A DNA stretch of 64,000 nucleotides from the NCBI RefSeq assembly GCF_016859125.1, contig NZ_CP069338.1, positions 4,589,501 to 4,653,500 on the forward strand. The letters run 5' to 3'. Origin of the DNA: Archangium violaceum. GTDB taxonomy: Bacteria; Myxococcota; Myxococcia; Myxococcales; Myxococcaceae. Both the position numbers and the translations under genes were made by a program. The notes under the pieces are model-generated. The model had not been told where the DNA came from, made no database searches, and was given only the letters and a program-made list of their open reading frames with translations. Shown here in pieces: positions 1 to 64,000 of the stretch. Numbering within the stretch: position 1 is the first letter of the stretch; each line of letters opens with the position of its first letter.

Positions 1-732
1 TCTTCGCCCGGCTACTTCGCGCGCTACGGCGCCATGTCCCGGGAGGACCAGATACGCGAGGCGGCACGGTTGTCCACGCACATCATCATGATGCTCGGGG
101 GCGCGGAGGCCATCGTCGGGCGCATGAGCGGGCTGGGAGCCGAGCTGCCGGTGCTGTCGCTCACGCTCAAGGGCGAAATGGTGCTGGGCCGGGTGGTCGT
201 GGCGGGAGGCACGATGGCAGCCTCAGCGAGCATGGACCTGGGAGCCCTCTCCATCCTCCACATGGCGGGTAGAGGCCAGGGAAACACCGGCAGGAGTCGC
301 AACCCGGGGCGGTCCACCAAAACGGCTTCGGCGAAGGGGCCCGGCAAGTGGACGTACAAGAAGCCCACCACCGAGTCCGAGCAGGCCCGTGATTACCAGG
401 AGCAGATAACGGGACGGCCCGCATGGTGGGTGTACATGACTGGCGCCGTGGAGTTCGACGGCTTCAATGGTAAGGCGCTGCTGGAGGCCAAGGGCGGTAG
501 TTATAAGAACTTCCTCACGAAAGGCGGTTCAGCCCAGCATTGGTTCGAAAATGGGAAGGGGTTCAAGGGGCTGATGGACCAGGCGAGGCGGCAGTCGGAC
601 ACAGCCAGGGCGCTGAATCTGCCGGTGATCTGGCACATTGCCGAAGCGGAATTCGCGAACTTCCTTCGAGCCCTTTTCGAAGAAAATGGATGGGACAACA
701 TCACCGTCAGCCATACGCCGCCAGCGCGGTGA
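1..732 (+). CDS. polymorphic toxin, Tox-REase-5 C-terminal domain (5' end outside window)
   Basis: The reading frame is open to base 1, so the start lies to the left; the first in-frame ATG is at 34. Numbering from that ATG, residues 1-75 are hydrophobic and Gly/Ala/Met-rich. Residues 78-110 are a low-complexity linker, and residues 120-232 look like the restriction-endonuclease-fold toxin family Tox-REase-5. Asp142, Glu151 and Lys153 in FDGF...LLEAKG fit a PD-(D/E)xK active site. The next gene, 9 bases downstream, looks like Imm52, the usual partner of this domain, which supports the call. The N-terminal part resembles the middle of the DUF2380 lipoprotein at 38947-40455, so the complete protein may also be an exported lipoprotein. 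Fold and role are family knowledge; target and delivery are inferred. Confidence 0.75.
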   Translation, partial: SSPGYFARYGAMSREDQIREAARLSTHIIMMLGGAEAIVGRMSGLGAELPVLSLTLKGEMVLGRVVVAGGTMAASASMDLGALSILHMAGRGQGNTGRSRNPGRSTKTASAKGPGKWTYKKPTTESEQARDYQEQITGRPAWWVYMTGAVEFDGFNGKALLEAKGGSYKNFLTKGGSAQHWFENGKGFKGLMDQARRQSDTARALNLPVIWHIAEAEFANFLRALFEENGWDNITVSHTPPAR

Positions 733-741
733 GGAGCACGC

Positions 742-1485
742 ATGTCGGAGAGGTACTACGTAGGGGCGTACTGGGGGCCACGTCAGGAGAGCGCGCTGGA
801 GTGCGCCCGGCGTGCGGCAGTCTTCTTCTCCATGCTGGCGCGATGTGACCCGACGTTCGCTCAGTGGTACAGGGGGGGACGAGGAGCCCCCCGCGAGCTG
901 CCTGGTCACCCAGTCCGCCCAGAGGTGACGGAGTGGGAGCAATTGTTCCTTCGCGGGAGGAACCGCACGGACGCTGGTGGAAAGGTGATCGAGGATCTAG
1001 GGTTCAGCGAGTTCGTGTGGAATGCGAAGAAGGAGCGGACCCGCGTCGAAATTCACTGCGGTGAATACTCGCCATCGGGACCAGGAAACACCTGCCTGCT
1101 CTATCCACCCGATGAGGGGCCGGGACGGGAGCGACTTTTAAGTGCTCCCGTGCTGGCCGAGGTTCTCACCAGTGTGGCTACGGCGTGGGATCCCGACTTC
1201 GCCATGGCCAGCTCGACCGAGATGGTACGCCTCATTCAGAAGCGGAAGCGAGAGGTGAGGGTGGGATGGCTGACGTACCTGTCGCGCCGCCTGGGCACGG
1301 TGCCGCCGCTACCCGCTCCCGTGCGCATCGAGCCAATAGGGGCTCTTGGATGGCTTCTCGTTCTCTCCCCCGAGCCCATGACGGCGAGCAACCCCGAGCA
1401 CGTGGCGTTCACCGCACGTGTGCGCGAGTTGCTTGACCGAGCAGGCCTTATCGAACGGCCCGAGCCCGCGCCGGTTGGCGAGTGA
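742..1485 (+). CDS. Imm52 family immunity protein
   Basis: This 247-residue cytosolic protein has no signal peptide. The start MSERYYVGAYWGPRQES and the pattern of short strands and helices match the Imm52 family of myxobacteria, found next to Tox-REase-5 toxins. The ATG at 742 is preceded by gaggag at good spacing. The gene starts 9 bases after the toxin stop, so the two are very probably co-transcribed. Its likely job is to bind and neutralise the nuclease domain encoded upstream in the producing cell and its siblings. Specificity cannot be read from the sequence. Confidence 0.75.
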   Translation: MSERYYVGAYWGPRQESALECARRAAVFFSMLARCDPTFAQWYRGGRGAPRELPGHPVRPEVTEWEQLFLRGRNRTDAGGKVIEDLGFSEFVWNAKKERTRVEIHCGEYSPSGPGNTCLLYPPDEGPGRERLLSAPVLAEVLTSVATAWDPDFAMASSTEMVRLIQKRKREVRVGWLTYLSRRLGTVPPLPAPVRIEPIGALGWLLVLSPEPMTASNPEHVAFTARVRELLDRAGLIERPEPAPVGE

Positions 1486-1492
1486 CGCAATC

Positions 1493-1514
1493 CGTACGAA
1501 GTATCGTACGAAGT
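1493..1514. repeat. 12-bp tandem direct repeat at edge of low-GC block
   Basis: CGTACGAAGT occurs at 1493-1502 and again at 1505-1514, a 12-bp tandem unit. It lies between the Imm52 stop and the hamB stop, where base composition falls. It may be a recombination scar or chance; no second copy was seen near 5600. Confidence 0.4.
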
Positions 1515-1537
1515 GTCTGACTCCCTTACCGAGAATT

Positions 1538-4500
1538 TCAGGCCACGCCTCCCGAAAACTCTTTCCAAATCCAACGCATGTCAGCGGGACTGAGGGGGGA
1601 ATTAGAAGGAATGCTACTGCGCCAGTCGCTTTCACTCAGGTTTCCTACCCAGCCGCGCAGGTCATCGAAAGATTGGGGCTCTCGGCCAGCACGAATTTTC
1701 CACAGACGTCCCAAACCTTCGGCCACTACACGCGGAACGCCAACCATCCGGAACCAGACGGCTTCTCTATGGCTCACTCCGAAGTAGAGCATCGAAGGAA
1801 CGTGTCCTGCCTCCTGTAGACCCGCATCGTTCGTTCCCGCAAGGCAGATTGACTCCAGTGCCCCCATGCCCCAAGAAGCTCGACCCAGGAGTTGTGAAAA
1901 GAGGTACTTGGAAAAATTTGAGAGTTCCTTGTCCGGATCCTTCTCGACTCCCGGTGTATCCCTCGTATGGCGGCGAGCGATTACGTCCAGCGGTTCCCCC
2001 CGAACCCAATCGCGCAAGATCGAAGCAACACGCTTAGCGTCAAAAGGGCCTTGTTCGTCGCTGCCGAGCTGAATTTCAGGCAGAGAAGCAATAGCAGAGA
2101 TGCGAAGAGCGAGTGGCCCCAAATCTTCGCCGAAGAGCCGGTCGGGTTGCCATTCCGAAGTACTCTGAAGCTCAGGAGTGGCACTCTTTCGCCGCAGTAG
2201 ATTGAGGACGCTGGGTGTTGCGAAGCCGGTCTGATCAGCTAGAACCAATGTGCCTCGCGATAGCCCGCGAACCTGCTCCAAGTACGCGCGACAGAGAGCA
2301 ACCAGTCGCTGAACAGCACTATCACTCTGAGCACGGACCTGATGATAAACGAGGCTGGATCGGAGAATATCTTCCACGTCATCGACGTGTGCTGCAAAGT
2401 CTTCGCTGCCGGAGACGCGCATCGCGTGCGCCAGGAATTGTAGCAACGGTGATAGTTCTGGGACGTTGATAAGCGTGTTGATATCGAATTTGTCACCAAT
2501 CTCGTCGATGTGGTCGACAAGGAGCGCGAGTTGACTGGAGATGGCAACTGCCTCTCCTTTCAGAAATGCGGAGAACTTTTCGACGTCGGCTTTTGTAGGT
2601 GCTGGAAATGCGACAAGTCCAACGGGGTCGACGAGTGTTCGTCCCGCACGCCCTGCAATGTTCCAGAACTCAGAGTAGGTGAGGTCGTCGTTTCCCTTTT
2701 GGAGGGTCTCAACGATGACCGTCGAAATAGGAAAATTGACTCCCTGGGCTAGGGTCGTGGTTCCACAGACAACCTTGACTTGGCCTCGACGAATAAGCCC
2801 CTCAAGGAGCGCACGGGCTTCAAGTGAAAGGCCTGCATGGTGATAAACAACTCCGTGGCGAATGCAATCTGCGAGTGCCGACTTTCTGCCTATTTCGGCC
2901 TCAAGATAGCGACACACGGACTCGCATTCTGATGTCAGCGGAACTTCGGGAAGGGCCTCGGCGAGTTCTCGGGCTCGAGTGACAGCGGTCCCTGGACCGC
3001 GACAGAGAACAAGCACCGATCCCTTGGTGCTCAGCGCGTGTACTGCTCCACGGACCAGAGAGCGAATCGATGTCTGATCAGGAACCTGATCGCCCCGAGC
3101 GAGAGTGATCTTCAATCCAGCACGGACGTCGACGTTGTCCGCTGCTGCCAAGGTCTCTAACGTGAGTTTTCTGGTTCCCTTCTCCTTCTTGCTACGAATT
3201 GTACCCACCACGCGACGGGATGGACGCCAGTCAACGCGGATGGGGGGGATAGTGCGGTCATCCCCCAGCCACGTGAGAAGCTCACTGGATTGTGGGATAA
3301 AGGGGGAGAGGAGTAGAAACCGGACGCCAGGCCTGTCTCGCTTGATCATTCCCAACAGGAGTTCAAGTCGTGGTCCCCGGTGTCGCTCTGCCAAGTTGTG
3401 CGCTTCATCCGCGATCACCAGCGCCAAATTTTTGGCGATGGGGTGATCCTTGCGCACTAGGAGGTCGAGCTTCTCAGGCGTTGTGACGAGAATGTCTGCA
3501 CCGCTTTGGAGAAGGCGCTCCTCGGTAGGGTCTAGTTCGAAGGCTGGAACTGCTTGCTCAACTCGCAGATTGAGGTCTCGGAAGTCTGCCCTCAGTTCAA
3601 TCGTGACTTGATTGACGAGCGCGCGCGTGGGAACGACATAGGTGATGGTTCCCTGGCTGAGCGCACGGGTTTGGATGATGGCAAACTTTGCGAGTAGCGT
3701 TTTGCCAGCGCTAGTAGGCATTTCCACAGCGATGGCGCGAGGGTAGGGGTCTAGGAGACGCTCTCGAAGCGCAGTTTGCTGCGCCGGCCAGAGTTCAATG
3801 ACGGGCCGTTCCGCGCCGCGACGCGCAAGGTGCCTAGCAAGAAGCTGCGCAGGTGCCCCTAGACCCTCGACCTGCGACCAAATGGAGTTCTGCACGAGTT
3901 CTCGGCATCCGAGATGGAGAAGGCGAGCTAGGTGCGCGGAAGGCTGATCTCCCGCCGATTCGAATGCTGTCGTCGCTTGGTCTTGATGGCGTTCTAGCCG
4001 CGTCAGGACTCGACCTGATGCTTCCTTCCCCGTGCTGAGATAATCGCCGCACAGGGTGACGAGCTGGGCAAGATGGTAGAGGCCTACGAGCGAGAGTGCT
4101 GCACGGACTGTGGTACTGTCTTCACCAGAGCCAGACTGCTTGAGCCATGTGTCCTCAAATTGCGCCTGTAGCTGGCGCAGACTGGAAATGGAATCTAATG
4201 CACGGTCAACATCGCTCCAGCCGCCTTGCTTCCGAACAAGGAGAACGAAGGCCCTGAATACATTAGAGGCAACATGGCCACGCCAGTCGGAAGGGGCTGG
4301 TGTGTCCGCAAGTTCAATGCGACTGAGATCTAAGCGAGCCTCGGCGGAGCGTCCAGCGGCGACACTCGCTACGCCGAGGTGAAAGGCAAGGGAAAGTGCG
4401 GGCGGAATGAGCGCCTCTGGCATCTCGGCCGCCATCAAGCGTTCGCCCTCCTTTGAGACTATTCGAGAGGGCTTTCCGATGTCCTCTTCGCCCGGAAGGG

Positions 4501-4777
4501 CCATTAGCCCACGCCAGCAAGCCGAGGCAAGGCCGAAGGAACTTTGCGCGGTCGCGCGGTCGAAAGATGCCTTTCGTGCAGTCCATCTCCGATAGGCGCT
4601 GAGGCCTTGAATTTCGTACAGAAACCCGAGACGGGGCAGACGCTCGGGTTGATAGGCCACCGTGGATTCAGTTACCTCGGAGGCTAACGTCGCAGCGATT
4701 GTAACCTCGGTAATCCGTTGAACATCATCGGCAGCACCCGTATCTTGCAGAACTGCTGCGAAATCGATGTTGTTCAT
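1538..4777 (-). CDS. hamB: Hachiman defence helicase HamB (superfamily 2, DEAH box)
   Basis: The protein has 1079 residues. The first ~340 are an alpha-helical extension without clear homology, followed by an SF2 helicase core. Visible motifs are Walker A TSAGKT (355-360), DEAH (457-460), LLSPFI at motif III (about 488-494), VVYHHAGLS (about 643-651), TTTLAQGVNFP (673-683) and NIAGRAGR (706-713), a Ski2/Hel308-like set. The ATG at 4777 overlaps the hamA stop as ATGA and has GGAGG 7 bases upstream, so I prefer it to an upstream in-frame ATG at 4813. In Hachiman, HamB is the ATP-dependent DNA-sensing helicase that holds HamA and releases its nuclease on phage infection. Composition is less GC-rich than the neighbours, suggesting transfer. 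Confidence 0.85.
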   Translation of the reverse strand: MNNIDFAAVLQDTGAADDVQRITEVTIAATLASEVTESTVAYQPERLPRLGFLYEIQGLSAYRRWTARKASFDRATAQSSFGLASACWRGLMALPGEEDIGKPSRIVSKEGERLMAAEMPEALIPPALSLAFHLGVASVAAGRSAEARLDLSRIELADTPAPSDWRGHVASNVFRAFVLLVRKQGGWSDVDRALDSISSLRQLQAQFEDTWLKQSGSGEDSTTVRAALSLVGLYHLAQLVTLCGDYLSTGKEASGRVLTRLERHQDQATTAFESAGDQPSAHLARLLHLGCRELVQNSIWSQVEGLGAPAQLLARHLARRGAERPVIELWPAQQTALRERLLDPYPRAIAVEMPTSAGKTLLAKFAIIQTRALSQGTITYVVPTRALVNQVTIELRADFRDLNLRVEQAVPAFELDPTEERLLQSGADILVTTPEKLDLLVRKDHPIAKNLALVIADEAHNLAERHRGPRLELLLGMIKRDRPGVRFLLLSPFIPQSSELLTWLGDDRTIPPIRVDWRPSRRVVGTIRSKKEKGTRKLTLETLAAADNVDVRAGLKITLARGDQVPDQTSIRSLVRGAVHALSTKGSVLVLCRGPGTAVTRARELAEALPEVPLTSECESVCRYLEAEIGRKSALADCIRHGVVYHHAGLSLEARALLEGLIRRGQVKVVCGTTTLAQGVNFPISTVIVETLQKGNDDLTYSEFWNIAGRAGRTLVDPVGLVAFPAPTKADVEKFSAFLKGEAVAISSQLALLVDHIDEIGDKFDINTLINVPELSPLLQFLAHAMRVSGSEDFAAHVDDVEDILRSSLVYHQVRAQSDSAVQRLVALCRAYLEQVRGLSRGTLVLADQTGFATPSVLNLLRRKSATPELQSTSEWQPDRLFGEDLGPLALRISAIASLPEIQLGSDEQGPFDAKRVASILRDWVRGEPLDVIARRHTRDTPGVEKDPDKELSNFSKYLFSQLLGRASWGMGALESICLAGTNDAGLQEAGHVPSMLYFGVSHREAVWFRMVGVPRVVAEGLGRLWKIRAGREPQSFDDLRGWVGNLSESDWRSSIPSNSPLSPADMRWIWKEFSGGVA

Positions 4778-5598
4778 GCGGCCTCCATTGCGGAGGTGCA
4801 GTGCTTGTGCCACGCATCGATTGTCGAATCGATGTCGTCAGGCATGCAGACAATCCAGAAGCGGATTTGCGAAGGGTCGAAGACCTCGGGCTTTTTTATA
4901 AACTTTCCGAAATCTGCCTTCTTGTGGCAACTATGCGGTCGCACCAGTACACAATAAGAGATAAGCTGCAAACGGCTCCATTCCTCTTTTTCGAATAAGA
5001 GCGCAGCTGCAAAGAGGTAGTTACGGATATCTTCGTCCCTGACGTGTCGCGCCAGATCGAATAGTTTGTTGTAAGTTGCTTTGCGCTCAGTGAGGTGAAA
5101 GCGGTGCTGTCGGTGGAGCGAGTCCTCTGATTTTTCGACAACCTGTGGAGGGGATACGTTTTCGCCAGACACCTTCGTCTCGCCCAGAACTAGCGTGAGG
5201 ACTGGCCCTGTTTCTACGCCAACAAGGTCAATGCCCCGGCCTGGAAGATTAACGAGTTCGCGGTCACGGATGCTACGGTATCCGAAGCGTGTCTCGTACT
5301 CTTTCTCCAAAAGCATGTAGGCGATGGTTTCCCCGAAGTCGCTTCGGGTGACATCGAAGGTAGTTCCTGTCCGCTGGGGAATGCAGGCTGCGGCCAGCTT
5401 GGCCTTCAGTCCTGCGACGTCTAGAACCTGAATACCATCAAGCTGCACCTCAGTTAAGGGAAGTGCAGTCTCTGTCCGTAGACGATTGTACTCCTTGGCA
5501 ACTGCCTGCAGGAACGATTCAGGGTCCTGCGGGGTCACCACTCGGAAATGGTGGCTCCCGGAATCGTAGCTGGCCACCGCTTTCAATGCGATGCTCAT
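4774..5598 (-). CDS. hamA: Hachiman effector nuclease HamA (DUF1837)
   Basis: This 274-residue protein carries a DUF1837-like pattern: RSDFGE (85-90), GIDLVG (122-127, Asp124) and the ExK pair Glu140-Thr-Lys142 in LVLGETKVSG. These give the D...ExK set of a PD-(D/E)xK nuclease. DUF1837 beside a DEAH helicase is the defining layout of Hachiman (also described as AbpAB). HamA is the effector that cuts DNA once HamB is triggered. The gene is first in its operon and overlaps hamB by 4 bases (ATGA). AT-richer codons than in flanking genes suggest acquisition by transfer. No adjacent integrase or transposase was found. Confidence 0.85.
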   Translation of the reverse strand: MSIALKAVASYDSGSHHFRVVTPQDPESFLQAVAKEYNRLRTETALPLTEVQLDGIQVLDVAGLKAKLAAACIPQRTGTTFDVTRSDFGETIAYMLLEKEYETRFGYRSIRDRELVNLPGRGIDLVGVETGPVLTLVLGETKVSGENVSPPQVVEKSEDSLHRQHRFHLTERKATYNKLFDLARHVRDEDIRNYLFAAALLFEKEEWSRLQLISYCVLVRPHSCHKKADFGKFIKKPEVFDPSQIRFWIVCMPDDIDSTIDAWHKHCTSAMEAA

Positions 5599-6011
5599 AG
5601 AGGGGCGTGCTCTCCGGCGGGCATGCTTTCGGTAGGACAGCGCTTCTGCTTTGCCAAGAAACGCACCTTAGCACACCAGAGTAGAGCTGGAGCATAGGGG
5701 GATGGGGCCCTGTGGACGGTGGCGAGATGGTGCAGAGAGATGGCGGCCGGGAGCCAAATGCCGTGTGCCGGGCCGGTTATAGCCGACAGTGCGGCCCACT
5801 TGAAGCACTTGGCCGCGCCCCCACGAGGAGCGCGGCAGGGGCTTGGACGTCTTGGTGTGGTGGCGAGAGCGCCGGGGTCAGTCTTTTAAGGCTGCGTGGG
5901 CAGTCCCATGTGCTCCAAGGTGGTGCTCTGCCGTCACGTAAGGTCGCGGTAGGGGACGGCCTTCACCTCGACTGGCTCGACTTCCTCGTCTGCTGCGATG
6001 GCCTTGCGTAC
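5599..6011. other. gene-poor stretch upstream of hamA
   Basis: These 413 bases hold no convincing gene. They should include the hamA promoter, but no clear -35/-10 pair could be picked. A plus-strand frame from 5712 runs antisense into the next gene and lacks codon bias. On the minus strand, about 25 codons after the next gene's stop look protein-like (AADEEVEPVEVKAVPYRDL), so a decayed coding remnant is possible. Confidence 0.4.
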
Positions 6012-6809
6012 TCATTGCCCAAGAGACTGGGGCGGTGGCTTGGCGCTGACGGCGATCGTGTAGCACTCCCCTTGGTACTCGTGGAGTTCTTCAGGGCACG
6101 GTGCCTTCAGCTTGTGCGGCACCCAGCAGCCACCCATGATTTCTACCTCGATACGGGGGGTGCAGGGAGGACGCTTCTGCCCCTTGTAGGGTTTGCTCGG
6201 TAGGGGACGGGCAAGGAGATCAATAGACCCTCCATCCCTGCTGTCCGTGAGCGAAATTCCCTCGAAGGGCATCGCGGTGTCCGTCTGCACCCCCTCGGGG
6301 TTCATGGGTGATAGCGCGGCTCTCCATTCGGAATCCGGGCCGTCGGGTGGTCGGGACATGTTGGCCAGGGCGAAGAGCAGGGCGCACGCCGCGGCGGCAC
6401 TCGCCAGGGCGAGTCCCAGGCGCCACTTGGGGCGAGGTTCGTCGGCCGTGGGTAGGTGCCGGGCCATGCGTCTCACTCCTTCGCGCAGGTCCTCGAACGT
6501 GAACACCAGCGCTTCCGCCGAGTGTCTGTCCGGGGACACCGACCACGGGGTTCGCTCCACCTCCAGGGCCAGGTAGTCGGGCGAACTCGAGGAGACGCAG
6601 CGCACCTGCCAGTCCTTCCGCCGGGTCTCGCCGTCCTCGTCCTCGGCCGTGGGCTTGAGCACCAGGGCCGTCGCCCCGCTCGTCTCGTTCGTGGCCCGGT
6701 ACAGTTCTCCCCGCTCCCGTGCGGCCTGCTGCATCTGCTCATGCAGTTGGTACGGCCCCAATCGCTCCGATTCCTCCCAACTCGACCCGGACTCCTTCTC
6801 GTCCTTCAT
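6012..6809 (-). CDS. single-pass membrane protein with vestigial protein-kinase N-lobe
   Basis: The protein has 265 residues. The ATG at 6809 is chosen because GAGGAG lies just upstream; an upstream in-frame ATG at 6962 would add a Pro/Arg-rich, non-conserved leader. Residues ~34-52 (ARERGELYRATNE...ALVLK) look like the first strands of a Ser/Thr kinase lobe, ending in the position of the ATP-binding Lys. No HRD or DFG motif follows. A transmembrane helix lies at about 129-151. The C-terminal ~100 residues are Pro-rich and end in a small Cys-containing module (PPCTPR...GGCW...APCPEE...GECY), as found at the C-termini of many myxobacterial receptor kinases. A non-catalytic sensor or adaptor is likely. 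Exact function is unknown. Confidence 0.65.
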   Translation of the reverse strand: MKDEKESGSSWEESERLGPYQLHEQMQQAARERGELYRATNETSGATALVLKPTAEDEDGETRRKDWQVRCVSSSSPDYLALEVERTPWSVSPDRHSAEALVFTFEDLREGVRRMARHLPTADEPRPKWRLGLALASAAAACALLFALANMSRPPDGPDSEWRAALSPMNPEGVQTDTAMPFEGISLTDSRDGGSIDLLARPLPSKPYKGQKRPPCTPRIEVEIMGGCWVPHKLKAPCPEELHEYQGECYTIAVSAKPPPQSLGQ

Positions 6810-6971
6810 GCTCGCTCCTCGCTCGCCTTCCTGTCCGCTCGGCGCCTGGGGCTCTTGTTTGCACCGAAGTCGTGGCCTTGCTCCAGGAGGTGACTGGTGG
6901 ACCATGGGGAGGCCTACTGTCCAGGTGGCACTCTCCGTGTCTCTCGGGTGGGTGGAGTTCACCCGGGGTAG

Positions 6972-7007
6972 ACCCTCACCCCAGCCCTCTCCCAGAGGGA
7001 GAGGGGG
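6972..7007. repeat. REP-like palindromic repeat, copy 1
   Basis: CCCTCACCCC is followed by the palindrome CCCTCTCCC-aga-GGGAGAGGG (arms 6985-6993 and 6997-7005). It is one of six near-identical copies in the window, all outside genes. Confidence 0.9.
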
Positions 7008-7036
7008 CTTTCACAGGGGCAACCAGGGAGGCGAGA

Positions 7037-7073
7037 TACCCTCACCCCAACCCTCTCCCGGAGGGAGAGGGGG
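7037..7073. repeat. REP-like palindromic repeat, copy 2
   Basis: Same element as at 6972 and in the same orientation, about 65 bp away, with arms at 7051-7059 and 7063-7071. The two copies form a tandem pair in the 368-base gap before the ATP-grasp gene. Nothing else was recognised in that gap. Confidence 0.9.
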
Positions 7074-7177
7074 TATTGCGAATGTCGCGGTTCTTACTCG
7101 GGGCCGACCTGGAAATGGGCGCCGTCTCCGGCCGCGCTATGGTGACTCTCGCGCAGGAGGCCCTCCCGAGCCCGCCC

Positions 7178-8335
7178 ATGAACGTCGTCTTCATCTCACC
7201 CCATTTTCCTCCCCAGTTCTTCCACTTCGTCACCGCCCTGCGCGAGCGCGGTGTCACGGTCCTCGGCATCGGCGACGCCCCCTACGCCTCCCTCCCCCAC
7301 GAGCTCCGCGAATCCCTCTCCGAATACTTCTTCACCCCCAACCTCAACGACTACGACGCCCTCCTCCGCGCCACCGGCTATCTCACCTGGCGCCACGGTC
7401 GCATCCACCGCATCGACTCGCTCAACGAGACCTGGCTCGAGGTCGAGGCCCGTCTCCGTGAGGACTTCCACGTCCCCGGTCTGCTGCCTCCCGACATCGC
7501 CCGCTTGCGCACCAAGCTCGGCATGCACGATGTCTTCAAGAAGGCCGGCGTCCCCCATCCCGATGGCATCCCCGTCAAGGACGCCGCCGGTGTGAAGGCC
7601 TTCGCCCGCAGCGTCGGCTACCCGCTCGTCCTCAAGCCCGACGTCGGCGTCGGCGCCGCCCGCACCTTCAAGGTCTCCTCCGATGCCGACGTCGATGCCG
7701 CCCTCGCCGAGCCCCTCCACAACTACGTCGCCCAGGCCTTCGTGCGCGGCGCCATCGTTACCTATGACGGGCTCGTGGACCGCGATGGGAACATCGTCTT
7801 CCGCCTCAGCCACGAGTACAGCGATGGCGTCATGGAGGTCGTGCTCGAGCAGCGCGATATCTCCTTCTGGAGCCTCACCGAGGTCCCTCCCGCACTCGAG
7901 GCGCTCGGCCGCCGCGCCGTGGCCGCGCTCGGTCTTCGCGAGCGCTGGTTCCACCTCGAGTTCTTCCGGCTCTCCGACGGCAGCTACGTCGCCCTCGAGG
8001 CCAATCTGCGTCCCCCCGGTGGCTTCATGACGGACATGATGAACTACACGTGCGACATGGACGTGTACCGCCTCTGGGCTCGCATCCTCACTGGCGAGGA
8101 CCTGCGCGACTTCCGCTACACGCTGAAGTATCACGTGTGCCACAGCGCCCGGCGCGCCAGCCGCCGCTACCGCTACTCCCACGCGGAACTGGTGGCGAAG
8201 CTCGGCGACGCGCTCCTGCTCCACCGCGACATGCCCGCCGTCTACCACAGCGCCATGGGCAATGAGATGTACCTCACCCGCCACAAGGACCTCGCCTCCA
8301 TGCACGAGGCCATCCGGCTCATCCAGGCCACCTGA
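7178..8335 (+). CDS. ATP-grasp domain protein
   Basis: The 385-residue protein MNVVFISPHFPPQFFHF... has a pre-ATP-grasp Rossmann-like domain (1-95). An ATP-grasp fold follows: GYPLVLKPDVGVGAA (strand with ATP-binding Lys), VAQAFVRGAIVTYDG, and the metal-binding end FHLEFF...ALEANLRPPGG. Such enzymes join a carboxylate to an amine or other nucleophile through an acyl-phosphate. The substrate cannot be predicted; relatives are annotated as biotin-carboxylase-like. The start is uncertain: ATG at 7178 has only a distant SD, and an in-frame ATG at 7139 would add 13 residues. It seems to stand alone, convergent with the DUF2378 gene. Confidence 0.8.
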   Translation: MNVVFISPHFPPQFFHFVTALRERGVTVLGIGDAPYASLPHELRESLSEYFFTPNLNDYDALLRATGYLTWRHGRIHRIDSLNETWLEVEARLREDFHVPGLLPPDIARLRTKLGMHDVFKKAGVPHPDGIPVKDAAGVKAFARSVGYPLVLKPDVGVGAARTFKVSSDADVDAALAEPLHNYVAQAFVRGAIVTYDGLVDRDGNIVFRLSHEYSDGVMEVVLEQRDISFWSLTEVPPALEALGRRAVAALGLRERWFHLEFFRLSDGSYVALEANLRPPGGFMTDMMNYTCDMDVYRLWARILTGEDLRDFRYTLKYHVCHSARRASRRYRYSHAELVAKLGDALLLHRDMPAVYHSAMGNEMYLTRHKDLASMHEAIRLIQAT

Positions 8336-8353
8336 CGCCCTCCCGGCGCGCCC

Positions 8354-8923
8354 TCAGCGCTCCTTCCAGGTGAGGAGGTAGACCGTCCCCCCGTCCTCCT
8401 CGCGCACGATATTCGCCCGGGGTTCCTCCGCGCCGCTCACCCGCAGGAAGCTCACGAAGAGCGCCTCGGCGTAGCCCGGCGCGTCCAACACCGAGTTCAT
8501 CCACATCTCGTAGGCGGTGGGCCCCAGCTGCGTCAGCCGCACCTCGGTGTAGTTGTCCGAGGTCCGCAGCGCCTGCGTCATCTGGTGCACCGTGCGCCTC
8601 GGGCCGAGCAGCCGCAACAGCCTCAGCAGCGCGCGCCCCACCAGGGTCCGGCCGTAGCCCTCCAGGTGCGCCGCCGCCAACAGGCCGAAGGCCTCCTCGC
8701 GCGGCATCCCCGGGTACACCTCCTCGATGATGATGTGGAGGCAGTGCTTCCACTGGTCCACCGGGTAGGCCGGCAGCAGCGGCCGGTCCAGGTCCAGCCC
8801 CACCTGTCGCAGTCGGTTGCGCAGGCGAGGCGTCACCCGTCCACCCACTCCGTACCGGAGCAGGCCCTCCACCACCTGGACGAAGACCATCCGGTCTTCC
8901 TGCTTTACCTCGCGAGGTCGCAA
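8354..8923 (-). CDS. DUF2378 (TIGR02265) family protein, paralogue 1
   Basis: This 189-residue soluble protein matches the myxobacterial paralogous family DUF2378: FVQVVEGLLRYG..., LRQVGLDLDRPLLPAYP, YPGMPREEAF, LEGYGRTLVG, LLGPRRTVHQM and DNYTEVRLTQLG. Members are often about 180-200 residues and of unknown function; many myxobacterial genomes carry dozens. The start lies 11 bases after the esterase stop on the same strand, so the two form an operon. A second start at Met12 (8890) is possible. A more divergent paralogue is at 22125-22751. Confidence 0.8.
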   Translation of the reverse strand: MRPREVKQEDRMVFVQVVEGLLRYGVGGRVTPRLRNRLRQVGLDLDRPLLPAYPVDQWKHCLHIIIEEVYPGMPREEAFGLLAAAHLEGYGRTLVGRALLRLLRLLGPRRTVHQMTQALRTSDNYTEVRLTQLGPTAYEMWMNSVLDAPGYAEALFVSFLRVSGAEEPRANIVREEDGGTVYLLTWKER

Positions 8924-8933
8924 CCGCCCCTCT

Positions 8934-9707
8934 TCATCCGAGCAGCCAGTTCATCGCGAACGGTAGCCGCCGCTGCCAGTCGCGCTCGTGGTGGAGCCCG
9001 CCCGGCTCGAGCACCAGCGCCACCTCGTGGTCCGCGTACCCGAGCCCCTTGAGGTGGAAGTAGAAGTCGCGCGTGGCCTCGCCGTAGGGCATCGGGATGC
9101 CGCCCGGGTCGATCCACTCGTCCGCCCCCGCGTCCAGGTAGATGCGCGACCAGCGCCGGGTGTGGGTCGTCCAGTTCCGGAACATCTGGTACTCGCTCCA
9201 CATCACCGAGGGGGACAGCGCGCCGATGCGGCCGAACACCTCGGGGTACTTCCAGCCGAGGTACAGCGACATCAGCCCGCCCAGCGACGAGCCGATGATG
9301 GCCGTCCACTCGGCGCCCTGGCGCGTGCGGTAGACACTGTCGATGTACGGCTTGAGCGTCTCGACGACGAAGCGGGCATGGGCGTCGCCCCGGCCGCGCA
9401 CGTTGCCACGTGGCTCGTCCCACGGGGTGTACTCCTCGAGACGCCCGGGACCCGAGTCGATGCCCACGATGAGCCACGGCTCCCCCCGGCCCTCGCCCAC
9501 CAGGTGCTCCACCACGTGGTTGGCGCACCAGGTGTCGAAGACCGCCGACTCGGCATGCGCGAAGACGTTCTGCCCGTCGTGCATGAAGAGCACGGGGAAG
9601 GCGTGGTGGGGGGCCTGGTCGTACCCGTCCGGCGTGTAGATGCGCACGGTGCGGGTGAAGCCCTCCTGTGGAGAGGAGAAGTCTCGGATGATGTGGACGT
9701 GACCCAT
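8934..9707 (-). CDS. alpha/beta-hydrolase fold esterase (PF00756-like)
   Basis: The 257-residue protein has no signal peptide. It shows YTPDGYDQAPHHAFPVLFMHDGQN near the N-terminus, the nucleophile elbow IIGSSLGGLMSLYLG (Ser in GSSLGG), and a C-terminal GGLHHERDW supplying the likely catalytic His. These features match the putative esterase family related to Fes and acetylxylan esterases. Likely activity is hydrolysis of an ester in a small molecule or polysaccharide; the substrate is unknown. It is first in a two-gene unit with the DUF2378 gene. The 131 bases before the divergent HhH gene hold the promoters; no motif stands out. Confidence 0.75.
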   Translation of the reverse strand: MGHVHIIRDFSSPQEGFTRTVRIYTPDGYDQAPHHAFPVLFMHDGQNVFAHAESAVFDTWCANHVVEHLVGEGRGEPWLIVGIDSGPGRLEEYTPWDEPRGNVRGRGDAHARFVVETLKPYIDSVYRTRQGAEWTAIIGSSLGGLMSLYLGWKYPEVFGRIGALSPSVMWSEYQMFRNWTTHTRRWSRIYLDAGADEWIDPGGIPMPYGEATRDFYFHLKGLGYADHEVALVLEPGGLHHERDWQRRLPFAMNWLLG

Positions 9708-9838
9708 GGGCGGGCGCCGGAGAACGGCGGGGTCGAACGATAGTCAGCCCCGCGGTCCCGGCCAACTCCCCCGCGTCCCGGTCCGCGTCCTGGATGGGCC
9801 GTCCCCGTCCGGGACACCTCGGAGGTGGGGTCCCCGAG

Positions 9839-11986
9839 GTGTCCTCGCTGGTCTCCTTCGTGCAGGGCGCCCGCGCCGTGCGACGTGCCTGCCCGCTTAC
9901 CCTGCTGATGACCGCTTTCCTCCTCCTCGTCGCGCCGGACGCGCGCGCCGAGCCCTACGATGTCGAGCTCTCCATCGACGACGAGACGGACCTCCGCGTG
10001 CTGTACGAGGACGGTGTCCTCTCGGAAGAGGAATTCGAGACGCTGCGGGAGTTGCTGCGCACCGGCGTGGAGCCGCGCACCGCCTCGCGTGAGGTGCTGT
10101 ACGCGCTGCCGGGCCTCACGTGGGCACAGGTGGACGCGCTCCTCGCGTACCGGGAGCGGGTGGGGGGCTCCTTCGCGCCGGAGGAGTTGGTGGAGGCCGG
10201 GGTGCTCACCGCGGAGGAGCTCCGCCGGTTGCGGCCCTTCCTCGCCGGAGAGGAGCGCGGGGAGGGGACGCTCTCCGGCCGCGTGCGCCTGCTGAGCGCG
10301 TATGGCGCGGCGGATGCGCTGGTGCCTCCCGTCCTGCTCCAGGCCCGGGTGGACGGGCCGCTGGGGCTGCGGGGCGGGGGCGTTCTCTCGCTCACCCGGC
10401 GTCGCCTGGACTCCGTGCGCTACGACTCGCGCCGCCGTGCCCTGGTGGCCGAGCTCCCCAGCGCCGCGCTCCAACTGCCGAAGCTCCATGTGCGGTGGGA
10501 GGGCGAGCACGCGTCGGTGCTGGTGGGAACGTACCGGTTGGGTTTCGGGCAGCGGCTCACCCTCGACACCACGGGCCAGCCCGCACCCGACGGTTTCGTC
10601 CCCGACGATGGATTCCGCGCGCCCGGTGGCTCCGAGCGGCGCTGCATGTTGACGGGGACGGGGGCCTGCTCGGACGCGAGTGAGCAGGGGCGCGTCACTC
10701 CGGACTTCGGGTGGACGGAGGGTTTTCGCGGCGTGGTGGGCACCGTGCACGGGCAGGTGGAGGGCGTGGCGCTGTCGCTCACGGGCTTCGGCTCGTACCA
10801 GTCGCGCGACCTCTCCCAGTACGAGCTGTTCGACACGAAGACCCGCGAGGCTCCGGACGTGCTCGCCGTGCTCCCCGGGAAGCAGGTGCCCGGAGCCGCG
10901 CGCTTCGTCTCGCGCACCCTGCCAGATGTCTTCCACGAGCTGGCCGGAGGTGGCCACCTCACCGTGGGTTTCTCACCGCGCGCCCGCGTGGGGCTGACGG
11001 GCTGGGGCGCCTGGCCCGTGTGGGCGGTGGAGGGCGTGTCGCTCGATTTCAAGGAGAGTGCCCGCTACCCCGGGGGGGGTGCTCCTGGCGCGGTGGGGGT
11101 GGACGCCGCGTGGGGTGCCGGTCCGGTGGACCTCTTCTTCGAGGGCGCGCGTGGTTTCTCGGGCCCGCCCGGGGCAGGGGGCGGTTTCGGAGCCGTTCAG
11201 CGTTCCGTGCTCGGTGACAGGCGCCGGGAGCTGGAGCTGACGCTGCGCTACTACGGGCGCGGCTTCGACAATCCCTACAGCCGGGCCGTCTCGGGCCCCG
11301 ATGAGTCCGAGGGCCTGCGCGCGAGCAATGAGATGGGGGCCCGGTTGCGCTACCTCCACCGGACGGCGGACGGGGCGTGGCGCCTGGTGGGGCGGGTGGA
11401 TGTGTGGACGCAGCCTCCCGGAGGCGAGTCGTCTGGCGTTGCCCACCTGGGGACCTCCGTCCGGGTGGATTCCGTGGGCGTGCCGGAGCTCCAGCCCTCG
11501 GTGTGGGTGGAGCATCGCAACAAGGACCTCGGGCGGAACGGGCCCGGGCTGTGCTTCGCGGGAGACGCCACCTGTGCCGGCGAGCAGTATCGCCTCGCGG
11601 GCCGGGTGCGGCTCGCGCCCTTCGAGAGTCTGGCGCTGGCCGTGCAGTACCAGCACACGTGGGTGGGCAGTCGTCAGCGCCCCGAGAGCTTTCAGCAGGA
11701 CGGCCGTGCCCTGTTGGATGTCCTCTTCCGGCCGCTGCCGTCGCTGCGCCTGCACGGACGCGCGAGCTGGCAGGACGAGGACCTCTCGGAGAACACCCGG
11801 CTCACGCAGACGCTGCGCACCTCGCTGGAGGTGGCCTGGGCTCTCGAGCGTGGGCCCGGCCTGCGTGCCCGGTACGAGTTCGCGCTGGATTTGAAGGCAC
11901 CCGTGGGCTCGCGCACTCCTCCCGAGCCCCCTCAACACCTCTTCCGGCTGGAGCTGGAAGGCCGTTTCCCATGGAGTCGACCTTGA
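9839..11986 (+). CDS. exported helix-hairpin-helix protein with beta-rich (outer-membrane barrel-like) body
   Basis: The product has ~715 residues. The GTG start at 9839 gives a normal signal peptide ending VAPDARA|EP; an ATG at 9794 would add 15 residues. Residues 80-136 (PRTASREVLYALPGL and a second LTAEELRRLRPFL unit) form tandem ComEA-like HhH motifs, which normally bind DNA backbone without sequence preference. The remaining ~570 residues alternate short amphipathic strands with Gly/Asp-rich turns and have paired Cys (RRCMLTGTGAC, LCFAGDATC), like an outer-membrane barrel. It overlaps the next gene by 16 bases. DNA binding at the cell surface is inferred. Confidence 0.7.
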   Translation: MSSLVSFVQGARAVRRACPLTLLMTAFLLLVAPDARAEPYDVELSIDDETDLRVLYEDGVLSEEEFETLRELLRTGVEPRTASREVLYALPGLTWAQVDALLAYRERVGGSFAPEELVEAGVLTAEELRRLRPFLAGEERGEGTLSGRVRLLSAYGAADALVPPVLLQARVDGPLGLRGGGVLSLTRRRLDSVRYDSRRRALVAELPSAALQLPKLHVRWEGEHASVLVGTYRLGFGQRLTLDTTGQPAPDGFVPDDGFRAPGGSERRCMLTGTGACSDASEQGRVTPDFGWTEGFRGVVGTVHGQVEGVALSLTGFGSYQSRDLSQYELFDTKTREAPDVLAVLPGKQVPGAARFVSRTLPDVFHELAGGGHLTVGFSPRARVGLTGWGAWPVWAVEGVSLDFKESARYPGGGAPGAVGVDAAWGAGPVDLFFEGARGFSGPPGAGGGFGAVQRSVLGDRRRELELTLRYYGRGFDNPYSRAVSGPDESEGLRASNEMGARLRYLHRTADGAWRLVGRVDVWTQPPGGESSGVAHLGTSVRVDSVGVPELQPSVWVEHRNKDLGRNGPGLCFAGDATCAGEQYRLAGRVRLAPFESLALAVQYQHTWVGSRQRPESFQQDGRALLDVLFRPLPSLRLHGRASWQDEDLSENTRLTQTLRTSLEVAWALERGPGLRARYEFALDLKAPVGSRTPPEPPQHLFRLELEGRFPWSRP

Positions 11987-13191
11987 AGAGAGTCATACCC
12001 CTTCGTTGTCTTGCCTTGCCCCTGGTGCTCGTGAGTGGCGCCTGTGGTCTTTCGCTCGGTGACGTGGAGCCCGCCTGTGAAGGCTGGCGGCCCGGAGACG
12101 TCGTCCTCACCGAGCTCCTGCCGGACCCCGAGGGCGCGGACACCGGGCAGGAGTGGATGGAGCTCCACAACCCCGGGCGCTCGGCGGTGGATTTGCGGGG
12201 GCTCCTGCTCTACTCGGCGCGTGCGGACGGCTCGCAGGAGCGGGCGTATCTCTTCGAGTCCTCCGTGCCGGTGGATGCGCGGGGATATGTGGTGCTCGGG
12301 GACGTGCGCTCGGACTCGCTGCCCGCCCATGTGAGTCATTCGTACGGCGATGTCCTGGGCTCCCTGGGGAACTCGGGCGGGCTCGTGGGTCTGCGTTGTG
12401 GAGATGTCGTCGTGGACGAGGTGCGCTACCTGGGGCCGACCCGTCCCGGTGTGGGGCGCATCTACGACGGGAGGCTCGTCCCGGACTCGACGGACAATGA
12501 TGAGCCGGGCCGGTGGTGTGATGCGCCTCCTGTTCCGGACGGTGGCACCCGGACGAGCCCCGGCGCCGCGAACCCGGCCTGCGCGGAGCCGCTCGGAGGC
12601 GCGGATGGTGGAGTGTCCGGCGACGCGGGCGTGTCCTCGAGTACGTGTCTGTCCTCGCGCACGGGGTCGGTCCGGAGCCTGTCTCGTCCGCGTCCGGGTG
12701 ACGTGCTCCTCACCGAGGTCATGGCCGATCCGAAGGCCGTGGCGGATGTCTCGGGGGAGTGGGTGGAGGTGTATGCCTTTCGCGATGTGGACCTCAATGG
12801 CGTGACGCTCGCGAACGAGGGGAGTGGTCGGACCCTGCTCGGTGACTCGAGGTGCCTGGAGGTGAGGGCGGGGACCCATGTGGTGCTCGCGCGGAGCGCC
12901 GATTCCGCGGCCAATGGGGGATTGCCTTCCGTGCTGGGGACCTTCTCGTTTGGCTTGAGCAACAGCGAGGGGTTTCATGCGCTCCGGTTGCTCCTGGATG
13001 GCACCCTGCTCGACGAGGTGTCCTGGACGAGCGCCGCGACTCCCGGTGTGTCCCGTCAGCTCGACCCGGCTCGCAGGGACCCCACGCGCAACGATGCGGC
13101 GGAGAGCTTCTGTCCGACGCCCAGGGACTTTCGTTTCGGCCTGGGAGATTGGGGCACCCCTGGCGCGGAGAACCGTCCATGCGTTCCGTGA
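11971..13191 (+). CDS. lipoprotein with two lamin-tail domains
   Basis: The 406-residue product begins with a lipoprotein signal (MESTLKRVIPLRCLALPLVL then VSGAC, Cys25). Two immunoglobulin-like lamin-tail domains follow: PGDVVLTELLPDPEG...QEWMELHNPG at about 41-165 and PGDVLLTEVMADPKA...GEWVEVYA at about 245-370. A Gly/Asp/Ser linker joins them. Lamin-tail domains occur in secreted bacterial proteins, often with nucleases, where they are thought to bind DNA or the envelope. The ATG at 11971 lies inside the end of the HhH gene, and the stop lies inside the nuclease gene. The three are therefore translationally coupled. Confidence 0.75.
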   Translation: MESTLKRVIPLRCLALPLVLVSGACGLSLGDVEPACEGWRPGDVVLTELLPDPEGADTGQEWMELHNPGRSAVDLRGLLLYSARADGSQERAYLFESSVPVDARGYVVLGDVRSDSLPAHVSHSYGDVLGSLGNSGGLVGLRCGDVVVDEVRYLGPTRPGVGRIYDGRLVPDSTDNDEPGRWCDAPPVPDGGTRTSPGAANPACAEPLGGADGGVSGDAGVSSSTCLSSRTGSVRSLSRPRPGDVLLTEVMADPKAVADVSGEWVEVYAFRDVDLNGVTLANEGSGRTLLGDSRCLEVRAGTHVVLARSADSAANGGLPSVLGTFSFGLSNSEGFHALRLLLDGTLLDEVSWTSAATPGVSRQLDPARRDPTRNDAAESFCPTPRDFRFGLGDWGTPGAENRPCVP

Positions 13192-13679
13192 GTGGCTGGC
13201 GGGTGCTCTTCGTCGCGCTCGGGTGGGTGCTCATCGTCCTGTGCGCGTGCGGCTCGGAGTCCGCCTGTGGCCCGGGCGCCGGCGTGGTGTCGAGGGTCGT
13301 GGATGGTGACACCCTCGTGCTCCAGAGCGGTGAGCGCGTGCGCTACCTGCTCGTAGACACTCCGGAGAGCACGGGTGGCAAGCACGAGTGTTTCGGCTCC
13401 CAGGCCCGCGACTTCAACCGCTCCCTCGTCGAGGGCCGCCACGTGCGGCTGGAGTACGGCGAGGCGTGTACCGACCGCTATGGGCGGCTGCTCGCGTATG
13501 TGAGCGTGGATGGTCGCGAGGTGAATTCCCTGCTCGCTCGGGAGGGATATGCCTGTGTCCTCTACGTGGCTCCGGCGGGTGGCTCCCGGCGCTCCGAGTT
13601 CGAGGCGCTCGAGTCCTCCGCCCGGCGCGCCGGCCGCGGAATGTGGGGCGCGTGCTCCTCCGTCCCGTGTGCCCGGTGA
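13179..13679 (+). CDS. thermonuclease (SNase-like) lipoprotein
   Basis: The 166-residue product has a signal peptide with lipobox LCAC (Cys24) and a staphylococcal-nuclease fold. SNase catalytic residues are conserved: Asp42 and Asp44 in VVDGDT, Arg55, Asp60 and Glu63 in VRYLLVDTPE, and Arg103 in DRYGRLLAYV. Four or more Cys suggest disulfides in the periplasm or outside the cell. Expected activity is Ca2+-dependent cleavage of DNA and RNA. The gene overlaps the lamin-tail gene by 13 bases and ends the operon. A membrane-tethered nuclease beside two probable DNA-binding surface proteins suggests processing of extracellular DNA. Confidence 0.85.
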   Translation: MRSVSGWRVLFVALGWVLIVLCACGSESACGPGAGVVSRVVDGDTLVLQSGERVRYLLVDTPESTGGKHECFGSQARDFNRSLVEGRHVRLEYGEACTDRYGRLLAYVSVDGREVNSLLAREGYACVLYVAPAGGSRRSEFEALESSARRAGRGMWGACSSVPCAR

Positions 13680-13758
13680 GGCGCGCGCTTCGGCATTCGC
13701 TTGATCAGTGCTTCACCGGGTAATTGGGAATTACCGTGGAACGACAGGTGACAGACAC

Positions 13759-15136
13759 ATGTTCCATTCAGCGATGACCGTGATCGCGCGGGTGCTCATT
13801 GGCGTCCTTTCCTTGCGGCTTTGCGCTGCCTGCACCGGGCTCGAGGAGGAGGTGATTCCCGCGGCTCCCGAGGAGGCCGCTCGAACGGAGACGCTGTACG
13901 CGGGGCCCGCCATCACGCTGTGCTCCGATGCCTCCCGGACCCCCATCTCTCCGGTTCGCATCGAGATCGACCCGCAGCCCCGGGCCTCCAACTCGACCTG
14001 CGCCGCCGATAGTTTGTCTTCGTACCTCTTGAACAGTCCGGGCAAGGTGGTCCCGAACTTCAATGCGACGGGCTCGCAGACGAAGAGCTTCGTCAGCAGT
14101 GATTTCAATCAGCACCTGCTCCAGTCCAGGGTCTGCTCGCGTGATGTCGAGGTCACGACCTGGATGACCTACGGACGGCTCTTCCTCCGGCTCACCCCGG
14201 ATGGAAGCGCCATCTACCTGCGGCATGCCCGGGCGGGAACCGGAAGCCTGGAGGTGGGAATCGTCAAGAACATCGACGGCGCGAAGGGTCTGCCCGAGAA
14301 GACCTATCGCTTGAAGGTCATCAGCGACCTCGCCAGCAAGCTGCCGGGATACAGCTCCTCGGACTCCGAGAAGACCTTTACCTTCGGCACGAGCGGCTTC
14401 GATATCTACTTGAAGTACAACCAGCAGGAGATCCTGCGGCTCCGGGACTACCGTCACACGCGCTCGGGCAGTGTCGCCTTCAAGGGCATCTTCCCGACGG
14501 ATGGTCTCTGGAAGACCCGGATCGATCATCTGCAGAGCAGGCCAGGGTGCCGTGAGCACCTCGAATGGTGCCGAGAGCGTCTGGGCCGAGCGGGTCGACG
14601 TGGTGATGACGGAAGGGTTGAAGATCTACGTGCAGTGGATGTTCCAGTGGGCCGACTCCAGCGGGGGAGGGTGTATCGATTGCACCGTGGGCAGCCCCAT
14701 CCTCCTCCATGGCTTCGAGGCGTTCCGGAGTGCGAACGTCCAGTTCATCCGGGCCCGGGGTCTCAACGCGACGTTCGCCTTGAACACCTACATCCAGGGG
14801 GATCATCCGTACTTGAGCCAGGGAGGGCGGATCGAGAACCTCACCATGGTTCAGCGCGGGTACATCAACGAGCGCCATGACTCCTTGATGGGGATCAACA
14901 TCAACGAGAAGAACGCCAACGTGACCGTGGTGGGCGGCTCCTACTCCGCCCCCGATTACTGGCCAGGATCGGATCGTCACGGCGCTCAGGGGCTGAACTC
15001 CACCGGGCGCAATACGACCGTCGAGGATTTCTCCGTCACCGGCACGAGCGACTTCTGGGGCAACATCAACATCAGTGACGGCGTGGTCCGGCGGTGCTCC
15101 GCCGCGGTCATCAAGGCTCCTCGGATCGAGAACTGA
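13759..15136 (+). pseudogene. frameshifted beta-helix lipoprotein
   Basis: The gene starts with a lipoprotein signal (MFHSAMTVIARVLIGVLSLR, then LCAAC). The frame reads sensibly to about 14540 (RIDHLQ). It then turns Arg/Gly/His-rich, while the +1 frame continues as good coding sequence to 15136 (SNGAESVWAERVDVV..., LNTYIQGDHPYLSQGG, ISDGVVRRCSAAV). Joined, the product is about 455 residues. The second half has the short repeated strands of a right-handed parallel beta-helix, as in pectate-lyase-like surface proteins. Either a base was lost in the genome or the sequence has an indel near 14525-14550. A ligand or carbohydrate substrate cannot be predicted. Confidence 0.65.
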
Positions 15137-15203
15137 GCCGTGCTGAGCCGTGGCTTGTCCGCGAGGTCCTCGGCACTGCTTCCGAGTGGCTCACGGGGGC
15201 GAC

Positions 15204-15241
15204 TACCCTCACCCCCCGCCCTCTCCCAGGGGGAGAGGGGG
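15204..15241. repeat. REP-like palindromic repeat, copy 3
   Basis: CCCTCACCCCCC, then CCCTCTCCC-ag-GGGGAGAGGG. It lies in the gap between the beta-helix gene and the MscS gene. Confidence 0.9.
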
Positions 15242-15315
15242 CATGCGCAACCCTCCTTCCTCCCTGTCCAGGGGGCCTTGCTCTTCTGATATTTATTTTG
15301 AGGTCAAAATAGCTT

Positions 15316-17001
15316 ATGCGGACCCCCATGATGCATCGATACCTCGCCCTCCTGTCGCTGCTCCTGCTGGTGGTCCCGTCCACCGGCCTCGCGCTCAACG
15401 CGCTCAACGAAGGGCTCGGTGAGCCTCCGCCCGAGGTGGATCGCCGCACACCCTCGGCCACCGTGGCGGGCTTCCTGGAGGCCACGCACGCCCGGGACGT
15501 CACGCGCATGCCGCACTACCTGTGGCTGTCCCACCTGCCGAAGGAGAAGCAGCGCGCCGAGGGCGAACGGCTCGCGCTGCGGTTGATGTTCGTGGTGGAC
15601 CGCGCGCTGTGGTTCGACTTCTCCCGCATCAGCCATGATCCGCAGGGGGACCCGGCGGATGCGCTCTACGACTCGGTCGGGCAGATTCCGCTCGGCCAGG
15701 GGCAGCGGGACATCCGGCTGCGCAAGGTGAGCGGGCCCGATGGGGCTTCCCTCTGGGTCTTCAGCGAGGACACGGTGCGCGCCATCGACGCGCTCTTCGC
15801 GCAACACGGCTCGCCGATGTTGGAGGTGCTGCCTCCCTTCCTCTTCGCGCGCCCGTTCTGGATCCTGGAGTTGTGGCAGTGGCTGGGGCTCGTGCTGGGA
15901 GTGGGCGCGGTGGCGCTGGCGAGCCGGGTGCTGGAGCAGTGGAGCTTGCGCCTGGGCAAGCGCGCCGCGAGCTTCACGAAGTCCGGCTGGGATGATCAGG
16001 TGTTCGCGGCCGGCGAGGGCCCGGTGCGCTACGCCCTCTTCTCGGTGCTGGGGGCCCTGGGTTCGCGGGCGTTGCTGCTCCCGCCTCCGGCGCAGCGGTG
16101 GGTGGACGTGGTCGCGCACTCGCTGGCCCTGGTGGCGGTGGCGTGGTTCGTCCTGCGCTTCGTCAAGCTGTCCGCCCGCTTCATCGAGCAGAAGGTGGTC
16201 AGCGAGTCCGGCGCCGACGTGGGGCGGGTGAGGGGCCTGCGCACCCAGCTCGTGGTGATGCGGCGCATCGTCGAGGCGGCCACCTATGTCATCGCCATCT
16301 CCCTGCTGCTGTTGCAGTTCGAGGCGGTGCGCAATGTGGGCGTGTCGTTGCTCGCCTCGGCCGGTATCGCGGGCCTCGTCATCGGCCTCGCGGCGCAGAA
16401 GTCCATCTCCACGCTGCTCGGCGGCATCCAGCTCTCCATCACCCAGCCGGTGCGCATCGGCGACACCGTCATCGTGGAGAACGAGTGGGGGTGGATCGAG
16501 GAGATCACCCTCACCTATGTGGTCGTGAAGGTGTGGGACCTGCGGCGGCTGGTGGTGCCGATGAGCCACTTCCTCGACAAGCCCTTCCAGAACTGGAGCA
16601 AGGTGTCGCCGGAGCTGCTCGGCACCGTGGAGGTGTACGCGGACTACAGGACGAACGTGGACGCGGTGCGGGCCGAGCTCGTGCGCATCCTCCACGACGA
16701 GGGCCGCGAGCTGTGGGATGGCAAGGCGCAGGGCGTGCAGGTGACGAATTGCAGCGAGCGGACGATGACGCTGCGCGCACTGGTGAGCGCGTCGGACGCG
16801 GGCAAGGCGTTCGACCTGCGCTGCATCGTGCGCGAGAAGCTCATCGCCTTCCTCCAGCAGCAGCCGCAGGGCCTGCCGGTGCTGCGCGCCGAGACCAGTC
16901 TCGTCTCGGACGCTGCGGTGTCTGTCGGAAGTCAGGCGCTCGCCGCGTCCACGGGCAGGCCGGGGGAGAACGTGCTGGTCCCGGCCCCTCGGCCCAGGTA
17001 G
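15316..17001 (+). CDS. MscS-family mechanosensitive channel
   Basis: The 561-residue product has a cleavable signal peptide (to about residue 25) and a ~140-residue periplasmic domain. Four or five transmembrane helices follow from about 180 to 370, then the MscS signature GIAGLVIGLAAQKSISTLLG (pore helix TM3). The beta domain (QPVRIGDTVIVENEWGWIEE, LVVPMSHFLDKPFQNWS) and a cytoplasmic cage domain complete the protein. It is larger than E. coli MscS and resembles periplasmic-domain members. Expected role is release of solutes on hypo-osmotic shock. An in-frame ATG at 15331 is an alternative start. A REP-like element follows the stop. Confidence 0.9.
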   Translation: MRTPMMHRYLALLSLLLLVVPSTGLALNALNEGLGEPPPEVDRRTPSATVAGFLEATHARDVTRMPHYLWLSHLPKEKQRAEGERLALRLMFVVDRALWFDFSRISHDPQGDPADALYDSVGQIPLGQGQRDIRLRKVSGPDGASLWVFSEDTVRAIDALFAQHGSPMLEVLPPFLFARPFWILELWQWLGLVLGVGAVALASRVLEQWSLRLGKRAASFTKSGWDDQVFAAGEGPVRYALFSVLGALGSRALLLPPPAQRWVDVVAHSLALVAVAWFVLRFVKLSARFIEQKVVSESGADVGRVRGLRTQLVVMRRIVEAATYVIAISLLLLQFEAVRNVGVSLLASAGIAGLVIGLAAQKSISTLLGGIQLSITQPVRIGDTVIVENEWGWIEEITLTYVVVKVWDLRRLVVPMSHFLDKPFQNWSKVSPELLGTVEVYADYRTNVDAVRAELVRILHDEGRELWDGKAQGVQVTNCSERTMTLRALVSASDAGKAFDLRCIVREKLIAFLQQQPQGLPVLRAETSLVSDAAVSVGSQALAASTGRPGENVLVPAPRPR

Positions 17002-17006
17002 GTGAA

Positions 17007-17043
17007 GACCCTCACCCCCCGCCCTCTCCCAGAGGGAGAGGGA
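17007..17043. repeat. REP-like palindromic repeat, copy 4
   Basis: CCCTCACCCCCC, then arms 17022-17030 and 17034-17042. It fills most of the 45-base gap between the convergent MscS and 17047-17535 genes and could act as a bidirectional terminator. Confidence 0.9.
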
Positions 17044-17046
17044 GCT

Positions 17047-17535
17047 TCATTGCCTCGACAGCAGGGCGTCGAGCCCTGGCGTCTCCCGGGATAGGGCGGC
17101 GAGCTGGGCCTCGGTGAGCCGCAGCTCGCGGAGCTCCTGCTTCAGGTCTCCCCGTAGCAACTCGGGGTAGCTCGCCGCCGCTTCGGATATGTCCTCGCCC
17201 TGTGCCCGTGCGCTCGCCAGTGCCTCGCGCAGGTGGAAGGCCATCAGGAAACGGGTGAGCTTCTCCACCCGCTCCTGTTCGAGCCCCAGTTCTCCCCCAA
17301 GCCTCCGGGAGAGCTGCCGCGCCGCCTCGTCATCGAGCCGCAGGAGCCGGCCGGTGGAGTCGACGGGCGACGCTCGCGCCTGTCCCTCCGCAGGTGTCGC
17401 CGCTCCGGCTCCGGCGGAGCTCGCCTCCAGCGAGGCCAGGCGCGCCTCCAGGCGATACACGTGGACTCCAAGCAGTACGCCCACGGCGAGGAGCGCCACG
17501 GACGCCAGCATCCAGATGGAGCGACCCGGGTTCAT
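17047..17535 (-). CDS. small membrane-anchored coiled-coil protein, unknown function
   Basis: This 162-residue protein starts at MNPGRSIWMLAS. It has one N-terminal transmembrane helix (about 7-26), a short coiled coil (VYRLEARLASLEA), an Ala/Gly/Pro linker and a helical C-terminal domain (about 70-160). No known family was recognised. The start lies 13 bases after the stop of the secreted lectin gene on the same strand, so the two are probably co-expressed. It may help export or anchor that protein. Confidence 0.6.
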   Translation of the reverse strand: MNPGRSIWMLASVALLAVGVLLGVHVYRLEARLASLEASSAGAGAATPAEGQARASPVDSTGRLLRLDDEAARQLSRRLGGELGLEQERVEKLTRFLMAFHLREALASARAQGEDISEAAASYPELLRGDLKQELRELRLTEAQLAALSRETPGLDALLSRQ

Positions 17536-17548
17536 CCCTGTCTCCGCC

Positions 17549-18985
17549 TCAGTTACCGGCCAGGAAGTCGATTCGCAGGGACTGGCCCCAGTCTCCACCC
17601 GCGCGGCTCGGGTCGGTCCGCGTCACCACCACGTTGAACCCCCTGTTCGTCACGCTCCGGACGGTGACGTTGAACGTGTCCGAGCAGTCCCAGCACTCGC
17701 TGCGCGGTGAGGCGAGGACGGTCGGGGGCGACGAGAACGCCATCGGGAACCAGAACGAGTAGGTGTAGTTGCACTTCACGACGGGGTAGCCGCCGCACCG
17801 GCCGGGAGGGTTCAGCACGAACGTGCCCATCTGCACCCGCTGGAACGTGGTGCCTCCGCCCACCTGGAGGGCTCCGACGCTCGCCTTTCCGCTGATGGAC
17901 ATCCGGGCATCCTGCGGCGCGCCGTCCTGGTTCTGGATGTAGTGGCCGCTGCCGCCCGGCATATCCGAGCCGGTGAGCGGGCCGCTGGCCCAGCCCGTCC
18001 CGGTGCTCCGCAGGACGTTGCCCGCCGCGCCCGGCGAGTCCAGTCCCGTACCGCCGTTCGCGGCCGGCAGGACTCCGCTCACGTCGCTCTCCAGCGCCAC
18101 GGGCCCCCACGAGGGCGTGTCACCCCCGTGCAGCACCTGCGTCGGGGCGCCCGGCGCGAGCGCGGTCCAGTGCCCGTCATGCGAGTACAGCAGCTGTCCT
18201 TCCCCGTCCGGAAGCGGTGGCAGCCTCACGTCGGAGCCCTCCGTCACCGTGCCCGGGCCCTTTCCGAACACCACTTCGAAGGTGGCCGGGCTCAGGCCGT
18301 CATAGCTGCCGCCCTGGAGCCCCGTTCCCGCCGTCAGCGGCGAGGGCGAGGTGGGCGCCCACTGGCTTCCATCGAAGCGGAGTTGCTGCCCGGGGGCCGG
18401 CGCGAGCTCGGACACGGGGACGTTCTGGAGGCCCACCACCCGCGTGCCCTCTTGTGGCCCCGTCACGTCACCGCGCAGCTCACCCGAGAAGCGCATCGCC
18501 TCCTCCGCGTACCGGGCCCAGGCCGCGCTCGCCACCGGCATGAAGCGCTGGTCCGTGAGCAGCACGTAGTCGCCCCGCTTGTGTGCGTAGAGCACGACCC
18601 GGACGTCCGGCGCCGTCAGGACGTTGTGCTCGCTCGGGGTGAGGTAGCGCTGCTGGAAGTCCTCGGAGACGTCGTTGCCATCGGCGTAGACGAGCACCTC
18701 GCCGTCGAAGGAGTGGGTCGCGTAGAAGCGGCCGATCTCCGAGTACAGCAGCGTGCCCGAGGAGTCGTCGCCCACCGTGCCGCCACTGCGCCAGTCGAGC
18801 CGGCCCTCGAACCAGCCGAAGAGGCTCTGGCAATCACGAATCGATGTCGCGCTCGTCTGACTGACGTCCCTGAGCTCGCATTGGATGCGGATGCTGACCG
18901 CGCGCGGGCTGGTCTGCGCTCGGGCCGGAAGGGGAAGGGCCAACAACAACATATACAGAAGGAAAAGAATTCGTTTCGGGGGCAT
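17549..18985 (-). CDS. secreted tail-fibre-like protein with C-terminal H-type lectin domain
   Basis: The 478-residue product starts at MPPKRILFLLYMLLLALPLP, with cleavage after ARA. Residues ~25-185 form a globular domain with two early Cys. Residues ~200-370 are made of phage tail-fibre-like segments (LTAGTGLQGGSYDGLS, GVLPAANGGTGLDSPGAAGN, STGTGWASGPL), typical of trimeric fibres. The last ~80 residues (MAFSSPPTVLASPRSE, VTNRGFNVVV, DWGQSLRIDFLAGN) match the H-type lectin fold, which binds GalNAc-like sugars in animals and slime moulds. An upstream in-frame ATG at 19102 gives an Arg-rich leader and is unlikely. A surface or extracellular adhesin is the best guess; no other phage genes are nearby. 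Confidence 0.65.
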   Translation of the reverse strand: MPPKRILFLLYMLLLALPLPARAQTSPRAVSIRIQCELRDVSQTSATSIRDCQSLFGWFEGRLDWRSGGTVGDDSSGTLLYSEIGRFYATHSFDGEVLVYADGNDVSEDFQQRYLTPSEHNVLTAPDVRVVLYAHKRGDYVLLTDQRFMPVASAAWARYAEEAMRFSGELRGDVTGPQEGTRVVGLQNVPVSELAPAPGQQLRFDGSQWAPTSPSPLTAGTGLQGGSYDGLSPATFEVVFGKGPGTVTEGSDVRLPPLPDGEGQLLYSHDGHWTALAPGAPTQVLHGGDTPSWGPVALESDVSGVLPAANGGTGLDSPGAAGNVLRSTGTGWASGPLTGSDMPGGSGHYIQNQDGAPQDARMSISGKASVGALQVGGGTTFQRVQMGTFVLNPPGRCGGYPVVKCNYTYSFWFPMAFSSPPTVLASPRSECWDCSDTFNVTVRSVTNRGFNVVVTRTDPSRAGGDWGQSLRIDFLAGN

Positions 18986-19188
18986 GACGTCTCCGCCTTG
19001 GGGAGCCCGCCTGGGACGGCTCGGGCCGCGCGAAGGTGGAGACCGTGCAATACCCCGGCAAGCGTGCATTCCCCGAGGAACCCTCCCGGGTTTACAGAAC
19101 ATGACCCTCGAGGACCGGAGATGTTGCGGGGTGTCGTCCCCCGTGTAGAGGAATCGGACGCGAGGGCAATCCGCGAGGAGGGCGTCAG

Positions 19189-19932
19189 GTGTTCGAGTTC
19201 GAAGGAGTCTCCAAGCGCTTCGGTGTCACGTGGGCGCTCCATCCGCTCGACCTGCGTCTGCCCGAGGCTCGCACCACCGTCCTCCTCGGCCCGAGCGGTT
19301 GCGGCAAGTCCACGCTGCTGCGCCTGATGAACGGTTTGCTCCGGCCCGACACCGGTCGCGTCCTCTTCCGGGGTCAGCCCCTGCGCGACGAGGACCTGCT
19401 CACCGTCCGGCAGCACATGGGTTATGCCCTCCAGGGCGGTGGGCTCTTCCCGCACCTCACCGCCCGGGGCAATGCCACCCTCATGGCCCGCTACCTGGAT
19501 TGGCCCGCGGACCGGGTCCACGCCCGGCTGCGCGAGCTCGTCGAGCTCACCCGGTTTCCCCCGGACGCCCTCGAGCGCTACCCCGGCCAGCTCTCCGGGG
19601 GCCAGCGCCAGCGCGTTGGTTTGATGCGCGCGCTGATGCTCGACCCGGATGTGCTCCTGCTCGACGAGCCGCTCGGCGCGTTGGACCCCATGGTCCGCTA
19701 CGAGCTCCAGGGCGACCTGCGCGACATCTTCGCCCGGCTCGGCAAGACGGTGGTGCTCGTCACCCACGACCTGGCCGAGGGCGCCTTCCTCGGTGACCAC
19801 GTGGTGCTGATGCGCGAGGGCCGCATCGTCCAGCAGGGCCCGCTCGCCGAGCTGGAGCGCGCTCCCGCGGAGCCCTTCGTCACCCGCTTCTTCCAGGCCC
19901 AGCGTCTGCCCCTCGAGGGGCGCCCGTCATGA
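19189..19932 (+). CDS. osmoprotectant-type ABC transporter ATP-binding protein
   Basis: The 247-residue ATPase has Walker A GPSGCGKST, Q-loop QGGGLFPHLT, signature LSGGQRQRVG, Walker B VLLLDEP and switch His in VTHD. Closest families are the ATPases of quaternary-amine or osmoprotectant importers (OpuCA, OsmV type), although it ends soon after the core and lacks the CBS pair of OpuCA. The start is a GTG. Its stop overlaps the start of the next gene as ATGA, so ATPase and permease are made together. Confidence 0.85.
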   Translation: MFEFEGVSKRFGVTWALHPLDLRLPEARTTVLLGPSGCGKSTLLRLMNGLLRPDTGRVLFRGQPLRDEDLLTVRQHMGYALQGGGLFPHLTARGNATLMARYLDWPADRVHARLRELVELTRFPPDALERYPGQLSGGQRQRVGLMRALMLDPDVLLLDEPLGALDPMVRYELQGDLRDIFARLGKTVVLVTHDLAEGAFLGDHVVLMREGRIVQQGPLAELERAPAEPFVTRFFQAQRLPLEGRPS

Positions 19933-21413
19933 GGGGGCTCGGTGTCTGTCTGGTGGTCGTGCTCGCCGCGTGCTCCGGTGTGTCCTCGGAGGGCCCTGGC
20001 GTGCGCGTGGGCTCCAAGAAGTTCACCGAGTCCGTCATCCTCGGAGACATGGTGACGCAGCTCGCCCGGAGCACCGGCGCGCGGGCCGAGCACCGGCGCG
20101 AGCTCGGGGGCACCCAGGTGCTCTGGCAGGCGCTGCGGCGCGGGGAGATCGACGTCTACCCCGAGTACACCGGCACGCTGCGCCAGGAGATCTTCGCCGG
20201 CCGTCCGCTGCCCGATGACGAGGCCCTGCGCCAGGCGCTCGCCGCCGAGGGTCTGCGCATGAGCGCGCCCCTGGGCTTCAATGACACCTATGCCCTGGGC
20301 ATGAAGGAGGCCGAGGCCGAGCGGCTGGGCATTCGCACCCTCTCGGACCTGCGTAAGCACCCGGAGCTGCGCTTCGGCTTCAGCAACGAGTTCATGGACC
20401 GGGCCGACGGCTGGCCCTCCCTGCGCGCGCGTTATGCGTTGCCGCAGCGGGAGGTGCGCGGGCTCGATCACGACCTGGCCTACCGGGGCCTGGAGAGCGG
20501 CGCCATCCAGGTGACCGACCTGTACTCCACCGACGCGGAGATCGCCTACTACCACCTGCGCGTCCTTGAGGATGACCTCCGGCACTTCCCCGCGTATGAC
20601 GCCGTGCTCCTCTACCGTGCCGATCTGGAGGGGCGTGCTCCCGAGGCCGTTGCGGCGTTCGGGCGGCTCGCGGGCCGCATCTCCGAGCCCGAGATGGTGG
20701 AGCTCAACGCCCGGGCGAAGTTGCAGCGCGTCCCCGAGCGTCAGGTCGCGGCCACGTTCCTGGAGCGCGAGCTGGGCCTCACGGTGACGGTGCGCGGCGA
20801 CAGTGTCCTCGCGAATCTGTGGCGCCACACGCGCGAGCACCTGTTCCTCGTGGGCCTGTCGTTGCTCGCGGCCATCGGGGTCGCGGTGCCCCTGGGCGTG
20901 CTGGTGGCCCGCAGGCCGAGGTGGGGCAAGGGCGTGCTCGCGCTCGCCGGTATCATCCAGACGGTGCCCTCGCTGGCGCTGCTGGTGTTCATGATTCCGC
21001 TACTGGGCATCGGCTCGCGGCCCGCCATCGTGGCGCTGTTCCTCTACAGCCTGCTGCCCATCATCCGGAACACCGCCGCGGGGCTCTCGGGGATTCCTCC
21101 GGAGGTACGTGAGTCCGCTGAAGCGCTGGGGCTGCCCCCCGGCGCTCGCCTGCGTCTGGTGGAGCTGCCCATGGCCGCTCCGTCCATCCTCGCCGGCATC
21201 CAGACGTCCGCCGTCATCAACGTGGGCACCGCCACCCTGGGGGCCCTCATCGGCGCCGGAGGTTATGGACAGCCCATCCTCACCGGCATCCGGCTGGATG
21301 ACACCGCGCTCATCCTCCAGGGCGCTGTGCCCGCGGCGGTGCTCGCGTTGCTCGTCAGTGGGTTGTTCGAGCTCGTCGAGCGGCTCGTGGTTCCCCGGGG
21401 TCTACGGCTTTAG
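19929..21413 (+). CDS. fused substrate-binding protein and permease of osmoprotectant ABC transporter
   Basis: The 494-residue product fuses two transporter parts. Residues 1-20 are a lipoprotein-like signal (VVLAACSG). Residues ~25-290 are a glycine betaine/choline-type binding domain starting VRVGSKKFTESVILGDMV and containing DVYPEYTGTLRQEIF. Residues ~300-494 are the permease, with about five helices and the ATPase-contact loop AEALGLPPGARLRLVELPMA. Order (binding domain first) is the reverse of EgtU-like fusions, in which the binding domain is C-terminal. The likely substrate is a quaternary amine such as betaine or choline, but related systems carry ergothioneine or other solutes. It pairs with the ATPase at 19189-19932. 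Confidence 0.85.
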   Translation: MRGLGVCLVVVLAACSGVSSEGPGVRVGSKKFTESVILGDMVTQLARSTGARAEHRRELGGTQVLWQALRRGEIDVYPEYTGTLRQEIFAGRPLPDDEALRQALAAEGLRMSAPLGFNDTYALGMKEAEAERLGIRTLSDLRKHPELRFGFSNEFMDRADGWPSLRARYALPQREVRGLDHDLAYRGLESGAIQVTDLYSTDAEIAYYHLRVLEDDLRHFPAYDAVLLYRADLEGRAPEAVAAFGRLAGRISEPEMVELNARAKLQRVPERQVAATFLERELGLTVTVRGDSVLANLWRHTREHLFLVGLSLLAAIGVAVPLGVLVARRPRWGKGVLALAGIIQTVPSLALLVFMIPLLGIGSRPAIVALFLYSLLPIIRNTAAGLSGIPPEVRESAEALGLPPGARLRLVELPMAAPSILAGIQTSAVINVGTATLGALIGAGGYGQPILTGIRLDDTALILQGAVPAAVLALLVSGLFELVERLVVPRGLRL

Positions 21414-21430
21414 TGGAACACGCGGGTGAC

Positions 21431-21469
21431 GACCCTCACCCCCCGCCCTCTCCCAGAGGGAGAGGGGGC
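21431..21469. repeat. REP-like palindromic repeat, copy 5
   Basis: CCCTCACCCCCC, then CCCTCTCCC-aga-GGGAGAGGG, 17 bases after the permease stop. It may act as a 3' stabiliser or terminator for the transporter mRNA. Confidence 0.9.
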
Positions 21470-21542
21470 ATCGCTGGACGGTCCTCGGTGGCCATGTTAC
21501 GCCGCGCTGGCCCTGGACGGGCCAAACCCAAAGGAAAGTCAT

Positions 21543-22007
21543 ATGCGCAAGGCCATGTTCGTGGCTGTTGGTGTCGTGTCTCTTGCCTCGACGATGTGGA
21601 GCTGTGCCGATAACGCCCAGGCGGAGGAGTCCTGGACGTTGACCACCATCGCCGACGCCCGCAGCGGAATCGCCTCGCCGGTGGACCTGGGGGCCCCCGG
21701 TGACTCGCCGGGCGATATGTTTGTGTTTGATCAGCCGCTGTTGAACGCAGCCAGGGAGAATATTGGTTCGAACAGTGGCTTCTGCATCCGCACGCTGCCC
21801 GGCCAGTTCAGTGAGTGCCAGTGGACGCTCACGATGGCCGATGGATCCATCACCGTCGCGGGCCGGGAGGCCGAGAGCGGCCCCTCCTCGATTCCCATCG
21901 TCGGCGGCACGGGCGCCTATGAGGGGGCGAGCGGTGTGCTGCTCACCACCCCCAACGGAGACAGGACGTTCACCCAGGTGCTCACGTTCCTGAAGCCGAA
22001 GCGGTAG
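21543..22007 (+). CDS. exported allene-oxide-cyclase-like barrel protein
   Basis: The 154-residue product has a signal peptide (MRKAMFVAVGVVSLASTMWS) with a Cys (SCADN) that could be a lipidation site. The rest is a small beta barrel: SPGDMFVFDQPLLNA, GFCIRTLPGQFSECQWTLTM, GSITVAGREAESG and PIVGGTGAYEGASGVL. This is the pattern of allene oxide cyclase-like or dirigent-like barrels in secreted actinobacterial proteins. No enzymatic role is established for the bacterial members. The start has a good AAAGGA upstream. It lies alone between the transporter and a convergent DUF2378 gene. Confidence 0.7.
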   Translation: MRKAMFVAVGVVSLASTMWSCADNAQAEESWTLTTIADARSGIASPVDLGAPGDSPGDMFVFDQPLLNAARENIGSNSGFCIRTLPGQFSECQWTLTMADGSITVAGREAESGPSSIPIVGGTGAYEGASGVLLTTPNGDRTFTQVLTFLKPKR

Positions 22008-22124
22008 GTTTCCCGGGGCTCTCGCGTGGCCCTTTTCAGCGGGTTCCACGCGCCAACCTCGGATGTCGGACCCACCTGTCCCGGGCCGGAAGCCATCGGC
22101 TTGGGGCGGCTCACCCGGGGCGGC

Positions 22125-22751
22125 TCAGAAGGTGAGGTGGAAGCTGGACGTGCCCAGCGACGCGTCGTGGCGCACCAGGTCCATCTGGATGCCGGACACG
22201 CCGGCGGCCTGGAAGGCGGTGGTGAGCGCGCCTCGGGTGAACTGGGGCGGCTCGACGTGGACCCCCGACGACAGGAAGAACTCGGGGAGCGGCCGGAGGG
22301 TGAGCTCCCAGCGGCTCTTCCCGGGCAGCTCGTGCACGGAGGCACCCAGGTAGTTGTTCAGCATCCGCAGTTGGTTGGGCAGCCGGTGCATCGTGCGTTC
22401 CGGGCCCACCGCCCGGGCGCGGGCGTTCATCACCTCGCCCATGCGGGACCGGAGGATCCGCGCCATGAACCGCCGTCCGAGCGCGAACTCCGCGCCAGGC
22501 GAGGACAGGTGCGAGTAGAGCGCGCCGGAGAGGACGTGGATGGCACCCACCCACGCGGCGCTCGGGTAGATCGCGTGGGGCTCCCGCGATGAGAGCCCCA
22601 GCCCGGCGAGCGCCTCGCTCGCCCTCGGATGGAGCAGCTCCATGTCGGTCAGCAACAGCTCCATCACGTGGCCGAAGACGACGGGCTCGCGGCGGAGGGA
22701 GTAGGGGGAGGGCGTCCAGGTGCTCGAGCGGGGCTGTTCCATGCCCGCCAT
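22125..22751 (-). CDS. DUF2378 (TIGR02265) family protein, paralogue 2
   Basis: This 208-residue protein matches the same layout as the gene at 8354-8923: YPSAAWVGAIHVLSGALY, FALGRRFMARILRS, VGPERTMHRLPNQLRMLNNYLGASV and a C-terminal barrel-like strand pattern. It is more divergent, and the GLDLD-type segment is only partly kept. No signal peptide. Function of the family is unknown. The start may be Met1 or Met4. It is divergent from the large membrane protein gene at 22859, with a 107-base AT-richer gap between them that should contain both promoters. Confidence 0.7.
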   Translation of the reverse strand: MAGMEQPRSSTWTPSPYSLRREPVVFGHVMELLLTDMELLHPRASEALAGLGLSSREPHAIYPSAAWVGAIHVLSGALYSHLSSPGAEFALGRRFMARILRSRMGEVMNARARAVGPERTMHRLPNQLRMLNNYLGASVHELPGKSRWELTLRPLPEFFLSSGVHVEPPQFTRGALTTAFQAAGVSGIQMDLVRHDASLGTSSFHLTF

Positions 22752-22858
22752 GACACACCTGCTCTTTTTCCGCTCTTTTGCCGCTACATTAAGAATTGTT
22801 GAGAGAACGGGGAGGGGAGCGGTACCTGGGATTGCGGCCCTGGTATGGTAGTCGGGTT

Positions 22859-24631
22859 ATGGACACTCCCCCGTCCCGCCTTGCTCGTTGGCTGTCCTTT
22901 CCCCGCGTCCTCTGGGTCTCCCTGGGCGCCGCGCTGGCGTTCTGCCTGCTGGTGCTGAGGGCGGGCTTCATGCCCGACGACTTCGTCTACCTGGGCATCC
23001 TCGGGAAGGTGCCGCCGCCGGCGCCGCTCGCCAACTCGGCCTTCGATCTGTACCGCATCGCCGCGGGGGATGCCGCCGCGCAACATGCGCTCATGGAGAA
23101 GGGGGTCTTCCCCTGGTGGGTGTTGCCCGAGCTCAAGGTCGCCTTCTGGCGGCCGCTCTCCAGCGCGCTCTTCGCGATGGACTACTCGCTCTTCGGCACC
23201 CGGGCACTGGGCTACCACGTGCACTCGGTGCTCTGGTACCTGGGCCTGGTGGCGCTGGCCGGCGCGCTGATGCGGCGCGTGCTGCCCGGGGCCCTGGGCG
23301 CGCTCGCGCTGCTGCTCTTCGCCATCGACGACTCGCACGCCGCCACCGTGGGGTGGTTGGCCAACCGCAGCGCGGTGGTCTCCATGCTCTTCTCCTTGGT
23401 GGGCCTGTGCCTGCACCTGGAGTGGCGCGAGAAGGGCCGCACCTGGGCGCTGCCCCTCTCGGTGCTCTCCCTGGTGGTGGCGCTCGCGGGCGGCGAGACG
23501 GCGTTGATCGTCCTCGGCTATCTGGTCGCCTATGAGTTGCTGGGGGCCCCGGGCCGGCCCGCCGAGCGGCTCCGCGCGCTCGTCCCCACGGGCCTGGTGC
23601 TGCTCGTCTACATGGGGGTGCACCAGAAGCTGAACTACGGTGCCTCGGGCTCGGACATGTACCTGGATCCGCTGGACAGCCCCCTCTACTGGCTGAAGAC
23701 GGCGCTCATCCGGGTGCCCATCAACCTGGGCGGCATCCTGCTCAACGCCCCCGTGGACTTCGCGGGCGAGGCCCGTCTCGAGGGCATCATGCTGGGCGTG
23801 GGGCTCGCCGCCCTGGTGGTGGTGGGGCTGTTGCTGCGCGCCTGCTGGACCGGCCTGGAGGACGCGGAGCGCCGTCACGTCCGCTGGCTGCTGGTGGGCG
23901 CCTTCCTCTCCACGTGGTTCGCGGCCTCCACCTTCCCCTCCTCGCGCACGCTGTTCGTGCCGAGCCTGGGTGGCGCGGTCGCCGTCGCCGTGGTGCTGCA
24001 CCACGCCTGGCGCCGGCGCGAGCGCTCCTGGCGCGGGAAGGCCGTGGTCGCCGGCGCCGGTGCCCTGGTGCTGCTCCACGTGGTCGCCGCGCCCTACGTC
24101 TGGTGGAGCACCATCAACCTGTTCTCCACCGTCTCCGCCAGCAATGATCGGCTCCAGCTGCGCTTCCAGGAGCAGTTCGACATGGCGCGCCTCCCCGAGC
24201 AGCGCGTGGTGGTGCTCAACGCGCCGAACGCCATGGTGGGCATCTACACCTCGGTGCAGTGGTGGGCGACCGGCAAGGTGCTCCCGCGCGCCTGGTGGAC
24301 GCTCTCCTACGCCTCGGGCGAGCACCACATCACCCGCACCGGTCCGTCCACGCTCGAGGTGGCGCTGGAGCACGGCCGCTTCCTCACCACCATCGGCGAG
24401 CGCATCCACCGCTCCAGCCGCTTCCCCCTGGCCGCCGGGCACGAGGTCTCCATGGAGGGCTTGAGGGTGAAGGTGCTGGAGGCGGACACCGGAGGGCCCC
24501 GGAAGCTGTCCTTCACCTTCGACGTGCCCCTGGAGGACCCCTCGCTCGTGCTGCTCCACTTCAAGGATCGCAAGCTGCAGCGCTTCACGCCTCCGCCCCA
24601 GGGCGACGCGGTGTCGTTCTCGTTCCTGTAG
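22859..24631 (+). CDS. polytopic membrane protein, GT-C glycosyltransferase-like
   Basis: This 590-residue protein has 9-11 hydrophobic helices in the first ~410 residues. A soluble C-terminal domain of ~170 residues follows, starting QFDMARLPEQRVVVLNAPNA. The acidic pair MPDDFVY in the first loop after TM1 and the His-containing second loop (ALGYHVHSVLWY) recall GT-C enzymes such as ArnT or Pmt, which use lipid-linked sugar donors. Family assignment is tentative. The start MDTPPSRL is preferred to an ATG at 22796. The gene precedes the Sir2 gene by 25 bases, so they may share a transcript. Confidence 0.65.
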   Translation: MDTPPSRLARWLSFPRVLWVSLGAALAFCLLVLRAGFMPDDFVYLGILGKVPPPAPLANSAFDLYRIAAGDAAAQHALMEKGVFPWWVLPELKVAFWRPLSSALFAMDYSLFGTRALGYHVHSVLWYLGLVALAGALMRRVLPGALGALALLLFAIDDSHAATVGWLANRSAVVSMLFSLVGLCLHLEWREKGRTWALPLSVLSLVVALAGGETALIVLGYLVAYELLGAPGRPAERLRALVPTGLVLLVYMGVHQKLNYGASGSDMYLDPLDSPLYWLKTALIRVPINLGGILLNAPVDFAGEARLEGIMLGVGLAALVVVGLLLRACWTGLEDAERRHVRWLLVGAFLSTWFAASTFPSSRTLFVPSLGGAVAVAVVLHHAWRRRERSWRGKAVVAGAGALVLLHVVAAPYVWWSTINLFSTVSASNDRLQLRFQEQFDMARLPEQRVVVLNAPNAMVGIYTSVQWWATGKVLPRAWWTLSYASGEHHITRTGPSTLEVALEHGRFLTTIGERIHRSSRFPLAAGHEVSMEGLRVKVLEADTGGPRKLSFTFDVPLEDPSLVLLHFKDRKLQRFTPPPQGDAVSFSFL

Positions 24632-24656
24632 TGGCTCGCACGAGGAGGGGAGAGGG

Positions 24657-25493
24657 ATGACCCGGATGCGCCAGGAGCTTCGCCGTGCCGCCGACGTGCT
24701 GCGTTCCGCCCAGGCCCTCCTCATCGGAGCGGGGGCCGGCATGGGCGTGGACTCGGGCCTGCCCGACTTCCGTGGCAACGAGGGCTTCTGGCGCGCCTAC
24801 CCCGCCTACGGGAAGCTCGGGCTCGATTTCTCCTCCCTGGCCAACCCCCAGTGGTTCGAGAGGGAGCCCGAGCTCGCCTGGGGGTTCTACGGCCATCGGC
24901 TCGGGCTGTACCGCGCGACGGCTCCCCACCCGGGCTTCGCGCTGCTGCGCTCCTGGGGCTCGCGCATGAAGCACGGCGCCTCCGTCTTCACCTCCAACGT
25001 CGACGGCCACTTCCAGAAGGCCGGGTTCCCGGAGGAGCGTCTCTTCGAAATCCACGGCTCCATCCACTTCGTGCAGTGTCTCGGCTCCTGCACGGACGTC
25101 GTTTCCGCCGATGCGTACTCCGTGGACGTGGACCCGGAGACCTTTCGCGCCAGGCCGCCGCTTCCCGTCTGCTCCCGCTGCGGCTCGCTCGTGCGGCCCA
25201 ACATCCTCATGTTCAACGACTGGGATTGGAACGACTCGCGCAGCCAGGCTCAGGAGCGGCGCCTCACGCGGTGGTTGGACGCGGTGGCGCCTGGCACGCT
25301 GGCCGTCGTCGAGTGCGGCGCGGGCACCGCCATCCCTTCCGTGCGGCGTTTCTGTGAGCGCATGGCCGCGAGCCGGGGCACGTTGATTCGCATCAACGTG
25401 CGCGAGCCCCAGGTTCCTACCGGCGGCATCAGTTTGCCCCTGCGGGCGCTGGAGGCTCTGCGGGGCATCGATGAGGAACTGGCCCGGGGGTGA
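24657..25493 (+). CDS. Sir2-family NAD-dependent protein deacylase
   Basis: The 278-residue protein shows GAGAGMGVDSGLPDFRG (24-40), TSNVDGHFQKAG (112-123; Asn114, Asp116) and catalytic His133 in EIHGS. Zinc-site cysteines are at 141, 145, 172 and 175, and VECGAGTAIPSVR is the late NAD loop. It belongs to the Sir2-like NAD-dependent deacylases, which remove acyl groups from lysine using NAD. The loop GMGVDSG instead of GISxESG is a variant seen in SIR2-like proteins, some of which act in defence, but no defence partner lies beside it. Two ATG (24657, 24666) are possible starts after gaggggagagg. Confidence 0.8.
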   Translation: MTRMRQELRRAADVLRSAQALLIGAGAGMGVDSGLPDFRGNEGFWRAYPAYGKLGLDFSSLANPQWFEREPELAWGFYGHRLGLYRATAPHPGFALLRSWGSRMKHGASVFTSNVDGHFQKAGFPEERLFEIHGSIHFVQCLGSCTDVVSADAYSVDVDPETFRARPPLPVCSRCGSLVRPNILMFNDWDWNDSRSQAQERRLTRWLDAVAPGTLAVVECGAGTAIPSVRRFCERMAASRGTLIRINVREPQVPTGGISLPLRALEALRGIDEELARG

Positions 25494-25507
25494 AGCCGGG
25501 GAACCGG

Positions 25508-25545
25508 ATACCCTCACCCCGACCCTCTCCCGGGGGGAGAGGGAG
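25508..25545. repeat. REP-like palindromic repeat, copy 6
   Basis: CCCTCACCCC, then CCCTCTCCC-gg-GGGGAGAGGG, lying between the convergent sir2 and ctaA genes directly at the ctaA stop. It may end both transcripts. Confidence 0.9.
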
Positions 25546-25548
25546 TTT

Positions 25549-26514
25549 TCAGGACAGGGAGAGCTCGGACTTCAGTTTTACGTCCGTTCTCGGTGCTCCC
25601 AGGGCGAGGCTCGCCGCGCTCAGCCTCACCAGGACGATCCACACCGCGTCCGCCAACAGCAGGTGCACCAGCTGCATCCACACCGGCGCCAGCAGCGCCA
25701 CGTTCACCATCCCCGCCACCAGTTGCAGCGCGTACAGCATGCCCAGCTGCATCGCCGACCTCCTCACCGCTGGCGACGGACGCTGCCTCGCCACCATCCC
25801 CGCCGAGAACACCACCAGCGCTCCCACCAGCACCGCCAGCACCGGGTGCAGTATCCGCAGCCGCAGCAGGATGTGCGCCGTGGGGGATACGTCCTGTCTC
25901 AGTCCCTCCGCCAGGCTCGTGGCCGGGTAGAGCGTGTCGCCCAGCGCGGCGATGGCCCCGCTCACCCCCAACGTCAGCAGCCCCACCACGCTCCCCACCA
26001 CCAGCCAGCCCGTCAGCCCCTGCCGCCGCCACGTCAGCCGCTCCCCGCCTCCCGCCCACCAGCACGTCAGCGTCATCGCGCCCACCAGCAGGAACGTGTT
26101 GATGAGGTGCGCCCCCATCCACCAGGCCCGCGCGATGGACTCGTTGTCCGCCACCATCTTGAAGAGCACCAGCCCCGCGCCCAGCGCCGCCTCCGTCACC
26201 ATGAAGACGAGCGAGAGTACCGCCCCCGTGCGCACCGGGTGCCCCTTCGCGTGGGCCTTCAGCCCCCACACACACAGCACCACCGCGAACACCATCACCA
26301 GCCCGCTCGTCAGCCGGTGCGTGTACTCGATGAGCGTCTGCACGCTCGGCGCGCGCGGCACCACCTCGCCATTGCACACCGGCCAGTGGTCTCCGCACCC
26401 CGCTCCCGAGCCCGTGGCTCGCACGTACGCGCCCCACAGCACCACCAGCAGCGAGAAGGCGAGGGTGAACCAGCTGAAGACGCGGTAGGCACGGGAGGAG
26501 GCGGAAGGACTCAT
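25549..26514 (-). CDS. ctaA: heme A synthase (CtaA/COX15)
   Basis: The 321-residue protein has eight hydrophobic helices in two four-helix halves. Heme-ligand histidines are present in both halves: His66 (YTHRL), His136 (AHLIN), His223 (LHPV) and His284 (VHLL). A Cys pair at 40 and 47 (GCGDHWPVC) lies in the first extracellular loop, as in bacterial CtaA. It oxidises the methyl group of heme O to make heme A for aa3-type cytochrome oxidases. No ctaB or oxidase gene is adjacent, so it stands alone here. It is divergent from the small RNA locus upstream. Confidence 0.92.
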   Translation of the reverse strand: MSPSASSRAYRVFSWFTLAFSLLVVLWGAYVRATGSGAGCGDHWPVCNGEVVPRAPSVQTLIEYTHRLTSGLVMVFAVVLCVWGLKAHAKGHPVRTGAVLSLVFMVTEAALGAGLVLFKMVADNESIARAWWMGAHLINTFLLVGAMTLTCWWAGGGERLTWRRQGLTGWLVVGSVVGLLTLGVSGAIAALGDTLYPATSLAEGLRQDVSPTAHILLRLRILHPVLAVLVGALVVFSAGMVARQRPSPAVRRSAMQLGMLYALQLVAGMVNVALLAPVWMQLVHLLLADAVWIVLVRLSAASLALGAPRTDVKLKSELSLS

Positions 26515-26628
26515 CGGATGGCTCCCTCCCTAACCTACTTCGACCCCGCCCGCCCCCCTGGTCCGACCTGCCCGCCTGCTCCTCCAACATCCATATCCAC
26601 CTGGGTGTCCAGGAACCCCCCCCTGCTT

Positions 26629-26652
26629 CCGTTGGATGCGCCGTTGGATATG
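26629..26652 (+). promoter_or_regulatory. tandem 12-bp repeat, candidate enhancer-binding site
   Basis: CCGTTGGATGCG and CCGTTGGATATG lie head to tail, 61-84 bases upstream of the -24 box at 26713. An inverted TCCAAC occurs at 26583-26588. Position and spacing fit an upstream activating sequence for a sigma-54 activator. Confidence 0.5.
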
Positions 26653-26712
26653 CCCGCCTGCTTTCGGATGGCCCTGGATGATTTCCAATTGGCCGTCCAA
26701 GGTCCGCTGACG

Positions 26713-26730
26713 TTGGCACGCCACCTGCTA
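26713..26730 (+). promoter_or_regulatory. sigma-54 promoter (-24/-12)
   Basis: TTGGCACGCCACCTGCTA has the GG at 26715-26716 and the GC at 26727-26728, separated by the required 10 bases. It matches TGGCAC-N5-TTGC at nearly every conserved position. It points right, away from ctaA, into a region without a plus-strand gene. Transcription should start near 26740. Confidence 0.75.
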
Positions 26731-26739
26731 TGTGTTCTC

Positions 26740-26894
26740 CCGGTAACGCTTTCCAGTTCGGGTGCCTCGGTGCCCGGAGCGCTGTGAGGGTCGGGGGCCC
26801 CCCCACCTCGGCCCGCGCGCGCATTTTTTCGCAGGTGTAGTCCACGCACCGCGGGTCGGGTTCGCCCCCTGTCCTGGCCCGCGGTGCTCTTTTC
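26740..26894 (+). ncRNA. pxr: sigma-54-driven small RNA, probable Pxr homologue
   Basis: Seen in the sequence: a sigma-54 promoter just upstream, no open frame with a start site, several GC-rich inverted repeats, a run of seven C at 26788-26794, and a factor-independent terminator at 26846-26894. The predicted RNA is about 150 nt. Known, from memory: Pxr of Myxococcus xanthus is a sigma-54-dependent small RNA that blocks fruiting-body development when nutrients are present. A mutation in a seven-C run of its first stem-loop restored development in strain PX. The match in promoter type, C7 run and neighbourhood of an enhancer-binding protein gene makes homology likely, but the alignment itself was not run. 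Confidence 0.6.
26846..26894 (+). terminator. rho-independent terminator of the small RNA
   Basis: GCACCGCGGG (26846-26855) pairs perfectly with CCCGCGGTGC (26878-26887) around a 22-base loop. CTCTTTTC follows. The T-run lies on the plus strand, so it serves the small RNA, not the convergent activator gene. Confidence 0.7.
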
Positions 26895-26918
26895 TCGCGG
26901 AGGCTCGCGGCTCCGGGC

Positions 26919-29843
<2,925 letters not shown>

Positions 29844-30071
29844 TGTCCCCTTACGGCCCCCCGCCCGCTCCCGCTTCTTCGATCATTCGATGAGGAAGGG
29901 CAAATCCCGTGGGCCTTGCGAACAGGCGAGCGCGCCACCTCCATTCCAGGAGGAAAGCCCCGGGTGCATGGCGCCCTGGCCTCCTGGTGGAAACGGTCGA
30001 ATCGTGGGCAGGATGAGACGTCTGGTGTAACCCACACCGTGGTGCTCCGCCGCCACCACCTGGAAACCGCC

Positions 30072-31253
30072 ATGGCTCCGCAACCGCCCGCTCCCCCGCC
30101 CGAGACCCCACTCCAGAAGAACCTGCGCCGCATGCTGGAGGCCATCGTCGAGGGCCAGCGGCGTCACGCGGAGTGGAAGGAGAAGTGGGAGCGCTATGAC
30201 GCCCGGGAGAAGGAGATGTGGGCACGCCAGCAGGCCGAGGGGTGGGAGCAGTGGGCCCAGCGCCAGGCCCAGGGCGTGGAGAAGTGGGCCGAGGGGGTGG
30301 AGAAGTGGGCCGAGGGGGTGGAGAAGTGGGCCGACCACCTGGGCAAGCGCGAGCGCCGCAAGATGGAGCGGCGCATGCACCGGCGGATGTTGCGCGAGCA
30401 GCGGCGTGCCCTGAAGCGGCAGCGGCGGGCCGAGGAGGCCAACCCGCTGATGGGGTGGATGTTCGCGCTGGCGGCGGTGGTGATGGTGGCGATGGCGCTG
30501 CGCATGCCCGACAAGTGGTGGCTCATCTTCGTGGCGCTCGGCATGGGCGCGGCGTCGGCGGGCATCCTGGGCCAGGTCCAACAGAACAAGCGGGCCCGGC
30601 TCCAGGGAGGGCGGGGCACGGCCGCGGTGGAGGCGGACGTCCGGAGCGAGGCACCCGTGAAGCCCACGGCCTCCAGCGGGACGGTGGCGTCCCCGGCGCC
30701 GGAGGACCCGAGGACGGCGCGGGTGGACGCGCTGTGCGACAAGCTGCTGGCGGAGTTGCGCGCGGGGCCGGGAGTGCTGCGGGACGTGGTGCACCAGCCG
30801 GAGCAGACGGTGGAGGGGCTGCGCAAGGGCTGCCACGAGCTGGCGCGCCGGGAGCGGGAGCTGCGCGCCTTGACCACGCCCGAGGACGAGCGCCGGCTGG
30901 AGGAGGAGCACGGGAAGCTGGCGGCGCGGGTGGCGTCCGAGCGCGACGCGGTGGTGAAGGAGCGGCTGGAGAAGACGCTGCGGCTCTTGGACGAGCAGCG
31001 GGGACAGCGCGCGGAACTGGCCACGGCGGCCTCGCGGTTGGAGGCCGAGCACATGCGCCTGTACTACACGCTGGAGAACCTCTACACGCAGGTGCTGCGG
31101 GTGCGCTCGGCGGACACGGCGAGCGCGGACGTGGCGGGCGCGGGGCTGCGCCGGAGCGTGGAGCAGCTCGGCCTGGAGATGGACGCGGTGGCCGAGGCCC
31201 TGGAGGAGGTCCACCGCGACGCCCCGCCCCGGGAGCGGGTGCCTACTCGTTAG
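30072..31253 (+). CDS. coiled-coil membrane protein with VEKWAEG repeats, unknown function
   Basis: The 393-residue protein starts at MAPQPPAPPPETPLQ. Residues ~15-125 are a highly charged helix with Trp-rich 7-residue repeats (VEKWAEG, three times), followed by an Arg/Lys cluster. Two hydrophobic helices lie at about 128-147 and 152-168. The rest (about 200-393) is a long coiled coil rich in Glu and Leu. No known family was recognised. The layout, two membrane helices between cytosolic coiled coils, suggests a membrane scaffold or stress sensor. Its last bases overlap the convergent aldehyde dehydrogenase gene by 11. The 228-base gap to the activator gene holds both promoters. Confidence 0.65.
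   Translation: MAPQPPAPPPETPLQKNLRRMLEAIVEGQRRHAEWKEKWERYDAREKEMWARQQAEGWEQWAQRQAQGVEKWAEGVEKWAEGVEKWADHLGKRERRKMERRMHRRMLREQRRALKRQRRAEEANPLMGWMFALAAVVMVAMALRMPDKWWLIFVALGMGAASAGILGQVQQNKRARLQGGRGTAAVEADVRSEAPVKPTASSGTVASPAPEDPRTARVDALCDKLLAELRAGPGVLRDVVHQPEQTVEGLRKGCHELARRERELRALTTPEDERRLEEEHGKLAARVASERDAVVKERLEKTLRLLDEQRGQRAELATAASRLEAEHMRLYYTLENLYTQVLRVRSADTASADVAGAGLRRSVEQLGLEMDAVAEALEEVHRDAPPRERVPTR
30276..30335 (+). repeat. 21-bp tandem repeat within coding sequence
   Basis: GTGGAGAAGTGGGCCGAGGG plus one G recurs at 30276, 30297 and 30318 almost unchanged, encoding VEKWAEG units. Near identity at the DNA level points to recent expansion or ongoing slippage. Confidence 0.9.
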
Positions 31254-32655
31254 CCTGGGCCTGCGTCCGGGCCGGCGTGGTCGACGACGCGCTCACCAGG
31301 CGCACCGTCTTGATGTTGAGGAACTCGAGGATGCCGTGGCGCGCCAGCTCGCGCCCGTGGCCCGAGGCCTTCACCCCACCGAAGGGCAGGCGGGGATCGC
31401 TCGCCACCATGCCGTTGACGAACACCGAGCCGGCCTCCAGCCCGTCGATGAAGAGGCGCTGCTCGGCCTCGTCGCGCGTCCACACGGAGGAGCCCAGTCC
31501 GAAGGGTGAATCGTTGGCGATGCGCAGCGCGTCCCGGGCGTCCTCCGCGCGGAAGAGCACGGCCACCGGGCCGAACATCTCCTCCGTATAGGCCGGCGTG
31601 CCCGGAGGCGGGTGGGCCAGCACGGTGGGCGGGTACCAGAAGCCCGGCCCCGAGGGCTTGCGCCCGCCCAGCAGCAGCTTCGCCCCCGCGGCCACGCTGC
31701 GCTCCACCTGCTCGTGCAGCCCGTCGCGGATGCCCTCCGTGGCGAGCGGGCCCACCTCCGTCCGCGGCTCCAGCGGCTCCCCCACCACGGCGCGGCGCAT
31801 GCGCTCGACGAAGCGGCGCTCGAACTCGTCGTAGATGGGCTCGGTGGCGATGAAGCGCTTGGCGGCGATGCAGGACTGGCCGTTGTTGATGAGGCGCGCC
31901 TTCACCGCCGACTCCACCGCCTGCTCCAGGTCGGCGCTCGGCAGCACGATGAAGGGGTCGCTCCCGCCCAGCTCCAGCACCACCTTCTTGAGTTGCCGGC
32001 CCGAGTGCTGGCCCACGTCACGCCCCGCGCCCTCGCTGCCGGTGAGTGTCACCGCGCGGATGCGGGGGTCCTCGATGAGCGGACGCACCGCCTTCGAGTC
32101 CACCAGCAGCGTCTGGAAGGCGCCCTTCGGGAAACCCGCGCGCAGGAAGAGCTCCTCCAGCGCGAGCGCGCACTGGGGCACGTTGTGCGCGTGCTTGAGC
32201 AGCCCCACGTTGCCGGCCATGAGCGCCGGGGCGGCGAAGCGCACCACCTGCCAGAAGGGGAAGTTCCACGGCATGATGGCCAGCACCGGCCCGAGCGGCT
32301 GGTAGCGCACGAAGCTCGTGTCCGGCGGGGTGGCCACCGGCTCGTCCGCGAGGAAGCGCTCGGCGTGCTCCGCGTAGTAGTGGCAGGCGCTGGCGCACTT
32401 GCGGGCCTCGGCGCGCGCGGCCTCCAGCGGCTTGCCCATCTCCTCCGTCATCATCCGCCCGTAGCGGTCCGCCTCGCCCTCCAGCAGCTCCCCCGCCCGG
32501 CGCATCCACCCGGCGCGCTCGCTCAGGGGCGTGTGGCGGTACGTGTGGAACGTCTCCTCGGCGAGCTTCAGTCTCGCCTCCACCTCCTCCGGCGTGTGGG
32601 GGGAGAAGGTGCGCAGCGTCCTTCCAGTGGTGGGGTCGACGGTGGCGAAGGCCAT
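31243..32655 (-). CDS. NAD(P)-dependent succinate-semialdehyde dehydrogenase-like ALDH
   Basis: The 470-residue protein has the ALDH fold: PLGPVLAIMPWNFPFWQ, VTLTGSEGAGRDVG (cofactor), catalytic Glu in VLELGGSDPFIV and catalytic Cys in NNGQSCIAAKR. The C-terminus has EEMFGPVA and LPFGGVKASGHGRE. Closest family is the GabD/Sad succinate-semialdehyde dehydrogenases, which oxidise succinate semialdehyde to succinate. The start MAFATVDPTTGR is unambiguous. No gabT or other GABA genes are adjacent, so the substrate is inferred from family only. Confidence 0.82.
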   Translation of the reverse strand: MAFATVDPTTGRTLRTFSPHTPEEVEARLKLAEETFHTYRHTPLSERAGWMRRAGELLEGEADRYGRMMTEEMGKPLEAARAEARKCASACHYYAEHAERFLADEPVATPPDTSFVRYQPLGPVLAIMPWNFPFWQVVRFAAPALMAGNVGLLKHAHNVPQCALALEELFLRAGFPKGAFQTLLVDSKAVRPLIEDPRIRAVTLTGSEGAGRDVGQHSGRQLKKVVLELGGSDPFIVLPSADLEQAVESAVKARLINNGQSCIAAKRFIATEPIYDEFERRFVERMRRAVVGEPLEPRTEVGPLATEGIRDGLHEQVERSVAAGAKLLLGGRKPSGPGFWYPPTVLAHPPPGTPAYTEEMFGPVAVLFRAEDARDALRIANDSPFGLGSSVWTRDEAEQRLFIDGLEAGSVFVNGMVASDPRLPFGGVKASGHGRELARHGILEFLNIKTVRLVSASSTTPARTQAQANE

Positions 32656-33073
32656 GGGGCTGTCCTCTCGATGCTCCGAGTGTGGGTCCGGCTGCTGGGT
32701 GCGACAAGGAGTACGTCAGGCCCCCGTTCACGCCTGCACGTGACGCCCGGACAGCGCTGTCACGGTGTGCACGGCGTCCTACGACTTCAGGGCCGTCCTA
32801 CATGACAGCGAATTCATGATTTCTGATTCATTATTGAAGCATCGGTTTCAATTCCGACGCGCCACATCCGTTCCCTCTGAAAATCGTGCTTTCCTTTGTT
32901 TAGTAGTGACGGCATGTTTCAGCCGTGACGGCATGCCCAGGAGGGTGTTCCTGTCTTTTCGCGGGCTTGGGGGGTTGGCTCGGTTCCTGCTCTTCATTCC
33001 GCGCAAGTGGGGCCGGTGGGGTGATGGAAACGTCGCTTCTCCGAACCCGTAGAAACTCTTTTTTGAGGAATCC
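32656..33073. promoter_or_regulatory. divergent promoter region with paired direct repeats
   Basis: This 418-base gap contains an AT-rich core (about 32800-32905), rare in this genome. Two short direct repeats are visible: CGTCCTAC at 32775-32782 and 32794-32801, and GTGACGGCATG at 32906-32916 and 32925-32935. Both pairs have a period of 19 bp, near two helical turns, which suits dimeric regulators. No small gene was seen. Confidence 0.45.
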
Positions 33074-34513
33074 ATGCGCTTCAATCTCCGCCACGTCGTC
33101 CCGTTCGCCCTGCTCTCGCTGATGGGGTGCGGTGCCGAGACTCCCGTTGACCAGGAGCAGCTGCCCGTCGTGGCCGAGGAGCTGGGTCAGGAGCAGTCCA
33201 TGCTCCAGGCCTCCAAGAACCCGAGCTGCCTGGGCGGGACGGAGGGCACCCGCTTCCTGAGCGACTTCGAGCGCGAGCAGGTGACGGACAACATCGCCCA
33301 CTACTCCATCCGCGTGCAGGTGGGCCCCGACGCGGCGCACGACGTCGTCACCCTGCACCGCGTGGTGAAGGAGAAGTACGCCTGGGTGCCGAAGAAGAGC
33401 CGCGAGTCCCTCTTCATGGTGCACGGCGACGCCTGGGACTTCCGGGGCGCGTTCATGACCAGCACGCTGACGAGCGAGGTGGCGGCGGACCACTCCATCG
33501 CCGTGTACCTGGCGGAGCGGGGCGTGGACGTGTGGGGCATCGACCTGCGCTGGACGCATGTGCCGCTGGAGACGCAGGACTTCACCTTCATGAAGGACTG
33601 GAACCTGGGCACGCACGCGCGGGACGTGGGCGTGGGCATGACGGTGGCCCGGGCGGTGCGCGCGCTGACGGGCAGCGGCGGCGACAAGATGAACCTGCTG
33701 GGCTGGAGCCGCGGGGCGATGGTGTCCTACGCGTACATGAACGCGGAGACGCAGCTGCCGCCGGGCCTGCGCAACGTGAGCGGCTTCATCCCGGTGGACA
33801 TGGTGATGAAGTTCGGGCCCGAGGCCGAGCAGCAGCGCCAGTGGGCGTGCACGCGCGCGAGCGTGGCCGAGATGATTCTGGCGGGCGGGCGCTACGAGGG
33901 GAACCTGTCCGGCAATGGCGCCGGGGTGCTCATCATGCAGGTGGGGATGGCGGCCAGCGCCTGGCCGAACACCGTCGCCGAGGTGCCGGGCATCGAGCTG
34001 CCGCCGCATACGACCTACGGCCAGCTCGGTGTCACCGTGGGGGCCGCCACCTACACCTTCCTCTCCAACGCTGCGGCCGGCATCCAGCCGTCGGTGCCCG
34101 GCTACCACTTCACCGCGGGGCGCTTCGACCCGAACAACAGGCTGACGGGGCTGGAGTACGTGGAGGCGCGGCAGTTCTTCGACTTCCTCTCCGCCGCCCA
34201 CCCGTACCAGAGCTTCACGGAGATCGTGGAGAGCGAGCAGCTGCAGTGCGGCACGAAGGATCTGCCCTACGACGACCACCTGTCGAAGGTGAAGGTGCCG
34301 GTGCTCTACGTGGGCGCCGCGGGTGGCTTCGGCACCTATGGCGAGTACGTGGTGAAGAACCTGCTGGGCAGCAAGGACGTCACCATCCACCGGGTGCAGC
34401 GGCTGCCGGATGCGTACCGCGCCGCGGACTACGGCCACGCGGACCTCTTCCTGGCCAAAGACGCCGAGAAGTCCGTGTGGGCCCCCATCTACGAGTGGAT
34501 GAAGAAGCACTGA
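33074..34513 (+). CDS. alpha/beta hydrolase lipoprotein
   Basis: The 479-residue product begins MRFNLRHVVPFALLSLMGCG, with lipobox LMGC (Cys19). The mature part has a hydrolase fold: ESLFMVHGDAW (oxyanion region), nucleophile LLGWSRGAMVSYAY (Ser in GWSRG), the strand VPVLYVGAAGG before the acid, and a late DYGHADLF with the likely catalytic His. Overall layout resembles lysosomal acid lipase-type or poly-ester hydrolases. It is probably anchored to the outer membrane. A strong terminator follows. The substrate is unknown. Confidence 0.75.
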   Translation: MRFNLRHVVPFALLSLMGCGAETPVDQEQLPVVAEELGQEQSMLQASKNPSCLGGTEGTRFLSDFEREQVTDNIAHYSIRVQVGPDAAHDVVTLHRVVKEKYAWVPKKSRESLFMVHGDAWDFRGAFMTSTLTSEVAADHSIAVYLAERGVDVWGIDLRWTHVPLETQDFTFMKDWNLGTHARDVGVGMTVARAVRALTGSGGDKMNLLGWSRGAMVSYAYMNAETQLPPGLRNVSGFIPVDMVMKFGPEAEQQRQWACTRASVAEMILAGGRYEGNLSGNGAGVLIMQVGMAASAWPNTVAEVPGIELPPHTTYGQLGVTVGAATYTFLSNAAAGIQPSVPGYHFTAGRFDPNNRLTGLEYVEARQFFDFLSAAHPYQSFTEIVESEQLQCGTKDLPYDDHLSKVKVPVLYVGAAGGFGTYGEYVVKNLLGSKDVTIHRVQRLPDAYRAADYGHADLFLAKDAEKSVWAPIYEWMKKH

Positions 34514-34550
34514 CAATTGGAGCGCGGGGCGTTGCCGTCGCCCCTGTGCC

Positions 34551-34585
34551 CGGGCCCCGCTCGAACGCGGGGCCCGTTTTTTTTT
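34551..34585 (+). terminator. rho-independent terminator
   Basis: CGGGCCCCGC (34551-34560) pairs perfectly with GCGGGGCCCG (34567-34576), with a 6-base loop and nine T after it. It ends the lipoprotein hydrolase transcript. Confidence 0.92.
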
Positions 34586-34687
34586 GGACGCATCCGCCCG
34601 GCCCGGGGGCTCCCGGCCCTTGCCCGGCCCATTACATTGGGCGCCCGTGTTCCGGGATTCTCCCGGACCCAGAGCGAGGGCCCCCCC

Positions 34688-35386
34688 GTGGTCGACAACA
34701 TCTGGACCGAATTCGCCAGGAGCTATGACGTCATCTGCTCCCAGCTCAACTGCTACCGGCGGATGGTCGCGAAGATCCTCCGTGACACCGAGGGTCGCAG
34801 GTACGTCATCGATGCCGGGTGTGGCACGGGGCTGGTGAGCCAGCCGCTCGTCGAGCGGGGGCACACGGTGGTGGGCTTCGACAACAACCTGGCGATGCTC
34901 GGGCTGGCCGTGGGCAAACAGGCCGGGGCGCCGGAGGAGGCGCGTCGCCGCTGGAAGGTGCTGGAGGGGGACGTGTGCTCCTTCCCCTCGCAGGTGCCGG
35001 GTGAGGCGGACGCCGTGGTGCTCAACAACGTCCTCTTCTACGTGCGCGCGCCGGAGCAGGTGCTGCGTCAGGCCCTCGAGCACCTCAAGCCGGGCGGCGT
35101 GGTCATCGCCACCGGACCCCGGCAGCGGCCGGACCTGCACAAGGTGATGGTGGGCTCCATCGAGGAATGGAAGGCGGAGGGCCGCTGGGACGAGTCGCTC
35201 CAGGCCGCCACCGCCTACCACGTCGACGTGACGCGCAGGCTGGTCACCGACCCCAACGAGATGGTGACCTTCTTCCAGCCGGACGAGCTGGTGGACACGC
35301 TGCGGCGCCTGGGCTTCTCGCGCGTGCTCGCGGCCGACAGCGACGACTACTACGGCGAGAACTACTACGTCTGCATGGCGCGGTAG
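34688..35386 (+). CDS. class I SAM-dependent methyltransferase
   Basis: The 232-residue protein is read from GTG at 34688 (VVDNIWTEFARSYD). An upstream ATG at 34517 would run through the terminator and is rejected. SAM-binding motif I is VIDAGCGTGLVSQPL (about 39-53), motif II ends GHTVVGFD, and the post-motif acid lies in EGDVCSF. VLNNVLFYV and LKPGGVVIATGP are the later strands. The substrate is unknown; small-molecule or lipid methylation is typical for this subgroup. A single-gene unit. Confidence 0.8.
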   Translation: MVDNIWTEFARSYDVICSQLNCYRRMVAKILRDTEGRRYVIDAGCGTGLVSQPLVERGHTVVGFDNNLAMLGLAVGKQAGAPEEARRRWKVLEGDVCSFPSQVPGEADAVVLNNVLFYVRAPEQVLRQALEHLKPGGVVIATGPRQRPDLHKVMVGSIEEWKAEGRWDESLQAATAYHVDVTRRLVTDPNEMVTFFQPDELVDTLRRLGFSRVLAADSDDYYGENYYVCMAR

Positions 35387-35522
35387 GGCTATGCCCGGGT
35401 CTCGAGGGGCGGCGGGCCGTGCGTCAAGGCCGCCACGTGGAGCGCCAAGGGCCTGTCCATGCGCTTCGACATCGAGGCCGTGCGCCATGACTCCGGCCCA
35501 CGGCCTCGAACCGCCCGGTGAT

Positions 35523-35996
35523 TCAGTGCACCAGTCCCAGCAGACGGGCGTCGTTGATGATGCGGTTGCCGTCCACCTTCAGGCGGTTGGTGAGGAAGGG
35601 CGCGATGCTCGCCGAGTCCTTGTGCAGGCGCGCGTAGTTGTTGTCGTAGATGCGCGTCACGATGAGCTGCGCCGAGGCGATGATGCGCTGCAGGTTGTGC
35701 TGCAGCTCGTTGCCCTCCATGAGCAGGTGGAGCTCGCAGATGTACTTGCGATGGTCCTCCAGCATCTTGAAGAGCGCCTTGCGCTGCTCGCCGTTGGGCA
35801 CCCGGGCCTTGGCCCCGGTGACGACGACGACGCACAGTTGCTGGCGGTAGGCCTCGTAGGCCTCGCGGAAGCGCGTGGTGACGATCTGGACCTCGGCCGG
35901 GCTGGGCGGCTGTTCCCAACGGATGAAGAAGACCTTGTTGATGAGGCCCGTCTTGTAATTCGGAGGAGACACGGTAGCGGCGGCGAATGCGGACAT
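35523..35996 (-). CDS. conserved hypothetical cytosolic protein
   Basis: The 157-residue protein has no signal or membrane segment. It alternates strands and helices: VFFIRWEQPPSPAEVQIVTTRFREAYEAYRQ, LCVVVVTGAKARVP, LMEGNELQHNLQRIIASAQ. This could be a small alpha/beta fold resembling STAS or SpoIIAA-like modules, but no motif decides it. Codon bias is strong, so the gene is real. The 136-base gap to the methyltransferase and the 240-base gap to the PAP2 gene hold nothing recognised. Confidence 0.6.
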   Translation of the reverse strand: MSAFAAATVSPPNYKTGLINKVFFIRWEQPPSPAEVQIVTTRFREAYEAYRQQLCVVVVTGAKARVPNGEQRKALFKMLEDHRKYICELHLLMEGNELQHNLQRIIASAQLIVTRIYDNNYARLHKDSASIAPFLTNRLKVDGNRIINDARLLGLVH

Positions 35997-36236
35997 GGGA
36001 CCATCACTCCCCAGGCTGGCCGGGATGGGTACCCGGAAAGGTATTCCGAGCGGCTGACGTGCCCGGCACGCGCGACGACATCGACATCATGGTGGCGCCA
36101 ATCTGGTGATCCCCGACGCCATCCCCAAGGCCATGACGGGTCGTTTGCCGTCGTTCGCACGAATGATCTGCGTGCGATGTCGGGAAGCTCACGAATGCGG
36201 GGTGCGCTCTGGTGGGAGAGCACCTAGGGTGTGGGA

Positions 36237-36983
36237 ATGCGACTCTCTCCTGGTGAGCTGAAGGAGCGTCTCCACGGGTGGATGGGGGGAGACGGCATCG
36301 GCCTGCTGGCCACGCTGCTGGCCCTGCTGGCGTTGGGGCTGGGGTTCATCGAGCTGTCGGACGAGGTGCGTGAGCGGGAAACCCAACACTTCGACGAGCG
36401 CGTGCTGCTGGCGCTGCGGAAGCCGGGCAGTCCGGAGGAGCCGCGCGGGCCGCTGTGGTTGGCCGAGGCGGCCCGGGATGTGACGGCGCTGGGCAGCGTG
36501 TCGGTGCTGACGCTGGTGGTGTGCGCGGTGAGTGGGTTCCTCATCCTGGTGCGGCGCTGGAGGACACTGGCGCTGGTGGTGGGCTCGACGTTGGGCGGGG
36601 CGGTGGTGAACTCGCTCCTCAAGAGCCTGTTCGCCCGGCCGAGGCCCACGGTGGTGCCACACCTCACCCAGGTGCTGACGGAGAGCTTCCCCAGCGGACA
36701 CGCGATGCTGTCGGCCATCGTCTACCTGACGTTGGGAGCGCTGCTGGCGCAGCTCGTCGATCGGCGGTGGCTCAAGGCGTACCTGGTGGGCGTGGTGCTG
36801 GCCCTCACGCTGCTCATCGGGCTGACGCGGGTGTACCTCGGGGTGCACTACCCCACGGACGTGCTGGGCGGATGGATGGCGGGGCTGGGGTGGGCGCTGC
36901 TGTCGGCCGTGGTGGCCCGTGCGGCCCGACGGCGCAGCCCCGGGCTGCGCGAGGAGTCCCGAGGCGATACCGCGCCCTCATGA
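36237..36983 (+). CDS. PAP2-family phosphatase
   Basis: The ~248-residue membrane protein has six predicted helices. The three phosphatase motifs are present: KSLFARPRP (KxxxxxxRP), SFPSGHAML (PSGH) and TRVYLGVHYPTDVLGG (SRxxxxxHxxxD, with Thr for Ser). It belongs to the PAP2 superfamily, which removes phosphate from undecaprenyl pyrophosphate, phosphatidic acid or related lipids. A GTG at 36231 could add two residues. It stands alone. Confidence 0.87.
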   Translation: MRLSPGELKERLHGWMGGDGIGLLATLLALLALGLGFIELSDEVRERETQHFDERVLLALRKPGSPEEPRGPLWLAEAARDVTALGSVSVLTLVVCAVSGFLILVRRWRTLALVVGSTLGGAVVNSLLKSLFARPRPTVVPHLTQVLTESFPSGHAMLSAIVYLTLGALLAQLVDRRWLKAYLVGVVLALTLLIGLTRVYLGVHYPTDVLGGWMAGLGWALLSAVVARAARRRSPGLREESRGDTAPS

Positions 36984-37060
36984 GGTGGATGTCCACCCAT
37001 GTCCACCCGCCGTGGGCCTGCACGGCGTGAGGGGCGTCGTCGCGCAAGCTGTCTCCTTCT

Positions 37061-37750
37061 GTGTCGGCGCTCTTCCTCGCGGCCGTTCTGAGCGGATGCG
37101 GAGCGGGGGTCGAGGGCACGGAGTCCTCGGACATCTCGACGGCGCGCGGCGCGGACGGACTGGAGCTGGCGGCGAACCCGGGCGAGGTCCTGCCCGCGCC
37201 TTCCGCCGCCGCGAGTTGCACCCCGCTGTGCGGCGGGAGTTGCGCGCCGGTTCAGCTCGCGCAGACCTCCGGTCTCGCTCAGCCCATCCTTCCTTTTGGC
37301 ACGAGCGTGTACTTCTCCGGAGCCATCACGTACGAGGCCAGCTACAGCTACTTCGGCCGAGCCTCCAAGCAGGGCGACTCGAGTGTCCTGCTGGCCGAGA
37401 GGCTCCAGCTCCCGCCCACGTCTTTGTCGAACGGAACCTCCGCCTACGCCGTCGTCAGATACCCGGGCAACTCGGGGCTCGGCCACCTGAACGAGTTCAA
37501 GCCCGACGGAAGCATCACCTCGGTGCCGGGCATCGACGGCTCGCGCTCCCTCTCCATCACCGCCGTGGACGCAACGAAGCTCTATGCGTTGGAGCGCGGT
37601 GACGAGAGCGTCTGGTCGACGCCGCTCAAGGGAGGCACTTGGACCCGGGCCACTCAGTCGATCGCGAACGTGGCGGGCAGGAGCGTGCGCGTGGACAGCT
37701 CCTCACCTGCTTGGGGGAGCGACCTCGGGGAGACGACAGACCTTCACTGA
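37061..37750 (+). CDS. lipoprotein fragment, possibly truncated at both ends
   Basis: The 229-residue frame begins LFLAAVLSGC, a lipobox without the usual basic N-terminus. The only start is GTG at 37061, and the charged codons before it (RKLSPSV) are in frame but lack a start, so the 5' end looks damaged. The body is Ser/Gly-rich with beta repeats (LNEFKPDGSITSVPG, ITAVDATKLYALERGDE) like a beta-propeller that normally runs much longer. It stops at DLGETTDLH, just before an unrelated opposite-strand frame. Probably a remnant in the accessory region. Function unknown. Confidence 0.45.
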   Translation: MSALFLAAVLSGCGAGVEGTESSDISTARGADGLELAANPGEVLPAPSAAASCTPLCGGSCAPVQLAQTSGLAQPILPFGTSVYFSGAITYEASYSYFGRASKQGDSSVLLAERLQLPPTSLSNGTSAYAVVRYPGNSGLGHLNEFKPDGSITSVPGIDGSRSLSITAVDATKLYALERGDESVWSTPLKGGTWTRATQSIANVAGRSVRVDSSSPAWGSDLGETTDLH

Positions 37751-37756
37751 ACGCGA

Positions 37757-37966
37757 TCACCTCCAGCGGAACGTCTTGTCCGCATACTTGAATCGGCCAT
37801 CCCCGAGGGGGACGCTGTTCTGCCGAAGCTCGGCACGGATGCGGTCGACAACGGTGGACTCGAAGTACGGCACGTCGAAGGTCCGCTGCCCGTAGCCACC
37901 GTTGTTGTACGTGCTCTTCGTCTTCGTGCCCTCGGCGGCGGAGGGCCAAAAATCGAGCGGAGGCAT
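37757..37966 (-). CDS. short hypothetical frame, possible toxin-tip remnant
   Basis: A 69-residue frame, MPPLDFWPSAAEGTKTKS then TYNNGGYGQRTFDVPYFES and DRIRAELRQNSVPLGDGR, with plausible composition. It continues open upstream to 38209 with poor, Arg-rich content. It abuts the truncated lipoprotein tail to tail. The sequence could be the C-terminal tip of a displaced polymorphic toxin or its partner. Evidence is weak. Confidence 0.25.
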   Translation of the reverse strand: MPPLDFWPSAAEGTKTKSTYNNGGYGQRTFDVPYFESTVVDRIRAELRQNSVPLGDGRFKYADKTFRWR

Positions 37967-38127
37967 GCGCTCGCCTTCTGCACCGGGGAGCATCGAGCTG
38001 CTCCAGGTGCCCCTTACGGTTGGGTTACGGACCCTACGACGCGAGGCACCTTTTGCCCGCCCTGTCCAGGCTGTCCGGATTTGTCGGAGGCGCCCAATAG
38101 AATGGGAGTCACCCATCGGAGGCGCTG

Positions 38128-38957
38128 ATGACGTCCACGCTGCTGGTGCTACTGCTCCTCGCTCAGGCGGAAGGGCCCGACAACCCGCCCGATGGGGCAA
38201 TAGGGCCACCGCTGCCGGCTGGCGCGACGGGCGGCGTGGAGCACTATGTCCAACGGACCCCCATGCTGGTGCTGGACGGCGGCGAGGAGTTCGGCGTCAA
38301 CCTGGGCGCTCCGGTGTGGCTGCGGCTGGGTGGTGGATCTCCAGGAGCCGGGTGGGTGCGCCGCGAGGACTGGGACAGCCTCTCGGACTGGGGGCAGCTC
38401 GTGCGCGGCCTCAAGCTGGGCTCAGACAACGCGCCCGTGGCGCTGTGGGTGGGCGGGTTGGAGAGCTACAGCCTCCTCTCGGCGCACCTCACCGGCACGC
38501 TGGGGCCTCTCTACACGGAGGCCTTCTCGGGCGTGCTGGGCGCGCGGCTGATGGGCGCGGAAGTCTCGCTGGACATTCAGCACCTCCTCTTCGGTAGGCC
38601 CAGGCAGCGCGGGCGCTACACGCTGGCGCTCTCCGCCGTGCATGGCTGGGGCTGGGCCGGAGGACGGGCCCCCAGGTGACGCTGGCGCACGTGGACGGGA
38701 CGGCGGTGGTGGGGGCGGGCGCGGATGCGGTGACACCCACGCTGGACATGATGGAAGTGGCCGTGAAGGGGATGGCAGTGGGTCTGGGGCAACCCGGGGC
38801 GCGCTCTCAGGGTGCGGCGGAGGTGCGCTGGCGCTTGCTCGGGGGGCACCTGTACGTGCTGGGCCAGGGCGGCACGCTGCTGTTTCCGCGAGGCCAGGGC
38901 GCGCTGCGCCCGGGGGCCTTCGCTTCCGTGGGCCTGGGGGTGGAGCATGCGCGCTGA
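38128..38957 (+). pseudogene. exported beta-rich protein split by a -1 frameshift, first gene of DUF2380 locus
   Basis: A frame of 183 codons starts MTSTLLVLLLLAQA|EG with GGAGG upstream and ends at 38679. A second frame overlaps it by GTGA and runs to 38957 (VTLAHVDGTAVVGAGADAV...GAFASVGLGVEHAR). Both parts are strand-rich and lack a second signal peptide, and joined they give one ~275-residue outer-membrane-like protein. The switch lies at the GGGCCCCC tract near 38666-38673. Options are a true frameshift, a sequencing indel in the C run, or ribosomal slippage. Position before a lipoprotein toxin-like gene resembles SitB-type accessory genes. Confidence 0.55.
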
Positions 38958-40455
38958 GTCGCCAGGATGCAGGTGGACGGGGCTGCTGCTCGCCCTGGCC
39001 CTGCTGTCCAACGCCTGTGCGTCGCTGACGTCACCACCCGGACGGAGGACGCACCTGCGCTACACGCCGCACGAGGCTGCCGCGCCCGCATGGGCCGGAG
39101 ACCCGGGCGAGGAGTCCGCGCCCGAGCCCGAGGGTCCACAGCGGCTGCACCGCCGCCAGGACGTGCGGGAGGCGGTGACGGCGGTGGGCCCTGGTGGCAC
39201 GGAGGAGACGGCGTGGCAGAGCGCCCTGGCGGCCCACCTGGCGTTTCGCGGTGCCCTGCTCGACGTGTCGGGCTCCACCCGCGACCTCTCCGGGGAGCTG
39301 TCCAGGTTGCGCAAGAGCCACTGGGGCATCGCCGGCAAGGCCGCTGGCCTCTTCGTGCCCTCTATCGAGTATGGTCAGAGCCAGTTGCGGTGGTTGGACG
39401 CCGAGCTTGCCGCCGCCACCCGGCTGGCCCACGCCGCCGCGGAGGTGGAGGACCCGGACATGCAGCTGGCCCTGCTGCGTCTGGCGGGCCCACGGCTGGA
39501 GGCCGCCATGCTGGGCGCGCTGCTGCTCGCGGCATGGGTGGACTTCCTCAACCTCCTCGATGTGGCGTTCAAGCAGGGCTACGACTCGGTGGAGACGCTG
39601 TTCGTGGACATGGACCGCTGGCGGAAGATGGTGGAGCCGGCCATGGCGGCACTGGCCTCGCGGGAGCCAGGGCAGGTGGAGGCAGCGGCGGAGAACATGC
39701 CCGCACTGATGGGCTACCTGTCCGGCGAGTTCAACAGGACGGCGGAGCGCCTTCACTCGGGGCTGAGGAGCGTCGAGAAGGTGATGTTGCTGGCGCAGCT
39801 CATGGAACTGGTGACGATGAGGTCGGCGCTGAAGTTCTCGCTGCCCGCGTTGCGACCCTCGGCCCCCGTGACACTCGGGGTGGGCATGGTGATGGGCAAC
39901 AACGGCGTGATGATGGGCACGCGCATTGTCGTCTCCGCCGAGTGGGTGGAGATGGTGAACCGGCTGGTGCGGGCGGGCGTCCTCTCCTTGCCCGCCGTCA
40001 GCGCCGCAGTGCGGATTCAGGCCGGCCAGATGATGATGGCGCACGGCGAGATGCCGCGCGGCGTGCGCGAGGCTCTCGGCGACGGGCCCGAGGTACGGGG
40101 CATGCGGGTGACGGACAGAGCGGGGGCCGGCATGGCCGAGCCCCCCCGGCACCACGTTCTGCCCAAGGAGTTCCGCGAGTGGTTCGAGAAGCGCGGCTTC
40201 ACTGGCGACATGGACATCGACAAGTTCTGCGTCAAGCTGGAGCAGGCGCACCACGAGGCCATTCACGGCGGTGGCGACTGGAAGCTGGGCCGCACATGGC
40301 CCGGCGAATGGAACCGGATGGTCATGAAGGCGCTGTTTGATGCCGAGACCAGGGCTGGCCGGATGTTGACGCGCAATGCGATCCTGAGAATTGTCGCGAA
40401 CAACATGAAGCGCTACAGGATCCCGATGAATTTCGTCCCATGGAGAGGACCATGA
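38947..40455 (+). CDS. DUF2380 (TIGR02269) family lipoprotein, toxin-like
   Basis: The 502-residue product begins MRAESPGCRWTGLLLALALL with a likely lipobox SNAC. A long helical region (about 60-340) contains a hydrophobic stretch and the Gly/Met-rich segment LGVGMVMGNNGVMMG. The last ~110 residues (HHVLPKEFREWFEKRGF ... HHEAIHGGGDW ... WNRMVMKALFDAE) match DUF2380. Its HH...H spacing recalls HNH/AHH-type nuclease tips. The family is a paralogous set in M. xanthus. Lipoprotein anchor, variable tip and a small overlapping downstream gene fit SitA-like toxins passed between cells by outer-membrane exchange. The toxin role is inferred. Confidence 0.7.
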   Translation: MRAESPGCRWTGLLLALALLSNACASLTSPPGRRTHLRYTPHEAAAPAWAGDPGEESAPEPEGPQRLHRRQDVREAVTAVGPGGTEETAWQSALAAHLAFRGALLDVSGSTRDLSGELSRLRKSHWGIAGKAAGLFVPSIEYGQSQLRWLDAELAAATRLAHAAAEVEDPDMQLALLRLAGPRLEAAMLGALLLAAWVDFLNLLDVAFKQGYDSVETLFVDMDRWRKMVEPAMAALASREPGQVEAAAENMPALMGYLSGEFNRTAERLHSGLRSVEKVMLLAQLMELVTMRSALKFSLPALRPSAPVTLGVGMVMGNNGVMMGTRIVVSAEWVEMVNRLVRAGVLSLPAVSAAVRIQAGQMMMAHGEMPRGVREALGDGPEVRGMRVTDRAGAGMAEPPRHHVLPKEFREWFEKRGFTGDMDIDKFCVKLEQAHHEAIHGGGDWKLGRTWPGEWNRMVMKALFDAETRAGRMLTRNAILRIVANNMKRYRIPMNFVPWRGP

Positions 40456-40922
40456 GCGACGGACGTGCCTGGCAGGGCAACATAAAGGCGCGCCTGTATG
40501 AGCGGGTCCGCAAGCGCGGCTACGACTCGCTCACCGCCTTCGCCGAGGCGCGTCCCACCGCTTCGCTAGTGGAACTGGCGGACGAGCTTGGCCCTGATGA
40601 CATCGCGGCAGTGCAGGTGTTCAGCGGGTTGGTTGCCGAGGCGGAGCGAAGCGGCAAGGTCACGCGTCTGGTGCGCGGGCAACTCGTGCGCGAATTGGCC
40701 GAGGCACTCCCAAACGGCTGGCCGGCCGTGCTGGATGACGAAGCCCGTTTCGCTGTCGCCGAGGCGCTCGGCCTCTGGTCTGCCTATACCCCTGAAACTC
40801 ATGAGGAGCGTGTCAGGAAGGCCGGCGATGCGCTCCTCGCCACCCCACCGCCGCCCGGCTGGCGTCCGCTCGGCCCTGACGACGAGTTGCTGCTCACACT
40901 CCTGCCCGACGAGGAGGTCTGA
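40452..40922 (+). CDS. small cytosolic partner of DUF2380 lipoprotein, candidate immunity protein
   Basis: The 156-residue product starts MSDGRAWQGNIKARLYERV. The ATG at 40452 overlaps the lipoprotein stop as ATGA and has GGAGAGG upstream, so it is preferred over the ATG at 40440. The protein is acidic, helical and without export signal. It may belong to a Myxococcus paralogous family of short DUF proteins (such as DUF2379), but I could not confirm this. Tight coupling to a toxin-like lipoprotein suggests an immunity function. Confidence 0.65.
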   Translation: MSDGRAWQGNIKARLYERVRKRGYDSLTAFAEARPTASLVELADELGPDDIAAVQVFSGLVAEAERSGKVTRLVRGQLVRELAEALPNGWPAVLDDEARFAVAEALGLWSAYTPETHEERVRKAGDALLATPPPPGWRPLGPDDELLLTLLPDEEV

Positions 40923-41074
40923 TTCTCCGCCGCTCCTCCAAGACAAGAGAGCGCGCGACGACAGACGAGAGGTGCCTATCATGAAGATTTCCTGAACGAC
41001 CCATGCGCATCCTGTCTGTTTCCGACACGCCGCGGGCCGCGCATATCTCGCGGGTCCCTCATCAGGAGTCACGC

Positions 41075-42124
41075 ATGTTGAAGACCCCCGCGTATGCAGC
41101 CGTTGCTCCGAACCAGCCGCTGACGCCGTTCTCCATCGAGCGGCGCGAGCCCGGTCCGCACGACATCCTCCTCGACGTCCTCTACTGCGGCGTCTGCCAC
41201 TCCGACATCCACCAGGCCCGCGACGAGTGGGGCGGTGGCATCTTCCCGATGGTGCCGGGCCACGAAATCGTCGGCCGGGTGAAGCAGGTCGGCTCGAGCG
41301 TCACGAAGTTCAAGGTGGGTGACCTCGCCGGTATCGGCTGCATGGTCGACTCCTGCCGCACCTGCGAGACGTGCGGCCGCGGGTACGAGCAGTTCTGCGA
41401 GAAGGGCATGGCCGGCACCTATAACGGCACCGAGATGGACCGGAAGACGCCGACGTACGGCGGCTACTCGTCGCGCATCACCGTCTCCGAGCACTTCGCG
41501 CTCAAGGTTCCCGCCGGCCTCGGGCTCTCCGCCGTGGCCCCGCTGCTGTGCGCCGGCATCACCACGTACTCTCCGCTACGCCAGTGGAACTGCAAGAAGG
41601 GCGACCGGGTAGCGGTGGTGGGACTGGGCGGTCTCGGCCACATGGCGGTGAAGTTCGCCGTGTCCATGGGCGCCGAGGTGACGCTGCTCAGCACGTCTGC
41701 CTCCAAGGAGGCCGATGCGCGCCGCCTGGGGGCCCACGCCTTCGCGAACTCGAAGGACGAGGCCACCTTCCAGCGGCTGGCGCGGCGCTTCGATCTCATC
41801 ATCGACACCATCTCGGCCCCGCACGACTACAACAAGTACCTGGGCCTGCTGCGCGTCCAGGGCACGATGGTTGTCGTCGGCGTCCCGCCCGAGCAGGTGC
41901 CCGTGCACGCGTTCTCGCTCATCGGCGGGAACAAGCGGCTCGCTGGCTCGATGATTGGCGGCATCGCCGAGACGCAGGAGATGCTCGACTACTGCGCGAA
42001 GCACAACATCGTCTCGGACGTCGAGGTCATCCCCATCCAGAAGATCAACGAGGCCTACGAGCGGATGATGCGCGGCGACGTGCGCTACCGGTTCGTCATC
42101 GACTTGGCGAGCCTGGCCTCGTAG
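41075..42124 (+). CDS. zinc-dependent NADP alcohol dehydrogenase (YahK/CAD type)
   Basis: The ~349-residue MDR enzyme has CGVCHSDIHQ (catalytic zinc Cys), GHEIVGRV, a structural zinc site of four Cys (SCRTCETCGRGYEQFC), and the Rossmann motif VAVVGLGGLGHMAVKFA. It matches cinnamyl-alcohol-dehydrogenase-like reductases, which reduce aldehydes with NADPH. The ATG at 41075 has AGGAG at ideal spacing. A LysR gene follows on the same strand after 12 bases. Confidence 0.88.
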   Translation: MLKTPAYAAVAPNQPLTPFSIERREPGPHDILLDVLYCGVCHSDIHQARDEWGGGIFPMVPGHEIVGRVKQVGSSVTKFKVGDLAGIGCMVDSCRTCETCGRGYEQFCEKGMAGTYNGTEMDRKTPTYGGYSSRITVSEHFALKVPAGLGLSAVAPLLCAGITTYSPLRQWNCKKGDRVAVVGLGGLGHMAVKFAVSMGAEVTLLSTSASKEADARRLGAHAFANSKDEATFQRLARRFDLIIDTISAPHDYNKYLGLLRVQGTMVVVGVPPEQVPVHAFSLIGGNKRLAGSMIGGIAETQEMLDYCAKHNIVSDVEVIPIQKINEAYERMMRGDVRYRFVIDLASLAS

Positions 42125-42136
42125 AACAGCGCCTCG

Positions 42137-43045
42137 ATGGCCTTCACCCCGCTCAACGCCCTGAACGCCTTCCTCGCGGTGGCCCGCCGTCGCAGCTTCG
42201 CGGCGGCCGCGGCGGACCTCGGCATCTCTCCCTCGGCGTTGAGCCAGTCCGTGCGCCAGCTCGAGGCGCGCCTGGGCGTCACCCTGCTCACGCGCACCAC
42301 GCGCAGCGTGGCGCTCACCGAGGCGGGCCAGCGCCTGCTCGAGAACGCTGGCCCCGCCGTGGACCAGGCGCTCGAGTCGCTGAAGACGGCCTCGGCCCGA
42401 CCGGGCGAGGTGACGGGGAGGATCCGCCTCTCCGTGCCCTCCATGTCCGTGAAGACGGTCATCGCGCCGCTGCTGCCGCGCTTCGTCGCGCGCTACCCGA
42501 AGGTCGAGGTGGACGTGCGCGTCGAGGACCGCTTCGTGGACATCGTGGCCGAGGGGCTGGATGCCGGCGTCCGCCTCACCGAGTCCATCGAGCGCGACAT
42601 GGTGCAGGTGCGGCTGTCCGGGCCGAGCCGGTTCGTCGTGGTCGCCGCGCCCGCCTACCTCGCGCGCAGGGGCACCCCGGAGAAACCGGATGACCTGCTC
42701 GCTCACGACTGCATCTGCATCCGCGCGCCGACCCGCGGCGGGCGCTACGCGTGGGAGCTCGAACGCGGGAAGAAGAGCTGGCGCGTTCCGGTCCGGGGGC
42801 CGGTCACGACCGATGATTGGTCGCTGATGAAGGCACTGGCCGAGGAAGGCGTCGGGCTCATGTACACGTTCGAGCCCTTGATCGCCGCCGAGCTGACGCG
42901 GGGGAGCCTGCGCGTGGTGCTCGAGCCGTACGCGCCCGTGGTGCCGGGCCTCTTCCTCTACTTCCCCAGCCGTGCCCAGGTGTCACCGGCCCTGAGGGCC
43001 TTCGTGAGCATGGCCCGCGAGGGGATGGCGGGCCCGGGCCGTTAG
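42137..43045 (+). CDS. LysR-family transcriptional regulator
   Basis: The 302-residue protein has an N-terminal winged HTH (FAAAAADLGISPSALSQSVRQLEARLGVTLLTRTTRSVALTEAG) and a periplasmic-binding-like effector domain from ~92 (GRIRLSVPSM...). It is co-directional with the alcohol dehydrogenase, not divergent as is usual for LysR, so it is probably co-transcribed. It likely senses an aldehyde or related compound. The downstream hydrolase fragment begins inside its last codons. Confidence 0.88.
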   Translation: MAFTPLNALNAFLAVARRRSFAAAAADLGISPSALSQSVRQLEARLGVTLLTRTTRSVALTEAGQRLLENAGPAVDQALESLKTASARPGEVTGRIRLSVPSMSVKTVIAPLLPRFVARYPKVEVDVRVEDRFVDIVAEGLDAGVRLTESIERDMVQVRLSGPSRFVVVAAPAYLARRGTPEKPDDLLAHDCICIRAPTRGGRYAWELERGKKSWRVPVRGPVTTDDWSLMKALAEEGVGLMYTFEPLIAAELTRGSLRVVLEPYAPVVPGLFLYFPSRAQVSPALRAFVSMAREGMAGPGR

Positions 43046-43598
43046 CGGCTCGAAGAACTGGGACTTCGCGCTCGACTACGTGAAGGTCCACGCCGAGCGG
43101 AAGCTGGCCGCGGGCGAGGAGGTGGACACGTGGCGCGGTGTTCCCGAGTGGGCCGAGTCGATGAAGGGGACGCGGATGAGCAGCGACAACCTCTGGAAAT
43201 GGCAGCGCCTGTGCACCAAGGCGGGGGGCTACTTCCTTGATCCGTCGAATTCGCCCGGCGTTGGCGCGGAGCCGCTGCTCTTCTCGCCCTTCTCGTTCGG
43301 GGCCATGCGCACGAACAACGGTATCGTCCTCGAGAAGCTCCTCTCCGACGACGCCTTCTACGACGCGCTGCGGATGTCCCCGAAGCTCTCGCGCATCACC
43401 ATCCCCTCGCTCGTGCTGTGGGGGCGGCACGACGGCGCGGTGCCGGTCGCCATGGCGCACGACGCCTATGACAACCTGGGTACACCTCCCGAGCACAAGT
43501 TCCTCGTCATCTTCGAGAAGTCCGCGCACCTGCCACCCTTCGAGGAGCCCGAGGCCTTCCTCGAGGCGGTGACCCGGTTCATCGAGAAGTACCGCTGA
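43041..43598 (+). pseudogene. 5'-truncated alpha/beta hydrolase
   Basis: The frame is open from within the end of the LysR gene, and coding-like residues begin at SGSKNWDFALDYVK, before any start codon. The 173-residue frame from GTG 43080 holds only the cap and C-terminal half of a hydrolase: SLVLWGRHDGAVPV (acid) and KSAHLPPFEEPEAFLEAVTRFI (His). The core strands and GxSxG nucleophile are missing. The junction lies at the LysR stop, so a deletion or recombination has replaced the first half. It is unlikely to be active. Confidence 0.7.
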
Positions 43599-43641
43599 GA
43601 GGAGTCGCTTGGGACTCCCTCCAACGAGATTCCCGGGGACG

Positions 43642-44223
43642 TCAGGATCGCGGCTTGGACTCCTTCAGCCGCTCGACGAGGGAGAAGGGGTGGAAGGCCA
43701 GGTGGTCGATGTTGCGGTGGTACGCCGCGAGGTAGGGCTCGCCCCCGAGCTGGATGACGGCTTGGGAGGGCCGCTCGGGCAGATTGTAGAACCAGGCCTT
43801 CGCCTCCTCTCGCGTGTCGAAGGTGGCCACCGGCGGAGGAAGGCCAGCCTGCATCATCTCCTTGAGGTGGTGCTCGATGGAGTGATGGGAGAGCAGCCTG
43901 CGGAAGTTCCGAGCACGGTCATACACGACGACGTGGTACTCGTCCGCGACCAGAACACAGGCCATATGGGGCGGCCTGGGATGGTTTTTCAGCCAGCGTT
44001 CCGCTTCTTCGCGCGTTGCGAAGGCGGCGATCACCATCTCGGGTCCTTCGGTCCCGAGATCCTCGCGGTAGTCCTCGAACTCATACTGCTGGCCGGTCTC
44101 ATTGATGAATCTGAGCGCTTCGGCTGCGATGAGAAGCAACTCCTTCTCCTCTGGAGACTGGGCCTTCTCATGAATCAAGCCGAGGAGGTTTATCGCTTCG
44201 AAGATGCTCTTTCCGATATCCAT
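43642..44223 (-). CDS. myxobacterial hypothetical, candidate immunity partner
   Basis: The 193-residue protein starts MDIGKSIFEAINLLGLIHEK. It has no signal peptide. The first ~65 residues are helical (SPEEKELLLIAAEALRFI); two similar ~65-residue modules follow (VIAAFATREEAERWLKNHP...VADEYHVVVYDR and PVATFDTREEAKAWFYNLP...IQLGGEPYLAAYH), an internal duplication. I recall such proteins as common in myxobacteria next to small lipoproteins, as here. The start is 37 bases after the lipoprotein frame on the same strand. An immunity or chaperone role for the lipoprotein is inferred. Confidence 0.6.
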   Translation of the reverse strand: MDIGKSIFEAINLLGLIHEKAQSPEEKELLLIAAEALRFINETGQQYEFEDYREDLGTEGPEMVIAAFATREEAERWLKNHPRPPHMACVLVADEYHVVVYDRARNFRRLLSHHSIEHHLKEMMQAGLPPPVATFDTREEAKAWFYNLPERPSQAVIQLGGEPYLAAYHRNIDHLAFHPFSLVERLKESKPRS

Positions 44224-44260
44224 AGGATGCCGCCGTGATGTGGGGGTCGAGCAGGGCTCG

Positions 44261-44781
44261 TCAAGATGCCAGGAGAGCCGCTGGAGCGAGGACAACGAGC
44301 CCCGCACCCGCGGAAACCGTGACGAACGCAACGCCTGCGATGACGACAATGCTTCCTACCAGAATGGCCTCATGGTTGTGCTTCAGCCAGTCAACAGCCT
44401 CATCCATGGCCGAAAACTCCTGGAATTGGCGGCCCTCCAATTCCTGACAATCACGATAGGGTTGCCTGCATTGCTTGTTACACCATTCTTCCTTCCCATC
44501 TTGACGCACTGACGGTTCTCCTCATCGCAGTCACGCGGATGGCCCGACACGCGCACGACGCGTCCATATGACCCACGGGCGCTCGAGGAGAGCCTGTACC
44601 CGGAGAGCTCGAAGTCCTCGGCACGTCGCCAGTCGTGGGTCACCTGACCGTCGGGTGACTCCTGGATGACGAGCACGTAGCGGGTGAGTTCTTCGGCCGC
44701 GGGGGTGATGGTGGAGCGGGTGGTGCCGCAGGAGACGAGCAGCACGCAAAGTGCCGAGGCCATGAGCCTGGAGGGTGTCAT
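44261..44781 (-). pseudogene. frameshifted small lipoprotein with C-terminal membrane hairpin
   Basis: The 5' part (MTPSRLMASALCVLLVSCGT, lipobox LVSC) reads to about CDEENRQCVKMG near 44505, then becomes random-looking. The neighbouring frame continues as GKEEWCNKQCRQPYRDC, then EFSAMDEAVDWLKHNHEA and a hydrophobic end ILVGSIVVIAGVAFVTVSAG. Joined, one ~173-residue Cys-rich lipoprotein with a C-terminal membrane segment results. A single indel in the A/G-rich tract near 44495-44505 explains it. It lies directly before the candidate partner gene and may be a small membrane-acting toxin or its remnant. Confidence 0.6.
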
Positions 44782-44895
44782 AGGGGGGGCGCGGAAGCCG
44801 GGAGGGGCGGGCTCCGTAGCATGCGACGTCACCCGGGCCAACATCTCCGCATCGCTCCCGAGGCTGGCCGTGCGCGGTCGTGGTAGTCAAAAGCC

Positions 44896-45570
44896 GTGGA
44901 CGATCTCGACGCCCGCAGACGCGAACAGCACAAGCAGCGCCTCTCCTGGATGCCGTGGCTCTACTTCACGCTCAAGCCTCGTCACCGCGCCTGGGCCGAG
45001 GCCTGGCAGAAGGAGGTGCAGGACCGACTGCGCGAACTGGAGACGGTGGAGATCGCCGAGGGCTGTTTCATCTCCCCGGAAGCCCATTTGTTCGCCGAGC
45101 CGGGCCGCCCCATCCGCATCGTGGGCCCCGGGGTGAGCATCGCCGCCAATACCTTCGTGCACGGGCCGGTGGTGCTCGAGGCCGGGGTGAGCCTCAACGC
45201 GCGCGTCAGCCTGGATGGAGGGGCCGCCGGCATCCACATCGGCGAGGGCAGCCGCATCGCCACCGGTGCCACCCTCTATGCCTTCGATCACGGCCTGGCC
45301 CCGGATCGCTCCGTGCGCTCCCAGCCCGTCACCTCACGCGGCATCGTGCTCGGCAAGGACGTGTGGGTGGGGGCCAACGCGGGCGTCACCGACGGGGTTC
45401 GCCTCGGCGATCATTGCGTGGTGGGCATGGGCGCCGTCGTCACCCGGGACGTGCCTCCCTGGGCCATCGTCGCCGGCGTCCCCGCACGGGTGATCGGCGA
45501 CCGCCGGGACCGCCGCCGCTCCGGCGCCCCCGACCCCTCCTGGCCACCATCTGACGATTCCGGGGACTGA
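44896..45570 (+). CDS. hexapeptide-repeat acyltransferase
   Basis: The 224-residue protein starts at GTG 44896 (MDDLDARRREQHKQR). A short helical head (to ~60) is followed by a left-handed beta-helix of hexapeptide repeats (IRIVGPGVSIAANTFVHGPVVLEAGVSLNARVS is typical in part). The catalytic-type His lies in FDHGLAP, and the C-terminal DVWVGANAGVTDGVRLGDHCVVGMGAVVT is the maltose/CAT-type acetyltransferase ending. It transfers an acetyl group from acetyl-CoA to a sugar or small molecule. A single gene divergent from the broken lipoprotein. Confidence 0.82.
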   Translation: MDDLDARRREQHKQRLSWMPWLYFTLKPRHRAWAEAWQKEVQDRLRELETVEIAEGCFISPEAHLFAEPGRPIRIVGPGVSIAANTFVHGPVVLEAGVSLNARVSLDGGAAGIHIGEGSRIATGATLYAFDHGLAPDRSVRSQPVTSRGIVLGKDVWVGANAGVTDGVRLGDHCVVGMGAVVTRDVPPWAIVAGVPARVIGDRRDRRRSGAPDPSWPPSDDSGD

Positions 45571-45637
45571 TTGACCGGTTTTCCCTGGTATTCATGTCAA
45601 CTCCCGAGAAAACGGAGCCGGACCGGGGGCCCCCGAA

Positions 45638-45667
45638 TTGACGCCGCTTCATTCGAGGGTCTTATGC
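45638..45667 (+). promoter_or_regulatory. possible sigma-70 promoter of the histidine kinase gene
   Basis: TTGACG at 45638-45643 and TTATGC at 45662-45667 are 18 bases apart in the 218-base gap before 45789. The -10 match is poor. Confidence 0.3.
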
Positions 45668-45788
45668 TTCCGAATATGTAGAGGGCCCGTCTGGTGGAGT
45701 ATGGCGTGCGCGGGAGGAGCCCTCGGCAGACGGCAGGGGGAATCCGTCTCCGAAGCGCGGCCGTCTCCCCGGGGGAAAGGAGCACGGT

Positions 45789-46970
45789 ATGGCGTACCAG
45801 GAACTGTCGCAGGCCGTCGCCTTCGATGCGGAGAGCCCGGCGCCGGGGGCGCTCTCGAGGATGGGCCTTCTGGCGCTCGCCGCCAACCTCCGTTCGGGAC
45901 TGTCCGCGGACGCGCTTCGCTACCACTTCCTGGCGGAGCAGCTCAGCGAGGTGGTCTTCCAGCTCGACGGCCCGGGCACTTTCACCTTCCTGAGTCCCAC
46001 CTGGAGCTCGCTCACCGGCCTGCCCGTGGAGGACGTGCTCGGGCAACCGCTGGTGGAGATGGTGTACCCGGAGGACCGGCCGCGCGTGCGGGCGGTGTTG
46101 GATGCGATCGCCGCGCGCGTGCAGGCGTCCTTCCGGCTCGAGCTGCGGTTGCTCGCTTCCGGGGGGGTCCGATGGGTGGAGCTGGCCGCTCACAGCTCGC
46201 CGACGGGTCAGGGAGAGGTGCTGGGGACGCTGGCGGACACCACCGAGCGCCGCCAGCTGCAGGCGCGCCTCCAGCAGACGGACCGGCTGGCCACGCTGGG
46301 CATGCTCCTGCCGGGCTTCGCGCACGAGATGAACAACCCGCTCGCCTTCATGCTCGCCAACCTGGAGTACCTGCTCTCCAGCATGGGGGACGTGGCCGGG
46401 GCCACCCCGGCGAGCCAGGTGGCCGAGTGGCGCGAGGCGATCGCCGAGGTGCACGAGGGGGCCGAGCGGCTGCGGCAGCTCATCGGCCACCTGCGCGGCT
46501 TCCGGGCGGAGTCGGGCCAGGGGCCGGTGGACGTCAACACGCTGCTCGACACGGTGGGCCAGATGGTGTCCAGCACGCTGCGCACGCGCGGGCGCCTGGT
46601 GCGTGACTACAGCGCTCGGGCCCCGGTGGCCGGCAGCGAGAGCGGGCTGCGCCAGGCCCTGCTCAACCTCGTCCTCCACGCCGTGCTGTCCCTGCCCGAT
46701 GGGGAGGACACGGAGGCGAACGAGGTGCGCCTCGTCACCCGCGACGGCACGGGCCACGTGGTGGTCGAGGTGCATGACACCGGCGCCGGCATCCCTCCCG
46801 AGCTGCTCCCCCACGTCTTCGAGCCGCTCTTCACGGCGCGGGACGCCCGCCCGGGGCCGACGCTCTCCGTGTGCCGCGACATCGTGCGCACGCTCGGGGG
46901 GAGCATCTCCGTGAGCTCCTGCCTGGGCCGGGGGAGCGTCTTCCGGGTGACGCTGCCCAGGGTCTCCTGA
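45789..46970 (+). CDS. PAS-domain sensor histidine kinase with degenerate ATP-binding boxes
   Basis: The 393-residue cytosolic protein has a PAS domain (about 48-150: SEVVFQLDGPGTFTFLSPTW). An HisKA helix carries His179 in GFAHEMNNPLAFMLANLEYL, followed by an HATPase domain. The N box reads NLVLHA, with His297 where the Mg-binding Asn is expected. The G1 box DTGAG is intact, but the G2 box is GPTLSV instead of GxGLGL. It may have weak or no kinase activity, acting as phosphatase or allosteric partner. No response regulator is adjacent. Good SD (GGGGAAAGGAG) before the ATG. Confidence 0.82.
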   Translation: MAYQELSQAVAFDAESPAPGALSRMGLLALAANLRSGLSADALRYHFLAEQLSEVVFQLDGPGTFTFLSPTWSSLTGLPVEDVLGQPLVEMVYPEDRPRVRAVLDAIAARVQASFRLELRLLASGGVRWVELAAHSSPTGQGEVLGTLADTTERRQLQARLQQTDRLATLGMLLPGFAHEMNNPLAFMLANLEYLLSSMGDVAGATPASQVAEWREAIAEVHEGAERLRQLIGHLRGFRAESGQGPVDVNTLLDTVGQMVSSTLRTRGRLVRDYSARAPVAGSESGLRQALLNLVLHAVLSLPDGEDTEANEVRLVTRDGTGHVVVEVHDTGAGIPPELLPHVFEPLFTARDARPGPTLSVCRDIVRTLGGSISVSSCLGRGSVFRVTLPRVS

Positions 46971-47054
46971 GCCGGGCCAGCGGCCGGCCCTGCATCACCC
47001 GTCCCGGGTTCCTAACCTTCAGGAAGGGCGTCTTCGCCCCTCGTGGAGGTTTGT

Positions 47055-49139
47055 GTGCGTTCGTCCGTCATCCGTCTGGGTGCGCTCGTGCTGGCGCTGG
47101 TGCTCGCCGCCTGTGGCCACCGCGGTTCCCGGGAGGAACAGTCGGGTTCCGGGCTTCCCGTGGAGCAAGGCGGGCAGGGGCTCGGTGGCTCCTGCGCCGG
47201 GCAGCAATCGTTCCTCATCGGCAGCGGCATCCACGACATCACCGGTCCCGCCGCCGAGGTGGGGATGATGGGCTACGTGGAGTTGGAGCAGCAGACGACG
47301 GGCATCCACCAGCGTCTGCGCTCGCGGGCCTTCGTCATCGCCTCACCGTGCAACGGCAAGCGCGTGGCGATCGTCACCGCGGACCTGGGCATGGTGTTCC
47401 AGGGCGTGAAGCAGCGGGTGGTGGAGCGGCTGCGGGCCACGTACGGGTCTCTCTACTCGGATGACAACGTGCTGCTGAGCGCCACCCATACCCACAGCGG
47501 GCCAGGGGGGTACTCGCACTACGCGCTCTACAACCTGAGCACGTTCGGCTTCGAGCCGGGGAACTTCGACATCATCGTCGAGGGCATCTACCAGTCCATC
47601 GTCCGGGCCCACGAGCACCTGGGGCCGGGCCGCATCACCCTGGCGGCGGGGGATTTGCTCGACGCGAGCCGCAACCGCTCGCCCGAGGCCTACCGGCTCA
47701 ACCCGCCCGAGGAGCGCGCGCGCTACGCCCACGACACGGACAAGCGGATGACGCTGCTGCGCTTCACCAGGGAGTCGGGCGTGGAGGTGGGGCTCCTCAA
47801 CTGGTTCGCGGTGCACACCACCTCCATGGGGCAGGCGCACCGCCACATCAGCGGCGACAACAAGGGGTACGCCTCCTATCTCTTCGAGAAGTCGATGGGC
47901 ACGCGCTACGATGCCCGGGGGGACACCTTCGTGGCCGCCTTCGCGCAGGCCAACGAGGGCGACGTGACGCCCAACATCTTCGGGGGCGAGGACGGCGGTG
48001 GCCGGGACGACTTCGAGAGCACGGAGATTTCGGGCCGCAAGCAGTACGAGCGCGCCGCGTCGCTCTACGCGAGCGCCACCACGCCCCTCACCGGCGGGGT
48101 GGACTACCGGCACGTCTACGTGAAGATGGACGACGTGGAGGTGCGGCCCGAGTTCACGGACGGCACCGCGCGGCACACCTGCCCGGCGGCCATCGGCATC
48201 TCCATGCTGTCGGGCGCGGAGGACGGGCCGGGCGTGGGAGGAGGCGAGGGCGCGACGTGCGCCGCCATGCACGACGTGTGGAGTTCCTTCACCTGCTCCA
48301 CCACCACCACGTCCTGCCAGGCGGAGAAGCCCATCGTGTTGCGGATGGGCGCGATGAAACCCTTCCCGTGGAGCCCCGAGGTGCTGCCGATGCAGCTCGT
48401 CACCGTGGGCAACGTGGCGATGGTGGCGGTGCCCTTCGAGCTGACCACCATGGCGGGGCGCCGCCTGCGCGAGACGGTGCGGGCCCGGCTGGCGCCCGCG
48501 GGGGTGACGGAGGTGGTCATCGCGGGCCTGTCCAATGCCTACTCCGGCTACGTCGCCACGCGCGAGGAGTACGCCCTGCAGGACTACGAAGGGGCCTCCA
48601 CCCACTTCGGCCCCTGGACGTTGGCGGCCCTCCAGCAGGCGTTCGACTCCCTGGCCCAGGCCCTGCGCGAGGGCTCGTCGCTGCCTCCGGGCCCGCGGCC
48701 TCGCGATCTGTGCCAGCAGCAGAGTCAGTTGCGGCCCGGCGTCCTCTTCGATGACAAGCCGCTGTGGAAGGACTTCGGGGACGTCCTCGTGGACGCGCAC
48801 GCGTCCTACGCTCGAGGCGAAACGGTGCGCGTCACCTTCCTGGGCGGGCACCCGAAGAACGAGCCGCACATCCAGGGCTCCTACCTGCGCGTGCAGCGCC
48901 GCGCGGGTCCGCTGTGGGAGGACATGGCGTACGACTGGGACTGGGAGACGAAGTACACGTGGCGGCGCGGCTACTGCCTGCCCACCCTGGCGTGCTCGCA
49001 TGTCACCATCGAGTGGGCCATCCCCCAGGACGCGCGGCCGGGCACCTACCGCATCATCCACGAGGGAGACTGGAAGTCCGGCTGGGATGGTCGTGTGCGA
49101 CCCTACCGGGGCACCTCGAGCGGCTTCACCGTGCGGTGA
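47055..49139 (+). CDS. neutral/alkaline ceramidase-like lipoprotein
   Basis: The ~694-residue product starts at GTG 47055, with GGAGG just upstream, giving a lipoprotein signal ending LVLAAC. The ceramidase domain shows THTHSGPGGYS (zinc His), NWFAVHTTSM (zinc His) and EGDVTPN. Known family members have GDVSPN, with Ser as nucleophile; here it is Thr at about 305. A C-terminal Ig-like domain (ASYARGETVRVTFLGGHPKN...) is also present, as in the Pseudomonas enzyme. It should cleave N-acyl bonds of ceramides or related lipids outside the cell. Myxobacteria make sphingolipid-like molecules and prey on others, so either is a possible target. Confidence 0.85.
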   Translation: MRSSVIRLGALVLALVLAACGHRGSREEQSGSGLPVEQGGQGLGGSCAGQQSFLIGSGIHDITGPAAEVGMMGYVELEQQTTGIHQRLRSRAFVIASPCNGKRVAIVTADLGMVFQGVKQRVVERLRATYGSLYSDDNVLLSATHTHSGPGGYSHYALYNLSTFGFEPGNFDIIVEGIYQSIVRAHEHLGPGRITLAAGDLLDASRNRSPEAYRLNPPEERARYAHDTDKRMTLLRFTRESGVEVGLLNWFAVHTTSMGQAHRHISGDNKGYASYLFEKSMGTRYDARGDTFVAAFAQANEGDVTPNIFGGEDGGGRDDFESTEISGRKQYERAASLYASATTPLTGGVDYRHVYVKMDDVEVRPEFTDGTARHTCPAAIGISMLSGAEDGPGVGGGEGATCAAMHDVWSSFTCSTTTTSCQAEKPIVLRMGAMKPFPWSPEVLPMQLVTVGNVAMVAVPFELTTMAGRRLRETVRARLAPAGVTEVVIAGLSNAYSGYVATREEYALQDYEGASTHFGPWTLAALQQAFDSLAQALREGSSLPPGPRPRDLCQQQSQLRPGVLFDDKPLWKDFGDVLVDAHASYARGETVRVTFLGGHPKNEPHIQGSYLRVQRRAGPLWEDMAYDWDWETKYTWRRGYCLPTLACSHVTIEWAIPQDARPGTYRIIHEGDWKSGWDGRVRPYRGTSSGFTVR

Positions 49140-49157
49140 AACGGGCCAGGCCTGCGT

Positions 49158-49985
49158 TCACTTGCAGGTCCGGTCCGTGTTGCAGCTCTTCCTGCACTGG
49201 CGGCAGGTCTCTCCACCCTTGCCGCACGCGTTCTGCGTATTGCCCTGCTGGCAGGTGTCGTTCCAGCAGCAGCCGGAGCAGGAGTTCGACGTGCAGCGGC
49301 AGGTGCCGTCCACGCATTCCTGTCCCGCGGCGCAGGCCTGGCCGTTGCCGCACCTGCACTGCCCGTTCACGCAGCGATCCACGCCCACACCACTGCAGGC
49401 GGGATTCTTCCCGCAGACGCAGACGCCGCGGCTGTCACAGGTGTCGGCGCGTACTTCATCACACGCCGTGCAGGCGACGCCGCCCGTGCCGCAGGTCTGG
49501 AAGGTCCGGTCCACGCAGTTGCCCTGGAAGCAGCAGCCATCGCACCCGATACAGAAGGTTCCCCCATCCGGGTTGTCCGGCGAGGCCGGCTCCAGCCGCA
49601 GGGTGACGTCCACCTCGTACCCGTCGCGGATCTCCGCGCTGCCCTGGCCTCGCGCCACCACGACGCCGTTGCGCAATCCCTCGATGGACACCAGCGCCCG
49701 CGTGCCGTTGGGGATGTCTCCCAGCAGCACGCGCAACGTCTCTCCGCTGTAGAGCAGCCGGTCCGGTTGCTCGGGAAGTATCTCGGGCCCGAAGGTGGGG
49801 CCACCACCCTCCACCGTGCCCCACACCCGCACCTGGGTGAGCAGCAGGGTGGGATCGAACTCGGTGGTGACGTAGAGCGCCGTCCCCGAGGCCTGGGCCG
49901 GATCCCGGCAGGCTCCCAGCAGCACGGCGCACACGAGCGCCAGCATCCAACCCCCCCGGGTCGCCTCACCAGATCCGCGCATCAT
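49158..49985 (-). CDS. Cys-rich lipoprotein
   Basis: The ~275-residue product begins MMRGSGEATRGGWMLALVCA with lipobox LLGAC. Residues ~30-160 form a beta-sandwich-like domain (TALYVTTEFDPTLLLTQVRVW). The C-terminal ~115 residues contain about 28 Cys in repeats: CIGCDGCCFQGNCVD...CGTGGVACTAC and CSGCCWNDTCQQ...CGKGGETCRQC flank shorter EGF-like units (CVNGQCRCGNGQAC). Such disulfide repeats are frequent in myxobacterial surface proteins. Function is unknown. It is convergent with the ceramidase gene. Confidence 0.7.
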   Translation of the reverse strand: MMRGSGEATRGGWMLALVCAVLLGACRDPAQASGTALYVTTEFDPTLLLTQVRVWGTVEGGGPTFGPEILPEQPDRLLYSGETLRVLLGDIPNGTRALVSIEGLRNGVVVARGQGSAEIRDGYEVDVTLRLEPASPDNPDGGTFCIGCDGCCFQGNCVDRTFQTCGTGGVACTACDEVRADTCDSRGVCVCGKNPACSGVGVDRCVNGQCRCGNGQACAAGQECVDGTCRCTSNSCSGCCWNDTCQQGNTQNACGKGGETCRQCRKSCNTDRTCK

Positions 49986-50097
49986 GCGCACACGAAGGTA
50001 TCCATGACGCACAGGGGGTGCCCTGTCTTGACTCCGGCACCGTCCAACAGGAGACGTTCCCGAACCCGGGATGGCTGGAAGTGGACAGAGGCGCCGT

Positions 50098-51513
50098 TCA
50101 GAGGATCGCGAGCGCCTCCTGGAGGGGCGCGGACTGGGGGGCCGCGGACGGACGGCGCGGAGGGCGCAGGCGCATCAGGAGCTCGCGCAACCGGGCGGAG
50201 GGGTTGATGAACTGGAGGCCCACGCCCGGAGACATGCGCCAGGTGCGCGCCTGGGAGGAGTCCACGTGCCGGACCACCTCCCCCACGCACTCCACCTCCT
50301 CACCGCCGATCTGCAGGGTGAACTCGAGCCGGGTGAAGAGCTCGGGGAAGGGCTCGGCGCAGCACATGAAGACACCGCCGCGGCTGATCTCACTGCAATG
50401 CACCACCACGGAGCCCGTGTCGTGGCGCACGCGGGCCGCCCAGGTGGGAGGCGGCGTGGGATCATTGGGCTCGGGCCGGGCCGGGAGCGCGGGGATGGGA
50501 GTGGTGCTGGACGCGCGAGGCGGCAGGGGCACGCTGTAGGTGCGCGGAGCCGGCCGGATGGCGGCGAGCAGGGCCTTCTTGAAGTCGAGCGCGCTGGCGA
50601 AGCGCTCCGCCGGGTTGCGGGCGAGCGCGCGCAGGAGGGCGTTCGAGAGCGCCTCGGGCACGGCGGGTGCCAGCTCATGGGGAGGGCGCAGCGGAGGCGG
50701 CGGCTCCGGCGAGAGCACCAGCTCGGCGAGCTGCCCGCGCGGGTAGGGGAGCTGGCCGGTGAGGAGCAGGTAGCCCGTGACGCCCAGGGAGTAGACGTCC
50801 GCGCGCCCATCCACGTGCTGGCCCGCCCACTGCTCCGGAGCCATGTACGCCGGGGTGCCGAACACCTGCCCGGCCATCGTCTGTTCCGGGTTGGCGGTGT
50901 CGTGCAGCGCCTTGGCCACGCCGAAGTCGAGCACCTTGAGCGTGGGGAGCTCTCCCGGCCGCTCCATCATGAGGAGGTTGTCCGGCTTGAGGTCGCGGTG
51001 CACCACGCCACTGCGGTGCACGGCCTCCAGCGCGTCACACGCCTGGACGAGCAGCCAGGCCAGCAACCCCGGCTCCACGGGGCGCGGCAGCCGCGACAGG
51101 GGCGTGCCCTCCAGGTACTCCATGACGAAGTAGTGGATGCCGTCCTTCGACTCGTTGATGTCGAAGATGCGCACGATGTTGGGGTGGCCGATGAGGTTCA
51201 CCGTGCGCGCCTCGGCGTAGAAGCGCGAGCGCAACCGGGTGTCCTGGGCCATGTCCGGGTGCAGCACCTTCACCGCCACCCGGGCTCCGATGATGATCTG
51301 CTCGGCGAGGTACACCGTGCCCATGCCACCGCTGCCCAGCATCTGGACGAGCCTGTAGTGGCCGAGCGTGCGGCCGCGCAGGTCCACCAGGGCCGGTGTC
51401 GTCGAGGCCACCTGGCGAGGCGCCGAGCCCGTGGGTTCGGCTCCCGTCCAGGTGGCCTGTTCCTCGCAAGGGAGACTCGCGGGATGTTCTGACGAACAGT
51501 GCTCGCAGTGCAT
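50098..51513 (-). CDS. Ser/Thr protein kinase with C-terminal PilZ-like domain
   Basis: The 471-residue protein has an N-terminal Cys/His cluster ([16 protein letters not shown]), possibly zinc-binding. A complete Hanks-type kinase follows: [14 protein letters not shown], Lys82, HRDLKPDN (Asp174), DFG (196-198), [10 protein letters not shown]. After a Pro-rich linker, residues ~380-465 look like a PilZ domain ([26 protein letters not shown]). The RxxxR and D/NxSxxG c-di-GMP motifs are not clear. No transmembrane helix, so it is cytosolic. It may link phosphorylation to c-di-GMP-like signals in motility or development. The long upstream frame to 53214 is an artefact. Confidence 0.87.
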
Positions 51514-51801
51514 GCAGGACGAGTTCCATCTGCAAGCGCCGTGCTCTGTCCGCGGGTGGATGGAGGGGATGTGGACTGTGTCGCAGGGAGTGCGCGACGA
51601 CGGGAAATCAGGTGATTGCAATGACGGCCAACGCACGCCCCTCTGTCCTCGGAGGCCTATGTTCAATTCGTTCACCTGGCTCGGGGAGGATTGATCAAAA
51701 CTTCCACATCTGGCCGGTTTCGATGGAACTTCTGCTCTACCTGCCCGGATACGGCCGGTGTGCACCTGGTAACGGATGAAGACGGGTCGGAGGACACGCG
51801 C

Positions 51802-52305
51802 TTGGTGGTCATCGTGATGGGAGTGTCCGGAGCGGGGAAGACGACGGTGGGGACGCGGCTCGCCGCGGCGCTCGGGTGGCGTTTCCTGGACGCGGATGAC
51901 TTCCACCCCCCCGGGAACGTCGCGAAGATGGCCGCGGGCATCCCCCTGACGGACGAGGACCGGGGGCCCTGGCTGGAGCGGCTGCGGGAGTTGGTGCGGA
52001 GCGCCCTGGAGGAGACCGGGGAGGACCTGGTGCTGGCGTGCTCGGCGCTCAAGGGCACCTACCGGGAGCGGTTGACGGTGGACGCGGCGCGGCAGCGGTG
52101 GGTGTACCTGTATGCGTCGCCGGAGCTCCTCGCCGAGCGGCTGACGCGGCGCTCGGGCCACTACATGTCGCCCACGCTGCTCGGCAGCCAGCTCGCGACG
52201 CTGGAGGTGCCGCGGGACGCCCTGGCGGTGGACGTCTCCACGGCGGAGCCGGACACGGTGGTGGCCAGGATCCTCCGGGAGCTGGGCCTTCAGGCACCGA
52301 CCTGA
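51802..52305 (+). CDS. gntK: gluconokinase
   Basis: The ~167-residue protein is complete from VVIVMGVSGAGKTTVG (P-loop). It continues with FLDADDFHPPGNVAKMAAGIPLTDEDRGPWL, CSALKGTYRERL and GHYMSPTLLGSQLATLE, all diagnostic of gluconokinase. It phosphorylates gluconate to 6-phosphogluconate. The start is probably TTG 51802 (or GTG 51805), with GGAGG 8 bases before; in-frame codons upstream to 51691 have no coding bias. It ends 16 bases inside the convergent phosphotransferase gene. Confidence 0.88.
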   Translation: MVVIVMGVSGAGKTTVGTRLAAALGWRFLDADDFHPPGNVAKMAAGIPLTDEDRGPWLERLRELVRSALEETGEDLVLACSALKGTYRERLTVDAARQRWVYLYASPELLAERLTRRSGHYMSPTLLGSQLATLEVPRDALAVDVSTAEPDTVVARILRELGLQAPT

Positions 52306-53405
52306 CGGAGCGCGGGCCACACGAAGGGTGGCACCGTCCAGCGCTCGCTCAGGCGTGACTCCAGCGTCCGCAACGTGCGGGCGAGCCCCGGGAAGCCATC
52401 CGCGGGGGCGAGCAGGGCCCGGCAGCGCGCGAGGTGGTGCAGGAGGGCGGCGCGCTCGGAGAGGCCCGGTGCCCACTCGCGGTCCTCCTCCAGCACGCGC
52501 GGGGGCAGCCACTGGAAGAGGTTCACCGTGCGAGCCAGCGCCACCGTGGCGCGGGCCCGGGCCCACTGTGAGTCCACCTGGGCCGCCTCGCATTGGGACG
52601 AGAGGGCGATGCGGTAGGTGATGTCCGCGCGGGACACGAGCTCGTCCGGGAAGGGCACGGTGACGAGCCACATCAGCGCGTCGTACATCGCGTGGCGCAT
52701 GCCCGCGTACTCGAAGTCGAGCAGGCGCGGGCCCCCGGGGGTGAAGAGGACGTTGCCCGGTGCCAGGTCCCCGTGCGTGAAGGCGAGGAAGGGCCCCGGG
52801 TCCGCCAGCGCGCGCGCCACCGTCTCGAGGTCCTCGCGCGTGCCCGGAGCCGCCTCGGCCTCCACCGCCGACAACCAGCGCAGCAGCCGTCCCTCGTGCT
52901 CGAGGAGGAAGCGCGCGTTCTCCACCCGCACCCGCTGGTGCCGGGGTGGCAGCGCCTGGCGGATGAGCTCGTACTCGGACTTCAGGCCCATCGTCCGCGC
53001 ATGGAGCTGGCCGACGAGCCGGGCGGTGGCCAATACGCCTCCGGCGGCCGCGCGCTCGTCCTCTCCGCGCAGCAGCTCCTCCAGCGAGCGTCCGTGTCCC
53101 AGGTCCTCCTGGACGAAGAGGCGCGCGTCCACGTCGCCCGCGAGGAAGCGGGGCCCCAGCTCCGGCGCGCGGCGGGTGAGGAACTCCGCGCCGGCCCAGT
53201 CGTCGAACCCGCACACCGGCTCATCCCGGAAGTGCTTGAGGATGATGCCCGGCACGGGGCCGCCCCGGACCTGGGCGCGCACCACCACGCTGCGCGTCCC
53301 CGTCTTCAGGAGCTCGGGCGAGCCGAGCAGCACCGGACGGCCCCAGGCCGCCGACAGTGCACGGGCTCCGTTGGCCAGCAGGGGGGCTATCTCCGGCGCG
53401 CTCAG
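52290..53405 (-). CDS. APH-like phosphotransferase
   Basis: The ~371-residue protein has the aminoglycoside/choline kinase-like fold: SVVVRAQVRGGPVPGIILKHF (nucleotide-binding Lys), LFVQEDLG, FTHGDLAPGNVLF (catalytic HGD) and RLLDFEYAG (metal-binding D). The substrate is unknown; homoserine, choline, methylthioribose or antibiotics are options. The upstream gene ends at 53402 and the only start near the first conserved residues is a CTG at 53405 overlapping its stop, so a rare CTG start or coupling is possible. Third gene of the aldehyde dehydrogenase operon. Confidence 0.75.
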   Translation of the reverse strand: MSAPEIAPLLANGARALSAAWGRPVLLGSPELLKTGTRSVVVRAQVRGGPVPGIILKHFRDEPVCGFDDWAGAEFLTRRAPELGPRFLAGDVDARLFVQEDLGHGRSLEELLRGEDERAAAGGVLATARLVGQLHARTMGLKSEYELIRQALPPRHQRVRVENARFLLEHEGRLLRWLSAVEAEAAPGTREDLETVARALADPGPFLAFTHGDLAPGNVLFTPGGPRLLDFEYAGMRHAMYDALMWLVTVPFPDELVSRADITYRIALSSQCEAAQVDSQWARARATVALARTVNLFQWLPPRVLEEDREWAPGLSERAALLHHLARCRALLAPADGFPGLARTLRTLESRLSERWTVPPFVWPALRQVGA

Positions 53406-54028
53406 GACCGCCGCTCCACCGTCGCGCCCAGCCTCTCGAGCAGCTCGCGGTACCAGGAGAAGGCGCGCTCCGTGCGTCCCGGCAGGGCCTTCGTCCCCCA
53501 CAGCACGGTGAGGGTGCGGCGCGTGTCGGCCTGCGTCTTGGTGCGCTGCGCGTCCTTCACCGCGTTGGCGCAGGGGCCCTCCGCGTCGAAGAGGCACAGC
53601 AGGCCCCCGAGGTCGATGCTCTGCCCGGAGGCGTTGAAGACATACGAGGAGCCCTCGGGTGCGATGCCGATGCGCAGGGGCGGCCGGGCCCGGTCCAGGT
53701 CCACCACGCTGATGGGCAGCCCGCTGTGCAGCGACACCGCGTTGCACACGTCCACCGCCGCGTTGATGGAGCCGAGCGAGCCGTCGCCCGCGGCCCGCAC
53801 CAGGTACTCCGAGGCCGGCTTGCCCCGGCCCGTGGGCTTGTAGCCGCCGTGGCGCAACAAATCCCTCACCGCGCCGCGCACCGTGTCATCGGCGCTCAGG
53901 GGCGCCGACGCGTCCGGCTTCAGCAGGGCCACCAGCCACTCGGGGGAGGGCGAGGCGGACAGGGGCGAGAGAAAGGTGACCTCGAAGGCCACCACGTCCA
54001 GCAACGGATGGGGATCGACGCTGAGCAC
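53402..54028 (-). CDS. B3/B4 tRNA-binding-domain protein
   Basis: The 208-residue protein starts at GTG 54028 (MLSVDPHPLLDVVAFEVTF). Residues ~85-200 hold a B3/B4 domain (YKPTGRGKPASEYLVRA, INAAVDVCNAVSLHSGLPISVVDLD, SSYVFNASGQSIDLGGLLCLFDAEG, VKDAQRTKT). This domain edits mischarged tRNA in phenylalanyl-tRNA synthetase beta. Stand-alone members may deacylate mischarged tRNA. Being between an ALDH and a phosphotransferase gene is unexplained. Confidence 0.78.
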   Translation of the reverse strand: MLSVDPHPLLDVVAFEVTFLSPLSASPSPEWLVALLKPDASAPLSADDTVRGAVRDLLRHGGYKPTGRGKPASEYLVRAAGDGSLGSINAAVDVCNAVSLHSGLPISVVDLDRARPPLRIGIAPEGSSYVFNASGQSIDLGGLLCLFDAEGPCANAVKDAQRTKTQADTRRTLTVLWGTKALPGRTERAFSWYRELLERLGATVERRS

Positions 54029-54039
54029 GGGGGCGCTTT

Positions 54040-55479
54040 CTACTCGAAGAGGCGGCTGGCCATGCGCCCCATCTTCCGCGACTTCTCCGTGTACGGCGGG
54101 AAGAGGGTGCTCAGCAGGGACAGGGGGCCCTGGCGCAGCACCGCGCGTTCGTGGCTGAAGGTCCGGAAGCCGTACTCGCCATGGTAGTTGCCCATGCCGC
54201 TCTCGCCGACACCGCCGAAGGGCAGCTCCGCGTTGCTCAGGTGCACCACCGCCGTGTTCACGCACGTGCCGCCCGCGGACGTCTCCGACAGCAGCCGCTC
54301 CACCGTCTGGGCGTCCTGGCTGAAGATGTACATGGCCAGCGGCCTGGTCCCCGCGCGGATGTGCCGCACCGCGTCCTCCATCCGCTCGTAGCGCAGCACC
54401 GGCAGCACCGGGCCGAAGATTTCCTCCTCCATGATGGGCATCTCCGGCTTCACGTCCGCCAGCACCGTGGGCGCGATGTAGCGGCTGCCCGCGTCCACCG
54501 TGCCACCCACCACCACGCGCGCGCCCTTGGCCACCGAGCGCTCCAGCAGCCGGTTCACCCGGGTGAACTGCGCGTCATCCACCATGCGGCAGAAGTCCGG
54601 GTTGGCCTTCCGGGCCTCCTCCGTCTTGCCGTAGAAGCGCTCGACCGTCTCTCGCATCCGCGTGAGCAGCTCCTCCTCCTTCGAGGCGGGCACGAGCACG
54701 TAGTCCGGCGCCACGCACGTCTGGCCACCGTTGAGGAACTTGCCGAAGGTCAGGCGCTCGGCGGTGGTCTTGATGTCCGCCGACGCGTCCACCACGGCGG
54801 GCGACTTGCCGCCCAGCTCCAGCGTCACCCCGGCCAGGTGCTTCGCCGCCGCCTCCATCACCTGGCGCCCCACCTTCGGGCCGCCGGTGAAGAAGAAGTG
54901 GTCGAAGGGCAGCTCCAGCAGCGCCTGGCTCTCCTGCGCGCCGCCTGGCACCACCGTCACCTCGGACGGGTCGAACACGTCGCGCACGAGCTGCTGCATG
55001 AAGGCGGACGTGTGCGGCGTCTTCTCGCTCGGCTTGAGCACCACGCAGTTGCCCGCCGCCACCGCCGCCACCAGCGGGGAGATGGTCAGCTGGAAGGGGT
55101 AGTTCCACGGCGAGATGATGAGCACCACGCCCTTGGGCTCGTAGCGCACCTCGCTGCGCGTGCCGGCGAGCAGCACGGGCGTGCCCACCTTGCGCGGCTT
55201 CATCCACTTCGCCAGGTGCTTGATGGCGTGGTCGATCTCCATCAACACCATCAGCACCTCGCTGTTCTCCACCTCGGCCGCCGGCTTGCGGAAGTCCGCG
55301 TGCAGGGCCTGGTAGAGCGCCTCGCGCCGCTGGACGATGGTGTCGCGCAGCTTGCGCAGCCGGGCGATGCGCTCCTTCGCGCTCGTGTGCGCCATGTCCC
55401 AGCGCCGCGCCCGAAGGCGCTCGAAGGTCTCCTGGAGGGGGTTCGTCCGAGCCTGTTCGTTCGTATCCACCACGCGCAT
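54040..55479 (-). CDS. aldehyde dehydrogenase (class 3-like)
   Basis: The 479-residue protein starts MRVVDTNEQARTNPLQ. It shows KGVVLIISPWNYPFQL, FFTGGPKVGRQVM, catalytic Glu in LELGGKSPAVVD, catalytic Cys in FLNGGQTCVAPDY, and EEEIFGPVLPVL. The short N-terminus and NYHGEYGFRTFSH ending match class 3 or fatty-aldehyde-type ALDHs, which oxidise medium- or long-chain aldehydes. First gene of a three-gene unit with tight spacing (12 bases to the next start). The 257-base gap to the divergent PLD gene should hold its promoter. Confidence 0.87.
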   Translation of the reverse strand: MRVVDTNEQARTNPLQETFERLRARRWDMAHTSAKERIARLRKLRDTIVQRREALYQALHADFRKPAAEVENSEVLMVLMEIDHAIKHLAKWMKPRKVGTPVLLAGTRSEVRYEPKGVVLIISPWNYPFQLTISPLVAAVAAGNCVVLKPSEKTPHTSAFMQQLVRDVFDPSEVTVVPGGAQESQALLELPFDHFFFTGGPKVGRQVMEAAAKHLAGVTLELGGKSPAVVDASADIKTTAERLTFGKFLNGGQTCVAPDYVLVPASKEEELLTRMRETVERFYGKTEEARKANPDFCRMVDDAQFTRVNRLLERSVAKGARVVVGGTVDAGSRYIAPTVLADVKPEMPIMEEEIFGPVLPVLRYERMEDAVRHIRAGTRPLAMYIFSQDAQTVERLLSETSAGGTCVNTAVVHLSNAELPFGGVGESGMGNYHGEYGFRTFSHERAVLRQGPLSLLSTLFPPYTEKSRKMGRMASRLFE

Positions 55480-55736
55480 TGCTTCGTCTCCTCTGGGTTC
55501 CGTTCGCCTTCGGGTCCCACCGCTCACAGGCTCTAGGTCATCCTTAGTGGTGGGTCCCCTGCGCGGCGATGGGATTGTTCACGCCTGGACGCGCACCTGC
55601 CGCCCGGAGGGGAGGGAGGTGGGGGGCGGGGGGTCATTCCCCTAGGTGTGCCCCGGTTCCCTGTCAACGGCCTCGGCTCCTCTCTCGGAGTGATGGGAAG
55701 CTCGCGGTCGTCCGATGGGTGTGCGAGCATGTAGGC

Positions 55737-56363
55737 ATGCGGCCCATCCAGGCGGAGTTGCTCGACGGCGGCGCGCTGTACCGGGAAGTGGTGCTCGGCA
55801 AGCTGGCGCACGCGCGCGAGTCGGTGTGGATCTCCACGGCGAACGTGAAGGCCATGTACGTGGAGCAGGGAGGGCGCTTCGTTCCGGTGCTGGAGGTGCT
55901 GGACGGCCTGGCGGCGCGAGGGGTGGCGCTGCGGCTGTTGCACGCGGAGCTGCCCAGCCGGCCCTTCCGGGCGGAGTTCGACAAGCGCTCGCGGCTGGTG
56001 AAGGGGGGGCTGGAGCTGAAGGTGTGTCCGCGGGTGCACTTCAAGACGGTGCTGGTGGACGGGGCGTGGGCCTACCTGGGGAGCGCCAACCTCACCGGGG
56101 CGGGGCTGGGGGCCAAGGGCGAGGACGCGCGCAACTTCGAGATGGGCTTCGTCACCGAGGACTTCGACGTCATCGACCGGGTGACGGCGCTCTACGAGTC
56201 CGTGTGGAGCGGGGCCGAGTGCCGCGGGTGCCGGCTGCGCCCGGTGTGTCCGGACCCCATCTTCTCCGGGGGCGAGGGCCCGGCGAAGAAGAAGGGCTCC
56301 CCCGCGGGCATTCGTCTGGGCAAGACGCGGCGCCTGGTGCGCCCCGGGAGGAAGCGCGCCTAG
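55737..56363 (+). CDS. phospholipase D-like protein with one HKD motif
   Basis: The 208-residue protein starts at MRPIQAELLDGGALYRE. It has a single PLD motif, VHFKTVLVDGAWAYLGSANL (HxKxxxxD), and ends with a Cys cluster (AECRGCRLRPVCPDP) plus a Lys/Arg-rich tail that may bind nucleic acid. Single-HKD proteins usually work as dimers, as in Nuc-like endonucleases. Nuclease and lipase are both possible; the basic tail favours nuclease. No signal peptide. Confidence 0.75.
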   Translation: MRPIQAELLDGGALYREVVLGKLAHARESVWISTANVKAMYVEQGGRFVPVLEVLDGLAARGVALRLLHAELPSRPFRAEFDKRSRLVKGGLELKVCPRVHFKTVLVDGAWAYLGSANLTGAGLGAKGEDARNFEMGFVTEDFDVIDRVTALYESVWSGAECRGCRLRPVCPDPIFSGGEGPAKKKGSPAGIRLGKTRRLVRPGRKRA

Positions 56364-56474
56364 GTGGACGGGCGCTCCTTGTCCATCACCCCATGGGTCC
56401 GAGCGTTGAAGACCTGACTTACCAGGAACTCTATTATATAATGCCGCCCGCTTGAAATGTTACAGCGGAGCCCG

Positions 56475-57878
56475 ATGATGGCGGATTCCTTCGGGTTGAA
56501 GACCCTGGCGCAGGTGAAGAGGAGGAACTTCTTCATCTGCGCGGCCCTCCTGGCCGTGGGGGCCGTTGGCCATTGCGGGGTGTCGGGCTCCGCGGACCCG
56601 GCGCCGCTGCTGTCGTTGCTCGGGTGGAGCTCGATGTTCGTGCTGCTCGGGGCGGCGGTGGGGGCGGGGTGGATTCCGGCGGAGTGGTCGGGCATGTGCT
56701 CCGGGTCCGTCAGCCTCGTGGCGGCGGCGCTGCTCATCCACGTCACCGGAGGGCCAGCCAGTCCCTACTTCCCGATGCTCAGCGCGCTGCCGCTCGTCGT
56801 CGCGACGTTCGCCTCGGAGATCCGCGGAGCCACGATCCTGACGAGCCTGGGGATGGTGGGAGTGGTGGTGCTGCTGGACACGCTGGCCGGCATGCCGGCG
56901 CGGCAGATGCTGCTGCATGTGTCGTGCTTCGGGCTCATCAGTGGGGTCGCCATCTTCCTGGCGGGGACGTACCGGCGCACGCGGAGCGCGGAGCGGTCGG
57001 CGCAGCAGGAGCGGTGGGTGGCGCAGCAGGAGCGGTGGGTGGCACAGCAGGAGCGCTTGGTGGCGCAGCAGGAGCGGCTGGCGGCGCTGGAGCGGCTCGC
57101 GGAGAGCGAGCGCCGCCGGTTGCGCGCCGAGCGCGAGCGCGCGGAGGTGGAGCGGCTGGTGCTGGTGGGGCAGCTGGCCGCCGGGGTGGCGCACGAGGTG
57201 AACAACCCGCTGGCCTTCGTGAAGTCCAACCTGCACTACCTCGAGCAGGAGCTGCTGGGCGGGGACGGGCCGATGGACCGCGCGGAGCTGCGGGACGTGC
57301 TCGAGGAGACGAAGCAGGGCGTGCTGCGCATCCAGCAGATCGTCACGGACCTGCGGCGCTTCTCGCGTGAGGGGGAGGGGGAAGAGGCGGGCCAGCCGGA
57401 AGACGCGCTGCACGAGGCGAAGCGGCTGGCGTCGGTGCGCCTGCGCAGCCTGGGCGAGGTGTCGCTGGACGTGACTCCGGGGCTGCCGCCGGTGCGGCTG
57501 GGGCAGCGGCAGCTGGTGCAGGTGTTGGTGAACCTGCTGCTGAACGCGGCGGACGCGGTGGAGATGGCGGTGCCCGCGCGCCGGGCCCACATCGTGGTGA
57601 GGGCGAGGCGGGTGGAGGGCGGGGTGCGGTTGGAGGTGGAGGACAACGGCCCGGGGCTTCCCCCGGAGGTGATGTCGCGGCTCTTCGAGCCCTTCTTCAC
57701 CACCAAGCCGCCCGGGAAGGGGACGGGGCTGGGACTTGCCCTGTGCCGGGAGTACGTCTCACGCGCGGGGGGCACGCTCCTCGCGGAGAACCGCTGCGAG
57801 GGCGGCGCCCGCTTCTCCCTGGTGCTCCCGCTGGGGGCGGAGCGCGCCGCGCCGGCGGCCTGCGGCCTCGCGAGCTAG
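56475..57878 (+). CDS. membrane sensor histidine kinase with heptad-repeat linker
   Basis: The ~467-residue protein has six hydrophobic helices (about 15-165) and no large periplasmic domain. A four-fold heptad (AQQERWV, AQQERWV, AQQERLV, AQQERLA) leads as a signalling coiled coil into HisKA (His ~240 in GVAHEVNNPLAFVKSN). An intact HATPase follows: NLLLNAADAV, EDNGPGLPPE, FFTTKPPGKGTGLGLAL. The ATG at 56475 has GGAG upstream; an ATG at 56457 is an alternative. No response regulator is adjacent (orphan kinase). The membrane module may sense a hydrophobic or redox signal. Confidence 0.85.
   Translation: MMADSFGLKTLAQVKRRNFFICAALLAVGAVGHCGVSGSADPAPLLSLLGWSSMFVLLGAAVGAGWIPAEWSGMCSGSVSLVAAALLIHVTGGPASPYFPMLSALPLVVATFASEIRGATILTSLGMVGVVVLLDTLAGMPARQMLLHVSCFGLISGVAIFLAGTYRRTRSAERSAQQERWVAQQERWVAQQERLVAQQERLAALERLAESERRRLRAERERAEVERLVLVGQLAAGVAHEVNNPLAFVKSNLHYLEQELLGGDGPMDRAELRDVLEETKQGVLRIQQIVTDLRRFSREGEGEEAGQPEDALHEAKRLASVRLRSLGEVSLDVTPGLPPVRLGQRQLVQVLVNLLLNAADAVEMAVPARRAHIVVRARRVEGGVRLEVEDNGPGLPPEVMSRLFEPFFTTKPPGKGTGLGLALCREYVSRAGGTLLAENRCEGGARFSLVLPLGAERAAPAACGLAS
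57000..57083 (+). repeat. 21-bp tandem repeat, four units, within kinase gene
   Basis: Units start at 57000, 57021, 57042 and 57063; the first two are identical (GCGCAGCAGGAGCGGTGGGT plus G). It encodes AQQER(W/L)(V/A) heptads and can change linker length by whole heptads. Confidence 0.9.
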
Positions 57879-58690
57879 GGCGTCTTGCGGTGCCGGGCCC
57901 TCCAGGCGCTGGGGGACTCGCCCGTCATCTTGCGGAACAGGCTGCTGAAGTGCTGGAGCGAGGCGCACCCCACCTCCACGGCCACGGCGGTGAGCTTGGC
58001 GTCGCTCTCCAGGAGGAGCGCCTGGGCGGTGCGCACCTGCACCGTGTTGAGCTCGGACTGGAAGGAGGTGCCGGCCTCGCGCAGGCGGCGCTGGAGCGTG
58101 CGCTCGGACATGCCCATCTCCCGAGCCACGTCCGTGAGGCTGGCGTCCACCAGCCGGGTCCTCAGCACCCGGTGCAGCTCGCCGAGCAGGGGCGTCTGCC
58201 CCATGAGCCGTGTCACCAGATCGTTGAGCTCGTTCATGAGGGCGTGCGACTCGCTCTCGGGACGGCCCAGCCAGGAGAGCGCCTCGAGCGGGTCCGCGAA
58301 GGCGCGGGTGGGGTAGCTGGAGCTGACGAGGCTGTAGAAGCCGCCCACCACCGCGCCGGCCATGCCCTCCGGCCGCACCAGCGCCTGGCGCTTCACCGTC
58401 TGGGAGAAGCCGGAGATGCGCGGCATCATGTACTTCACCAGCACGGCGAGGCCGTTGGCGTCCGGGGCCTCCACGCGGCGCGCGTCCACCAGCGACACGT
58501 GTGGCGCCGAGGGCGCCAGCTCCACGTCCAGCACCTGCGTGAGGCGTTGAATCTGCGCCTCGCCCGGCCTGCCCCATACGGTGAACCCGCACACCTCGGG
58601 CGAGGCGTACCAATGGAGGAAGCTCTCCCCCGTCAGGTAGCGGCCGATGGGGTCTCGGAGGTAGTCGTCGAGTCCTTCTGCGGATTGCAC
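57875..58690 (-). CDS. AraC-family regulator
   Basis: The ~271-residue protein starts at GTG 58690 (MQSAEGLDDYLRDPIGRYL). The N-terminal ~175 residues resemble the arabinose-binding-like sensor domain of OruR/ArgR-type regulators. The C-terminal double HTH is clear: LTDVAREMGMSERTLQRRLREAG and LTAVAVEVGCASLQHFSSLFRKMTGESPSAWR. Its start lies 58 bases inside the upstream desaturase gene, so the two are probably co-transcribed. It may regulate lipid genes. Confidence 0.8.
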   Translation of the reverse strand: MQSAEGLDDYLRDPIGRYLTGESFLHWYASPEVCGFTVWGRPGEAQIQRLTQVLDVELAPSAPHVSLVDARRVEAPDANGLAVLVKYMMPRISGFSQTVKRQALVRPEGMAGAVVGGFYSLVSSSYPTRAFADPLEALSWLGRPESESHALMNELNDLVTRLMGQTPLLGELHRVLRTRLVDASLTDVAREMGMSERTLQRRLREAGTSFQSELNTVQVRTAQALLLESDAKLTAVAVEVGCASLQHFSSLFRKMTGESPSAWRARHRKTP

Positions 58691-59535
58691 GGCGCGGGAG
58701 CATAGCTCCGCAGGAGCCTGAGGACCCAGGCGGGATGAATGGGGGCCAGCGGGGTTTGCAGTGTTGGACGAACCAGCCCCTCGCCGGCCAGCCGGGCCGT
58801 CAGGGCCGGCAGCTCCCTCCAGGGGGCCTGGGGGCGCAGGTGGTGGGCCTGGTGGTAGCCGGCGTTGAAGCACAGCAGGTTGTACAGGCGGGAGGTGGAG
58901 GTGACGCCCAGGGCGTCCCTCCGGGTGGCGTCCGTCTCATGGTGGGCGGCCAGGTTGAGCAGGTGGATGGACAGCTGCCCGAGGAGCACCATGCCGAGGT
59001 AGGAGAGCGCCAGCCAGGGCCGCCACAGGGCGAGCGCCACCAGGGAGCCCTGCAGCAGGACGAAGTCCAGCACCAGCTCCGCGCGCTGGCCCCGCTTCTG
59101 GGACGCGATCTTCCAGATTCTGCCCAGCAGCGCGTAGGGCCAGAGCCAGGGGGTGAGGGTGGAGCGCACCAGATAGGTGAGCGCGCCCTCACCGGGGCGG
59201 CGCCGGCCCCAGTCCCCCTCTCCATCGTTGTACTTGTGATGGTTGAAGTGGTGGATGTGGTAGCCGCGGTAGGCGAAGCCACACGCCACGCCCAGGGTGC
59301 GCGAGACGAGCCAGCGCAGGGCTCGGGGCCTCGCGATGGGTACGTGCATGTGGTTGTGGAGCACGGCGTAGTTCCAGAAGAGGAGCACGAAGCCGAGCAC
59401 CAGCAGGGCGGCGCGTCCTACCCCGGGCAGGGTGTCCCACCCCAGCAAAAGAGCGGGCACCCATGCCCACCAGAGGGCATGGACGGCGAGATGTGGGACA
59501 TCGACCGCGGGAGGAGAGGCGGGGCGAGGGCTCAT
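58633..59535 (-). CDS. fatty acid desaturase
   Basis: The 300-residue membrane protein has the three histidine boxes of the desaturase superfamily: HNHMH (60-64), HIHHFNHH (93-100) and HQAHH (227-231). Four or five hydrophobic segments are placed as expected. It should insert a double bond or hydroxyl into an acyl chain using a di-iron centre and O2. The C-terminal tail overlaps the AraC gene. Confidence 0.85.
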   Translation of the reverse strand: MSPRPASPPAVDVPHLAVHALWWAWVPALLLGWDTLPGVGRAALLVLGFVLLFWNYAVLHNHMHVPIARPRALRWLVSRTLGVACGFAYRGYHIHHFNHHKYNDGEGDWGRRRPGEGALTYLVRSTLTPWLWPYALLGRIWKIASQKRGQRAELVLDFVLLQGSLVALALWRPWLALSYLGMVLLGQLSIHLLNLAAHHETDATRRDALGVTSTSRLYNLLCFNAGYHQAHHLRPQAPWRELPALTARLAGEGLVRPTLQTPLAPIHPAWVLRLLRSYAPAPCNPQKDSTTTSETPSAAT

Positions 59536-59637
59536 GTCCCATTCGTGTACGCACGCGGGGTGTGAACTGCTTCATTGCAGGCGCCAATCGGTTGCGCCAA
59601 CGCGAAGCCCCGCGTGCTTCCGCCTCCCCCGTCCGGC

Positions 59638-60105
59638 TCAGCTCCCGCGCAGCAGCGTGGCGGCCACCAGGGACAGCGCCCGGAGCTGCATGGGGTTGAG
59701 CTTGCGCACGTGGCGCATCAGCCGCCGCATCAGCGGACTCTCCGGCTGGGGTGGTAGGGGAGGGGTGCTCCAGGCGGGGGGCTGGCCCGGGCCGAGTGAC
59801 AGCAACGTATCCGCGTGCAGGCTCAGCGCCATGCACAGCCGGCGCAGCGTGGGAACGCTGGGCATCAACAGTCCTCGCTCCAACCGTCCGTACACCTCCG
59901 TGGCCACGCCGATTCGCTCGGCCACGTCCGCCTGGGTGAGCCCCGCTTTCGTCCGGGCTTCTCGGGCGGAGTCCCCCATGGCCTTGGCCAACTGTTGCTT
60001 CGCTTCTCGTTTCCCCCTGTTGGAGGCCTCCTTGTTGCCGCGCGTACGGCGCCGGGACGAGGAGGACTGCTCGGGGGGGCCTGGATAAGTCGTCTTCGAC
60101 GCCAT
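59638..60105 (-). CDS. XRE-family HTH regulator
   Basis: The 155-residue protein has a basic N-terminal tail (QSSSSRRRTRGNKEA). A Cro/CI-type HTH lies at about 45-100 (AREARTKAGLTQADVAERIG, VYGRLERGLLMPSVPTLRRL), followed by a Pro-rich linker and a short helical C-terminus. No HipA-like or toxin partner is adjacent. A 15-bp palindrome lies 38 bases upstream of its ATG and is the obvious autoregulatory site. Confidence 0.82.
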   Translation of the reverse strand: MASKTTYPGPPEQSSSSRRRTRGNKEASNRGKREAKQQLAKAMGDSAREARTKAGLTQADVAERIGVATEVYGRLERGLLMPSVPTLRRLCMALSLHADTLLSLGPGQPPAWSTPPLPPQPESPLMRRLMRHVRKLNPMQLRALSLVAATLLRGS

Positions 60106-60513
60106 GGATCCTCTCGGCTCCGTCCTGACTCCCAGGGTTATATGACTTCTGAAGTCACGTGTCAGCGGATAACTTTTGGAGTTGGTTCGGAATCGACAAC
60201 CGGGGCATGGAAGGCCGGCGGCTCTGTTGGGGGCCGAGCACTCGCGGTCGCTGGAGGCGGGGCGGGGCCTGGAAGCCCGGGCTGGCCTCCCGGGGACACA
60301 ATCGCCCGGAGGCCCGAGAAATCGGCCCCGGCGCGATTGTCAACCCCCGAGGTGGGTCGGAATGGAAAAGTCCCAGCTATTTCAGGGGTTTACCTAGCAT
60401 GACGTTCTGACATAGGGTGGCGCCCTCCCGGGGGTCCCCGGGTACCGGAATCCCCCGCGTTCCCAGGCGCCGAGGCTTCCAGGCGTGCCCCGGTTGGGAG
60501 GGCTGTTCAGGCT
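60106..60513. other. divergent intergenic region between XRE gene and pomY
   Basis: These 408 bases contain the 15-bp palindrome at 60143-60157, then GC-rich DNA without gene-like frames. The pom operon promoter should be in the right part, but no clear -35/-10 pair was recognised. Confidence 0.5.
60143..60157. promoter_or_regulatory. palindromic operator candidate of XRE regulator
   Basis: TGACTTC-T-GAAGTCA is a perfect 15-bp inverted repeat, 38 bp upstream of the XRE start codon on its promoter side. Size and symmetry suit an XRE dimer. Confidence 0.6.
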
Positions 60514-62223
60514 GTGAGTGACGAGCGTCCGGACGCGCTGCTCAAGAGCGCACTCGAAAAGATCGTCTACTTCGAGGCCCGTGCCGAGCAGCTCCACCAT
60601 GAGCTGATGTCCACGCGCGAGGAGATGGAGCACCTCAAGCGCGAGCTGACCCAGTCCGAGGAGCGGGAGCTGGCGCTGCGGCGCGAGGTGGCGGAGCTGG
60701 AGGTCCGGCTGGGCCGCCTGTCCGCCGACCGTGACGAGCTCACCCGCCTCAACCAGGCCCTGCGCACCGAGCGCAGCCAGCTGCTCGGCAAGCTGCTGGA
60801 GGCCAGCCGCATCCGGGCCTCGGACCGGCCCGAGCGCGAGGAGGACGAGGACGGCCTGGGCATCGACCTGGCCTCCTTCATCTCGCAGCTGCGCAGCGAG
60901 GCCCTCACGCGTCCGGCCGAGGCCGTGTCCGCGCCCGCGCCGTCCGCCCCCGTGTACCCGTGGCCCGCGCCGTCCGAGCCGCAGCGTTCCGAGGAGGAGC
61001 CGGCCCCCGCGCTCGCGGTGGTGACGGCGTCCTCGGTGGCGAGCGTCTCTCCGGTGATGCAGCACGCGCAGCGCCTCCTCCTGGAGGGGCGGCTGGCGGT
61101 GAGCCCCGGGCAGATGGCGGAGCTCTCCGGGAGCGGGGGCGGCGACGAGACCCTCTTCGGCTTCTCCGTGCGCGAGCTGTCGGCGCCGGATGCCACCTCG
61201 CGCGTGCGCGCCGCCGAGCGCCTCAAGGCCCTGGGCCAGCCGGCCGCCGCGCCCGTGCTGGCCACCGCGCTGCACGCGGAGAAGGACCCCACCGTCCAGG
61301 TCGCCCTGCTGGCCGCCTTCGCCGAGGTGGGCAAGGAGGAGGGGGCCTCGGTGGTGTCGCCCCTGCTGGCCTCCACCGTCCCCGAGGTACGCATCGCCTC
61401 CCTCAAGGCGCTGCTGGCCCTGGCGCCCCAGGAGGCCGCGCCCCACCTCGCCCAGGCCGTGAAGGACCCGGACCGCTCCGTGCGCCGGCGTGCCTCGTTG
61501 CTGGCGCTCGGCCTGGAGGGGGAGAGCGCGCGCCGTCTGGGCGAGGAGGCCATCCACGACTCGGACCCCGAGGTGCGCAGCCTCGCCGCCCTGGCGCTCG
61601 GGGCTGGCAGCGGGGAGCACGCCCGCTCGCTGTTGCTGGAGGCCCTCAAGGACCCCGAGGTGCGCGTGCGCCGCTCGGCCGCGCAGAGCCTCTCGCGCAT
61701 CCTCGGCCAGGACGTCTCCGCCGTGGTGAACATGGATGACGGCCATCGCCGCCGGGAAATCCGCCGGCTCGCCTCGCTCCCCGTGCAGCCCGTGCGCGCC
61801 TCGCTCGCTCCCAGGGCGCCTCCACCCGTGCGCCTCGCCGTGGCCGCGCCCGCTCCCATGGCCGCTGCTCCGGTGCCCGTGGCGCCCGCCCCGGCTCCGG
61901 CCCGGGCCGCCGCGCCCGCCCGTCCCGCGCCCGCCCCGGCTCGGAGCGCGGCCCAGGCCGTCCGGACCGCCGCCACCCCGGTGGCCCCTCCGAAGGCAGC
62001 GCCTCCGCCCGCCTCGCGTCCCGCCGCGCGCTCGGCCCCTTCCCCCGTGGAAGCCCTGTGCGGGCCGTTGATGTCGGAGATCCGCGTGGCCATCCGTGGC
62101 CGCTCGCTCGGTGAGCTGGCTTCCGGGGTCTCGGCGACCCTGGAGCTCGTGGAGGAGGCGCTCGCCCTGCTCGTGGCCAGGGGAGCGATCATAAGGAGGG
62201 GGCACAAATACTTCGCCGCTTGA
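60514..62223 (+). CDS. pomY: PomY, cell-division positioning protein
   Basis: The 569-residue protein starts at GTG 60514. Order of parts: N-terminal coiled coil (about 10-105), Pro/Glu-rich spacer, HEAT-like repeats (about 225-400, such as DPTVQVALLAAFAEVG, DPDRSVRRRASLLALG, DPEVRVRRSAAQSLS), and a Pro/Ala-rich region (about 425-525). A C-terminal winged-helix-like end (LELVEEALALLVARGAIIRR) closes it. This matches PomY of M. xanthus (coiled coil, HEAT, Pro-rich) and it precedes pomZ directly. PomY joins PomX and PomZ in the cluster that moves over the nucleoid to midcell, where it guides FtsZ. Confidence 0.88.
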   Translation: MSDERPDALLKSALEKIVYFEARAEQLHHELMSTREEMEHLKRELTQSEERELALRREVAELEVRLGRLSADRDELTRLNQALRTERSQLLGKLLEASRIRASDRPEREEDEDGLGIDLASFISQLRSEALTRPAEAVSAPAPSAPVYPWPAPSEPQRSEEEPAPALAVVTASSVASVSPVMQHAQRLLLEGRLAVSPGQMAELSGSGGGDETLFGFSVRELSAPDATSRVRAAERLKALGQPAAAPVLATALHAEKDPTVQVALLAAFAEVGKEEGASVVSPLLASTVPEVRIASLKALLALAPQEAAPHLAQAVKDPDRSVRRRASLLALGLEGESARRLGEEAIHDSDPEVRSLAALALGAGSGEHARSLLLEALKDPEVRVRRSAAQSLSRILGQDVSAVVNMDDGHRRREIRRLASLPVQPVRASLAPRAPPPVRLAVAAPAPMAAAPVPVAPAPAPARAAAPARPAPAPARSAAQAVRTAATPVAPPKAAPPPASRPAARSAPSPVEALCGPLMSEIRVAIRGRSLGELASGVSATLELVEEALALLVARGAIIRRGHKYFAA

Positions 62224-62264
62224 GGCAAGGTATGCCCCCCTGAGATTCGACGAAGGGTTCCTCA

Positions 62265-63224
62265 ATGGATGCGCCGACGTACAGCCCCAAGCAGGTTGCC
62301 GAGATGCTCGGCCTGCCCCCGAAGTCCATCGCCTCGGCGCTGAAGCAGGACAGCTACACCGGCACGGAGGTGTGGGCGTTGCGGGCACAGCTCGGCGCGT
62401 TCCCGCCGTCGCTCGGCCGCCGCAAGCAGCTCTTCCTCAACTTCAAGGGCGGCACCGGCAAGACGTCCCTCTCCACCTCCTACGCCTGGCGCCTGGCGGA
62501 GCTGGGCTACAACGTCCTCATCGTCGACCTCGACAGCCAGGGCCACGCCACCAAGTGCCTGGGCTTCGAGGGCGAGGACTTCGACAAGACGCTCCTCAAC
62601 GTCCTGGTGCGCAAGGCGCCCATGACCGAGGTCATCCAGAAGAGCTCCCTGCCCAACCTGCACTTCGTCCCCTCCAACCTCACCATGTCCACGGTGGACC
62701 TGGCGCTGATGCCCATGGCGGGACGCGAGTTCAAGCTGCGCAACGCCCTCAAGGAGGTGGAGGCCCAGTACGACGTCATCGTCTTCGACGCGCCTCCCTC
62801 CTTCGGACTGCTCAACCTCAACGCGTTGATGGCGGCCAACGACCTGTTCGTCCCGGTGCTGGCCGACTTCCTCTCCTTCCACGGCCTCAAGCTGCTCTTC
62901 GAGACGGTGCAGAGCCTGGAGGAGGACCTCAACCACGTGCTGGACCACGTCTTCATCGTGGTCAACTCCTTCAACGCCACCTTCAAGCTGGCGAAGGAGG
63001 CGCTCGAGGCCCTCCAGACGCACTACCCGGAGTACCTGCTGCCCACCATCATCCGGCAGTGCACCAAGTTCGCCCAGGCCTCGAGCGAGGGCCGGCCCGT
63101 CTTCGTGGCCGATCCCAACTCCAAGGGGGCCAACGACATCGAGGCCCTCATCCAGAACGTGCTTCCACGCTTGCGGGTGAACACGGCTCCCGGTAGCGAT
63201 AGCGGTACGCAGCAGGCCGGTTGA
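62265..63224 (+). CDS. pomZ: PomZ, ParA/MinD-like ATPase
   Basis: The 319-residue ParA-type ATPase has an N-terminal HTH-like segment (YSPKQVAEMLGLPPKSIASAL) and deviant Walker A KGGTGKT at 61-67 (Gly62, Lys66). The switch Asp90 lies in VDLDSQG, Walker B is IVFDAPP, and Lys268 is in QCTKFAQ. From memory, these are the residues studied in M. xanthus PomZ (G62, K66, D90, K268), and numbering agrees exactly. PomZ dimers bind DNA and tether the PomX/PomY cluster to the nucleoid to find midcell. 41 bases separate it from pomY. Confidence 0.93.
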   Translation: MDAPTYSPKQVAEMLGLPPKSIASALKQDSYTGTEVWALRAQLGAFPPSLGRRKQLFLNFKGGTGKTSLSTSYAWRLAELGYNVLIVDLDSQGHATKCLGFEGEDFDKTLLNVLVRKAPMTEVIQKSSLPNLHFVPSNLTMSTVDLALMPMAGREFKLRNALKEVEAQYDVIVFDAPPSFGLLNLNALMAANDLFVPVLADFLSFHGLKLLFETVQSLEEDLNHVLDHVFIVVNSFNATFKLAKEALEALQTHYPEYLLPTIIRQCTKFAQASSEGRPVFVADPNSKGANDIEALIQNVLPRLRVNTAPGSDSGTQQAG

Positions 63225-63259
63225 CGTCACCCCACCTCTTCCGCTTCAAGGCACAGCCC

Positions 63260-64000
63260 ATGAAGAAGGCCTTCGAACAGAACGTGTCCCGCGCCAAGCC
63301 GCGCCTCCGCTTGGGGGCCTTCACCGGCGTCGTCGATCCCGCCACGCCCGAGGAGACCCCGGAGTCCGCCGAGCCGCAGGCCCAGGTGCATGCTCCCGAG
63401 CCGGAGCCCGAGCAGTACGCGGCCCCCGAGCCCACGCGGGAGCCCGAGCCGCCGGCCGCCGCCGCCAACGATCTGTCCGCCGAGGTGCGGGCCCGTATCG
63501 AGCGCGCCCGCGCCCCGCGCCCCACCGCCTCCGAGGTCATCGAAGCCGCCCTGCGCTCGCCCCCGCACCAGGCGCCGCACCACGCGACGCAGGTGGCCGC
63601 CGCCCAGGCCCACACCGCCCCGGCCCACACCGCTCACGTGGCCACGCCCCCCGCGGCGCCGGTGGCCCGGGTGGAGGCTCCCGAGCCCGAGGTGGAGGTG
63701 CAGACGCCGCCCTCGCCCTCGCCCCGCGAGGACATGGACACGCACGCCCGCCGCGAGCGGCTCAAGGAGCGCCTCAAGGCGGTGCGCGAGAATCCCCGCC
63801 CCGAGCCCCTGCCGGCCAGCGTCGCCGAGGCGGGCATGCGCGCGGTGGAGCGCATCTCCGCGCTGCAGAACGAGCTCTCCAAGGTGAAGGCCCTCAACCT
63901 CTCGCTCACCCAGGAGCTGGAGGTGTCCCGTCGCCAGGCGGAGAAGGCCACCGAGGAGGCGCGCCTGCGCATGGACGAGGCCCGCCGGCTCGCCTCCGAG
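63260..64000 (+). CDS. pomX: PomX, cell-division scaffold (3' end outside window)
   Basis: The frame opens at ATG 63260 and runs to the window end (247 codons, no stop). The N-terminus MKKAFEQNVSRAKPRLRLG has Lys13 and Arg15, reported (from memory) as essential for activating PomZ ATPase in M. xanthus PomX. A long Ala/Pro/Glu-rich disordered region follows (about 25-175), then the start of a coiled coil (about 200 on: ISALQNELSKVKALNLSLTQ). This is exactly the PomX layout. PomX forms the filamentous scaffold of the cluster. It is third in the order pomY-pomZ-pomX. Confidence 0.92.
   Translation, partial: MKKAFEQNVSRAKPRLRLGAFTGVVDPATPEETPESAEPQAQVHAPEPEPEQYAAPEPTREPEPPAAAANDLSAEVRARIERARAPRPTASEVIEAALRSPPHQAPHHATQVAAAQAHTAPAHTAHVATPPAAPVARVEAPEPEVEVQTPPSPSPREDMDTHARRERLKERLKAVRENPRPEPLPASVAEAGMRAVERISALQNELSKVKALNLSLTQELEVSRRQAEKATEEARLRMDEARRLASE

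Follow-up and report, generated by a model that had tools for sequence, protein, structure and literature searches.

The region between a COX15/CtaA haem A synthase gene and the gene of a probable sigma-54 activator raises two questions: whether a small RNA is encoded there, and whether this RNA is Pxr, as the initial annotation of the locus had proposed. In two reports (PMC5568312, PMC5684412), Pxr is described as a myxobacterial small RNA that blocks fruiting, with PxrR/PxrK. This developmental RNA was found to stand at the centre of the myxobacterial literature retrieved. The locus was analysed within the window, which is the whole 64-kb stretch of DNA under study, within the 12.68-Mb genome (a single contig), and by comparison with related genomes. 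Our data indicate that the locus is very probably a conserved RNA gene under a sigma-54 activator. As judged from sequence comparison, its RNA forms a new family within a regulator type that is already known, and its activator is unusual.

Promoter and conserved structure of the probable RNA gene

The features observed at the locus were a sigma-54 promoter, upstream GGAT-type elements, three hairpins, a C7 loop and a terminator (Table 1).

Table 1. Positions in the window of the RNA gene, its putative control elements and the neighbouring genes.
Feature	Position	Strand	Evidence
COX15/CtaA haem A synthase gene, divergent neighbour	25549-26514	-	Pfam COX15-CtaA, 2.9e-38
Upstream element ATATCC, possible activator-binding site	26593-26598		conserved element
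Upstream element TTGGATA, possible activator-binding site	26644-26650		conserved element
Upstream element GGATGATTTCC, possible activator-binding site	26676-26686		conserved element
Sigma-54 promoter -24/-12, TTGGCACG-N5-TGCTA	26713-26730	+	11/12 consensus letters; same score in 35/35 judgeable activator genomes
Transcription start, predicted	about 26740	+	placed from the sigma-54 promoter
Hairpin A	26757-26778	+	fold; covariation, 5/9 pairs changed on both sides
Hairpin B with C-tract loop (C7 at 26798-26804)	26779-26822	+	covariation, 5/13 pairs changed on both sides
U run 3' of hairpin B	26824-26829	+	sequence; U-rich stretch at the equivalent place in relatives
Hairpin C with second C-rich loop UUCGCCCCCUGUCC and U-rich tail	26846-26893	+	15-pair stem from fold
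Probable activator gene, convergent	26919-29843	-	Pfam Sigma54_activat, 3.6e-64; predicted structure of residues 1-600; co-occurrence

The promoter was the sole site in the 64-kb window that scored 11/12 against the sigma-54 consensus. The score alone is weak evidence because 0.42 sites this good are expected by chance in a window of such composition (60 first-order simulations); it is the conservation of the site across 35 genomes that argues for a genuine promoter. Among the 33 genomes with an activator-adjacent site, GGATGATTTCC (or GGATGATGTCC, in 2 genomes) was located at -37 to -39 from TGGCA in 32, being absent from G008, while TTGGATA was located at -69 to -72 in 28 and ATATCC at -87 to -121 in 19.

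Folding of positions 26741 to 26894 gave a structure that was better than those of shuffled sequences (z -3.26, with 1/200 shuffles as good). In this fold, hairpin B contains one bulge and one mismatch, and the terminator hairpin at 26846-26887 has a 15-pair stem followed by TCTTTT. A short form of about 90 nt may end at the U run behind hairpin B, and a longer one of about 150 nt would be terminated by hairpin C with its U-rich tail. The promoter and hairpins A, B and C are retained in seven aligned sequences, and hairpin C with its loop is identical in 7/7 genomes of two genera save for one end letter of the stem. No Rfam family reached its gathering score in the window; the nine weak Rfam matches obtained at E 10 in 26400-27000, mostly to animal microRNAs and other eukaryotic RNAs, with one mycobacterial sRNA, were taken as chance.

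Several details that had been given in the initial annotation can be restated from these results. The near-perfect -24/-12 promoter is present at 26713-26730, with 11 of the 12 consensus letters. What had been called tandem upstream repeats are real as the conserved ATATCC, TTGGATA and GGATGATTTCC elements, but as tandem repeats they are imperfect. The run of exactly seven C is found in this genome, although the tract varies from C6 to C8 among relatives, and the terminator has a stem of 15 pairs rather than the 10 reported. The absence of a plus-strand gene needs qualifying as well, as mechanical plus-strand ORFs overlap the RNA gene (e.g. 25471-26787); these, however, run antisense through COX15.

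Comparison of a 338-bp region with 39 relatives at the DNA level gave strong matches in all five other searched genomes of the genus and in G008, and a shorter match in G015. The short matches L009 and L010 were dropped because the hairpins were not visible by eye. A first covariance search of 96 genomes of the family gave 20 matches. In 39 genomes of five genera, namely 35 judged activator genomes and four genomes of genus g11, a core of the RNA was recognized that consists of hairpin A, hairpin B (loop of C6 to C8) and a tail rich in U. G082, whose contig stops a short way past the activator gene, was for that reason omitted from this alignment. Of the 39 rows, 37 were distinct. In the two hairpins, 96.9% of the cells were paired, and 10/22 pairs had changed on both sides, with 78 such cells. 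The proportion of paired cells, the number of both-side pairs and the number of both-side cells were each reached by 0/500 shuffles. The covariation score was 0.417 versus 0.227 in the shuffles, 0/500 of which reached it, and was at most 0.140 when the pairing partners were slid, a control that, unlike the shuffles, takes account of the relatedness of the rows. Sliding left at most 53.9% of the cells paired. The number of further pair types was a weaker sign, matched by 20/500 shuffles. The six C columns in the loop of hairpin B were invariant in 39/39 rows, and the stems vary. A conserved RNA structure with a U-rich tail at its end was thereby found, and together with the conserved promoter and elements it supports, on comparative grounds, the proposal of a sigma-54-dependent small RNA gene.

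A covariance model built from the 39 core sequences (R3) was then applied with filters that lose weak matches. Under these filters 40/96 family genomes were matched, as were 40/145 genomes over the order, every one of them inside the family, and 56/96 family genomes had no match. Thirty-nine of the matches are the RNA of the locus. The match in G082 was rejected, since it reads as an unrelated, lone C7-loop terminator-like hairpin. This hairpin, with the loop GGTTCCCCCCCTCC, lies on the minus strand at L141:873-953, in a Myxococcus-group genome. The locus is also present in a genome that was deposited as M. xanthus AM003. As the RNA and the activator are absent from many genomes of the family, their function is not a general one.

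Co-occurrence with the probable activator gene

The predicted activator consists of an HTH-like N-terminal part, TPR-type repeats and a sigma-54 AAA+ domain; at its C-terminus, Pfam detected no HTH. The predicted structure of residues 1-600 (mean pLDDT 87) begins with three helices resembling an HTH, followed by about 24 TPR-type helices. The best Foldseek matches of this model were TPR proteins, with APC/C subunits first, followed by Rap, NprR and MalT domain III. This domain order, with the HTH-like and TPR parts at the N-terminus and no C-terminal HTH found, is unusual; remote relatives of the N-terminal part, with 30-37% identity, were seen in three MAGs.

The activator was present in 36/96 family genomes at E 1e-120, which comprised all the genomes of genera g1 (6/6), g4 (1/1), g17 (2/2) and g38 (27/27). 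When nine genomes from six further genera were tested, all four of g11 among them, no relative of its first 600 residues was found. The DNA behind the activator gene was read in all 36 activator genomes: a sigma-54 site lies close to the activator in 33/36, the contig ends in G082, and in G003 and G005 the site is about 1.5 kb distant. In these two genomes of the genus, at L063 and L066, an open frame of about 480 codons separates the activator gene from the RNA.

All 35 activator genomes that could be judged contained the RNA, an 11/12 sigma-54 site and at least one upstream element, which is the combination of -24/-12 promoter and conserved upstream elements by which a sigma-54-dependent small RNA would be recognized. 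In the four g11 genomes, the RNA has been kept without the activator, the best sigma-54 site scores 8/12, and no upstream element is present. At these g11 loci (L039, L040, L042 and L044), the core lies beside COX15 and the U run follows directly after hairpin B; a possible sigma-70-like site was noticed in g11 by eye and is not put forward as a promoter. Because the activator, the promoter and the elements co-occur, and the RNA can persist without them, the activator very probably drives the RNA. This pattern of joint presence is what direct control predicts, although the comparison covers few genera and the co-occurrence may represent few evolutionary events. The suggestion that the flanking activator controls the RNA is therefore supported by comparative evidence. 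That one genus lacks the activator together with the promoter and the upstream elements clearly predicts what controls the RNA.

Proposed mode of action and its alternatives

With a probability of roughly 0.6, the product of the locus is a small RNA of about 90-150 nt that acts in trans, is made from the activator-driven sigma-54 promoter and pairs with G-rich mRNA by its C-loops. The TPR domain of the activator would sense a cytoplasmic signal, its N-terminal HTH would bind the upstream elements, and the activator would open the sigma-54 promoter. Transcription would stop after hairpin B or, on read-through, after hairpin C. The C-tract loops would then pair with G-rich stretches of target mRNAs, e.g. 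ribosome-binding sites, as the Pxr loop may do. The C-tract loop is the best-kept feature of the RNA and probably pairs with G-rich mRNA sites, and the RNA may share some targets with Pxr. The locus would thus tie a TPR-type sensor to RNA-based control.

Small RNAs transcribed by sigma-54 under dedicated activators include Qrr (LuxO), GlmY (GlrR) and CrcZ (CbrB). Compared with these, the locus RNA would be similar in being produced on a signal through a sigma-54 activator, and would differ in its activator and targets. No description of the locus RNA was found in the literature searched, a search to which the 2020 work of Whitworth and Swain, reportedly a survey of M. xanthus non-coding RNAs, was external.

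In place of pairing with mRNA, the C-tract hairpins could titrate a protein, as do the sponge RNAs RsmZ and CrcZ. This is the main rival explanation because a second C-rich hairpin follows the first in g1, g4 and g17 (hairpin C) and in nine g38 genomes, where extra R3 matches were found directly downstream; a loop that is kept while the stems vary would also suit a protein ligand. However, other genomes have a single run of C6 or longer, and no candidate protein is available. A sponge is considered rather unlikely.

The trans-acting small RNA also has to be weighed against readings in which the neighbouring genes account for the conserved structure. The hairpins are located directly behind the 3' end of the convergent activator gene and could stop transcription from either side, so that they might be a terminator or 3' element of that gene with no separate RNA gene present. 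Against this stand the promoter and upstream elements, which keep a near-fixed spacing in 35 judged genomes, and the position of the RNA, which remains by COX15 in the 4 activator-less genomes as well as in the two genomes where a frame of about 480 codons intervenes. We consider such a 3' element improbable. Slightly less probable still is that the RNA mainly serves COX15. This gene is divergent from the RNA and lies 140-283 bases before the core in 39/39 genomes (tblastn), the activator-less genomes included, but the RNA is directed away from it. Moreover, pairing of the loop with the COX15 leader was better than 95% of shuffles in only 2/39 genomes with tblastn-placed starts (mean -19.1 vs -17.7 kcal/mol), and in 1/28 in a cruder run for which 28/39 leaders were placed. 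The pairing is at chance level, and the COX15 leader was not retained as a target of the C-loop.

Relation to Pxr and to other C-loop RNAs

The locus RNA shares with Pxr (RF01812) a promoter of the form TGGCAYG-N5-TGCT, a hairpin with a C-tract loop that ends in A-C, a GC-rich terminator with a U-rich tail, and a nearby sigma-54 activator gene. Both may also have long and short forms, which for the locus RNA would follow from its two predicted ends. With the first model built from the locus RNA (R1), Pxr copies scored 13.6-29.7 bits, owing to their C-loop hairpin and terminator. According to one report (PMC5684412), pxr follows pxrR in M. xanthus, and Pxr loses its function when a C of its SL1 loop is replaced by A or when the loop is lost. 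The direct targets of Pxr are described as largely unknown, with pxrA a likely one, in another (PMC11928866).

RF01812 matched the genome exactly five times, with 80.4 to 90.6 bits, and all of the matches were in a tandem array at contig positions 5,535,527-5,536,875, which is 0.92 Mb away. There was no match at gathering score in the window, and none in 26400-27000 even at E 10. The pxr array sits behind an NtrC-type gene with receiver, AAA+ and HTH_8 domains. Its five tandem copies (L024) include two equal-scoring pairs that have the same sequence over the compared stretch. A probe joined from the published M. xanthus Pxr primers gave strong matches in relatives and three near 5.536 Mb in this genome.

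A Pxr model was built from 25 copies (R2), with loci L019, L020, L021, L027, L029 and L030 and some array copies left out of the alignment. Its best scores around the locus were 6.0 and 4.5 bits, compared with 25 to 70 bits on eight Pxr-like loci that a pattern search had located in other genomes, where the score next in rank was 17.5, so the model is able to detect remote Pxr relatives. Conversely, the wider R3 model gave at most 15.8 bits (E 0.036) on five loci with Pxr. The SL1 loop GGUUCCCCCCCACC, present in 25/25 Pxr rows, is absent from the locus, which has GGGCCCCCCCACC, and the 5 occurrences of GGTTCCCCCCCNCC in the genome are all within the pxr array. The two RNAs, both of which this genome contains, differ in sequence, in hairpin order (an extra hairpin A precedes the C-loop in the locus RNA), in loop flanks and in locus. 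The locus is not behind pxrR, an NtrC-type response regulator gene, but between COX15 and an HTH-TPR-AAA+ activator.

As the genuine Pxr genes are located elsewhere in the genome, the locus RNA belongs to a different family. Orthology to Pxr was rejected on the RF01812 result, the R2 score, the loop, the neighbours and the type of activator, and a Pxr homologue controlling fruiting is the least probable reading of the locus. The resemblance recorded in the initial annotation is nevertheless genuine as regards the C-tract loop, which is common to both RNAs, while family membership fails; the role of master switch for fruiting does not transfer from Pxr to an RNA of another family. The C-loop hairpins of the two RNAs may reflect remote common descent. 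A second conserved C-loop RNA with its own activator in the Myxococcus group would allow the role of the C-tract as active element to be tested directly.

A sigma-54 promoter with C7 within 58 bases was found in 18/30 genomes, compared with 1/30 for a reversed control pattern. Inside the family, these places were mostly pxr loci. Outside it, six places were found in 5/12 genomes, and in 6/6 the fold is a long hairpin whose loop carries C7-C9. These RNAs (L178-L183, from other Myxococcales families) resemble the locus RNA in having a sigma-54 promoter followed by a long hairpin with a C-tract loop. Unlike it, all six are rated by R2 as remote Pxr relatives (25.4-33.7 bits), and R3 had no match on them at E 0.1, its three matches being at other positions; none of the six was called by Rfam at E 0.01. 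Based on the pattern and fold results, sigma-54 RNAs with a C-loop seem to be a design that recurs in the Myxococcales. More tentatively, there might be a class in this order of sigma-54-driven RNAs that act by a C6-C9 loop, of which Pxr and the locus RNA, with its own HTH-TPR activator, would be two members that answer different signals and have overlapping G-rich targets. If this were true, the 'Pxr regulon' would be common to two RNAs.

With the longer spacing between the sigma-54 promoter and C7 that the locus has, the only place matched in the own genome was the locus itself. Over 30 genomes this pattern gave 8 matches, 5 of which were the locus RNA and 3 of which were others (in G012, in G015 and a second one in G008), and the control gave 1 match. 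Among the loci from the other families, L183 is preceded by a gene whose product has receiver, AAA+ and Fis-type HTH domains.
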